Source: a virus. Taken from it: a stretch of 33,411 nt of DNA. The stretch spans positions 1 through 33,411 of the IMG/VR virus record IMGVR_UViG_3300030107_003753. The stretch is one strand, 5' to 3'. The translations under genes and the position numbers were made by a program. The number at the start of each line of letters is the position of its first letter. Position 1 is the stretch's first letter. Of this stretch, positions 1 to 33,411 are shown piece after piece. The notes beneath the pieces are model-generated. The model was given only the letters and a program-made list of their open reading frames with translations. It searched no databases and had not been told where the DNA came from.

Positions 1-690
1 TGAACCTTCACCAAATCCTATTACTGCTAGTTTGTTTAAACACGGCGGTCCCAAGGGGAAGGATTCCTCTCTTTTCTTCTCTGTGACTCGAATTCCTTCA
101 ACATCTCCTCGGGTGCAACTATACTTATCATACGCAGTATAAAACTGCTCAAGTGTAAGAGCATCACCGTTATCATGAATCGCATATCTTAGTCCTTTCA
201 TTTTATTGTAGTAGGGTAAGTTTAAGAAATTACCAGTGTCCCCACGTTCCACTAATATTTCTGTTTGTTTTGGAAATATCTCTGAACCTTCGTAACCTAA
301 TACGATAGACATTTCCTTTAATTTTGATTGCATCAACGATGCAGGAATGTTTTCTTTTGTAAATAAAAATACGTGTGCGCCGCCTGATTTACTACGGCAA
401 ACTATTAAGGGGAATTTATGATCCCGAATACTTTTAATGAGGCTAGTGTGATCAAAGTTATATTCGTCAATATCAATACAGCCCCACCTACAATCATTAG
501 TATCTGTGATAGGGATAATTCCAAGGGCTGGACCTTTTCCTTCAATATGATTGGTCCAAAGTTCGTCGGTGACTGTTTTTCGAACAATAAAGGCTTTACC
601 TTGTTGTTTACCATTTTCTCCTCTGTCACCGGGTTGATATTGTCCATACGCTATAGTTAATCCGCTAAAAATTTGTTTGAACTTGTCCAT
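1..690 (-). CDS. Archaeo-eukaryotic primase (AEP, TOTE-type), C-terminus cut by window edge
   Basis: Reading the minus strand from the ATG at 690 gives an open frame of 230 codons that runs off position 1. The visible part looks like the AEP primase domain known from TOTE systems and many phage primases. D73-x-D75 (in GCIDIDEY) matches the catalytic metal-binding motif. The SKSGGAHVFLF segment at about 100-110, with H106, matches the nucleotide-binding S-x-H strand. EIFPKQTEI and GNFLNLPYYN follow, as in that family. The role is primer synthesis or primer-polymerase activity at the phage fork; a helicase domain could lie beyond the edge. It follows the candidate ssDNA-binding gene on the same strand, separated by a GNRA-looped hairpin. 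The family call is by motif reading only. The two 80-aa frames overlapping 405-660 are shadows of this gene. Confidence 0.85.
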   Translation of the reverse strand, partial: MDKFKQIFSGLTIAYGQYQPGDRGENGKQQGKAFIVRKTVTDELWTNHIEGKGPALGIIPITDTNDCRWGCIDIDEYNFDHTSLIKSIRDHKFPLIVCRSKSGGAHVFLFTKENIPASLMQSKLKEMSIVLGYEGSEIFPKQTEILVERGDTGNFLNLPYYNKMKGLRYAIHDNGDALTLEQFYTAYDKYSCTRGDVEGIRVTEKKREESFPLGPPCLNKLAVIGFGEGS

Positions 691-716
691 ATATTACATT
701 CTCATTTCTTTGTAAA

Positions 717-734
717 GGGGCCATCGCTGGCCCC
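717..734 (-). terminator. GCGA-looped hairpin, weak terminator or processing site
   Basis: On the minus strand a perfect 7-bp GC-rich stem, GGGGCCA paired with TGGCCCC, encloses a GCGA (GNRA) tetraloop. Only three T residues follow, so the U-tract is weak. It lies just after the stop of the 256-aa gene and before the primase ATG. It may reduce read-through into the primase or protect a processed 3' end. Confidence 0.5.
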
Positions 735-745
735 TCAAAATAAAT

Positions 746-1516
746 TTAGTACGGAGTACTATCTTTACTTTTCTCTTCCACATCTGCTTTTGTTTGCACG
801 TTTCCTTTTGAGACACTCTTATTAAAATCCTTCGCACTTAAGTACAAAGTCTTATCGTCCTGTCCCATTATTCTGTCTTGTGTAACAGACCATCCATACC
901 AAGAACCTTTGTCGTTCTTTTGTAATACAGAAGCCAAGTTATACACAACCCCATGCATAGGAGGGATAGCAAAACCGCCTTTTCCATCAGGTATTTGTAT
1001 GGTTTTCATCATAGAATTCCATTTTTTACTGACGTTAAGCTGCGTTGACTTCATAGTAATCAACGCTGGTGTCATTCCTCCAGCTTTTGTTTCAACCAAA
1101 ACATAATAAGAAGCTGTCTCTTCAAGATAATTACCATTGGGTAATCTTATTTTAGAGCCATCTCTCTTACCTGTTTGAATTACCGGACTGTTCGGTAAAT
1201 GAGAAGCCACAGGAGCACCTGGGCCATCCCCTCTATCCGACCATTCGGGATAATCCTTTTTGTAATAACAAGGAATAACCTTGATACCTTTTTTACCATC
1301 GAATAATTCGCTGGTAACAGTATTATAAATCATGCCTGGTTTAGCACCATCTATAAACTTCGCATCACCATCAGTTACCTGAGGTGATAGTTGTCCTAAG
1401 ATTCTGACAAACGGTAACGCCATATCTTCTTGCGTCATGTTTTCAAAACCTCGTTGCAGGTCGTCACCAAATAAGGCAACGGATCCTGATGTTTTAGCTG
1501 TCATATCATTAGCCAT
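746..1516 (-). CDS. Candidate phage ssDNA-binding / replication-associated protein (256 aa)
   Basis: The protein starts with a short polar segment, then a conserved-looking core with FENMTQEDMALPFVRILGQL at about 25-44. A run rich in beta-strand residues follows, with KVIPCYYKKDYPEW near 79-92 and an ITMKSTQLNVSKKWNSMM segment in the second half. The last 25 residues are charged and probably disordered, as in many ssDNA-binding proteins, although the tail is not strongly acidic. It sits between a coiled-coil protein and the primase in what looks like one replication operon. Proteins of this type recur next to primase, helicase or polymerase genes in marine podovirus-like genomes and are sometimes called ssDNA-binding proteins. 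That function is an inference from context and partial resemblance; no catalytic motif was seen. Confidence 0.5.
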   Translation of the reverse strand: MANDMTAKTSGSVALFGDDLQRGFENMTQEDMALPFVRILGQLSPQVTDGDAKFIDGAKPGMIYNTVTSELFDGKKGIKVIPCYYKKDYPEWSDRGDGPGAPVASHLPNSPVIQTGKRDGSKIRLPNGNYLEETASYYVLVETKAGGMTPALITMKSTQLNVSKKWNSMMKTIQIPDGKGGFAIPPMHGVVYNLASVLQKNDKGSWYGWSVTQDRIMGQDDKTLYLSAKDFNKSVSKGNVQTKADVEEKSKDSTPY

Positions 1517-1533
1517 TATACATTCTCCATTAG

Positions 1534-2094
1534 TTATTTCCGGCTTATTTTAGTTTTATCTTTAATCCATAGACTAAAGCAATCAGAAGGCATGTCGAGG
1601 CCGGCCTCAACACGCTCCCGATATAGAGCTGTTAATGTATTCCAAGACACATCAGATTTCTGCTGCGGCTCATATCCATTCTCAGCTGCAAGGTCCAACA
1701 ATTGTTTCGCCTTGTCGTCTTCCCCCTTACCAAAAGTCACAGAGACATTGTTTTTAATAATATCCCCTAACCCGTTAGTACGAAGCCATTGTAGAGCTGC
1801 TTCCCTTTTGACATCATCTTTAGGTACTGTCGCTCTGAATTCTTTTTTAACAGATACTTTAGAACCATCAGCTAATTTAATTTCTGACAATCCTTGTTCA
1901 GCTAGTAATTCTGGAATTACATTTGAACTAATATAATCTGCCTCATTCTTTTTATTTTTTAATTGCTCTTCTAACTGCGCAATCTCATCTTCTTTCTGTT
2001 TTAACTTAACACACTCCGATGCAATAGTGTTTACTTCTACATTATCTAAAAGATCCTTTGAATCTTCTAACATCATTTTATTTACTTCACTCAT
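1534..2094 (-). CDS. Conserved phage protein with N-terminal coiled coil (186 aa)
   Basis: Residues of about 25-55 form a heptad-like charged helix containing KQKEDEIAQLEEQLKNKKNE, a likely coiled coil for oligomerisation. A small alpha/beta region follows, with a hairpin-like EIKLADGSKVSVKKEF, a helical stretch with REAALQWLRTNG, and a C-terminal basic tail. The ATG at 2094 is 3 bases from the end of the upstream 135-aa gene, so the two are probably translated together. The 256-aa candidate ssDNA-binding gene begins 17 bases downstream. The order places it among DNA replication or recombination accessory proteins. A Gam-like nuclease inhibitor role is conceivable because of the coiled coil, but no diagnostic motif supports it. 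Function unknown. Confidence 0.6.
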   Translation of the reverse strand: MSEVNKMMLEDSKDLLDNVEVNTIASECVKLKQKEDEIAQLEEQLKNKKNEADYISSNVIPELLAEQGLSEIKLADGSKVSVKKEFRATVPKDDVKREAALQWLRTNGLGDIIKNNVSVTFGKGEDDKAKQLLDLAAENGYEPQQKSDVSWNTLTALYRERVEAGLDMPSDCFSLWIKDKTKISRK

Positions 2095-2097
2095 ATA

Positions 2098-2505
2098 TTA
2101 TCCTTTCTGATAGAGATCGAAATTAATTGGATAGTATTTAGCCTCTCGTCGATCCCATTTCAAGAGATTAAATTTACCGTTGGTATTATCACTTACTATT
2201 GCACAAGAAATTCCTATAACTGCAGGATCTCCTGTTAATAATACGTAATCTTGTTCTCTAAAGTCTCTTAAGTTTTTTTGCATTTTAAAAACAAAAGGAC
2301 TAGAGCTAAATATTATTTGAGAATCTGGACCAAAGTTAGGCAAACAAATTACTAAATAACCAAAATCAGATGCACCTAATATATTTATATTAGCTGGTGG
2401 ATGTTGTAATACATACACAAAATTTTCTTTAGGGTTTGCTTCTTTAAAAGATAAAAAATCTGCTAAAGACTTAGGTTTATATAATTCAAATATTTTATTT
2501 TTCAT
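2098..2505 (-). CDS. Hypothetical protein, first gene of the leftward early operon (135 aa)
   Basis: I do not recognise this protein. It begins with a basic helix (MKNKIFELYKPKSLADFLSF), then alternates hydrophobic strands such as NFVYVLQHP, YLVICLPNF and YVLLTGDPAVIGISCAIV, which suggests a compact beta-rich globular domain with no signal peptide or membrane helix. Being the first gene downstream of the leftward arm of the divergent promoter, it should be expressed early in infection. The gene downstream starts 3 bases after its stop. Early first-position phage genes often encode host-takeover proteins, but nothing in the sequence shows that here. Confidence 0.6.
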   Translation of the reverse strand: MKNKIFELYKPKSLADFLSFKEANPKENFVYVLQHPPANINILGASDFGYLVICLPNFGPDSQIIFSSSPFVFKMQKNLRDFREQDYVLLTGDPAVIGISCAIVSDNTNGKFNLLKWDRREAKYYPINFDLYQKG

Positions 2506-2532
2506 AATACTTTCTTTTATTCTAAAATTCTC

Positions 2533-2569
2533 TTGACAGACTATATAATAGTGTTTATATAATTGTCAA
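2533..2569. promoter_or_regulatory. Divergent, interleaved early promoters with mirrored TTGACA boxes
   Basis: On the plus strand TTGACA at 2533-2538 is followed, after 17 bp, by TATATA at 2556-2561 (or after 19 bp by TATAAT at 2558-2563). On the minus strand TTGACA at 2569-2564 is followed, after 16 bp, by TATATA at 2547-2542. The two promoters therefore occupy the same 37 bp in opposite directions, with consensus -35 boxes at each end forming an inverted repeat. They lie between divergent gene starts at 2505 (minus) and 2588 (plus). RNA polymerase could probably occupy only one direction at a time. Confidence 0.75.
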
Positions 2570-2587
2570 CTAGAAAGAAGAAGAAAA

Positions 2588-4060
2588 ATGAAAATAAAAG
2601 ATTATGAGGAAATGGTAAGATATCTTACTAATTATAAGTTTAAAACTAAGCCTTATAAACATCAGATTAAAGCTTTAGAAAAATCTGTTGATGAAAAAAA
2701 TTATGCCTATTTTATGGAAATGGGTACAGGTAAATCAAAAGTATTGGTTGATAATATGTCGATGCTTTATGATAAAGGTAAAATAAATGCGGCGCTAATT
2801 ATAGCACCAAAGGGTGTTTATAACAATTGGTTTAATCAAGAAATTCCATTACATTTGGCTAGTCACATACAACCAAAGATGGTACTCTGGACTGCTTCAA
2901 CATCAAAAGCAAAGGATAAAGAGTATCAATCATTATTCGAATCTGGCTATGACCTTCACATCCTCATTATGAATGTTGAGGCTTTAAGTACAGACAAAGG
3001 TAGATTGTTTGCAGGTAAATTTTTACGAGCACACAGGGCTCTAATGGCTATTGATGAATCTACTACAATCAAAACTCCTACAGCTAAAAGAACTAAAGCT
3101 ATTGTAGCATTAGGAAAAGAAGCTTATTATAAAAGAATACTTACAGGTTCTCCTGTGACTAAATCCCCTTTAGATTTATTTAGTCAATGTGCTTTTTTAG
3201 ATGAAGAATTATTGGAGTCAGGTTCTTATTATTCTTTTAAAAATAGGTATGCAGTTATGAAAACCCATAATTTTGGTGGGCGTAGGGTACAATTAGTACA
3301 TAGTTATCAAAGATTAGATGAATTGGCTGACATCTTAAAAGGGTTTTCTTATAGAGTCTTAAAAGAGGAATGTTTAGACCTTCCAGATAAAGTATATATA
3401 AAGAGAGAGGTAGATTTAAGTAAAGAACAAAAAGAAGCTTATGCTACTATGAAATCCGCGGCCCTCGCTTCTCTGAAGGGTAAAATGGCTACCGCGCCTC
3501 ACGTTTTAACACAAATGATGCGTTTGCATCAGATCACGTGTGGGCACCTAAAAAATGATGATGGTACTACAACCGATCTTAAAAATGGTAGGACCGATGA
3601 ACTCTTAGACTTATTAGATGAAGTCGAAGGCAAAGTCATTATTTGGGCTAACTACATTCATGACATTGAAGCTTTAATTAAAGTAGTAAGTAAAGAATAT
3701 GGAGAAGAAAGCGTAGTTCAATATTATGGTGCAACACCGGCTAAAGAAAGAGCGAAAGCTATTAAAGAATTTCAGGACCCTAACTCTAAAGTTAAATATT
3801 TTATAGGTAATCCTCAAACCGCCGGATATGGAATTACATTAACTGAAGCAGGTACAGTGGTTTATTTTTCTAATGGATATGACTTAGAAAAAAGACTACA
3901 GTCAGAAGACAGAGCACACAGAATAGGTCAAAAGAAGTCGGTAACATATGTCGACTTTATAGCACCAAAAACTGTAGATGAAAAGATAGTAAAAGCTCTA
4001 AGAAATAAGATAGATATTGCTAGTCAAGTAATGGGTGAAGACTTAAAAACATGGATTTAA
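2588..4060 (+). CDS. SNF2-family (SF2) DNA helicase/ATPase
   Basis: This is a 490-residue two-lobe SF2 ATPase. Lobe 1 has YKHQIKAL at 23-30, Walker A GTGKS at 46-50, the IIAPKGVYNNW strand at 71-81, Walker B DEST at 156-159 and LTGSP (motif III) at 185-189. Lobe 2 has IIWANYIHDIEAL, a YYGATPAKERAKAI segment, GYGITLTEA (motif V) and QSEDRAHRIGQ at about 438-448 (motif VI), the classic SNF2 arginine-finger region. Its size is that of a minimal phage helicase without extra domains. The likely role is ATP-driven DNA translocation or unwinding in phage replication or recombination. The purine-rich AGAAAGAAGAAGAAAA before the ATG serves as ribosome-binding site. It is the first gene of the plus-strand operon, and the next gene overlaps its last codons. 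Confidence 0.92.
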   Translation: MKIKDYEEMVRYLTNYKFKTKPYKHQIKALEKSVDEKNYAYFMEMGTGKSKVLVDNMSMLYDKGKINAALIIAPKGVYNNWFNQEIPLHLASHIQPKMVLWTASTSKAKDKEYQSLFESGYDLHILIMNVEALSTDKGRLFAGKFLRAHRALMAIDESTTIKTPTAKRTKAIVALGKEAYYKRILTGSPVTKSPLDLFSQCAFLDEELLESGSYYSFKNRYAVMKTHNFGGRRVQLVHSYQRLDELADILKGFSYRVLKEECLDLPDKVYIKREVDLSKEQKEAYATMKSAALASLKGKMATAPHVLTQMMRLHQITCGHLKNDDGTTTDLKNGRTDELLDLLDEVEGKVIIWANYIHDIEALIKVVSKEYGEESVVQYYGATPAKERAKAIKEFQDPNSKVKYFIGNPQTAGYGITLTEAGTVVYFSNGYDLEKRLQSEDRAHRIGQKKSVTYVDFIAPKTVDEKIVKALRNKIDIASQVMGEDLKTWI

Positions 4061-4260
4061 TTATTCTTAATGATGGGGTTTATAGTTTAGTTCCTGTAAC
4101 CAAAGCTATGCTTGAACATATAAAGTTATTTGCGGAAGTAGATTGTTTTGATCTTTGCGATATTATAAGAATCGAATTTACCACTTATGCGGATTATCCT
4201 CTTAACCAACATATGATGAATGACGGAAGTGGGGATTTTTATGGATGTATTTGTAGATGA
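4051..4260 (+). CDS. Small hypothetical protein overlapping the helicase end (69 aa)
   Basis: The ATG lies inside the last codons of the helicase gene in another frame, a 10-base overlap typical of translational coupling. The protein is acidic to neutral, with a helix-like VTKAMLEHIKLFAEVDCFDLCDI region and three cysteines, two of them near the C-terminus (GCICR). No family is recognised. The stop TGA overlaps the ATG of a 28-aa membrane peptide (ATGA junction). These tight overlaps on both sides support it as a real gene even though its function is unknown. Confidence 0.6.
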   Translation: MDLIILNDGVYSLVPVTKAMLEHIKLFAEVDCFDLCDIIRIEFTTYADYPLNQHMMNDGSGDFYGCICR

Positions 4261-4343
4261 TTTTTGTAAGTATAGGATTAATAATAATTATCTATTTAGT
4301 AATTGTATTATTATTGCTTAAATGGAACAATGAGAAATATTAG
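4257..4343 (+). CDS. 28-aa single-helix membrane microprotein
   Basis: The ATG shares bases with the TGA stop of the 69-aa gene (ATGA), an arrangement typical of coupled translation. The peptide is a near-continuous run of Ile, Leu and Val from residue 2 to 21, including GLIIIIYLVIVLLLL. It ends in a polar, net basic tail (KWNNEKY), giving one transmembrane helix with the tail probably cytoplasmic. It could be a small inner-membrane protein that modulates host membrane functions or lysis; no family is assignable at this length. It is the last gene of the helicase operon. A competing 26-codon frame starting at 4241 is less coherent. Confidence 0.5.
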   Translation: MIFVSIGLIIIIYLVIVLLLLKWNNEKY

Positions 4344-4391
4344 GTGGGATTTTCTAAGATGAGCTATTTTTTCCGCAAAATTAGAAATTCA

Positions 4392-4769
4392 TTATATGTC
4401 TTGTAGACCTGTTTCGCGGTTCAAATATTTATACTCGATTTTGTGTATATCGAAATCCTCCATGATTTTCTTACAGATGTCAGTATGATTAAATTCTCCA
4501 CAACTATACACATCAAATTGCATTAGAGCTGGGTGAGGTTCATCCCAAATATGCATAGCAATATGTGATGTTTCGATAACAGCTACGGCCGTGATACCTT
4601 TATTGCCTGGCATAGTACAATACTTAACGTAAGGACCCATAAATATTTTCATATTTATAGACTCCACAAACTCAGTCATCCATTCTTTTAATTGTTCTTC
4701 GTCGGTTGGAGGTTTTACAGCTTCGGCACGAATAATAAGATGCTTATGCACCAACAAACTGTTTTGCAT
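4392..4769 (-). CDS. speD: S-adenosylmethionine decarboxylase-like proenzyme (SpeD family)
   Basis: The 125 residues match prokaryotic AdoMet decarboxylases in length and motif spacing. These enzymes cleave themselves at a serine to make a pyruvoyl cofactor, then decarboxylate AdoMet for spermidine synthesis. The E-T-S-H-I segment gives the cleavage site at S68. H73 lies 5 residues later and C90 (SCGEF) 22 later, paralleling Ser63, His68 and Cys83 of the Thermotoga maritima enzyme. speD is a known auxiliary metabolic gene of marine cyanophages. Some phage homologues are reported to act on ornithine or arginine instead, so the substrate is open. No speE or other polyamine gene is in the window. 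It follows the endolysin gene by 4 bases, so it is probably expressed late. It converges on the helicase operon. Confidence 0.85.
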   Translation of the reverse strand: MQNSLLVHKHLIIRAEAVKPPTDEEQLKEWMTEFVESINMKIFMGPYVKYCTMPGNKGITAVAVIETSHIAMHIWDEPHPALMQFDVYSCGEFNHTDICKKIMEDFDIHKIEYKYLNRETGLQDI

Positions 4770-4773
4770 AACA

Positions 4774-5259
4774 CTATCCTACTACTTGTCCGTCTTTCCA
4801 TTCCATCTCTGGAAGTCCATTCTCATAGCTCTTCCCGTCGTAAGTTAAAACTTGTTTTCTGTTACTACCTTTTTCATTATAGCTGCAGTGTACCCAGCCA
4901 CCTGCTGGATCATCTGGATTATAAAACTCGAGTATTAATTGATCAAAGTCACAGTTGTTTTGAATCCAATATGCTACTTGAATGTTTGGTACTCCACCTA
5001 TTTCGAAGTCGACCGCTTGCCCTTTAGCATGCTGAGACGTTTTTTTGCTGCCGATCGCTTCACAAAGTGCTTCCGATCTGTAGCCAGAGGTAACAGTAAT
5101 GGGTTTATCAAATTTCGCACGAACCGGTTCCAATATTTCATAGCATACGTCTCCTAAATTTTTAATGTCTCCGGCTCCTGGGGTATTATCAATACCTTTC
5201 CGAGTCGCAGTCATGGATTTGGTAAATTCTTCTAACTTAAAATGTTTACTTAGTTGCAT
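4774..5259 (-). CDS. Endolysin, zinc peptidase M15 (VanY/M15_3-like)
   Basis: This 161-residue protein has the M15 metallopeptidase signature. H77 and D84 form the SxHxxGxAxD pattern (in SQHAKGQAVDFE), and H124 in GGWVH is the third zinc ligand. SGYRS at 58-62 is the usual preceding strand, and E111 is a candidate catalytic residue. The N-terminal LSKHFKLEEFTKS is typical of phage M15 enzymes. It should cleave peptidoglycan stem peptides at lysis; with no signal peptide it would need a holin. The frame is open 20 codons further upstream. I choose the ATG at 5259 because GGAG lies 7 bases before it, whereas the upstream start lies inside the preceding membrane-protein gene. It is followed immediately by the speD-like gene. 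Confidence 0.88.
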   Translation of the reverse strand: MQLSKHFKLEEFTKSMTATRKGIDNTPGAGDIKNLGDVCYEILEPVRAKFDKPITVTSGYRSEALCEAIGSKKTSQHAKGQAVDFEIGGVPNIQVAYWIQNNCDFDQLILEFYNPDDPAGGWVHCSYNEKGSNRKQVLTYDGKSYENGLPEMEWKDGQVVG

Positions 5260-5269
5260 AATTTTTCTC

Positions 5270-5491
5270 CTAGTTGTTAAATAAAATGTCGAGCACGAAA
5301 AGTGTAGTTGTTCCCGCAACTACTAAGAGAACCCAATAGAATTTGTCTATCTTACCGCCCAATTTCTCGACGTCTTCGTGGATATGTTTTAAATCATTTG
5401 TTTTGATTTTATTAATATCTTTTTTGATGCCTGTCATATGTCCGTAAAGGGATATGATATGTTCTCTTGTTGTTTTAGGTTCTATAGCCAT
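5270..5491 (-). CDS. Small membrane protein, candidate holin (73 aa)
   Basis: The first 50 residues are polar and helical, with a heptad-like stretch (GIKKDINKIKTNDLKHIHED) that may form a coiled coil. Residues 51-70 (FYWVLLVVAGTTTLFVLDIL) form one transmembrane helix, and only three residues follow. This soluble-helix-plus-C-terminal-anchor layout resembles XhlA-type lysis accessory proteins and some class III holins. It directly precedes the M15 endolysin gene with an 10-base gap, which is the main reason for proposing a role in lysis. It lies 3 bases after the stop of the 1542-aa gene. A spanin-like or superinfection-related role cannot be excluded. Confidence 0.6.
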   Translation of the reverse strand: MAIEPKTTREHIISLYGHMTGIKKDINKIKTNDLKHIHEDVEKLGGKIDKFYWVLLVVAGTTTLFVLDILFNN

Positions 5492-5494
5492 GTG

Positions 5495-8400
5495 CTATGC
5501 TCTTTGTTTTAATCTGATTGATTGTTCCAGCGGTGATAATAACGCCGTTTCGACTGTTGTCAATCCAGTTCTTTCGTTGATTGGTGCGCTCGCTGTCTCT
5601 GTTACAGCTGTTGCGTCTGGTTGTTGCTCTAGTGGTGGTGTGTTTAATGAAGCTTCTTTAGAATTGTTTAAAAGATCTAATATTTTTTGGTTCTCATCTA
5701 TTTTAGGTTCTTTTATTTTAGGTTCTTCCTTTTTCTTTTGAAAGCTTTTAATTCTTTCTTCTTTTATTTTCATATTTTCTTCATAAGATTTATTTAAGTC
5801 TAAACCTATATGATCTATTTTTACTTGTTCTAATTCGGTAATTGGAAAAACATAATTAAAATCAGGAGGAGGAGTTCCATTTAATTCTGACTCTCTTAGA
5901 GCTGTGTCATATCTTTTTTGAAAAGCAGAACTATAATAAGTGTAAGGAGTAAATGTCTGTGTGTACATAATTGCTCCCACAAGTTGATCGTTCTTTAATC
6001 TTTTTAAAGAGTTAGCAATTTGCCAATCAGGAATGCCTAAGGTTCTAGCATCAGTTACAAACTGTAGGATCTTTTGTTGTTGAATAAAAGCTTCTTCTTG
6101 AATTTGTTCGTATTCTTTTTTAATTTGTTTAGGTCCTCTTGTTTCCCAATCTGAAGAACGATAAAAACTTTCTGATAAAGTTAGATCTCCTTTAATAGTT
6201 GAAGCAAAGTTACCAGCCTTTTGATTCATAATTTTTAACAAATCAAATTTCTGTATCTTACGACCCGTAATAGTAGAAACAAATTTTTGCCAAGCTGCAT
6301 CAGGATCTCCTCTTCCTTTGTATATATCATAAGCAATGTCCGCATATTTTTTAGCTTGAAGAATAGTTCCAGGCAACGCAGTTCGAATGATGTGTTCTAT
6401 TCCTTTGTAAACTTTTGTTCCCCATGCATCTGTAGGTGAATAAACTGAATAACCTTCCGTAGTTTTTCCATCTCTTCCCATTACATCTGCTGGTAATGCA
6501 TCAACAATAGGTTCGATTGCTAAGTTTTGTGTAAAGAAAGGTTCAGCAAACTCTTTAGCTGCTTCGTAGATACCTTTCATAACATTATTATCTATAACTT
6601 TAGTATCCTTTTCTCCTATTTGATTTAAGAAAGCTCTCATTGGTTTCTTAATATAGTCCCAGACATCTGCGTAAGAAGAATTGACAAGAGTTAATGTGTT
6701 GTTATCCAAAGGTTTGACCGCAGTGAATCTAGAGTTTCTATCATAGTCATAGGCAAAAGATCTTTTAAACGCTTCTATCATCGCTTTGTCTACACCAGTA
6801 TATTGTTCAAACACTTTATCCATTACTGCTCCAGCAGCTCCCATTGTTAATGTTAGCCCCATTAATTTTCTTAAACCATTTTGTTGGATAGCTACATTAG
6901 TAGATGAGGCTTCTCTTAAAGCTGTTCGCGCGCCCACACCTGTTAATCTTAAAATTTCTGAAGGCCATGATATGAAACTTCCAATCGGTGTCATTCTTAT
7001 AACTCTTACTGCTTCAGGTACCAAACTATATGTTGGCATTAAGTTTCGAGCATACCATGCAGCAAACTCATCAACTGCATCATCATAAGTTTTAGTTTTG
7101 TTTGTAATTTTAGAAATAGGATTATATTTTTGTCCCGTTACTAATTCTTCTTGTTTAATTAATTCTTTTTTATTTCCTTTAAAAATATTGTTTAGGTTAT
7201 TTCTATTCCATACGTAAGCATATTCTTTCCAGACGTTATCCCCTGCTTGATAAAACTGAGTAGCTCTATCCATAAATTTAGTTTTTAAAGCGCCACTCAT
7301 CCATTTATCCACCATGTTAGGATTCTCATTAAGTTTTTTAATAACTGCTAACATCTCTTGAGCTTCAATACTTTCATCTAAGTAGCCAAGTTTAATTCCT
7401 TTACCTACTCTTTCAACAAACTGTTGATTAGTAATTTTTTTACCTGCTCCAGTAATATCATTATAGATAAATTTAAAAGCATCGTCTGCTGAGCCTTTAC
7501 CACCTATCCATCCATACCCTAGTACAAACATAGGAGTAGATACAACATTTCTCATTTGGGTATCAAAACTTAATCCAGTTTTACCAAACTGAACTCCTGT
7601 TTTAAATTGCATCAACGCTCTATAGGCATTACTTTTTAATAACATATCTATCAAACCTTGACTGCCTCTTAACGCTTGGATCATTGTCGGACTTGCAAAC
7701 ACGTCACTTAAATTAGTTCTTAACATTCCAAGACCTGGTAGGTTTCCTATTGGTTCTAGTGTTGTATCCAATGTTCCTTTGTTCTTTTTAAACCACCCTT
7801 TCTTTAATCCTATTTCTAAAATTTCATCATACATTTTTTTAGTTTCAATTCCGGTAATCATTTCAGTAATAGTTTGAAGAATTTCAGACTGTGCATTTTT
7901 TTCTTCACCTAATAATTTTCTAATTGATTTAGGTAATTCTGCTCCAGTAACAATTAATTTGTCACTTTGTAAAATGTCTTTAGATATTTTGTTTAAATAT
8001 TTAATAGGATCTCCCGCATAAGCTTTAGCGTCTACAATCATATTTCTTACAGTTGCTTCGGCAAATAACCGAAGAGCTTGTTTTCTGCTTACACCTTTTT
8101 TCTTGAACACCTCAATAGCTTCTTCTTGCATTCCTTTATTTTTCCTCGAAGAAATAAGTTTAAGCATAGCTTTAACTGCTTCCTCTACCACTTCTTTAGG
8201 TGGGTTGTATAAAGGATTGGTAGTAACAGCCATAGACTTTCTCATATAACTATTGATGATAGGGATTAAAGCATTTTGAAAATCACCTTCAGGTAACATA
8301 CTTAAATATTTAGACTTAGCTGGTTTTAAATGTTTCTTTAATCCTTCTGCTGATTCTTGTAATTCTTTTGGAAGTTTATTTTTACTTATTTGATTCTTTA

Positions 8401-10123
8401 GATAAGCCACTACTAACTGCATTTGATTTTCTACTTCTAAAGGAGAGACAGGTTTCTTATTAAACAATCCATTTTGTGCTTTAACTAATTGGTAAGCCCT
8501 GGCTTCTAAGTCTTGAAGATATTTATTAACTACTCTATTTTCTGATTTAATATTAAGCCCTGCTTGTTCTTGTAGTTTATAAATTGCATTAGGAGTTTTG
8601 AATTCTTTGGTAAGATAGTTAACTGGTCTAGCAATCTTAGCTAGTCTTGCTTTTAAAGGATCAGCATTCGTTGTAGTAAATAATTTCCACTCATCAAAAG
8701 GAGGTATCTCTCCTTTGTTTTTAAAACCTATGCCTTTTTTAGTAATACTTACTCCTCTAAGGATAGGCTCAACCGCTTTAAACATAGCAAGCTTACCACC
8801 TTTTCTTAAACCTTGGGCTATTAATCTTGATGTTCCAGGTACAATACTCTTACTATACATTAGAGTTGGTGTTGTATATTTAGTAAACGGAACTCTCATA
8901 CCTGATAAAGGTACCTGACCTGTAGCTAATTTTGTTATAGGACTAACAACTGTAGCATTCGCAGCTCGTGTTCCATATTTAAAAACTTTACCTGTAGTTT
9001 TTAAACCATATTTTATTCCTAAAGGAGCCGCTCTTCCAACTAATCCCCACGTTGCTCCAATTTTAGTTCCTTCATAACCAAATCTAATTTTGTTTTTTAA
9101 TCTAGCAAGGGCTAAGTTTCTACCCGTCTTACCTTCTTCACCTTCAAATTGTATTTCAGGATTATCAATGAGTCCCCAAAAATCAGGAGCATCAATAGTA
9201 TCTCCTTTGTTTCCTACTACAAATTCAGCAGCACCAAAACTTGCTGCATTAAATCCTACACTTAAAGCTGCTTTAGTACTGTAACGTAAAGCTTTATTAT
9301 TTAATTTAGAAAGTTTACTTTTTAATACTAAGTTTAAAGGTCTAAGTAATTTAGTAGCGTATGTAAAAGGTACACCATACTCGGCTAATGTTTTAACAAC
9401 TTGTTCACCCATAGTATTGGGATCTCTAAAGCCACCACCTTCATACATTTTATTATAAAGGTTATCTAATTTTTGTGTAAGTTCCCATGATTCACCTGGT
9501 TTTAGAATGTCAATTGGCATGGTTATAATTTGTCCCAGACTATATCCCATTTCTAACAAACCATTCATAGCTTGACTTGTTAATCTATTTTTTCCTATGT
9601 CTTGATATATATTTTCACCGGTGTTTATATTAATATATTTGGTATCACTAATTTTCATGATATTTAAATCATTAGCGGCCAACTGATCAGCAATTTGTGT
9701 TTTAGTTATGTCACTAAAACCAGGTAGAGAGTCCTCTCTCATCGACAACGGTCCACCCGTTGCAAAGATAAGAGCGTTAACCCATCCTGCTGTTTTTGGA
9801 TTCTCTTGTGCTTCTAGTTTAAGGTCAGCTGTTTTAACTAACTCTTTTAAATCAGGTGTCTCATCAGATACTACTTTCTTAATTATTTTGTCAGCATCTT
9901 TAGTAGTTAGTTTTACTTCAGGAAGTTTGGTGTCGTATTTAGGAATGTCTTCTTCTACTTTTTTATCTCTTTTAAAAAGTTTTGCCACATTAGAAAATAT
10001 ACTAGCGGGTCCTGTATAAGGACTACCACCTTCTTCTATATGTTTTAGTTGATCGTAATATGTTTTGGAGTAACCTGGATTCTCCAGTTTCCATTCTTCA
10101 TAAGGGGGTAATTGTTCTGCCAT
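5495..10123 (-). CDS. Giant internal/ejected virion protein candidate (1542 aa)
   Basis: This is the largest gene here. It is mostly alpha-helical and Lys-rich, with several Gly/Ala-rich amphipathic stretches such as KYGLKTTGKVFKYGTRAANA near 371-390, and no signal peptide. No lytic transglycosylase, protease or kinase motif was found. The residues 6-13 PPYEEWKL reappear as PPFDEWKL at about 474-481, suggesting that two modules, each starting with this motif, were joined. The C-terminal 90 residues are charged and low in complexity (KIKEERIKSFQKKKEEPKIKEPK is part of it). Size, position after the 709/247/367-aa genes and before lysis genes fit the large ejection protein of podoviruses (functional analogue of T7 gp16 or P22 gp16/gp20). 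This is inferred from context, not homology. Confidence 0.6.
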   Translation of the reverse strand: MAEQLPPYEEWKLENPGYSKTYYDQLKHIEEGGSPYTGPASIFSNVAKLFKRDKKVEEDIPKYDTKLPEVKLTTKDADKIIKKVVSDETPDLKELVKTADLKLEAQENPKTAGWVNALIFATGGPLSMREDSLPGFSDITKTQIADQLAANDLNIMKISDTKYININTGENIYQDIGKNRLTSQAMNGLLEMGYSLGQIITMPIDILKPGESWELTQKLDNLYNKMYEGGGFRDPNTMGEQVVKTLAEYGVPFTYATKLLRPLNLVLKSKLSKLNNKALRYSTKAALSVGFNAASFGAAEFVVGNKGDTIDAPDFWGLIDNPEIQFEGEEGKTGRNLALARLKNKIRFGYEGTKIGATWGLVGRAAPLGIKYGLKTTGKVFKYGTRAANATVVSPITKLATGQVPLSGMRVPFTKYTTPTLMYSKSIVPGTSRLIAQGLRKGGKLAMFKAVEPILRGVSITKKGIGFKNKGEIPPFDEWKLFTTTNADPLKARLAKIARPVNYLTKEFKTPNAIYKLQEQAGLNIKSENRVVNKYLQDLEARAYQLVKAQNGLFNKKPVSPLEVENQMQLVVAYLKNQISKNKLPKELQESAEGLKKHLKPAKSKYLSMLPEGDFQNALIPIINSYMRKSMAVTTNPLYNPPKEVVEEAVKAMLKLISSRKNKGMQEEAIEVFKKKGVSRKQALRLFAEATVRNMIVDAKAYAGDPIKYLNKISKDILQSDKLIVTGAELPKSIRKLLGEEKNAQSEILQTITEMITGIETKKMYDEILEIGLKKGWFKKNKGTLDTTLEPIGNLPGLGMLRTNLSDVFASPTMIQALRGSQGLIDMLLKSNAYRALMQFKTGVQFGKTGLSFDTQMRNVVSTPMFVLGYGWIGGKGSADDAFKFIYNDITGAGKKITNQQFVERVGKGIKLGYLDESIEAQEMLAVIKKLNENPNMVDKWMSGALKTKFMDRATQFYQAGDNVWKEYAYVWNRNNLNNIFKGNKKELIKQEELVTGQKYNPISKITNKTKTYDDAVDEFAAWYARNLMPTYSLVPEAVRVIRMTPIGSFISWPSEILRLTGVGARTALREASSTNVAIQQNGLRKLMGLTLTMGAAGAVMDKVFEQYTGVDKAMIEAFKRSFAYDYDRNSRFTAVKPLDNNTLTLVNSSYADVWDYIKKPMRAFLNQIGEKDTKVIDNNVMKGIYEAAKEFAEPFFTQNLAIEPIVDALPADVMGRDGKTTEGYSVYSPTDAWGTKVYKGIEHIIRTALPGTILQAKKYADIAYDIYKGRGDPDAAWQKFVSTITGRKIQKFDLLKIMNQKAGNFASTIKGDLTLSESFYRSSDWETRGPKQIKKEYEQIQEEAFIQQQKILQFVTDARTLGIPDWQIANSLKRLKNDQLVGAIMYTQTFTPYTYYSSAFQKRYDTALRESELNGTPPPDFNYVFPITELEQVKIDHIGLDLNKSYEENMKIKEERIKSFQKKKEEPKIKEPKIDENQKILDLLNNSKEASLNTPPLEQQPDATAVTETASAPINERTGLTTVETALLSPLEQSIRLKQRA

Positions 10124-10132
10124 AAGATCATG

Positions 10133-11236
10133 TTAAACCTGCGGTAACACAAGTTCTACTCCGTATTTTACATTAAATTCATCAACATCTTGTTGAGTCG
10201 CAATATTAGAAAATTCAAGTAGAGCTTCGTCACTGGATGCAAGAAGTCTAATAACATCATCGGGAATCTCTTGAGGTAATCTTTGTCTTAATTGTTCAAA
10301 AGTTAAAGGAGCAGAAGATCCAGCTGCAGGAGTTTCTTCTACAACTTCTTCTTCCATAATCTCTCCACCTTGAGGAGTAATAACTTCTTCGCTCATCGCT
10401 GCAGTTAAACCACCATTAGCATAACCAGTTGTTAAGCCACCATCTTTTTGTCCAATTCTATTAATTGCTATGATTAAAGCATTCATGTCAAACTCAGGAT
10501 CACTTTGTAATTTACCTTGTCTGTTTTCTTCCGCTTTTATAACTGATGCAAAAAGTAATTGTGCTTGAGGTGTTTTTAAGAAAGCGGCCATGTTTTCATT
10601 TTTAGGTAAGATATCTGCTAATTTTGCTTTAGCTATTTGTTTTTTGTTTTTAAGTTTTTGTTTTTCGGCTGCTATTTGTTCTACAGTAGTAGCTTCTATC
10701 TCATTGTCTTGAAGATATTTAACAAATGCTTCATCACTTGCAAGAACTGCATCTATGTCTTGTACTATTTTATAGTTTTCTTCGATTATAGCCATCGTTC
10801 TATCAACGTTAAATCCACGGTCCGGTCTGTAATTTCTACTCTTCATGATAGCTGAAGCAATATCTGTAATAGCATTCTCTTCGTTAGCTAATAGGTCAGC
10901 TCTAGCCGCGGTTCTCGCATCGAGACTCGCTGCCATGTCTGTACCTAAATCTGATAACGCAGGAGCTGCTGATCTTAAAGCTCCACCAATACCACTTCCT
11001 TCACTAGGAGCAGCCATAATATCTGCGCCCGCACTTGCTATTCTTAAATAGTCTGCTGTGCTCATTCCTTTTTTCTCGGGTAAAGCTGGTCTAGATTTTC
11101 TAACGGCTTCTAAAATTTCCATGTAGTCTTCTACTTCACCACCATTATCATAACCTGGTCTTAGTTGAGAAATTCCGCCGCCACGTCTTTCGACACGCCC
11201 ACCTCTAAACATTGGTCGTCTTAAAATTCTGCTCAT
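10133..11236 (-). CDS. Virion-associated protein with RGG / YANGG motifs (367 aa)
   Basis: The N-terminus is basic and Gly-rich (RRPMFRGGRVERRGGGISQL), followed by GYDNGGEVEDYME. Two more Gly-Gly modules (KDGGLTTGYANGGLTAAMSE and PQGGEIMEEE) lie near residues 266-298. The middle is helical and Ala-rich. The C-terminal 65 residues form a compact acidic region starting LTFEQLRQRLPQEIPDDVI. Proteins opening with RRPMFRGG-like segments are frequent in marine phage contigs beside other internal or tail genes, but their job is unknown. It starts 1 base after the 247-aa gene and is followed by the 1542-aa gene, so the set is probably translated together. Its Gly-Gly modules resemble those of the 709-aa protein. 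Confidence 0.55.
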   Translation of the reverse strand: MSRILRRPMFRGGRVERRGGGISQLRPGYDNGGEVEDYMEILEAVRKSRPALPEKKGMSTADYLRIASAGADIMAAPSEGSGIGGALRSAAPALSDLGTDMAASLDARTAARADLLANEENAITDIASAIMKSRNYRPDRGFNVDRTMAIIEENYKIVQDIDAVLASDEAFVKYLQDNEIEATTVEQIAAEKQKLKNKKQIAKAKLADILPKNENMAAFLKTPQAQLLFASVIKAEENRQGKLQSDPEFDMNALIIAINRIGQKDGGLTTGYANGGLTAAMSEEVITPQGGEIMEEEVVEETPAAGSSAPLTFEQLRQRLPQEIPDDVIRLLASSDEALLEFSNIATQQDVDEFNVKYGVELVLPQV

Positions 11237-11237
11237 A

Positions 11238-11981
11238 TTATTTCAATAATCCTTTAGCGGCTCCTAATAATCCAACACCACCAATTCCTAATCCAAGTAA
11301 CTGTTGTGTTGTGCTTGGAGGAGGTGTTGATTGCATTTGTGTAGCTGCTGGGAATCCACCAATTACTGATGCAAGTTGCGGAGCAACTAAACCTAGTTGT
11401 GTGTAATCTGCAAAGGCTGTTTCTCTAGCTGCTTCTTGATCCGCTGCTAGTTTACCTTGATCAATTTGTCTTTGTGTACCACCTAATTGAGTTTGGTATG
11501 TACCTAAACCTTGTTGTGCTTGTAGTTGTGCTAGTGCTTGTTGATTAGCTTGGTTGTAACCTTGCTCTCTTAGTTGAGCTTCTTGCATTGCTCTAGCCAT
11601 ATCTGCTGATGCTTGATACTCACCCATCATCGCAGCTTCTCTACCACCACCAAAAGCTCCAGCTCTAACGGCTTGGTTTCTTAATGCGCCAAGACCTTTA
11701 GCCTGTTCTCTTTCCATAGCTGCAAGAGATGTATCAATTACTTCTTGTTGGTATGGACTTTCAAATTGTTGATAACCTTGTGGACCTAATAAAGTTCCAA
11801 GATTAGCTGCAGCTGCCGCTGCTTGTTTTTCTAAGGCTGCTTGATCAGCTACAAAACCTCTACCTGTATAAGTAGATGTTGGAATACTTTTACCTAATAG
11901 GCCTAAACCTTTATTAGTTATACCGAGACCAGCGGCTTCTACAAATGGTTCTCTAAGTTGTCGTGTTGTTGTAGTTGCCAT
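11238..11981 (-). CDS. Ala/Gln-rich internal (ejection) virion protein candidate (247 aa)
   Basis: A long helical region from about 45 to 195 is very rich in Ala and Gln (ALAQLQAQQGLGTYQTQL is part). It contains ESPYQQEVIDTSLAAMEREQ and RAGAFGGGREAAMMGEYQ. The C-terminal 40 residues are hydrophobic and Gly-rich (GLGIGGVGLLGAAKGLLK), a possible membrane-active segment. This composition, a Gln/Ala helix with a glycine patch and a hydrophobic end, is like small ejection proteins of podoviruses (functional analogues of T7 gp14 or P22 gp7). Its ATG overlaps the stop of the 709-aa gene (TAATG) and it ends 1 base before the 367-aa gene. Assignment is by composition and context. Confidence 0.6.
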   Translation of the reverse strand: MATTTTRQLREPFVEAAGLGITNKGLGLLGKSIPTSTYTGRGFVADQAALEKQAAAAAANLGTLLGPQGYQQFESPYQQEVIDTSLAAMEREQAKGLGALRNQAVRAGAFGGGREAAMMGEYQASADMARAMQEAQLREQGYNQANQQALAQLQAQQGLGTYQTQLGGTQRQIDQGKLAADQEAARETAFADYTQLGLVAPQLASVIGGFPAATQMQSTPPPSTTQQLLGLGIGGVGLLGAAKGLLK

Positions 11982-14110
11982 TATCCTCTAGCCTCTAAAG
12001 TTTTCATTGTGTCATACATAAGATCAGCTCCTTTTTGAACGCTTCCACCACCCGCGCCTCTTACTGCATCCGCAGTCATTACAAATTCGTTTTTAGAAAG
12101 TCTTGCAGGTACGTCATCTGCTCTTTCTTTTGCACCTAAAGGTACAAACCCACCCCCTCTTAAATCCATTTCGTTACCACCAAGATTCATAAGACCACCA
12201 TCAGCATATCTTTTTCTTCCTTTTTTATTCATTTCTAATATTTTTTTAATACCAGGATAATCTTTTGCTTTTCCTACTCCAATAGATTTAACTCTTGGTT
12301 TTTTAACAGGTCCGCCTTTTTTCATGCCAGCGCTATCAACGAAGTCTAAAGCTTCACCATAAAGTGCCATTTGTATTTCATGAGAAAGATCATAAAAGTC
12401 TTTTCCATATCTTTCTTCAGCCCAGTCCATAGCTATTTCTTGAGCTTTCCATCCTCTTGCTCCTCCGCCTGCCATAGGACCAATCGCAACACCTTCTTCT
12501 TTCATTAAATAATCTGGAGTAATAATTTCTTCTGCATCCATAACTTCTACATCCTCATTAGGATTTAAATCCATTAGTCCACCTGTAGCAACGCCTGCTC
12601 TAGCTGAACCATATTCCATTCTTAAAAATTCATCAATGTCCATAATAGGCATGCCTGGCATTTGTTCGTTCATGTTATATTTATAATTTTCATACATCTC
12701 CCATTCTTCAGCACTGTAGGCCGAAGCTTTTTGAGCTGCAAACTCTTTTAACTTTTCAAATTCTTCTTCTGTTAATTCAAAGACTGGTTTACGAAATAAC
12801 ATTAGTGATAATTCATTTAAAGAATCAGCTTTGCTTGGAGAAGATACTTGTTCTCCAATCTCTACACCTTCTTCTTTCATTAAATAATCTGGAGTAAGAA
12901 TTTCTTCATCAAATTCCATTACTTCATCATCAACATCACCACCACTAGCTAATCTTAATTCTCTAATTGGTAATGGTTTAATTGTTTCCTCTTCTAACCT
13001 ATCTAAACCTTCTTGAGCGGCACCAAGTGACTCTCCAAAATCCTCGAATTCTTCACTTAAGATCCATTTTTTCTTGTCTGGATCAAATTTCATTTTTCTT
13101 TTGTTCTTTCCTTTTTTCTTGTCCTTTGTGACAGCTCCGGCTAAAGCATAACCAATTCTTCCCCCGTTTCTTTTTTCTACATATCCACCCGGCATACCAG
13201 CTGGATAGTCAGGATCTGAAAAATCTCCCCATTGAGTATCACCCATCATAATTCTTCTTGTACTAGCGCCTGCACTTTCAGGAGTAATCATATCCATAGC
13301 TGCATCAGCTCCTAAGATACCTAAACCTGGAGTATCCATTACTGCATCTGCTTGAAGCATTGCAATCATTTCTTCCATAGTTTCTTCACCTGTTGCAATT
13401 CCTGGAAATCTTTCCATAAACTTTTGAAATATTTTATTGAAAGCATCTTCCATCATTTGTTGACTTTGAATCTGATCTTGTTGAGCTGGAGGAACTTCCG
13501 ATATTACTTCTGCTGAATCAGCTGTAACAATATCTCCTGCTGCATAAGGAACTCTTCCACCTGTTCTGTATCCATAAGTGTCTAGCATTTCATCAACTTC
13601 ATTCATGTCCCACGTTCCAGTACCTTCGTAGATTGCTCTGATAGCAGATCTTCTTCCTGCTTTATCCGCGATCCCTTGTTCTAATAATTCTCTATTGTAT
13701 CTTTCCAATGCGTCTTCATTTAATTCTGCTGCTTTAATTCCTGCATCTATTCCACCTTGAGCTGCTAAAGTTTTTAATGGTCCAGCCTCTGCAAGTGTTC
13801 GTGCACCTCCTCTTAACATTCCTGTCATGGTATTGGGATCAGGTCCCGTTGGTCCTGCAAATTGTCCTAACGCATCAGGAGCTGCAGCTAACGCTGCTGT
13901 AATTCCTATATCTTTTAAATCTGCTTCATCATCACTAAGCCCTCGTGCACCACCAGCTATAATTGCTTTTTGCATCCAAGGAGCTAAATTACCTAAGCCT
14001 AGCGCAGGGCCTGCGCCGGGGATCATAGCTGCCATATAAGGTACAAAAGGTCGTATTTCCTTTGGTATTATCTTTTTAATTCTTTTACGTATCTTTGAAA
14101 AAAATCCCAT
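11981..14110 (-). CDS. Modular virion protein with GG repeats and DDVPARLS-EFVM motif (709 aa)
   Basis: The N-terminus is basic and amphipathic (FFSKIRKRIKKIIPKEIR), then hydrophobic and Gly/Ala-rich to about 125. The rest is modular. Gly-Gly units recur at about 184 (TGGRVPYAAG), 316 (NGGRIGYALAG), 390 (SGGDVDDEVM), 510 (TGGLMDLNPN), 599 (KGGPVKKP) and 638 (DGGLMNLGG). The segment ILTPDYLMKEEGVEIG at 404-419 is repeated as IITPDYLMKEEGVAIG at 529-544. Near the C-terminus ADDVPARLSKNEFVMTADAV at 664-683 is a motif found in many phage structural proteins of unknown role. It is followed by KGADLMYDTMKTLE. It precedes the 247-aa, 367-aa and 1542-aa genes and probably belongs to the same virion or injection set. 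No enzyme motif was seen. Confidence 0.6.
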   Translation of the reverse strand: MGFFSKIRKRIKKIIPKEIRPFVPYMAAMIPGAGPALGLGNLAPWMQKAIIAGGARGLSDDEADLKDIGITAALAAAPDALGQFAGPTGPDPNTMTGMLRGGARTLAEAGPLKTLAAQGGIDAGIKAAELNEDALERYNRELLEQGIADKAGRRSAIRAIYEGTGTWDMNEVDEMLDTYGYRTGGRVPYAAGDIVTADSAEVISEVPPAQQDQIQSQQMMEDAFNKIFQKFMERFPGIATGEETMEEMIAMLQADAVMDTPGLGILGADAAMDMITPESAGASTRRIMMGDTQWGDFSDPDYPAGMPGGYVEKRNGGRIGYALAGAVTKDKKKGKNKRKMKFDPDKKKWILSEEFEDFGESLGAAQEGLDRLEEETIKPLPIRELRLASGGDVDDEVMEFDEEILTPDYLMKEEGVEIGEQVSSPSKADSLNELSLMLFRKPVFELTEEEFEKLKEFAAQKASAYSAEEWEMYENYKYNMNEQMPGMPIMDIDEFLRMEYGSARAGVATGGLMDLNPNEDVEVMDAEEIITPDYLMKEEGVAIGPMAGGGARGWKAQEIAMDWAEERYGKDFYDLSHEIQMALYGEALDFVDSAGMKKGGPVKKPRVKSIGVGKAKDYPGIKKILEMNKKGRKRYADGGLMNLGGNEMDLRGGGFVPLGAKERADDVPARLSKNEFVMTADAVRGAGGGSVQKGADLMYDTMKTLEARG
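12489..12907. repeat. 44-nt direct repeat within the 709-aa gene
   Basis: Copies at 12489-12532 and 12864-12907 differ at one of 44 bases. They encode the repeated TPDYLMKEEGV segments and lie exactly 375 bases (125 codons) apart. Near-identity at the DNA level, including synonymous sites, points to a recent in-frame duplication or strong conservation of the segment. Confidence 0.8.
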
Positions 14111-14111
14111 A

Positions 14112-14177
14112 TTATCTTCCTATTATATTATTGAAAAGCAAGATTGCAACTCTTGTATGTAAGCTAGTATCAACCAT
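14112..14177 (-). CDS. Possible 21-aa leader peptide or microORF
   Basis: An ATG at 14177 opens 21 codons ending in TAA one base before the ATG of the 709-aa gene. The product has a hydrophobic second half (RVAILLFNNIIG). The ribosome-binding site is poor (an AAGG lies well upstream), and the ORF fills most of the 95-base gap after the 82-aa gene. The tight junction with the next gene could indicate coupling. Chance is equally likely, so the confidence is low. Confidence 0.2.
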   Translation of the reverse strand: MVDTSLHTRVAILLFNNIIGR

Positions 14178-14205
14178 TTTACTTCGTTTTTTCCTTCCAG
14201 TCAAT

Positions 14206-14454
14206 CTACTTTATGTTTGTATCAGTGCCTATTGGAAGCCCAATTACCTTAACATGTACGCTCTTTGAGATATGCTCTTGTTTAGTATCTGTATGGGGGC
14301 TATCTACGTCAGCTTTAGCTTCTTCTTCTGATAAATATTCCCTTCCAGTTTCAGTATGTACAATAGTAAGTTCTACTCTAGGCTTATATTTTAAGACTGA
14401 TTTACCATTTATTGTTTCGTATTTAATTTCTTCTTCTTGTGCAACAATTGTCAT
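14206..14454 (-). CDS. Small hypothetical virion-region protein (82 aa)
   Basis: This is an acidic protein starting TIVAQEEEIKYETINGKSV with beta-like strands (RVELTIVHTETGREYLS) and a C-terminal SVHVKVIGLPIG strand. Its ATG overlaps the TAA of the 114-aa gene (TAATG), which supports it as the next cistron of the minus-strand operon. An 86-aa frame on the opposite strand covers the same bases but has no operon context. No family is recognised. It may be a small tail or collar component because it sits between tail genes and the internal-protein genes. Confidence 0.55.
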   Translation of the reverse strand: MTIVAQEEEIKYETINGKSVLKYKPRVELTIVHTETGREYLSEEEAKADVDSPHTDTKQEHISKSVHVKVIGLPIGTDTNIK

Positions 14455-14798
14455 TATCTATCCTCTCTATTAATTTCTAGTATGGATGCTACTACATGTA
14501 AAGTATTAGCATCTGCTGCGGTTACTTGTATTACTTCATTTTCTAACATAATTAAAGGTTCGGTTAAAAGTTGTAAAGTTTCATTACCCGATACCGCTTG
14601 GGTTTTAAATAAGTTAAACTTATTACCTGTTGAAGGATCGGCATCAAATAAATCTACAGTAATAGTAGTAGCTGTATTAGTATCTTCTGATACTAAAAGA
14701 GACTTTACAATAGCTCTTGAGTTAGAAGGCACACTATATAAAGTAGTAACTGTGTTAGTTGTTAAATCTTTTTTTGCGTTTAAATATATATTAGCCAT
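14454..14798 (-). CDS. Small beta-rich virion protein (114 aa), paralogue of the gene at 25972-26295
   Basis: The sequence alternates short strands (AIVKSLLVSE, TTITVDLFDADP, ETLQLLTEPLIML, EVIQVTAADANTLHVVASIL), giving a jelly-roll or Ig-like beta sandwich. The same strand order appears in the 107-aa protein at 25972-26295, which shares S/T-GNK followed by an L-hydrophobic turn and a final EVIQV / DVLNAV then L-x-V/I-V strand. The two are likely paralogues decorating different parts of the neck or tail. It begins 1 base after the stop of the 55-aa gene and overlaps the next gene by 1 base. No enzyme motif is present. Confidence 0.6.
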   Translation of the reverse strand: MANIYLNAKKDLTTNTVTTLYSVPSNSRAIVKSLLVSEDTNTATTITVDLFDADPSTGNKFNLFKTQAVSGNETLQLLTEPLIMLENEVIQVTAADANTLHVVASILEINREDR

Positions 14799-14799
14799 A

Positions 14800-14967
14800 T
14801 TATCCTAGTCCAAACCATGTGTATCTCTCTGCATCTTCTTTTAACTGAGTTAAAAATGTAGAGTTAAGTTGTTCTACTATTGAAGAAAAAGATCTATTGA
14901 TTTGTCTTTGGTTATCTTCTGTGTATTCTTTTTTTGGTTCTGGTAATCTTACTGCTATCTTTGTCAT
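14800..14967 (-). CDS. Small conserved tail-region protein (55 aa)
   Basis: The gap between the nozzle-like gene and the 114-aa gene is filled exactly by a 55-codon frame. Its ATG overlaps the nozzle stop (TAATG), and its stop lies 1 base before the next ATG. The protein starts TKIAVRLPEPKKEYTEDNQR, continues with a helix (QINRSFSSIVEQLNSTFL), and ends WFGLG. Small proteins with this RLP-P-x-YT-NQRQIN helix pattern recur beside nozzle genes in marine phages, from memory and unchecked. The helical C-half suggests an oligomerising tail or chaperone component. Confidence 0.65.
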   Translation of the reverse strand: MTKIAVRLPEPKKEYTEDNQRQINRSFSSIVEQLNSTFLTQLKEDAERYTWFGLG

Positions 14968-17204
14968 TATCTTCTTCCATCTGGTTTAAGATCAGCTTGA
15001 AAAGTTCCAAACCTCCAACTTTGTCCTGATCCTGTATTTTCTATTTTGATAGCGGCATACCTTCCTCGTGCTCTAGTACTAACAAATGTAGTAGAAGTGT
15101 CAATAGTAAAAGGACTATACGAAGCAGTGGTATTGGCTGCAGCGGGGAAAGGAGTAACCGATACATTAACTACTGCATTTCCTATTAAGTTTTTAAAGTT
15201 AGGTAAAAATCTACCCATAGATAAAAAGTATTCTCCAATACCTTGATCTGTTTGTAATGCAAAATCAAAAGATTCTACAAAAGAAGTTAAAGCTGTAGTA
15301 GATCCATCGGGATTAACTTGATCCGTTCCTATCTCGTGTTCAAAAAATACGGTTTTACCCAAGCCAGTTTCACCACCAATAACCGGGAACGTACCTGTAC
15401 CACTACTATCAAAAGCCGTTGCATAAGGTTTAGGATAAACTAAAGAATCAATCCAAGTTGTTCTAATTGAATTAGTATTAGTTCCTGTATACCAATTACC
15501 CATAGGGACTTGTTCATTTGTTTGACCATAATTATAAACTACATATCTATTATTAAAATCTGATCCTGAGGTTGGATACCACCACGTAACTTCGGTAAAT
15601 AGATTATTAATGCCTGCACAAATTTGTTGACCTTTTGTTGTATCAGCATCATCAAACACATAATCTTCTACACTACATGGTAAAGTATTAACTGTACCAT
15701 CAAAAGAAAAGAAACCATTATTAGACATCCAATAAGCAACACCATCTATTTCAATAGCTGCGTTCTGTCCAATTAATCCACAGTTCGTTCCTACTTGTTC
15801 AAATCCAAATGTAAACGGAGCACCTACAAATTTCATGGTGTATAAAGCATTATCCGTCCATACTAGAATGTTTTCTTTAGCAGAAATAGCTCCCATAATT
15901 TTAGTTCCATCTTGAAGTCTTTGAGAACCAGCTGTGTTAGTAGCTTCAATTGTATAAACATTTATATTTTCTTGTTCAGAAAATCTAATTAACAAATCTT
16001 CTTGAGAAGTAGGGGTACCAATCGTAGCTTCAGTTCCAAAATGAATTAAGTGTCTTGTTGTAGGAGATACTAAAGTTAATCTACTTGTGTCAGGGTTATT
16101 TGTTGTTTCAAAACTCGTTGTAAGTTGTGATGCTCTTGTTGATAATCTTGCCGCGATACCAGCATTCCATGTAAATGTTTTTCCATTAGCAATCGTTGCA
16201 ACTAAGACTTCTCCAAAACTACTTAACGACCAAAGCCCTGGTTCTAGAGTTGTAGTTGTAGCTACGACTGGATCACCCCAACCTGTCCAATCAGTTGACT
16301 GAGTAACCGTTGTTCCTAAAGCTGTGCTTGCCGGAGCTGTTGTTCCTGATTGTGATCTACTAGCCGTAGTTAAATCACCTGGAGCTGCGTCTGTATTTCC
16401 TGTGTAACTAATTATCTCAGAAGTAGCATCATAATTACCACTAGAAAAATTACCAATTAAAGCTTTACCACTTGTTGAAAAGTTTTGTGAATCAGCCAAA
16501 GGAATAGTTGCGTCCCCAGACACAATACCTGAATTCAAAGTACTTGTCGCAGAACCTTGAACTGTTCCACCAAATTGTCCTACACCATATCCATACCCAT
16601 ATGTTTGCGCCGCGGGCCCTACTCTCGCATAAGGTTTAACAGTACATGTTCCATTATTGTATGGACCAGGTCCTGCTTCTTGAGTTGGAGAGGTAACAGT
16701 AAAAGTAGTATTACTTGGAACAGTAATGACTTGATAAGGTTTATCTAAGAAATCCGCATTATCTAAATTTGAACCCGTGGGTTTAGTAAACGCAGAAAAA
16801 TATATAATGTCTCCTTCTTTAAAACCATGAAGGGTTGGGCCTGTATCAATTGTAATAGAAGTATTTGCTGTATTAGAAGTAACTGTAGAAGCTAATGCAA
16901 TTACAGCTCCAGTTGAATCTGTATCAAAAGGAGTAATGTCATGCAGCCCTCCTTCAAAATAACAAATTAAAAATTTGTCTGTTCCTAAAATTACATATCT
17001 GTTTCCAGATGTATCAACTAATGCATGTTGTTTTCTTGCTACTCCTACAATAGTATCCGGTAATAAAGATTGCCATCCTCCTACTTTTTCAGGAAGACCA
17101 TATCTAAATCTTACGTTATCAGAATCAACCCATCGACCTACTGCACCAACACGCGTGTCTTGTTTATCAACTCCCGGGGCAAATTTAATTTGTTGAAGAG
17201 CCAT
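14967..17204 (-). CDS. Tail nozzle/tubular-like protein (745 aa)
   Basis: The N-terminus, with APGVDKQDTRVGAVGRWVD and DNVRFRYGLPEKVGGWQSL, is typical of marine phage tail proteins that functionally match T7 gp12 or P22 gp10. The body is almost all beta, with many Thr/Ser/Asn-rich strands consistent with a beta-propeller-like ring. It includes WTDNALYTMKFVGAPFTFGF and GVAYWMSNNGFFSFDG near the middle. Residues of about 105-300 look like an inserted Thr/Gly-rich domain. The predicted role is forming the distal part of the short tail through which DNA passes. It lies downstream of fibre genes and upstream of the ejection-like genes. The call rests on fold-like pattern and context. Confidence 0.65.
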   Translation of the reverse strand: MALQQIKFAPGVDKQDTRVGAVGRWVDSDNVRFRYGLPEKVGGWQSLLPDTIVGVARKQHALVDTSGNRYVILGTDKFLICYFEGGLHDITPFDTDSTGAVIALASTVTSNTANTSITIDTGPTLHGFKEGDIIYFSAFTKPTGSNLDNADFLDKPYQVITVPSNTTFTVTSPTQEAGPGPYNNGTCTVKPYARVGPAAQTYGYGYGVGQFGGTVQGSATSTLNSGIVSGDATIPLADSQNFSTSGKALIGNFSSGNYDATSEIISYTGNTDAAPGDLTTASRSQSGTTAPASTALGTTVTQSTDWTGWGDPVVATTTTLEPGLWSLSSFGEVLVATIANGKTFTWNAGIAARLSTRASQLTTSFETTNNPDTSRLTLVSPTTRHLIHFGTEATIGTPTSQEDLLIRFSEQENINVYTIEATNTAGSQRLQDGTKIMGAISAKENILVWTDNALYTMKFVGAPFTFGFEQVGTNCGLIGQNAAIEIDGVAYWMSNNGFFSFDGTVNTLPCSVEDYVFDDADTTKGQQICAGINNLFTEVTWWYPTSGSDFNNRYVVYNYGQTNEQVPMGNWYTGTNTNSIRTTWIDSLVYPKPYATAFDSSGTGTFPVIGGETGLGKTVFFEHEIGTDQVNPDGSTTALTSFVESFDFALQTDQGIGEYFLSMGRFLPNFKNLIGNAVVNVSVTPFPAAANTTASYSPFTIDTSTTFVSTRARGRYAAIKIENTGSGQSWRFGTFQADLKPDGRR

Positions 17205-17214
17205 TAATTAGCTC

Positions 17215-17982
17215 CTATGTATTATTTGATTTTTGAATCCAACCTTTACCTGAAATATTAGTATATATAAAAGTAACAGATTGATTGTTTGTTTGTAAAT
17301 CTAAGTTAGCAGTTAAATTTTGATAGTTTAAACCATTAAAATTAACAACACATTTATTAGTTGCAAATCCATTTGACACTGAAGCATCCATAATAGTTAT
17401 TTCATCTCCCGCTACTGCGGCTGCAGGCATTACAATTGTTACCTGATTACTTTGAGTGTTTACAAAAACCTGATCTCCGGCTACAGCTGTATAAGAAGTT
17501 ACCGTGGCAGAATCAATCCCTACATGTCCTGATTTTAACATTCCTCCTAAAGTAGTTAAAGGAGTAGCTCCATTAGAAACCAATAACATATTAGCTTTTT
17601 GAGGAACTGGAACACTTGAAGCAGCACCAGTAGTTAAAACTGATAAAGTAAATAGATCAGTAGGATTGGCTCCTCTTGTAGTAGCGTCTTCAATTATATA
17701 AACTCTAGTTGCGTTTCCACCTGTTGTAGTAGCAGGCATAGTTAAAGTTGTGTTACCTGTTAAAGTTCCTGTTAATTTTAAATAAAGATGTTTACCATCC
17801 GCGGTCGACGATCCGTCGGCCAAGCTTAATGTTTGACTAGTACCTGTAATAGGTACTTCTAAAAAAGCAGTCGCTGCTTCTAAAACTTGTAAATTAGTAT
17901 TTTGAATAGTTCCCCATAGACCGGCTTTTTCACCTGTTGCTACGAGTTCTAATGATAAATCTGATGAATAAGTTGATGCCAT
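17215..17982 (-). CDS. Tail fibre-like protein with shared beta module (255 aa)
   Basis: The opening STYSSDLSLELVATGEKAGL then WGTIQNTNL is a recurring N-terminal attachment segment of marine phage fibres. The C-terminal part, residues of about 163-255 (SYTAVAGDQVFVNT ... GKGWIQKS), matches the beta module in the three Gly-rich proteins at 21461-25787 (FTAANGEGYFADT ... EGWKNIQ). This protein has no Gly-rich adhesin part, so it may be a short fibre or a structural collar sharing the module. It lies between the nozzle gene and a 159-aa repeat protein. No peptidase or depolymerase motif was found. Confidence 0.65.
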   Translation of the reverse strand: MASTYSSDLSLELVATGEKAGLWGTIQNTNLQVLEAATAFLEVPITGTSQTLSLADGSSTADGKHLYLKLTGTLTGNTTLTMPATTTGGNATRVYIIEDATTRGANPTDLFTLSVLTTGAASSVPVPQKANMLLVSNGATPLTTLGGMLKSGHVGIDSATVTSYTAVAGDQVFVNTQSNQVTIVMPAAAVAGDEITIMDASVSNGFATNKCVVNFNGLNYQNLTANLDLQTNNQSVTFIYTNISGKGWIQKSNNT

Positions 17983-17986
17983 AATT

Positions 17987-18466
17987 TTAATAAGGAACTA
18001 TTGGTTTCCAAACCATTGTTGCTCCTGGTATAATTTCATTCCACGTTATAATTCCAGTTTCATTTGTTCTTAATGTTAATGGAACTCCTGTAACATTTAC
18101 TACTGCGTTACCTGTAACCACTATACCACTCGCTGTACGTAACGTCAATTGGTTTTGAAGGCCTGTTGGATTGATAACAGCACTACCTGAAGCGGCAGCT
18201 GTAGCGTCCATTGTGCCTAAAGTTAATGGTACTTTAAGATCTGTATCAGGAACAACTGCTGTCCCTTCAATAGTGAAAGTACCTATTTGAGCGGTTCTTA
18301 ACTCTAAAGGATCTGGAGAAACTACAACATTAATTACAGTTGTCTCTATTCCAACAGGACCAACCGTTAAGTTTAAAGGTATCCCAACAGGATTAACAAT
18401 AACATCCCCCAAGAATGGAGAACTTGCAAATGGTTGTGCTGAAAATGCGTCTTGTCCTAGTAACAT
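17987..18466 (-). CDS. Beta-repeat virion protein (159 aa)
   Basis: After a short lead (LLGQDAFSAQPFASSPFLG), the protein is made of about four imperfect repeats of 25-35 residues. Each carries a V-x-P/V-x-G then L-x-L-R/T strand pair, for example VIVNPVGIPLNLTVG, VVVSPDPLELRTAQIG, AVINPTGLQNQLTLRTASG and AVVNVTGVPLTLRTNETG. It ends WNEIIPGATMVWKPIVPY. The repeats suggest a beta-solenoid-like or stacked-strand fibre piece. It begins just after a long hairpin at 18476-18521. It has no known enzymatic signature. Similar proteins recur in marine phages as virion components of unknown position. Confidence 0.6.
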   Translation of the reverse strand: MLLGQDAFSAQPFASSPFLGDVIVNPVGIPLNLTVGPVGIETTVINVVVSPDPLELRTAQIGTFTIEGTAVVPDTDLKVPLTLGTMDATAAASGSAVINPTGLQNQLTLRTASGIVVTGNAVVNVTGVPLTLRTNETGIITWNEIIPGATMVWKPIVPY

Positions 18467-18475
18467 ATATAATCC

Positions 18476-18521
18476 TTAGAAGGAGACAGGGGGTATGTGG
18501 TGGTGCCCTGCCTCCATCTAA
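18476..18521 (-). promoter_or_regulatory. 16-bp RNA hairpin between oxygenase cluster and fibre genes
   Basis: On the minus strand the arms TTAGATGGAGGCAGGG and CCCTGTCTCCTTCTAA pair over 16 positions with a 14-nt loop. The only imperfections are one G-U pair and one U-U mismatch. On the plus-strand transcript the same two positions would be A-C and A-A mismatches, so the fold favours the minus-strand RNA, the transcribed one here. No U-tract follows, so it is not a standard terminator. It sits just ahead of the ribosome-binding site (AAGG) of the 159-aa gene. RNase processing or translational control are options. Confidence 0.55.
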
Positions 18522-18529
18522 GAATTATA

Positions 18530-19186
18530 TCATCGTTTAAACCAAGATGGAAGTCCTAAATGAGGGCGCTTATCGAACATATTATCTTTAGCTCCCGGAG
18601 TTTTTCTATTATTATAGTGAAGAAATACTTGTACACATTCTTTACCTTTAAATTTTTCTCTCCAATGCTCTAGCTCACATCCAGAATAAACCAGCATATC
18701 TCCTGGTTTTAAATCTACTTTAAGACCTTTGGTATTATCTGATACATATCCTTCACCTGGTTTGATACCACCTTTTTTAGGATTTGGTTCTAAATATATA
18801 GGCCAATCATCACCACCAAGATTCATAGTCGTAGATATCTCACAACTAAATCTATCTTTGTGCCTTTTTAAAACATCACCTTTTTTATATATTCTTGCAT
18901 AGGTATATGCAGGATATAATTTTAATCCTGTTACCTTTTCCATTTCTGGTTGACATTTTAACATTAAGGTTTCCATAGCTATATTTGCATATTGAGAATA
19001 AGTATCTGGTATCTGTTCGTTTTGGTTTTCGTAATGACCTATAATAGTTTCAAAAGGAGAAAAATATCGAGCTGCTTTACAAGTATCATATACGTGCTTT
19101 TGCATACAAAAATAATTTCTAACAAAAGCTGCCAGGTCTTTTGATATGGCTTGACGGATAATTGTATATTTTTTCTTTTTAAACAT
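18530..19186 (-). CDS. 2OG-Fe(II) oxygenase-like protein, prolyl-hydroxylase type (218 aa)
   Basis: The double-stranded beta-helix core shows RHKDRF with H109-x-D111 as first two iron ligands. It then has PGDMLVYSGCELEH with H174 as the third, and a closing strand VQVFLHY. The 2-oxoglutarate-binding basic residue is probably K182, less clear than in the neighbour at 19813. The pattern is that of 2OG-Fe(II) dioxygenases that hydroxylate proteins or small molecules. The C-terminal 25 residues (AKDNMFDKRPHLGLPSWF is part) are extra. It is the last of four consecutive cupin-like genes and overlaps the preceding one by 8 bases. The substrate is unknown. Confidence 0.75.
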   Translation of the reverse strand: MFKKKKYTIIRQAISKDLAAFVRNYFCMQKHVYDTCKAARYFSPFETIIGHYENQNEQIPDTYSQYANIAMETLMLKCQPEMEKVTGLKLYPAYTYARIYKKGDVLKRHKDRFSCEISTTMNLGGDDWPIYLEPNPKKGGIKPGEGYVSDNTKGLKVDLKPGDMLVYSGCELEHWREKFKGKECVQVFLHYNNRKTPGAKDNMFDKRPHLGLPSWFKR

Positions 19187-19811
19187 CTTTAACTATTTCT
19201 TTTGGTACAGCTTGTATGTTCCAATGTATAAATCTAAATGGTTCTATACCAAAGTCGACTGCATATTCGTGTTCTAAATAACCTGGAAATATAACTAATG
19301 TTCCCGGTTGTGGACGTAAATGAAAGTGTTCATGACCTGGCCAGATACCTTTTAAATCTGGTTTCATTTTTAATTTTGTACATCTTGCACCAGTTTTGGG
19401 TTCGTGAAATACAGGATAAGAAGTTTTATCACTACATTTTAAAAAATAAAAACCAGATACGTGTTGGTTCCAATGTATGTGTGCTGAATGGTGACCACCA
19501 CCTTTTTTAGCAAACTCTTGTACCCACATTTCAGAGAAAAGAGTTTGATATTGTGACATATCATAACCTTGATGATCTAGATATTCCCAAGATTTTTGAC
19601 CAATGTAGTTTCTAAAATCTAAAAAATCATTGTCATTTGTAAGTGGTGTGGAGTGGTATGATCTCCCAAAATCTCCCCATTGTTTTATATGTTCTTTTTC
19701 TCTTTTACGAGCATCACTAATATATTTATTAGAAGCTTTGTTTAATGATTTTACAAACTCGGGTTTGTGTTCTGACCAAATGACCGTCTTAAAGTAATTA
19801 TTTATATACAT
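19179..19811 (-). CDS. 2OG-Fe(II) oxygenase-like protein, Oxy_5 type (210 aa)
   Basis: After an N-terminal helical half with SEMWVQEFAKKGGGHHSAH, the core shows HIHWNQHVSGFYFLK, the H-x-H ... SG-x-Y-x-L pattern of the putative 2OG-Fe(II) oxygenase group (PF13759-like). It then has LVIFPGYLEHEY with H181 as distal iron ligand, and R193 in PFRFIHWN as likely 2-oxoglutarate contact. The second ligand position reads H113-W-N115, so the usual Asp is not clear. Activity should be regarded as probable rather than certain. It overlaps the 218-aa gene by 8 bases and starts 1 base after the 211-aa gene. Similar genes occur in cyanophages and other marine phages, substrate unknown. Confidence 0.75.
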   Translation of the reverse strand: MYINNYFKTVIWSEHKPEFVKSLNKASNKYISDARKREKEHIKQWGDFGRSYHSTPLTNDNDFLDFRNYIGQKSWEYLDHQGYDMSQYQTLFSEMWVQEFAKKGGGHHSAHIHWNQHVSGFYFLKCSDKTSYPVFHEPKTGARCTKLKMKPDLKGIWPGHEHFHLRPQPGTLVIFPGYLEHEYAVDFGIEPFRFIHWNIQAVPKEIVKDV

Positions 19812-19812
19812 A

Positions 19813-20448
19813 CTATTTAAATGGATCTCCTAAATGCCATACGACAAGTGAGTATCTCGTTCCTCTCATTACTGGTTTGACTCTATGCCACAAATGTGAA
19901 GGAAATACTACGATAGAGCCTTTAGGTAATATTTCTTTTACTTGTCTTATATGTTTACTTTCATCTCTCATATGAGGATCGTAGTTTCTAAAATCAAATT
20001 CTAATTCACCACCTTTATATTCTGAACCATCTGTTAACTGACAAGTCATAGATAATTTTCTAACTTTACCATTAGTAGGATCATCTTTTTTTCTTTGATA
20101 AGGTTTATCCCAACTATCACAATGCCAATCATAGTATTGATTTAATTTATATTTTGTAAACTGACAAGCCTCAGACCAATCCCATTGAAAATTCCACCCA
20201 GCATTTTTATTCGCCATACGAACATATGGATGTAATTCTTTATATATCCAAGTCTCGCTTAACCAAACTAAATCTGATTTTCTTTTTCTTTGAATGTTTT
20301 TAACATCCTCTTTAGACAATTTTGGTTTATCAAATCCTCCAGTTCGCGCTATACTTTCTTCTTTAGATAATGCATATTTAATAACATCATCACAAAATTT
20401 AGGAGTTAACACTCCACTAAAATACCAAAAGTAATTAGATAAATTCAT
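19813..20448 (-). CDS. 2OG-Fe(II) oxygenase, PKHD/P4H-like (211 aa)
   Basis: This is the clearest enzyme of the cluster. YYDWHCDSWD gives H109-x-D111, VVFPSHLWHRV gives distal H188, and R198 in GTRYSLVVW is the expected 2-oxoglutarate anchor. Between them LSMTCQLTDGSEYKGGELEF is the conserved strand pair of PiuC/PKHD-type hydroxylases. The expected reaction is 2-oxoglutarate- and O2-dependent hydroxylation of a protein or small substrate. The N-terminal 80 residues are helical. It overlaps the upstream 167-aa gene by 14 bases and is followed after 1 base by the next oxygenase, so all are translated from one message. Confidence 0.85.
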   Translation of the reverse strand: MNLSNYFWYFSGVLTPKFCDDVIKYALSKEESIARTGGFDKPKLSKEDVKNIQRKRKSDLVWLSETWIYKELHPYVRMANKNAGWNFQWDWSEACQFTKYKLNQYYDWHCDSWDKPYQRKKDDPTNGKVRKLSMTCQLTDGSEYKGGELEFDFRNYDPHMRDESKHIRQVKEILPKGSIVVFPSHLWHRVKPVMRGTRYSLVVWHLGDPFK

Positions 20449-20938
20449 AAGTTGTAGTCAAAATAAAGTTTAAAGAATCTGGTTGAGTGTTAGTGATGTA
20501 ATACATCTGTGTAGAAGGGAACATAATAAATTTATTATTTTCTAAAGGTATGTCCCAACTTCTTCCCGCTCTTCTGTTCTGATCATAGTGTATTCGAACG
20601 CTGCAGTCTTTAACATTGACTCCATAAAGAAAAGTATAATCAGGAGAATGTCTAAGATCGACGGGATCAATATTTAATAAAGGAATAGAAATTTCTTTGG
20701 GTTTATAAGCATTACCCCACGTTTCTTTATTCACTAAAGTAAAACCGTGTTCTAAATTTATATGTTCTCGCACATATGTAGTTAGTTTGTCCCACTCTTT
20801 TGAGAATGGAAATTTAGAATCGTTAATTTGTGATGATAAAATATCGGATTGAAGTTTGTCTCGGTCTATTTCAAAACCTTTAGGCATATCTATAGTGCCG
20901 TAATGTAAATCTATTTCAGATAATACTTTCTTGTGCAT
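20435..20938 (-). CDS. Degenerate cupin-like (DSBH) protein, distal His replaced (167 aa)
   Basis: The C-terminal half has the strand order of its downstream neighbours: SVRIHYDQN with H117-x-D119, then NNKFIMFPSTQMYYIT and SLNFILTTTYEF. Aligning FPSTQMY with FPSHLWH and FPGYLEH of the next two proteins puts Y146 where the third iron ligand His should be. It also has no obvious 2-oxoglutarate Arg. It may be a non-catalytic partner or use another chemistry. The N-terminal 80 residues include FPFSKEWDKLTTYVREHIN, as in marine phage homologues (from memory). It is the first of four adjacent genes and overlaps the next by 14 bases. Confidence 0.6.
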   Translation of the reverse strand: MHKKVLSEIDLHYGTIDMPKGFEIDRDKLQSDILSSQINDSKFPFSKEWDKLTTYVREHINLEHGFTLVNKETWGNAYKPKEISIPLLNIDPVDLRHSPDYTFLYGVNVKDCSVRIHYDQNRRAGRSWDIPLENNKFIMFPSTQMYYITNTQPDSLNFILTTTYEFI

Positions 20939-20956
20939 ACCACATACCTTTTTAAT

Positions 20957-21412
20957 TTATGCTAATTGATCTGTCAAGTCCCAAGACTGGCCGGCTTCAT
21001 TCCAAACATAATACCATCTATGAGTATGGGCATCATTTTGAGATTGTTGTTCGGCTGTTAATGCAGGAGCATCACCAATTGGTGATTTCCAAGATGCAGT
21101 TGTATTATCTTTTACCCAAGATGTATAAGGTTGTTTAGACCAGAAAATGTTGTTATCTTCGTCCCAACTCATTCCTATACCTGCATAATTACCTCTTAAT
21201 GCTTTTGAGTTATCACCAGAGCTATGTTGATTACCGTGTGTATTGTAAGATGTTTGAATCCACATTTGTGCAGGCCAATTATTATGTCTCTCTAAATATT
21301 GTTGTCCTACTTTTTCATCTTCAACACCATCAGCATTTAACATATCTTTATTATCAAGTGTTAGTACTTGAATAACTTTTCCGTTCATTCCTATTTTTGC
21401 AAAGTGTGCCAT
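20957..21412 (-). CDS. Conserved marine-phage protein (151 aa)
   Basis: It starts AHFAKIGMNGKVIQVLTLDN, a pattern found at the start of a protein common in cyanophages and other marine phages. It continues with QTSYNTHGNQHSSGDNS, GNYAGIGMSWDEDNNIFW and PYTSWVKDN. A short C-terminal part is Trp- and His-rich (THRWYYVWNEAGQSWDL). No catalytic motif or membrane segment was seen. It lies directly downstream of the three Gly-rich fibre genes, so a role in fibre attachment or assembly is likely by context. The start at 21412 has an AGGAG-like sequence a few bases upstream. Confidence 0.6.
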   Translation of the reverse strand: MAHFAKIGMNGKVIQVLTLDNKDMLNADGVEDEKVGQQYLERHNNWPAQMWIQTSYNTHGNQHSSGDNSKALRGNYAGIGMSWDEDNNIFWSKQPYTSWVKDNTTASWKSPIGDAPALTAEQQSQNDAHTHRWYYVWNEAGQSWDLTDQLA

Positions 21413-21460
21413 ATGTTTCTCCTTATATATTAATTTTAAATTTGTGTAAATACATAAATA

Positions 21461-22924
21461 TTATTGATATTTATATCTTATTACTACTATTCCAGAACCA
21501 CCTGAACCACCTGCATTTGGCGGTCCTCCGTGGTCTCCACCTCCACCGCCACCTGTATTAATTTTTGCATCCATTGATGAGGGGTTGGCAGTATGTACTC
21601 CGCACCCGCCACCACCTGCTCCACCTGATCCATTGTTTGAACTTGGTGGTTGAATACTTCCTCCTCCACCACCTGAAAAATATCTTACTGAAGGGCTTGG
21701 CCCTGGAGTTCCAATTTGAGCGCTTGGAGTTGGACTTGGCGCTGGCATTGTAGTTAAATTAATTGCTGTCCCCGCACCATCTCCACCGTCTCCAGCAGAT
21801 GATCCACCTGATGCAGTTTGACCAACAGCTGTTGCTCCGCCACCTCCACCCGCAGTATAAGTTGGCTGGGCTGCAGTTCCACCATCCATACCTTGTACAG
21901 GATTTGTTGCTGGATCATTACCTGATCCTCCAACTCTTGTTGGACCAGGAGCAGGTACGGGACCCGCACCTCCGCCACCACCAGAACCTCCGCTACCTCC
22001 CGGCTGAGTAGGTCCGCACGGAATACCACCACCGCCAAAACCACCACCAGTTGATGTAATTGTGGAAAAACTTGAATCTCCACCTTTAGTACCACCAGTA
22101 TTACAACCTCCCGAACCACCTCCACCAACTACAATTGCATAAGGAGTTGCTGAAACTGGTAACGCTACAGCGGGACTTGCACCTCTTGGGGAAGCCGTAT
22201 AACATCCTGAAGCTGTTCCTGGAGATTCTCTAAATCCTCCTCCACCACCGCCGCCGCCTGCGTGAGCACCGCCACCGCCACCACCAGCTACTACCATATA
22301 ATCTACTGTACTTGAACCTGATACATTTCCTGCACAGGATACCACAAAAGTACCAGGACTAAAAAAAGTATGAATTTTATAATTTCCACACGTAGTAATA
22401 CAACCACCTGTTGCTGCTACATATGCTGGTGTAGGGGCATCACTTTGATTTCCTGAATCTGTTACAATCCATCCTTTGGTTACATCTACATAAACTAATG
22501 TTACTGCTACTCCATCTGTTGATAAAATTGCATTAGTTGCTATTCCACCAATTTTAAGGCTGTTTCTATTTAATGTACAATTAGCTGTATTAAAATTATT
22601 AGCATAATCAGCAACTCCAATTACATCCCCCGCTGCCGGGGCTGCAGGTAAAGTTACTTCTACTGCTCCTGTTGTTGCTGTGTCTACAAAATATCCAACA
22701 CCTGCTGTTGCTGTAAAATCTACTGTTTTAATTGATGATACATCCCAGTTAACTGCACCTGTTGCGCCGAAACCTGTTGCTGTTCCAGAGTTTGTTATTG
22801 TTGCACCAGATGCTATTGTTATAGTACCACCACTAGGAAGATTAAATGTATCTCCACTATCTCCTAATGTGGTTGTACCGCACGTTACTCTTGGACTAAT
22901 TTTATTTACTTTTATTTCACTCAT
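21461..22924 (-). CDS. Gly-rich tail fibre/adhesin, third paralogue (487 aa)
   Basis: Residues 1-55 form a repetitive beta segment starting SEIKVNKISPRVTCGTTTL. The beta module (SSIKTVDFTATAGVGYFVDT ... KGWIV) spans about 63-153. A linker with three cysteines leads to IHTFFSPGTFVVS and VDYMVVAGGGGGG near 184-218. Residues 213-475 are dominated by Gly runs with Pro-Ser spacers (PAPSPTPSAQIGTPGPSPSV is one). The end is GSGIVVIRYKYQ. This matches glycine-rich fibre tips thought to pack as polyglycine-II helices with host-recognition loops at their ends, as in T4-like Gp38 adhesins. It should sit at the fibre tip. It is third in the transcribed order of three tandem copies. Confidence 0.75.
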   Translation of the reverse strand: MSEIKVNKISPRVTCGTTTLGDSGDTFNLPSGGTITIASGATITNSGTATGFGATGAVNWDVSSIKTVDFTATAGVGYFVDTATTGAVEVTLPAAPAAGDVIGVADYANNFNTANCTLNRNSLKIGGIATNAILSTDGVAVTLVYVDVTKGWIVTDSGNQSDAPTPAYVAATGGCITTCGNYKIHTFFSPGTFVVSCAGNVSGSSTVDYMVVAGGGGGGAHAGGGGGGGGFRESPGTASGCYTASPRGASPAVALPVSATPYAIVVGGGGSGGCNTGGTKGGDSSFSTITSTGGGFGGGGIPCGPTQPGGSGGSGGGGGAGPVPAPGPTRVGGSGNDPATNPVQGMDGGTAAQPTYTAGGGGGATAVGQTASGGSSAGDGGDGAGTAINLTTMPAPSPTPSAQIGTPGPSPSVRYFSGGGGGSIQPPSSNNGSGGAGGGGCGVHTANPSSMDAKINTGGGGGGDHGGPPNAGGSGGSGIVVIRYKYQ

Positions 22925-22926
22925 AA

Positions 22927-24384
22927 TTATTGATACCTATACCTTATTATTACAATTCCGCTACCACCATTACTTCCACAGTTATAAGTACCACCTCCAC
23001 CACCACCAGTATTAGCGTCTCCTGTCTCCGATGGGTAAGTGGGTCCTGGAGAAGGTCCACCACCATCTACTCTTCCACCTCCACCTCCACCACCTGTTCC
23101 ACCTACACCTGCGGTTGGGTAACCATAACTTTGACCTCCACCTCCACCACCAAAATATTGTTCACAACTTGAAGGTTCACCATTAGTGGCTACGAATGTT
23201 GTTGGAAAACCACCTCCATTTCCTCCATCTCCACCTTCTGTCCAACTTCCAGACGGCGAAGGAGAACCAGAATTCAAAAATCCACCACCACCTGCAGATG
23301 ACCATTGGCCTGGATTAGGTCCAGACCCTCCGGGCTCACCTTGAGATGGAGCAGTGGGTGGAGTATTTCCACTTCCTGCTGCACCAGTACCAGGACTACC
23401 TTGGTGTCCCCCACCTCCAGAACCACCATCATTATTTCCTCCTTGTGCACCACCAGCGGATGTGATTGTTGAAAAAGTTGCATCTCCTCCAAAGCCAGCC
23501 GAACAACCCCAAGGGTTAGGAGCTGCACCGCCACCGCCAACGGCTATAGCATAGCCCTGTACTGAAACTGGTAGTTGACCAGGACCATTTCTTGGACTTG
23601 CTGGATAAGTTGTAATATCTGGAGAAGCATAAAATCTTACACCGCCGGCTCCACCACCTCCACCTCTACCAGCTCCCCCACCTGCAACAACTAAATAATC
23701 AACCACATTGTTGCTTGGAGATGAGGCTAAACCTGAAACACAAAAAGTTCCTGGGCCTGTAAATGTATGTAATCTGTAATTTCCACAACAAGTAATTGAT
23801 CCACCTGTAGCAACAAGATAACCAACACCTGTTGTTGTCTCGTCTGCATTTTGAACGTTAACCCAACCTTTTGTTGAATCTACATATACAAAAGTTGCGG
23901 CTTGCCCACTAGTGGTTAAAACTGCATCTGCTGCTATTCCACCAATTTTTTCTGAACCATTTGGTGAAATAGTAAAATTATATGTTGCAAAATTTCTTGC
24001 ATAATCTGATACAGCAACAATTGCTCCTGCTGATCCTGCCGGTAAATTCATTGTTAAAGCACTTGGTGAATTCACAAAATAACCCTCACCATTAACTGCT
24101 GTGAATGTTGTAGTCTTTGGTGTAGTTTGCCAATCAACAGAACCTGATCTACCAAAACCTGTCTGCGTTCCATTATTAGTTATAGTTGCACCAGAGGCAA
24201 TTGTAATTTGACCGCCGGATTGAACTTGTATTTCTCCACCTGATTGAACTTGTTCTGTTACTCCATTAGGAATAATAACAGTATCGCCATTAGCACCCAT
24301 AGTAATGTTAGTGCCACACTTATTGATGATGTTTGAATCATCTGAAACTTTATTTATATTATCTACTTTTATTTTACTTGTCAT
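22927..24384 (-). CDS. Gly-rich tail fibre/adhesin, second paralogue (485 aa)
   Basis: The layout is the same as its neighbours. The N-terminal beta repeats include an internal duplication, VQSGGEIQVQSGGQI near 46-60. The beta module (TTTFTAVNGEGYFVNS ... KGWVNVQ) covers about 91-178. A double-Cys linker (SITCCGNYRLHTF) and VDYLVVAGGGAG follow, and then a Gly-rich region from about 235 to 473. The end is GSGIVIIRYRYQ. The Gly region differs from the other two copies in its spacer residues, while the flanks are conserved. Start and stop lie 2 bases from neighbouring genes. Recognition of different receptors by the three copies is an inference. Confidence 0.75.
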   Translation of the reverse strand: MTSKIKVDNINKVSDDSNIINKCGTNITMGANGDTVIIPNGVTEQVQSGGEIQVQSGGQITIASGATITNNGTQTGFGRSGSVDWQTTPKTTTFTAVNGEGYFVNSPSALTMNLPAGSAGAIVAVSDYARNFATYNFTISPNGSEKIGGIAADAVLTTSGQAATFVYVDSTKGWVNVQNADETTTGVGYLVATGGSITCCGNYRLHTFTGPGTFCVSGLASSPSNNVVDYLVVAGGGAGRGGGGGAGGVRFYASPDITTYPASPRNGPGQLPVSVQGYAIAVGGGGAAPNPWGCSAGFGGDATFSTITSAGGAQGGNNDGGSGGGGHQGSPGTGAAGSGNTPPTAPSQGEPGGSGPNPGQWSSAGGGGFLNSGSPSPSGSWTEGGDGGNGGGFPTTFVATNGEPSSCEQYFGGGGGGQSYGYPTAGVGGTGGGGGGGRVDGGGPSPGPTYPSETGDANTGGGGGGTYNCGSNGGSGIVIIRYRYQ

Positions 24385-24386
24385 AA

Positions 24387-25787
24387 TTATTGAAATTTAT
24401 ACCTTATCATTATTATTCCGGAACCACCATTTGATCCAGGAGAAGCTCTACCGCCTCCGCCTCCACCGCCAGTATTAGTGTCTCCTGCAACTGGAGCCGC
24501 GCCACCTGGATAATAACCACCACTGCCGCCGCCACCTACTCCACCTGTTCCGAATGTAGGACCTGGAGATTGACCTCCGCCTCCTCCACCACCAGAAAAA
24601 TATCTTCCAGTACTTGGACCTGGAGTTCCATAAGTTGGAGCTGTAGGACCAATAAAAGCATCAGCCATTGGAGTACCATCACCACCATTACCACCAGCAC
24701 CACCTGGGGCGTCTGCACCATTAGAACTAGCTCCACCACCACCGCCACCACCATACATACCACCACCTATTCCACCATCGTTTCCTTGAGGAACCGGTGT
24801 AGGGGGAGTGTTTCCACTTCCACCTGCTGAAGGACCACCAGGACCAAAAGCACCGCCTCCGCCTGATCCACCATCTGCTCCTACTCTGATTGGAACGGCT
24901 GGATTTTCACTCCCTCCGCCTCCACCACCGGCAGAAGTTATTGTTGAAAAAATTGAATCAGATCCATTACCATCAGCTGAAGGTTGATAAGGACCAGCTG
25001 GATCAGCAGGGCCTGCACCACCTACTGTAATTGAATATGGTGTTACTGAAACAGGAGTTCCTCCAGTTGCTGGACTTGGATAATTTTGTCTATAACCACC
25101 AGCTCCACCTCCAGCAGAACCTGATCCTCCACCACCAGCTCCACCTCCTGCAACTACTAAATGTTCTACTGAATTACTACCACAAACACTACCTGCAGAT
25201 GTAACGCAAAAAGTACCTGGACCTGTAAAAATATGAGTTTTATAATCACCGCAAGTTATAATTGTTCCACCACTTGCACTTACAAAATTACTACCGATAA
25301 CATTACTTGTTGAATCTTGAATATTTTTCCAACCCTCTGTTGCATCTACATAAACAAAAGTTACTGATTGTCCTTTTGTAGCCAAAACTGCATTTGCATT
25401 TACTCCACCTATTTTTTCTGTTCCATTAGGTATAATGACTAATGCATTGTTTTGAAAAGTATTAGTATAATCTACAACTGATACAATATCACCGACACTT
25501 GCCGCTGGTAAATTCATATTAAAACCTCCAGATGAAGTATCTGCAAAATAACCTTCACCATTGGCTGCGGTAAAATTTGCTGTCTTAATACTTCCTGTTT
25601 GCCAATCTACTGTTCCGGTTCTTCCAAATCCTGATTGAGTTGCTCCTACAGCTAGTGAAACTGTTCCACCTGAACGACCTAAAGTTACTGTCGTTGCATC
25701 TACTACTGCAGTTTTACAAGCTCCACCACCAACTGTTAAAGTTGTGCCGGATTGTTGTGTTACCTGATCTACTTCTACTTTACTCAT
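24387..25787 (-). CDS. Gly-rich tail fibre/adhesin, first paralogue (466 aa)
   Basis: It is first in transcription order. The N-terminal segment (SKVEVDQVTQQSGTTLTVGG) is shorter than in the other copies. The shared beta module at about 61-155 includes FTAANGEGYFADTSSGGFN and SVTFVYVDATEGWKNIQ. A linker with TCGDYKTHIFTGPGTFCVTS follows, then VEHLVVAGGGAGGGG at about 207-220. The Gly-rich, Pro-containing domain extends to about 454, and the end is GSGIIMIRYKFQ. Its ATG overlaps the stop of the 58-aa gene (TAATG). It is likely a host-recognition fibre subunit. The GC-richer Gly codons make this region stand out from the AT-rich neighbours, which reflects composition rather than transfer. Confidence 0.75.
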   Translation of the reverse strand: MSKVEVDQVTQQSGTTLTVGGGACKTAVVDATTVTLGRSGGTVSLAVGATQSGFGRTGTVDWQTGSIKTANFTAANGEGYFADTSSGGFNMNLPAASVGDIVSVVDYTNTFQNNALVIIPNGTEKIGGVNANAVLATKGQSVTFVYVDATEGWKNIQDSTSNVIGSNFVSASGGTIITCGDYKTHIFTGPGTFCVTSAGSVCGSNSVEHLVVAGGGAGGGGSGSAGGGAGGYRQNYPSPATGGTPVSVTPYSITVGGAGPADPAGPYQPSADGNGSDSIFSTITSAGGGGGGSENPAVPIRVGADGGSGGGGAFGPGGPSAGGSGNTPPTPVPQGNDGGIGGGMYGGGGGGGASSNGADAPGGAGGNGGDGTPMADAFIGPTAPTYGTPGPSTGRYFSGGGGGGGQSPGPTFGTGGVGGGGSGGYYPGGAAPVAGDTNTGGGGGGGRASPGSNGGSGIIMIRYKFQ

Positions 25788-25963
25788 TAAACTATTACCA
25801 ACGTTCCTGTTACGGTAACAGTTGCTGGAATAGTTATTGGACCTGCAAGAACACCATTCTCGACAGTTTGAGTTCCATCAATTGTTGCCGCTTGATTATT
25901 TATAAATTCATTTGGAGAAGTTTGCCCTCCAACATATTGGATTCCGTTTATTACTGCACTCAT
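25787..25963 (-). CDS. Small beta-rich protein upstream of the fibre triplet (58 aa)
   Basis: The gap before the first Gly-rich gene holds a 58-codon frame starting at 25963, with a perfect AGGAGG ribosome-binding site 5 bases upstream. Its TAA overlaps the next ATG (TAATG). The product (SAVINGIQYVGGQTSPNEFI at its start) ends in a strand-rich PATVTVTGTLVIV. Strong translation signals and coupling make it a confident small gene. The sequence resembles a short fibre-attachment or trimerisation piece and has V-T-V/G-T-strand features like the N-termini of the fibres. Function is inferred from position only. Confidence 0.7.
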   Translation of the reverse strand: MSAVINGIQYVGGQTSPNEFINNQAATIDGTQTVENGVLAGPITIPATVTVTGTLVIV

Positions 25964-25971
25964 AATTCCTC

Positions 25972-26295
25972 CTACGAACTAATTTGATTAATGTATGAAG
26001 TAACAATATCTAAACTACTTGCTGTATTTGATACTGCATTTAATACATCACCGTTTTTTAAAACAATTTTAGCTCCGCCTTGGATTAATTCGATTGCAGA
26101 ATTTGGTGGAATAACAACACCTTTTGCAAGATATTTATTTCCACTATTTGTAATATAAACATCAACTTCAATTGTAGAAGTTAAAATATTACAACATCTA
26201 ATTCCTATGACTGCATCATAATCCGCTCCAGTTACAAGAGTTTGTGCAACTGTTCCTACTGCTGATTGTAAATTGTTTCTAAAGTTTTGTGCCAT
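25972..26295 (-). CDS. Small beta-rich virion protein (107 aa)
   Basis: Strands such as AVIGIRCCNILTSTIEVDVY, NKYLAKGVVIPPNSAIEL and DVLNAVSNTASSLDIVTSYI give an all-beta pattern matching the 114-aa protein at 14454-14798. Two adjacent cysteines (RCCN) are unusual. It lies between the 127-aa protein and the 58-aa gene in the neck/fibre block, so it is likely a collar or fibre-attachment component. The 114-aa paralogue sits next to the tail nozzle, suggesting one gene duplicated and took two positions in the virion. No motif suggests an enzyme. Confidence 0.6.
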   Translation of the reverse strand: MAQNFRNNLQSAVGTVAQTLVTGADYDAVIGIRCCNILTSTIEVDVYITNSGNKYLAKGVVIPPNSAIELIQGGAKIVLKNGDVLNAVSNTASSLDIVTSYINQISS

Positions 26296-26308
26296 ATTTT
26301 TTTCCTAA

Positions 26309-26692
26309 CTATAACGCTACGGCCATTGCTAATGCAAAACCGGAGCTTGCTGCTCCCACTGGACTACCTGATGCATCTAAGTATACTGCCTTACTTGCAG
26401 GCAATGTACAAAATACATCTAATGTACCACCAGTAAAATTTACTGCGGCGTCTGAATTAGAACTAGAGATAACTTCTGTTCGTGCAAGATTTGCACTTGT
26501 TGCATCTAAAGTTCCTCTTCCGACTTCCCAATTACTTGTACCTTGTTCGTAAATAGCATAGTAAGTTTCATTATTGTTTCCAATACCTGCTGAAAAAGTT
26601 TCATAACCTTGTACTACACCAGCTAATGCAATTGCACCAGTTCCTGAAGTTGTACTCGATTCTTTAACTCTATCGTTTATTACTAACGCCAT
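26309..26692 (-). CDS. Conserved marine-phage virion protein (127 aa)
   Basis: The protein opens ALVINDRVKESSTTSGTGAI and continues with GYETFSAGIGNNNETYYAIY and WEVGRGTL, then VFCTLPASKAVYLDASG. This pattern recurs in virion proteins of marine phages upstream of fibre genes. The strand-rich, Gly/Ser/Thr-rich composition and the C-terminal hydrophobic ALAMAVAL fit a structural role, probably in the fibre base or collar. It lies between the 147-aa and 107-aa genes on the same strand. No enzymatic motif was found. Position in the virion is unknown. Confidence 0.6.
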   Translation of the reverse strand: MALVINDRVKESSTTSGTGAIALAGVVQGYETFSAGIGNNNETYYAIYEQGTSNWEVGRGTLDATSANLARTEVISSSNSDAAVNFTGGTLDVFCTLPASKAVYLDASGSPVGAASSGFALAMAVAL

Positions 26693-26708
26693 TTATTTTT
26701 TACTCCTA

Positions 26709-27152
26709 TTACGAATTAATACTTAACAAAGCATCAGCTCCAGAAGGTGTTCCTGCAGTTGGTGCTGGGAAAGTAACTGTAAATGTTCCATTAGAGCAAG
26801 AAAATGTTGCTCCAAAATCTAAAATTACAACCAATTTATTTGCATCACTAGTATTGTAAATTGCTCCGCCTAGTGCTGAAAAAGTAGCTGGTGTTGGTGA
26901 ACCCCAAACAGGATCAGTAAAGTCTACTGTTGCATAGTTTGCAACATTTGAAACTGCATTACCTGTTAAGGCTTGTGCAGCGTATTGACTTCCACCACCT
27001 GAACTAACTTCGCCTGTAGCATCAAAAACAGTGCTTGCTGTAGTGTATGCTGCTAAAGATGTATACAAAGAAATCGTATACGTATCATTTACAAAGTCAT
27101 GGTTTCCTTTTAAAAGTTCAACCGGGAACGAGTAAGGTACTATATTTGCCAT
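26709..27152 (-). CDS. Beta-rich virion protein (147 aa)
   Basis: It begins ANIVPYSFPVELLKGNHDF, then alternates strands with Thr/Ser/Gly-rich turns (SLYTSLAAYTTASTVFD, YATVDFTDPVWGS, FSALGGAIYNTSDANKLVV). It ends in a compact NGTFTVTFPAPTAGTP segment. Similar proteins (VELLKGIHDF near the start) occur in marine phages beside adaptor genes, from memory. It follows the 233-aa adaptor by 21 bases on the same strand. The likely role is a neck or tail structural component; nothing more precise can be said. Confidence 0.6.
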   Translation of the reverse strand: MANIVPYSFPVELLKGNHDFVNDTYTISLYTSLAAYTTASTVFDATGEVSSGGGSQYAAQALTGNAVSNVANYATVDFTDPVWGSPTPATFSALGGAIYNTSDANKLVVILDFGATFSCSNGTFTVTFPAPTAGTPSGADALLSINS

Positions 27153-27173
27153 TTTGTTTTTTCTCCTTAATTA

Positions 27174-27875
27174 TTAATAACTCGATGGGGATTCGGATTT
27201 TAATTGAGTACGAATAACTCCATCTTGATATTCATCTCTGCGTCTTCGACCTTGTTGTTCAATCGCATACGACATCAAAGCTTTTTCATAAGCCTGATTA
27301 TAGTATTGTATCATATCCTGCGGCCCTTTCAAGTATCCATATGCATTTACCAGACATGCATACAAAAGTAAATCCTGGTATTTATTCGACAGGTAAGTTC
27401 CATTTGTAGCGGCCGGCGCTGCTGTAGGGTTGACGGTATCCGTAATGCTTACAGGCTCTTTATTATAAGCCAATGTAATTTTATATTTCTTATCAGGCGT
27501 TGGGGCGATAACCCAATAAGTAGTATCCCAATTTCCATAATATTTAGGGATTCCTACAGCTTGAGTACTAGGTGTCGCATAATATTCAGCCATAAAACTA
27601 GTATCTCTTTGTTCTAAATAAAACTGATCTCCGTTAGTATTTTCTAATTGTACATATCTTATAAATCTTAAATCAGAAGGAATTGTTACATATCTATTAT
27701 CCACAATCGTATTTGATGTTGCATAGAATCTTTCTTCGTCTGAATCTACTTCTCTATAAATTTTGTTTTCTGCATTTTTAATAATAGGGTTTAAAATAGC
27801 AGAACTAAATACTGTGCTATCTACTTCTGTATAATTTCTAATGTCTGTTTCTAAATTTGATAATGTGTATGCCAT
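27174..27875 (-). CDS. Head-to-tail adaptor-like protein (gp11/gp4 type, 233 aa)
   Basis: The helical N-terminus (LSNLETDIRNYTEVDS, PIIKNAENKIYREVD at 30-44), then strands with RYVTIPSDLRFIRYVQL at about 61-77, is the hallmark of the short-tail adaptor family (T7 gp11/P22 gp4-like). A long helical segment near 165-200 contains YQDLLLYACLVNAYGYL, and a basic RRRR cluster lies at 210-213. The predicted role is a dodecameric ring under the portal that joins the head to the nozzle. The gene lies in the neck block, just after the 207-aa gene by 1 base. A second, larger adaptor-like protein is encoded at 28500. Confidence 0.75.
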   Translation of the reverse strand: MAYTLSNLETDIRNYTEVDSTVFSSAILNPIIKNAENKIYREVDSDEERFYATSNTIVDNRYVTIPSDLRFIRYVQLENTNGDQFYLEQRDTSFMAEYYATPSTQAVGIPKYYGNWDTTYWVIAPTPDKKYKITLAYNKEPVSITDTVNPTAAPAATNGTYLSNKYQDLLLYACLVNAYGYLKGPQDMIQYYNQAYEKALMSYAIEQQGRRRRDEYQDGVIRTQLKSESPSSY

Positions 27876-27876
27876 A

Positions 27877-28500
27877 TTATAATGCCTTTAATGTTACAGG
27901 ACCTGCGGAACATCCAGCTCCTCCTCCTTGTACATCACCTTGCGTTGCAGTGCTAGTACTTGTTATATAAAAATAATTTATTGGATCTGTAAGAGGATCA
28001 TTAGTAGTAGCTCCTGTGACAACTCCTGCAGAATTTATTTGACCTAAAGCTATGGTAAAACCATTAGCATTATTTAAATCACTTACATTATCAAATGTTT
28101 GAATCTGTCTAAATTGTTGTAAGTTATATGCATCTGCTCCACCTGTTCCTGCTGTAATAACCTCAGGGAAACCTCTAAATCTTACTACGTCTCCGGCTTT
28201 TCTTTGATGATCTTCGGAATAAACATTTACATAAGTTGTTCCACCATACTTAATAGAAGTAAATGGATTGTTATCTAATAAAATTAAAACTGATGTTGAT
28301 GCTCTTTGTGGTCTTGGATTCCATAAAGCTTGAGGATCAGAACCAACTGGTTTAGGATCAAGTTGTGGTTGTTTAGCTTCAAACTCTGAGTAATGAACTA
28401 ATGAACCATTCCATTCTCTAACCATTTCAGAATATGGAAATCTCATTCCTGATCTATCAGAAATTGCTAAAGCGTTTTTTCCTCGTGCGTATCCACCCAT
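27877..28500 (-). CDS. Conserved marine-phage neck-region protein (207 aa)
   Basis: It opens MGGYARGKNALAISDRSG, then RFPYSEMVREWNGSLVH, then SEFEAKQPQLDPKPVGSDPQ. These segments are conserved in many uncultured marine phages. The first third is basic and Gly/Arg-containing, while the rest is beta-rich and Thr/Gly-rich (GDVQGGGAGCSAG is near the end). Its ATG overlaps the stop of the 375-aa gene (TAATG). Because it is sandwiched between two adaptor-like genes, a neck or collar position in the virion is probable. No enzyme motif is present. Confidence 0.6.
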   Translation of the reverse strand: MGGYARGKNALAISDRSGMRFPYSEMVREWNGSLVHYSEFEAKQPQLDPKPVGSDPQALWNPRPQRASTSVLILLDNNPFTSIKYGGTTYVNVYSEDHQRKAGDVVRFRGFPEVITAGTGGADAYNLQQFRQIQTFDNVSDLNNANGFTIALGQINSAGVVTGATTNDPLTDPINYFYITSTSTATQGDVQGGGAGCSAGPVTLKAL

Positions 28501-29627
28501 TATACACCGTCCCCATAAAATGTTTGTGGTGAAATGAAACTAGATGTTCCTTGATTGTCTGCATCAAGAGCTCTTAACATTTCACTTTCATAAGTTCTTT
28601 CCAATGCTGGAGTTCTTTCAGGATCAAATTTTAAACTTAAATAATAAGCAAGTCCTGACATCATAACTGGATAAAATCTATTAACTACATCTGCTGTATT
28701 TGTATAAGACCCTGCATCTTGAATTCGTGCCATGTAGTAAAAACAAAATTGATAATTACTTGGTGTAGTTGCATCTGATACACTGGCACTAGGTGTTGTA
28801 TATAAAAATATACTTGGGTTTAATTTTCTTTGTGCATAATATTGTGAAGGCGTACCTTGAGCTAATTTATTAGGTGTTTGAGAATAAGCTGATCTATCTA
28901 TTTTTGTAAGTGCAATATCTTGTGGTGCAGCATTATCAGAATTATTTCTATAGTAAGCTTCTAAAACTTCATCTAAATCATTTGGAAAATTTGTTGAATC
29001 TGTTGCATAACTATATTCTGCTTGTCCTTGTACTAAAGGGATTTTAGCTAATTTTATTTTCCATAAATGAACTCCTCTATTAGCCCATTCTTGAAACATA
29101 ATATTTAAAGAACGTCTTGCTGATCTTAATTGAAAACCTGTTCTAGTTCCTCTCATACTTGTTCTTTCAAAAGCTTCTTCTATCACTTCATCCATTGTTG
29201 GATTAAAGAATGTTTCGCCTGAAGTTGGAGCAGTAGTTAAGGCAGTATTACCCATGCCTGTATGATTAGAACAATAATAATATAAAACCGGAGCGCCAGT
29301 AGTTTTTACGGGAGCCACCACAATTTGAGTATAAGCTCCTGCTGTTCCTGGAGTTCCATTAGTTGTAACACCTGTAGTATATTCTACACCTGTCCCTGCT
29401 GTACCTCCCGGAGGAGTTCCAAAAGTTCCATTTGCTGTTGCTGAAAATCTTAAAGGATGACCTCCACTAGTTCCATTACTAGAATCTGATTGATCAAATT
29501 TGTAGGTATTACCTTCTTGAAGTTCTAAAACTGGACTAACTGTTCCATTTATATAGAACTTATTTGCGTTAGCACTATATTGGTTAGTACCAGTTGCAAC
29601 CGTAACTGTGTAAGTAATAGTCGCCAT
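28500..29627 (-). CDS. Adaptor-like protein fused to an N-terminal cupredoxin-like domain (375 aa)
   Basis: Residues of about 138-375 look like an adaptor or neck protein. They have a helical TMDEVIEEAFERTSMRG, RTGFQLRSARRSLNIMFQEW and ANRGVHLWKIKLA near 144-194, and a later YPVMMSGLAYYLSLKFDPE. Residues of about 5-128 are an all-beta domain carrying the type-1 copper ligand set H57, C119, H122 and M125 (CSNHTGM, with the Cys-x2-His-x2-Met spacing). Plastocyanin has Cys-x2-His-x4-Met, so the loop is two residues shorter. Cupredoxin-like CxxHxxM segments also occur in some marine phage virion proteins (from memory). Copper binding is unproven; structural reuse of the fold is an equal possibility. 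The domain joins the adaptor within one continuous frame, so this is a true fusion and not a frameshift artefact. Confidence 0.75.
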   Translation of the reverse strand: MATITYTVTVATGTNQYSANANKFYINGTVSPVLELQEGNTYKFDQSDSSNGTSGGHPLRFSATANGTFGTPPGGTAGTGVEYTTGVTTNGTPGTAGAYTQIVVAPVKTTGAPVLYYYCSNHTGMGNTALTTAPTSGETFFNPTMDEVIEEAFERTSMRGTRTGFQLRSARRSLNIMFQEWANRGVHLWKIKLAKIPLVQGQAEYSYATDSTNFPNDLDEVLEAYYRNNSDNAAPQDIALTKIDRSAYSQTPNKLAQGTPSQYYAQRKLNPSIFLYTTPSASVSDATTPSNYQFCFYYMARIQDAGSYTNTADVVNRFYPVMMSGLAYYLSLKFDPERTPALERTYESEMLRALDADNQGTSSFISPQTFYGDGV

Positions 29628-29635
29628 TTAATTTC

Positions 29636-29929
29636 CTAGCCGTAGTAGAATGTTACATCAGCAATAGTTGTTAAACTTACCGTTGGTTTAGTATCACATT
29701 TAATACCTGTACCAGGTAAAGTAACATTATAAACCATTGGCTCTGAAGATCCATCTGGTGTTCCCCAAACTGCTAAAGAAGTTCCATTGTCTTCTAAATC
29801 TATAGTTCCTGCACCTGCTGTACAGTTTGCAGAAAAACCTAAAATTCTTGCAGGTCCTGCAAAAATTTCTTGATTAGCTGCAGTACTTGTTATCCTTTTA
29901 GCTTTTATATCTACTGGATATGTACTCAT
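29636..29929 (-). CDS. Small beta-rich virion protein (97 aa)
   Basis: It starts STYPVDIKAKRITSTAANQE, then GPARILGFSANCTAGAGTI, and ends in VSLTTIADVTFYYG. The short strands and Gly-Thr turns form a compact beta sandwich. Marine phage homologues sit beside adaptor genes (recalled, not searched). It is the first gene after the UUCG hairpin at 29955-29974, with an AGGAG ribosome-binding site before the ATG. Together with the 107-aa and 114-aa proteins it belongs to a class of small collar/fibre-base proteins. There is no enzyme motif. Confidence 0.6.
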   Translation of the reverse strand: MSTYPVDIKAKRITSTAANQEIFAGPARILGFSANCTAGAGTIDLEDNGTSLAVWGTPDGSSEPMVYNVTLPGTGIKCDTKPTVSLTTIADVTFYYG

Positions 29930-29954
29930 AATTATTTTCTCCTGTTAAATTAGT

Positions 29955-29974
29955 GTGTGGGCCGAAGCCCACAC
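29955..29974 (-). terminator. UUCG-looped hairpin after the 180-aa gene
   Basis: On the minus strand GTGTGGGC pairs perfectly with GCCCACAC around a TTCG loop closed by C-G, the very stable C(UUCG)G tetraloop. The downstream tract is ACTAATTTAAC, so it has few U residues. It follows the stop of the 180-aa gene by 12 bases and precedes the next gene's ribosome-binding site. It is likely a partial terminator or a 3'-end stabiliser for the 180-aa message. Confidence 0.6.
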
Positions 29975-29986
29975 TTAATTATTTAA

Positions 29987-30529
29987 TTACGCTGACTCAG
30001 CGCCGTCTTTTTCGTCTGCAACAAAGTAAAAAATAGTACCACTTGCAGAACCGGCTTGTGAAGCATTTGCAGTGTGAGTAACAAGTAATTGTTCTCTTTG
30101 ACCTGCTGCAGTTACCACAGCTGGTCCTTTTTCAACACCATTAACAATAGTTGAAAAACCACCTAACGCTGCTCCTGCAGTTCCACCAGCACCTACTGCT
30201 GCTGTTTCTGATTTTGCATCAACTGCAAGACCAGATGCAAATCCGTTTGGATCTGCTACTACAACACCAGTGTCATAAGGACTATATCCAATATCCATAG
30301 TTCCACCAGCTGCTGCTGCACCGTCCCAAATTGTAATTTTGTAAACGACCGCACCTTTTGGTAAAATTACCGATGTAGTGTCTGTTTCTGATTTTTGCAC
30401 ACTTCCATCACCTGCTGTTAAAGTATTAGCAATGTGAAAGTTTGCTGTTGCTGCCATAGAACCAGCGACTGAATTTCTTAGACCGTCACCGTTTTCTCTG
30501 ACATTTCCTGTAAAGGTTGTGTTTGCCAT
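29987..30529 (-). CDS. Beta-rich head/decoration-type virion protein (180 aa)
   Basis: It begins ANTTFTGNVRENGDGLRNSV and is rich in Ala, Gly, Thr and Val. Core strands include TSVILPKGAVVYKITIWDG, REQLLVTHTANASQ and GTIFYFVADEKDG. This is a simple beta-sandwich composition without enzyme motifs. The upstream region has a sigma70-like promoter (30622-30650) and an AGGAGG-type ribosome-binding site, and the gene ends before a UUCG hairpin. A dedicated promoter and hairpin suggest a highly expressed virion protein. A capsid decoration or head-fibre role is inferred. Confidence 0.6.
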   Translation of the reverse strand: MANTTFTGNVRENGDGLRNSVAGSMAATANFHIANTLTAGDGSVQKSETDTTSVILPKGAVVYKITIWDGAAAAGGTMDIGYSPYDTGVVVADPNGFASGLAVDAKSETAAVGAGGTAGAALGGFSTIVNGVEKGPAVVTAAGQREQLLVTHTANASQAGSASGTIFYFVADEKDGAESA

Positions 30530-30621
30530 ATTAATATCCTCCTAGATATCTTAAATGTAGTTCCTAGGGAAATCGACTATACGCGTCTACATCTAATAAT
30601 TGTTAAATGTATAGTACCTTA

Positions 30622-30650
30622 TTTATATATGATTTTTTAGTAGAGTGCAA
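30622..30650 (-). promoter_or_regulatory. Sigma70-like promoter upstream of the 180-aa gene
   Basis: On the minus strand TTGCAC (30650-30645) is followed by a 17-bp spacer and TATAAA (30627-30622). It lies in the only sizeable gap of the head region (30530-30698, 169 bases). Predicted RNA would start about 85-95 bases before the 30529 ATG. No operator-like repeat was noticed beside it. Confidence 0.6.
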
Positions 30651-30698
30651 GAGAGCTTACAGTGCGGAGTGAATTTTCCAACGATGTAGCTTTTTATT

Positions 30699-30908
30699 CT
30701 AAGTAGCTACAGAAACTTGTGGAGCAGCATTAATAATTGCATTTTCTCTGTCTGCAATCTTGGCTTCTTCTAATTTGATCTCTGTGATAACTTCTCTAAT
30801 CTTCTTATCAATTTCGACCATATCTAGAGTATATTTTCCTTCTTGCTCATACTCCAGCTGCCACTTCAACTCCAAGGACCTTTTTTGTTTGTACAGGTCT
30901 TGTACCAT
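30699..30908 (-). CDS. Small charged helical protein (69 aa)
   Basis: The protein is almost entirely helical and charged (QDLYKQKRSLELKWQLEYEQ, then a VEIDKKIREVITEIKLEEAK region), consistent with a short coiled coil. The frame has an earlier ATG at 30923. I choose the one at 30908 because an AGGAGG sequence lies 5 bases upstream of it. The start overlaps the end of the 83-aa gene by 62 bases. It lies between the capsid terminator and the promoter of the 180-aa gene. The function is unknown; a scaffold or capsid-accessory peptide is possible. Confidence 0.55.
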   Translation of the reverse strand: MVQDLYKQKRSLELKWQLEYEQEGKYTLDMVEIDKKIREVITEIKLEEAKIADRENAIINAAPQVSVAT

Positions 30909-31098
30909 CAACAACCTCCTCATAGGTTATTCGTTTTACCCTGGGATCCATCATTTCTCCAAGATATTCCCATTTTACACCCTTTTGTCCCAGTTTGTCA
31001 ACTATTGAATTTTCAATAGATTCAACACTATCCTCAGCCAGAACTTCAAATTCTGCACCATATTGATACGCATTGATTTTTACTAGGAATTTTCTCAT
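30847..31098 (-). CDS. Small alpha/beta hypothetical protein (83 aa)
   Basis: The N-terminus MRKFLVKINAYQYGAEFEVL is a strand pair, then an acidic helix (AEDSVESIENSIVDKLGQKG) and a strand KWEYLGEM follow. The C-terminal KKVLGVEVAAGV is a final strand. Such a beta-alpha-beta fold is common in small phage proteins and not diagnostic. It is the first gene downstream of the major capsid terminator, so it needs read-through or a weak promoter. Its last 62 bases overlap the 69-aa gene. Confidence 0.55.
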   Translation of the reverse strand: MRKFLVKINAYQYGAEFEVLAEDSVESIENSIVDKLGQKGVKWEYLGEMMDPRVKRITYEEVVDGTRPVQTKKVLGVEVAAGV

Positions 31099-31113
31099 TT
31101 TCTCACCTTATTT

Positions 31114-31143
31114 AAAAAAAGGGGCCGAATTGTGTCCGGCCCC
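31114..31143 (-). terminator. Intrinsic terminator after the major capsid gene
   Basis: On the minus strand a perfect GC-rich stem, GGGGCCG with CGGCCCC, encloses a 9-nt loop and is followed at once by seven T residues (complement of 31120-31114). It starts 16 bases after the capsid stop. A strong Rho-independent terminator here would cap the transcript of the highly expressed capsid gene and reduce downstream transcription. Confidence 0.9.
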
Positions 31144-31158
31144 TAAATTATTTATTTA

Positions 31159-32064
31159 TTACGTAGCGTCAGATCCGAATACGCCTCTTGGATCAGAAAA
31201 TCCAAAAACGTATCTTTCTCTAGCTTTGTATCTTACGTTACCAGTATCAAAGTCGCCTTCCATAGAAGTTTTGATAGGTGATCTAACAAAATGTTTTAGA
31301 CCATTAGGTACATCTGTTTTAATGAACCATTTTTTTGCATTTGTTAAGAAGTGGTTAACAGTGTATCCTTGCGGAACCATTCCCATATTCTTAACTGCAT
31401 TGATGTCATTATCTGCAGTACCTGTTCTACCTTCAGACTTCATAAGTCTGTCAGCAGTAAACTGAAGCTCAGAAGGAATAATCATTTTCATTCCTCTAGC
31501 CGCAATTTTTAGGCCTCTTTCATCAGTCATAGCTGCGATGTCAATCAAAGCTTGTTCTAATGAAGTTTCATTAAGGTCAGAGCCAGTTTGTAATTCATTT
31601 CTGAATGAACCGGCAATAGTTGGGTGATCGTCAGCAAATAATGCTTTTCCATCACCACCAGCGTATGCTGCATTGAAACCATTGTTCAATACTGCTGCTG
31701 CCTTAACTTGCTTAGTGTTTGCCATAGATCTTGCTAACGCTTTTGTATATCTAGACGCAAGTCTGTCATACAAGTTATCTTCGATAGCTTCTTCTGTGAT
31801 TGCAAACGCTAATGCGATTGTTTCGTTAGTGTAACGTGCTGTGAAAGTTTCTTGTGCATCATCAAACTGAACGCCTTGGCCTTCAGGTTTAACTGCTGCA
31901 TTTGCAAAACCAGATAACATCACTTCTTCTTCGAAAGCTCTGTCAGATGATTCTGTATCAAAAATCTCAGCATGCTCGTTAGCATACGATTTATACTCTA
32001 GTCCGAATAAAGCATTCAAACCAGGTTCTAGTTCTTTAACTAGTTGTGCTCTTGATATAGCCAT
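31159..32064 (-). CDS. Major capsid protein, Mu gpT-like (HK97 fold)
   Basis: This 301-residue protein has the strand-helix pattern and the segments LFADDHP at 142-148 and IIPSEL at 195-200, with LQFTADRLM just after. These match the Mu gpT-type capsid family, an HK97-fold group. EEAIEDNLYDRLASRYTKAL at 91-110 is the long helix expected before the P-domain. The N-terminus (AISRAQLVKELEPGLNALFG) has no obvious cleaved delta domain. It should form hexamers and pentamers of the head. It is encoded downstream of a 223-aa virion protein and followed by a strong intrinsic terminator, a usual arrangement for the most abundant virion protein. Confidence 0.85.
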   Translation of the reverse strand: MAISRAQLVKELEPGLNALFGLEYKSYANEHAEIFDTESSDRAFEEEVMLSGFANAAVKPEGQGVQFDDAQETFTARYTNETIALAFAITEEAIEDNLYDRLASRYTKALARSMANTKQVKAAAVLNNGFNAAYAGGDGKALFADDHPTIAGSFRNELQTGSDLNETSLEQALIDIAAMTDERGLKIAARGMKMIIPSELQFTADRLMKSEGRTGTADNDINAVKNMGMVPQGYTVNHFLTNAKKWFIKTDVPNGLKHFVRSPIKTSMEGDFDTGNVRYKARERYVFGFSDPRGVFGSDAT

Positions 32065-32086
32065 AGTTATTTATCTCCTTATTCTA

Positions 32087-32758
32087 TTAGTTGTATAAGA
32101 ACGCTCCAGGGTTAAAAGAAACAACAACGTCATAACCTGCAGCGTCTTCAGTTTGACCTGGGACTCCTGCTGATTTGTTAACGAATAATGCTCCATTATT
32201 AACAGCTGCTCCTGCACTTAAAGTACAAGCAGACAGTCCGTTAATTTGACCTGATGCGGGTTGATCAATTAAATTGTAAGCCTCAGATGCGCCTTGTTCT
32301 GTGAAACCAGTTGTTAGCGCTGCCGATGTTCTTACAGTATATTCTTGATCGGGGTTAGTATTTACAAACGCGATGATGTTAGCGACACCTGTATTATAAT
32401 CAGTACCTGCAACAGTTCCAGCAGGAACAGAATTGCTCCATGTTGGTGTTGAAGTAGTGTTGTCTACCCAAAACGCTCCATTCATTACACCAACGATTGG
32501 TGATAATGCAGAAGTCCACGCTGCACCTGTAGCGGTGTCATCGTTTCCTGCGTTGAATGTGATGTCTTGTATGTAACCAACTGTAGCTCCATGAGCTCCA
32601 GCAGTTGTTTGGTAAGCAACAGGATCGCCTTTATACATAGCATTTGGTAGCGTACTCAAAGACTGAACTAGCATTTCAGACTGACCACCTGTAGCTGGAG
32701 TACTTCCAACTGTCATGTTCTGTCTTAATCCAAATCCAGCTGTGTTTGTATTAGCCAT
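32087..32758 (-). CDS. Head-associated virion protein (223 aa)
   Basis: It opens ANTNTAGFGLRQNMTVGSTP, the N-A/T-x-GFGLR-x start typical of marine phage head proteins, and is beta-rich and Gly/Thr/Ala-rich throughout, with few charged residues. Segments include GDPVAYQTTAGAHGATVGYI, GVMNGAFWVDNTTSTPTW and NIIAFVNTNPDQEY. It is encoded immediately before the major capsid protein (22 bases), the place of decoration or capsid-stabilising proteins in many phages. No enzyme motif was found. A 31-base hairpin (32779-32809) precedes its ribosome-binding site. Confidence 0.65.
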   Translation of the reverse strand: MANTNTAGFGLRQNMTVGSTPATGGQSEMLVQSLSTLPNAMYKGDPVAYQTTAGAHGATVGYIQDITFNAGNDDTATGAAWTSALSPIVGVMNGAFWVDNTTSTPTWSNSVPAGTVAGTDYNTGVANIIAFVNTNPDQEYTVRTSAALTTGFTEQGASEAYNLIDQPASGQINGLSACTLSAGAAVNNGALFVNKSAGVPGQTEDAAGYDVVVSFNPGAFLYN

Positions 32759-32778
32759 ATTTGTTTTCCTTTACTTAT

Positions 32779-32809
32779 GAACCTGCCGTCGTGAAACGGC
32801 CTCCAGTTC
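32779..32809 (-). promoter_or_regulatory. Two-tier hairpin in the 5' leader of the 223-aa head gene
   Basis: On the minus strand GAAC/GTTC form an outer clamp and GCCGT/ACGGC an inner 5-bp stem with a TTCACG loop, separated by an asymmetric bulge. It lies 21 bases before the ATG and 41 bases after the stop of the 152-aa gene. No U-tract follows, so it is more likely a processing or message-protection structure than a terminator. Confidence 0.4.
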
Positions 32810-32849
32810 GGGTTAATATATTTTGTTGGACTTAGAAATTGTTATAAGA

Positions 32850-33308
32850 CTATTTCTTTGTACCACCAAAAGTTACACGAGTCTGCCTCTCTTGATTGAT
32901 TGGCATACTTGGGTGCTGGTCCTTCAAAAGATCGTTGTTGATAGCATCGTCTTTATCTTGAGTCTGCTTGTCATAGTAAGCATCTATCTGCTTAGCGATC
33001 TCTTCTGGTATCTTAGCCAGCAATAAGCCTCCTACTCCAATAACTCCCGCGTACTTACCTGTAGTTTCGACTGGAAAATCTTGATCTGGATAATCTTCAG
33101 CTCTCACTAATTCATATCCTTCTCTCAAAGATGCTGCTACGTTTTTCGTATCTTGAAAACCCATAGATTCAGCTCTAATCCATCTGTGTCTATACCCAGC
33201 AGGTGGTTCGGGTGCATCGAGTGATGAGGGTGGAGTCCAAACTTTTTTAGCATTTGTTTTAGCTCTTGTTTGACTCGCACGTGAGGTTTTTATATCTTCG
33301 TTTTTCAT
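32850..33308 (-). CDS. Conserved head-region protein (152 aa)
   Basis: The first 25 residues are basic (KTSRASQTRAKTNAKKVW). A WTPPSSL-DAPEPPAGYR stretch near 24-40 and RHRWIRAESMG follow. A Gly-rich hydrophobic segment (YAGVIGVGGLLLAKIPEEIA) at about 108-127 is followed by a charged helix and an Asp/Lys-rich end. The layout and place between a probable scaffold and the 223-aa head gene fit a head-assembly helper. It starts 1 base after the stop of the preceding gene. No recognised catalytic motif is present, and the family assignment is by memory of marine phage homologues. Confidence 0.55.
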   Translation of the reverse strand: MKNEDIKTSRASQTRAKTNAKKVWTPPSSLDAPEPPAGYRHRWIRAESMGFQDTKNVAASLREGYELVRAEDYPDQDFPVETTGKYAGVIGVGGLLLAKIPEEIAKQIDAYYDKQTQDKDDAINNDLLKDQHPSMPINQERQTRVTFGGTKK

Positions 33309-33309
33309 T

Positions 33310-33411
33310 TTATGCTCCTTCCGTGATTTTTAGTTGTTTTGCATAATCTTCTAATGGCACGCCTAATCTTTTAGCAATTGCTACCTGTGATGGCGAGAGT
33401 CTCACAGTTTT
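33310..33411 (-). CDS. C-terminus of a probable scaffold/protease-region protein, cut by window edge
   Basis: The last 33 codons of a minus-strand gene are visible, ending in TAA at 33310. The peptide has the pattern V-R-L-S-P-S-Q-V-A-I-A-K-R-L-G-V, then a helix ending YAKQL. This resembles the LT-x-x-Q-x-x-A-x-x-LG-x-x-x-x-x-Y tails of phage scaffold or Mu gpI-type protease/scaffold proteins. Its position upstream of the 152-aa, 223-aa and capsid genes is consistent. Only a short segment is available, so the identity is tentative. Confidence 0.5.
   Translation of the reverse strand, partial: KTVRLSPSQVAIAKRLGVPLEDYAKQLKITEGA

Follow-up and report, generated by a model that had tools for sequence, protein, structure and literature searches.

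Genes for 2OG-Fe(II) oxygenases and for a 'ferrochelatase' have been reported as co-located AMGs in HTVC023P-type pelagiphages (PMC9599517), and homologues adjacent to uvsY in cyanophages have been proposed to be AlkB-like repair enzymes (PMC2984593). Outside the phages, vCPH of Paramecium bursaria Chlorella virus-1 (5c5t) is a viral enzyme with the P4H fold, whose prolyl 4-hydroxylase activity on peptides is attributed to Eriksson 1999 in PMC9301287, and the PKHD-type hydroxylases Sbal_3634 (3dkq) and PiuC (9ghl/9qn1) are cellular proteins. The literature on phage hydroxyproline or on Gly-rich pelagiphage fibres yielded no direct precedent. The DNA analysed here, a viral window of 33,411 nucleotides, comes from the same phage group as the clusters of PMC9599517, with the same genes in the same order. 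However, those genes were described as metabolic and the ferrochelatase as a true one, whereas we find a predicted 2OG-oxygenase fold and a cluster tied to Gly-rich fibres. We suggest that four genes of the window constitute a cassette, linked to the virion, whose products modify the Gly-rich fibres by which this phage would bind its receptor, with fibre hydroxylation as the best explanation, at a probability of roughly one half.

A sequence-only reading of this DNA had pointed to four consecutive, overlapping genes with a DSBH core, lying immediately downstream of three Gly-rich fibre genes. The cluster is real: all four ORFs were recovered on the minus strand (18530-20938), 3' of three Gly_rich_2 genes and a 151-aa gene (Table 1). 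The phage is of the HTVC023P type. Its gene order is not a chance reading: it recurs identically in HTVC023P, in phage 023Pt_psg01 and in many loci from metagenomes. The Gly-rich proteins of HTVC023P are gp59-gp62. Two details of the layout are adjusted. The 167-aa and 211-aa genes overlap by 14 bases and the 210-aa and 218-aa genes by 8, but one base separates the 211-aa from the 210-aa gene; and the DSBH genes follow the fibres only nearly directly, as the third Gly-rich gene is separated from the 167-aa gene by the 151-aa gene.

Table 1. Fibre genes and DSBH genes of the window
Feature	Coordinates	Strand	Basis
466-aa Gly-rich fibre/adhesin-like protein 1	24387..25787	-	Gly_rich_2 PF21722 E 2.3e-11; phrog_2295; 27% Gly, 6.4% Pro
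485-aa Gly-rich fibre/adhesin-like protein 2	22927..24384	-	Gly_rich_2 PF21722 E 1.1e-9
487-aa Gly-rich fibre/adhesin-like protein 3	21461..22924	-	Gly_rich_2 PF21722 E 2.9e-11
151-aa fibre-associated protein	20957..21412	-	phrog_7759 E 2.6e-30
167-aa DSBH protein, probable pseudo-oxygenase partner	20435..20938	-	predicted model pLDDT 88; without conserved metal ligands
211-aa 2OG-Fe(II) oxygenase, prolyl-hydroxylase/PKHD-like	19813..20448	-	PF13640 E 5.1e-15; invariant H109/D111/H188/R198
210-aa putative 2OG-Fe(II) oxygenase (2OG-FeII_Oxy_5), HxH...H	19179..19811	-	PF13759 E 7e-12
218-aa 2OG-Fe(II) oxygenase-fold protein; database label ferrochelatase	18530..19186	-	phrog_2954; invariant H109/D111/H174; model pLDDT 94

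The three Gly-rich proteins (24-27% Gly, 6-7% Pro) pass the curated cut-off of Gly_rich_2 (39-45 bits versus 24.3), and the first of them includes GNTPPTPVPQG. From their family and their position between structural genes, we infer that they are putative host-binding fibres. Their likely structural analogues are the T-even gp38 polyglycine adhesins, distal Gly-rich receptor binders found in T2 and in Salmonella phage S16, the latter reportedly described by Dunne in 2018. The 151-type gene accompanies the Gly-rich gene in T4-like phages, and in one 565-aa sequence, from the overlapping loci L149/L172, a Gly-rich fibre carries a phrog_7759-type protein fused at its C-terminus, which suggests that the 151-aa protein is probably a fibre end domain.

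The DSBH core claimed for all four downstream genes was borne out, by Pfam membership for the 211-aa and 210-aa proteins and by predicted models matching 2OG oxygenases for the 218-aa and 167-aa proteins. In the 211-aa protein the HxD...H triad (H109, D111 and H188), as previously noted, and the 2OG-binding Arg (R198) are invariant across an alignment of 41 sequences. In profile comparison with the PDB its nearest solved sequences are the PKHD hydroxylase 3dkq (1e-15) and PiuC (2e-14), with which it has the HxD...H...R layout in common, followed by the Chlorella-virus P4H 5c5t (4e-8) and an algal P4H (1e-7). It differs from the PKHD enzymes, which have no linkage to fibre genes, in being a phage gene beside fibres. 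Like vCPH it is viral, but vCPH belongs to a virus of a eukaryotic alga and is active on peptides, whereas the 211-type belongs to a phage, is part of a multi-gene set and is known from sequence. It is the most probable prolyl-hydroxylase candidate of the cluster.

The 218-aa protein has no Pfam match, but its alignment retains the H-x-D...H that had been read from the sequence, with H109, D111 and H174 invariant and the first two aligned with H109/D111 of the 211-type. About ten residues past the second His there is no conserved Arg or Lys; R176 and H190, which are likewise invariant, could serve for 2OG. Its predicted model is a DSBH whose top Foldseek match is the P. putida P4H (E 7e-9; VIA Z 15.5, rmsd 2.6, 161 aligned). 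For 46 members of the 218-type, the families listed with E<=1 do not include ferrochelatase (PF00762). A ferrochelatase is rejected on the predicted fold, the invariant residues and the profile search; going by model and alignment, this is a 2OG-oxygenase-fold protein and the label is wrong.

The 210-aa protein belongs to PF13759 (46.1 bits versus a cut-off of 27) and departs from the HxD...H triad. It does keep both His, as had been stated, with H111, H113 and H181 invariant among its relatives and R193 nearly so, H113 taking the place of the Asp. The same HxH letters occur in PF13759 relatives of solved structure, and its PDB matches are 3bvc and 2rg4. The 167-aa protein has no Pfam match, and its profile shows no significant relation to that of the 210-aa protein (probability 3%); it took a fold comparison to relate it to the others. 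Its predicted model matches solved 2OG oxygenases in Foldseek (E 3e-6) and superposes on 2rg4 with VIA Z 14.8 (rmsd 3.0, 151 aligned), but neither a conserved HxD nor a distal His was found in 46 related sequences. It is probably a pseudoenzyme, with a predicted oxygenase fold devoid of metal ligands, and counting four active enzymes is therefore one too many. This loss, and the location of the DSBH genes inside a structural gene block, would suit a reading of the DSBH proteins as virion components or fibre chaperones whose enzymatic function is secondary or lost. We regard this as very improbable, given that in three of the four the putative metal ligands are invariant even among diverged relatives.

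The link to fibres is clearest for the 211-type. A tblastn search of phages with the Gly-rich fibre returned a single record, because low-complexity masking strips Gly stretches, and the survey therefore relied on IMG/VR scans and PF21722. Of 48 diverse evaluable loci found with the S-SM1 211-type query, 41 have a Gly-rich or collagen-like ORF within 6 kb, as do 105/133 evaluable loci of close relatives, as opposed to none of 59 loci of the uvsY-adjacent cyanophage oxygenases, which are 211-type paralogues (Fisher P 1e-22; after dereplication 20/21 versus 0/19, P 3e-10). Hence the oxygenases are not equally common away from Gly-rich fibres as far as the 211-type is concerned. The expected co-occurrence extends to the other types in part: it is intermediate for the 218-type (28/52 loci with the Mosig query; 13/31 dereplicated, the other 18 having no Gly-rich gene nearby), while PF13759 enzymes are scattered yet enriched by fibres (10/26 near versus 2.3 expected). 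Searching in reverse, from the Gly-rich fibres, we found an oxygenase within 5 kb in 61 of 78 loci. In nine genomes from different groups, Gly_rich_2 and the 211-type lie 0.2-3.4 kb apart (P 1.1e-4 when seven of them are combined), with second paralogues 39-89 kb away. The pairing occurs in podovirus-like as well as T4-like phages. Synteny among the T4-like phages is partly inherited. The linkage of the 211-type to Gly-rich/collagen-like fibres, together with its absence for the uvsY-adjacent paralogue, is new here.

The uvsY-adjacent homologues also bear on a role in DNA repair or DNA-base modification, of the AlkB or TET kind, for which one could cite their proposed AlkB-like function and a weak similarity of the 218-type profile to TET-like dioxygenases (E 0.15). 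Such a role is highly unlikely, since the window genes lie among virion genes, the 211-type differs in location from the uvsY-adjacent type, and its best matches are PKHD/P4H rather than AlkB.

A tail-fibre region that serves as a common insertion hotspot for accessory cargo would account for the adjacency too, the oxygenases being AMGs acting on host metabolism or another target. This is how PMC9599517 handles them; PF13759 enzymes are widespread and scattered in T4-like marine phages, and in Mosig genes for heme oxygenase and phycocyanobilin reductase adjoin the cluster. We nevertheless think this explanation unlikely, though it deserves serious attention. The close uvsY-adjacent paralogue is never found near Gly-rich genes (0/59); the iron/heme reading leaned on a ferrochelatase label that finds no support in fold and residues; oxygenases, 151-type gene and Gly-rich gene have stayed together across phage groups and through inversion (L298, L321, L325, L330); and the Pro content of the fibres tracks the presence of the oxygenase.

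Median Pro in the Gly-rich regions is 7.2% near a 211-type gene (n=388) and 1.15% without one (n=13; P 1.6e-9). No residue shifts more than Pro in this comparison, while GC and the Pro of other proteins are equal, and the difference recurs within a single search (6.5% versus 1.1%, P 6e-8). A whole-record search found no 211-type gene in 17 of the 18 records of the comparison group. Independent contrasts relate Pro to oxygenase status (P 1.4e-5), although the contrast comes mainly from one clade, representing one or two independent lineages; by parsimony, oxygenase status changes only four times, and two of these changes fall in records with oxygenases farther off. Pro does not correlate with distance to the 211-type gene, one fibre at 0.9% lies within the cluster in L012, and fibre Pro is 1.1% in L553 despite a 211-type enzyme. 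The conserved NTPPxxPxQG was considered as an oxygenase-specific mark and rejected: Pro persists at 6.98% in 133 proteins without it, so the motif is not the sole signal. Also against the contrast, the oxygenase-free Tevenvirinae gp38 adhesins, of the analogous Gly-rich type, hold 2.4% (T2) and 4.5% (S16) Pro, less than the window fibres; no PF13640 oxygenase was found in the T2 and S16 genomes searched. The five-fold Pro richness of fibres near oxygenases fits prolyl hydroxylation, and Pro is, judging from these comparisons, the likeliest target. The proposal that prolyl-hydroxylase-like enzymes hydroxylate the fibres is thus supported in part, by the 211-type linkage and by a Pro enrichment drawn from few lineages.

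In relatives, genes for a flavin-dependent (Trp) halogenase and a carbamoyltransferase adjoin the cluster, and Asp/Asn-hydroxylase-like genes lie in it. Where characterized, carbamoyltransferases of the NodU/TobZ type and flavin halogenases take sugars or small aromatics as substrates. Their presence in several relatives would suit the tailoring of a glycan or small molecule (a fibre sugar, a host surface polysaccharide or a metabolite) by hydroxylation, O-carbamoylation and halogenation, as would the antibiotic-tailoring oxygenases SnoN and SnoK among the structural neighbours of the 218-aa model (VIA Z 16.3 for SnoN). This seems improbable to us: no glycosyltransferase or sugar-biosynthesis gene was seen in the window cluster, the best sequence matches of the 211-aa protein are protein hydroxylases, and the Pro signature would be left unexplained.

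Under fibre modification, the host-binding fibres would be built from the 151-aa end protein and the three Gly-rich proteins, and the 211-aa enzyme, with Fe(II), O2 and 2-oxoglutarate, would hydroxylate Pro in loops between Gly stretches, for example in NTPPxxPxQG. The 218-aa and 210-aa enzymes may hydroxylate further residues, the 218-type presumably in cooperation with the 211-type, since the two domains occur fused (L341 and L378, each contig with a Gly-rich or collagen-like ORF), and the ligand-less 167-aa protein may be a non-catalytic partner. The halogenase, carbamoyltransferase and Asp/Asn-hydroxylase-like genes of relatives suggest that, overall, such clusters would serve to diversify the adhesin chemically or to stabilize it. 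We tentatively raise a wider possibility: many marine phages, of unrelated kinds, might share a movable protein-tailoring kit (several 2OG oxygenases, pseudo-oxygenase, flavin-dependent halogenase and O-carbamoyltransferase) that diversifies Gly-rich/collagen-like adhesins post-translationally for receptor-binding diversity, adhesin Pro being kept solely in phages that have the kit. If the fibres are modified, genes at present classed as metabolic cargo would become virion-assembly genes, 'ferrochelatase' would no longer count among the phage heme genes, and the binding of phages to hosts could hinge on enzyme-made chemistry invisible in the genome sequence.

Bacterial relatives of the 218-type were found at only four loci, on Pelagibacteraceae and Maricaulis contigs, and some of these are probably phage DNA.

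The best-supported explanation of this gene cluster is that it is a virion-directed modification cassette, in which the oxygenases would hydroxylate a Gly-rich adhesin. The features established in this analysis are the fold of the proteins, their putative metal ligands, the linkage to Gly-rich genes, domain fusions and a Pro signature. The virus record is 36.3 kb long, of which the window covers 33.4 kb, and the gene order around the cluster is nearly identical in the window's closest named relatives, phage 023Pt_psg01 and Pelagibacter phage HTVC023P. The sequence-only reading placed the oxygenases immediately downstream of the fibres; they do lie downstream, but not immediately, as the 151-aa gene sits between. 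The 151-aa protein is itself likely a fibre part, since its homologous (151-type) domain is fused to a Gly-rich fibre in one sequence, on the overlapping metagenomic loci L149 and L172.

Features of the window discussed here
Feature	Window position	Strand	Transcription order	Family
Gly-rich proteins of 466, 485 and 487 aa		-	first	Gly_rich_2
151-aa protein		-	after the three Gly-rich genes	phrog_7759
167-, 211-, 210- and 218-aa proteins	18530-20938	-	after the 151-aa gene, in that order
159-aa protein, 255-aa fibre-like protein, 745-aa virion structural protein		-	after the 218-aa gene, in that order
125-aa S-adenosylmethionine decarboxylase-like protein	4392-4769	-		phrog_3125 (E 5e-20)

The DSBH core proposed for all four proteins was confirmed, by PF13640 and PF13759 for the 211- and 210-aa proteins, respectively, and by structural models for the other two. 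The 211-aa protein is by its Pfam profile a clear 2OG-Fe(II) oxygenase, in which H109, D111, H188 and R198 show no variation among 41 diverse sequences, and among proteins of solved structure it is closest in sequence to PKHD-type hydroxylases and prolyl 4-hydroxylases, the Chlorella virus PBCV-1 enzyme being one of these. H109, D111 and H174 of the 218-aa protein are invariant among relatives, so that the H-x-D...H motif reported earlier holds for both proteins, as do both His of the 210-aa protein (H111, H113 and H181 invariant). The 218-aa protein is labelled 'ferrochelatase' in PHROGs and GenBank, and the published reading is of auxiliary metabolism genes with ferrochelatase (PMC9599517). 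It has no Pfam match, and the matches listed for 46 members of its family (218-type) include no ferrochelatase profile. Its model is a DSBH (pLDDT 94), with Pseudomonas putida prolyl 4-hydroxylase as top Foldseek match (VIA Z 15.5, rmsd 2.6, 161 aligned) and SnoN as top VIA match (Z 16.3, rmsd 3.5, 182 aligned). The 167-aa model is also a DSBH (pLDDT 88; against 2rg4, VIA Z 14.8, rmsd 3.0, 151 aligned); no conserved metal triad was found among its relatives, and we read it as a pseudo-oxygenase, which might serve as a partner. Elsewhere, the 'DNA endonuclease (V)' label of two marine-phage proteins (L219:12618-13633 and L215:13526-14038) is suspect because their profile matches go to 2OG-oxygenase-like neighbours; like ferrochelatase, it may be wrong.

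Loci were fetched by distant members as well as close kin, using S-SM1 cyanophage 211-type and Mosig 218-type queries, with the related oxygenase beside uvsY as control. Among evaluable loci, an ORF containing a 100-residue stretch of 30% Gly or more lay within 6 kb in 41 of 48 211-type loci, 28 of 52 218-type loci and 0 of 59 uvsY-adjacent loci, bearing out the suggested co-occurrence for the 211-type; a few collagen-like Gly-X-Y proteins pass this criterion too. With similar targets removed, the fractions were 20/21, 13/31 and 0/19 (Fisher's test, 211-type versus control, 3e-10). Conversely, 61 of 78 loci fetched via a Gly-rich fibre carried an oxygenase within 5 kb. The Gly_rich_2 gene lies 0.2-3.4 kb from the 211-type gene in nine phage genomes (combined P 1.1e-4 for seven genomes, assuming uniform placement), and second paralogues lie 39-89 kb off. 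Phages that show the pairing include HTVC023P-type, HTVC033P and T4-like pelagiphages and cyanophages. On several contigs the oxygenases lie on one strand and their Gly-rich and 151-type neighbours on the other, the two sets still side by side. Because T4-like synteny is in part inherited, the independent events behind all these counts are fewer than the counts themselves. Moreover, 218-type and 211-type domains are fused in L341 (397 aa), where the contig's Gly-rich ORF is a collagen-like Gly-X-Y protein, and in L378 (364 aa), where a Gly-rich gene lies directly upstream. Collagen-like Gly-X-Y fibre sequences, which would offer a prolyl hydroxylase a substrate of classical type, occur near 211-/218-type oxygenases at L341:1-531, L354/L355 (about 6459-7900) and L145.

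If the oxygenases act on fibre Pro, fibres of oxygenase-free phages would need fewer Pro. Median Pro of Gly-rich regions was 7.2% near a 211-type gene (388 proteins) and 7.35% near other oxygenases (25 proteins), versus 1.15% with no oxygenase within reach (13 proteins; P 1.6e-9 against 211-type), although nearly all of the last group belong to a single clade, with one outlying member, so that the thirteen amount to only one or two natural experiments. Pro showed the largest shift of any residue (five-fold), followed by Cys (three-fold; 1.4% near oxygenases, 0.4% without), while GC content and the Pro of the remaining proteins on the contigs were the same in both groups. The comparison search was seeded with a Gly-rich protein from an oxygenase-free locus, itself low in Pro, but the contrast persists inside that search (6.5% versus 1.1%, P 6e-8) and in independent contrasts on a tree without Pro-rich columns (P 1.4e-5). 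In a whole-record search, 17 of 18 records of this comparison group yielded no 211-type gene, although these records are fragments. There are exceptions: L553 has a 211-type enzyme but 1.1% Pro, and one L012 fibre has 0.9%. A separate Gly-rich protein encoded downstream (HTVC023P gp70 type) in oxygenase-bearing genomes likewise contains little Pro (about 2%). L564:7743-11135 holds two Gly-rich and 151-type pairs of low Pro (1.1 and 1.6%), with no oxygenase found.

We suggest that the 211-aa enzyme would hydroxylate the Gly-rich adhesin, most likely at prolines, and that such modification could affect stability or receptor binding. Viral prolyl hydroxylase use has been termed 'cryptic', with tail-fibre collagen mentioned in passing (PMC9301287), and uvsY-adjacent homologues have been proposed to be DNA repair enzymes (PMC2984593). 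A literature search, with most subscription journals outside its reach, turned up no publication describing hydroxylation of phage fibres.

The window's own cluster has only the four DSBH genes; in relatives it adds flavin-dependent Trp halogenases, NodU-type carbamoyltransferases and an Asp/Asn-hydroxylase-like protein, whose genes mostly abut the oxygenases. Counts of such genes are inflated because an oxygenase was the starting point for retrieving most of these loci; the uvsY control loci, a comparable amount of sequence (777 kb), have one halogenase and zero carbamoyltransferases. PF04820 halogenases (E down to 3e-109) lie within the oxygenase cluster beside Gly-rich fibres at L009:6111-7595 and likewise at L110, L159, L161, L169, L053, L297, L303 and L310; NodU/CmcH-type carbamoyltransferases (PF02543/PF16861) abut it at L078:7932-9284, L297:8358-10004 and L221:9647-11311. 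Separately, this small phage carries a gene for polyamine synthesis, the window's S-adenosylmethionine decarboxylase-like gene, which adjoins an M15-type endolysin gene.
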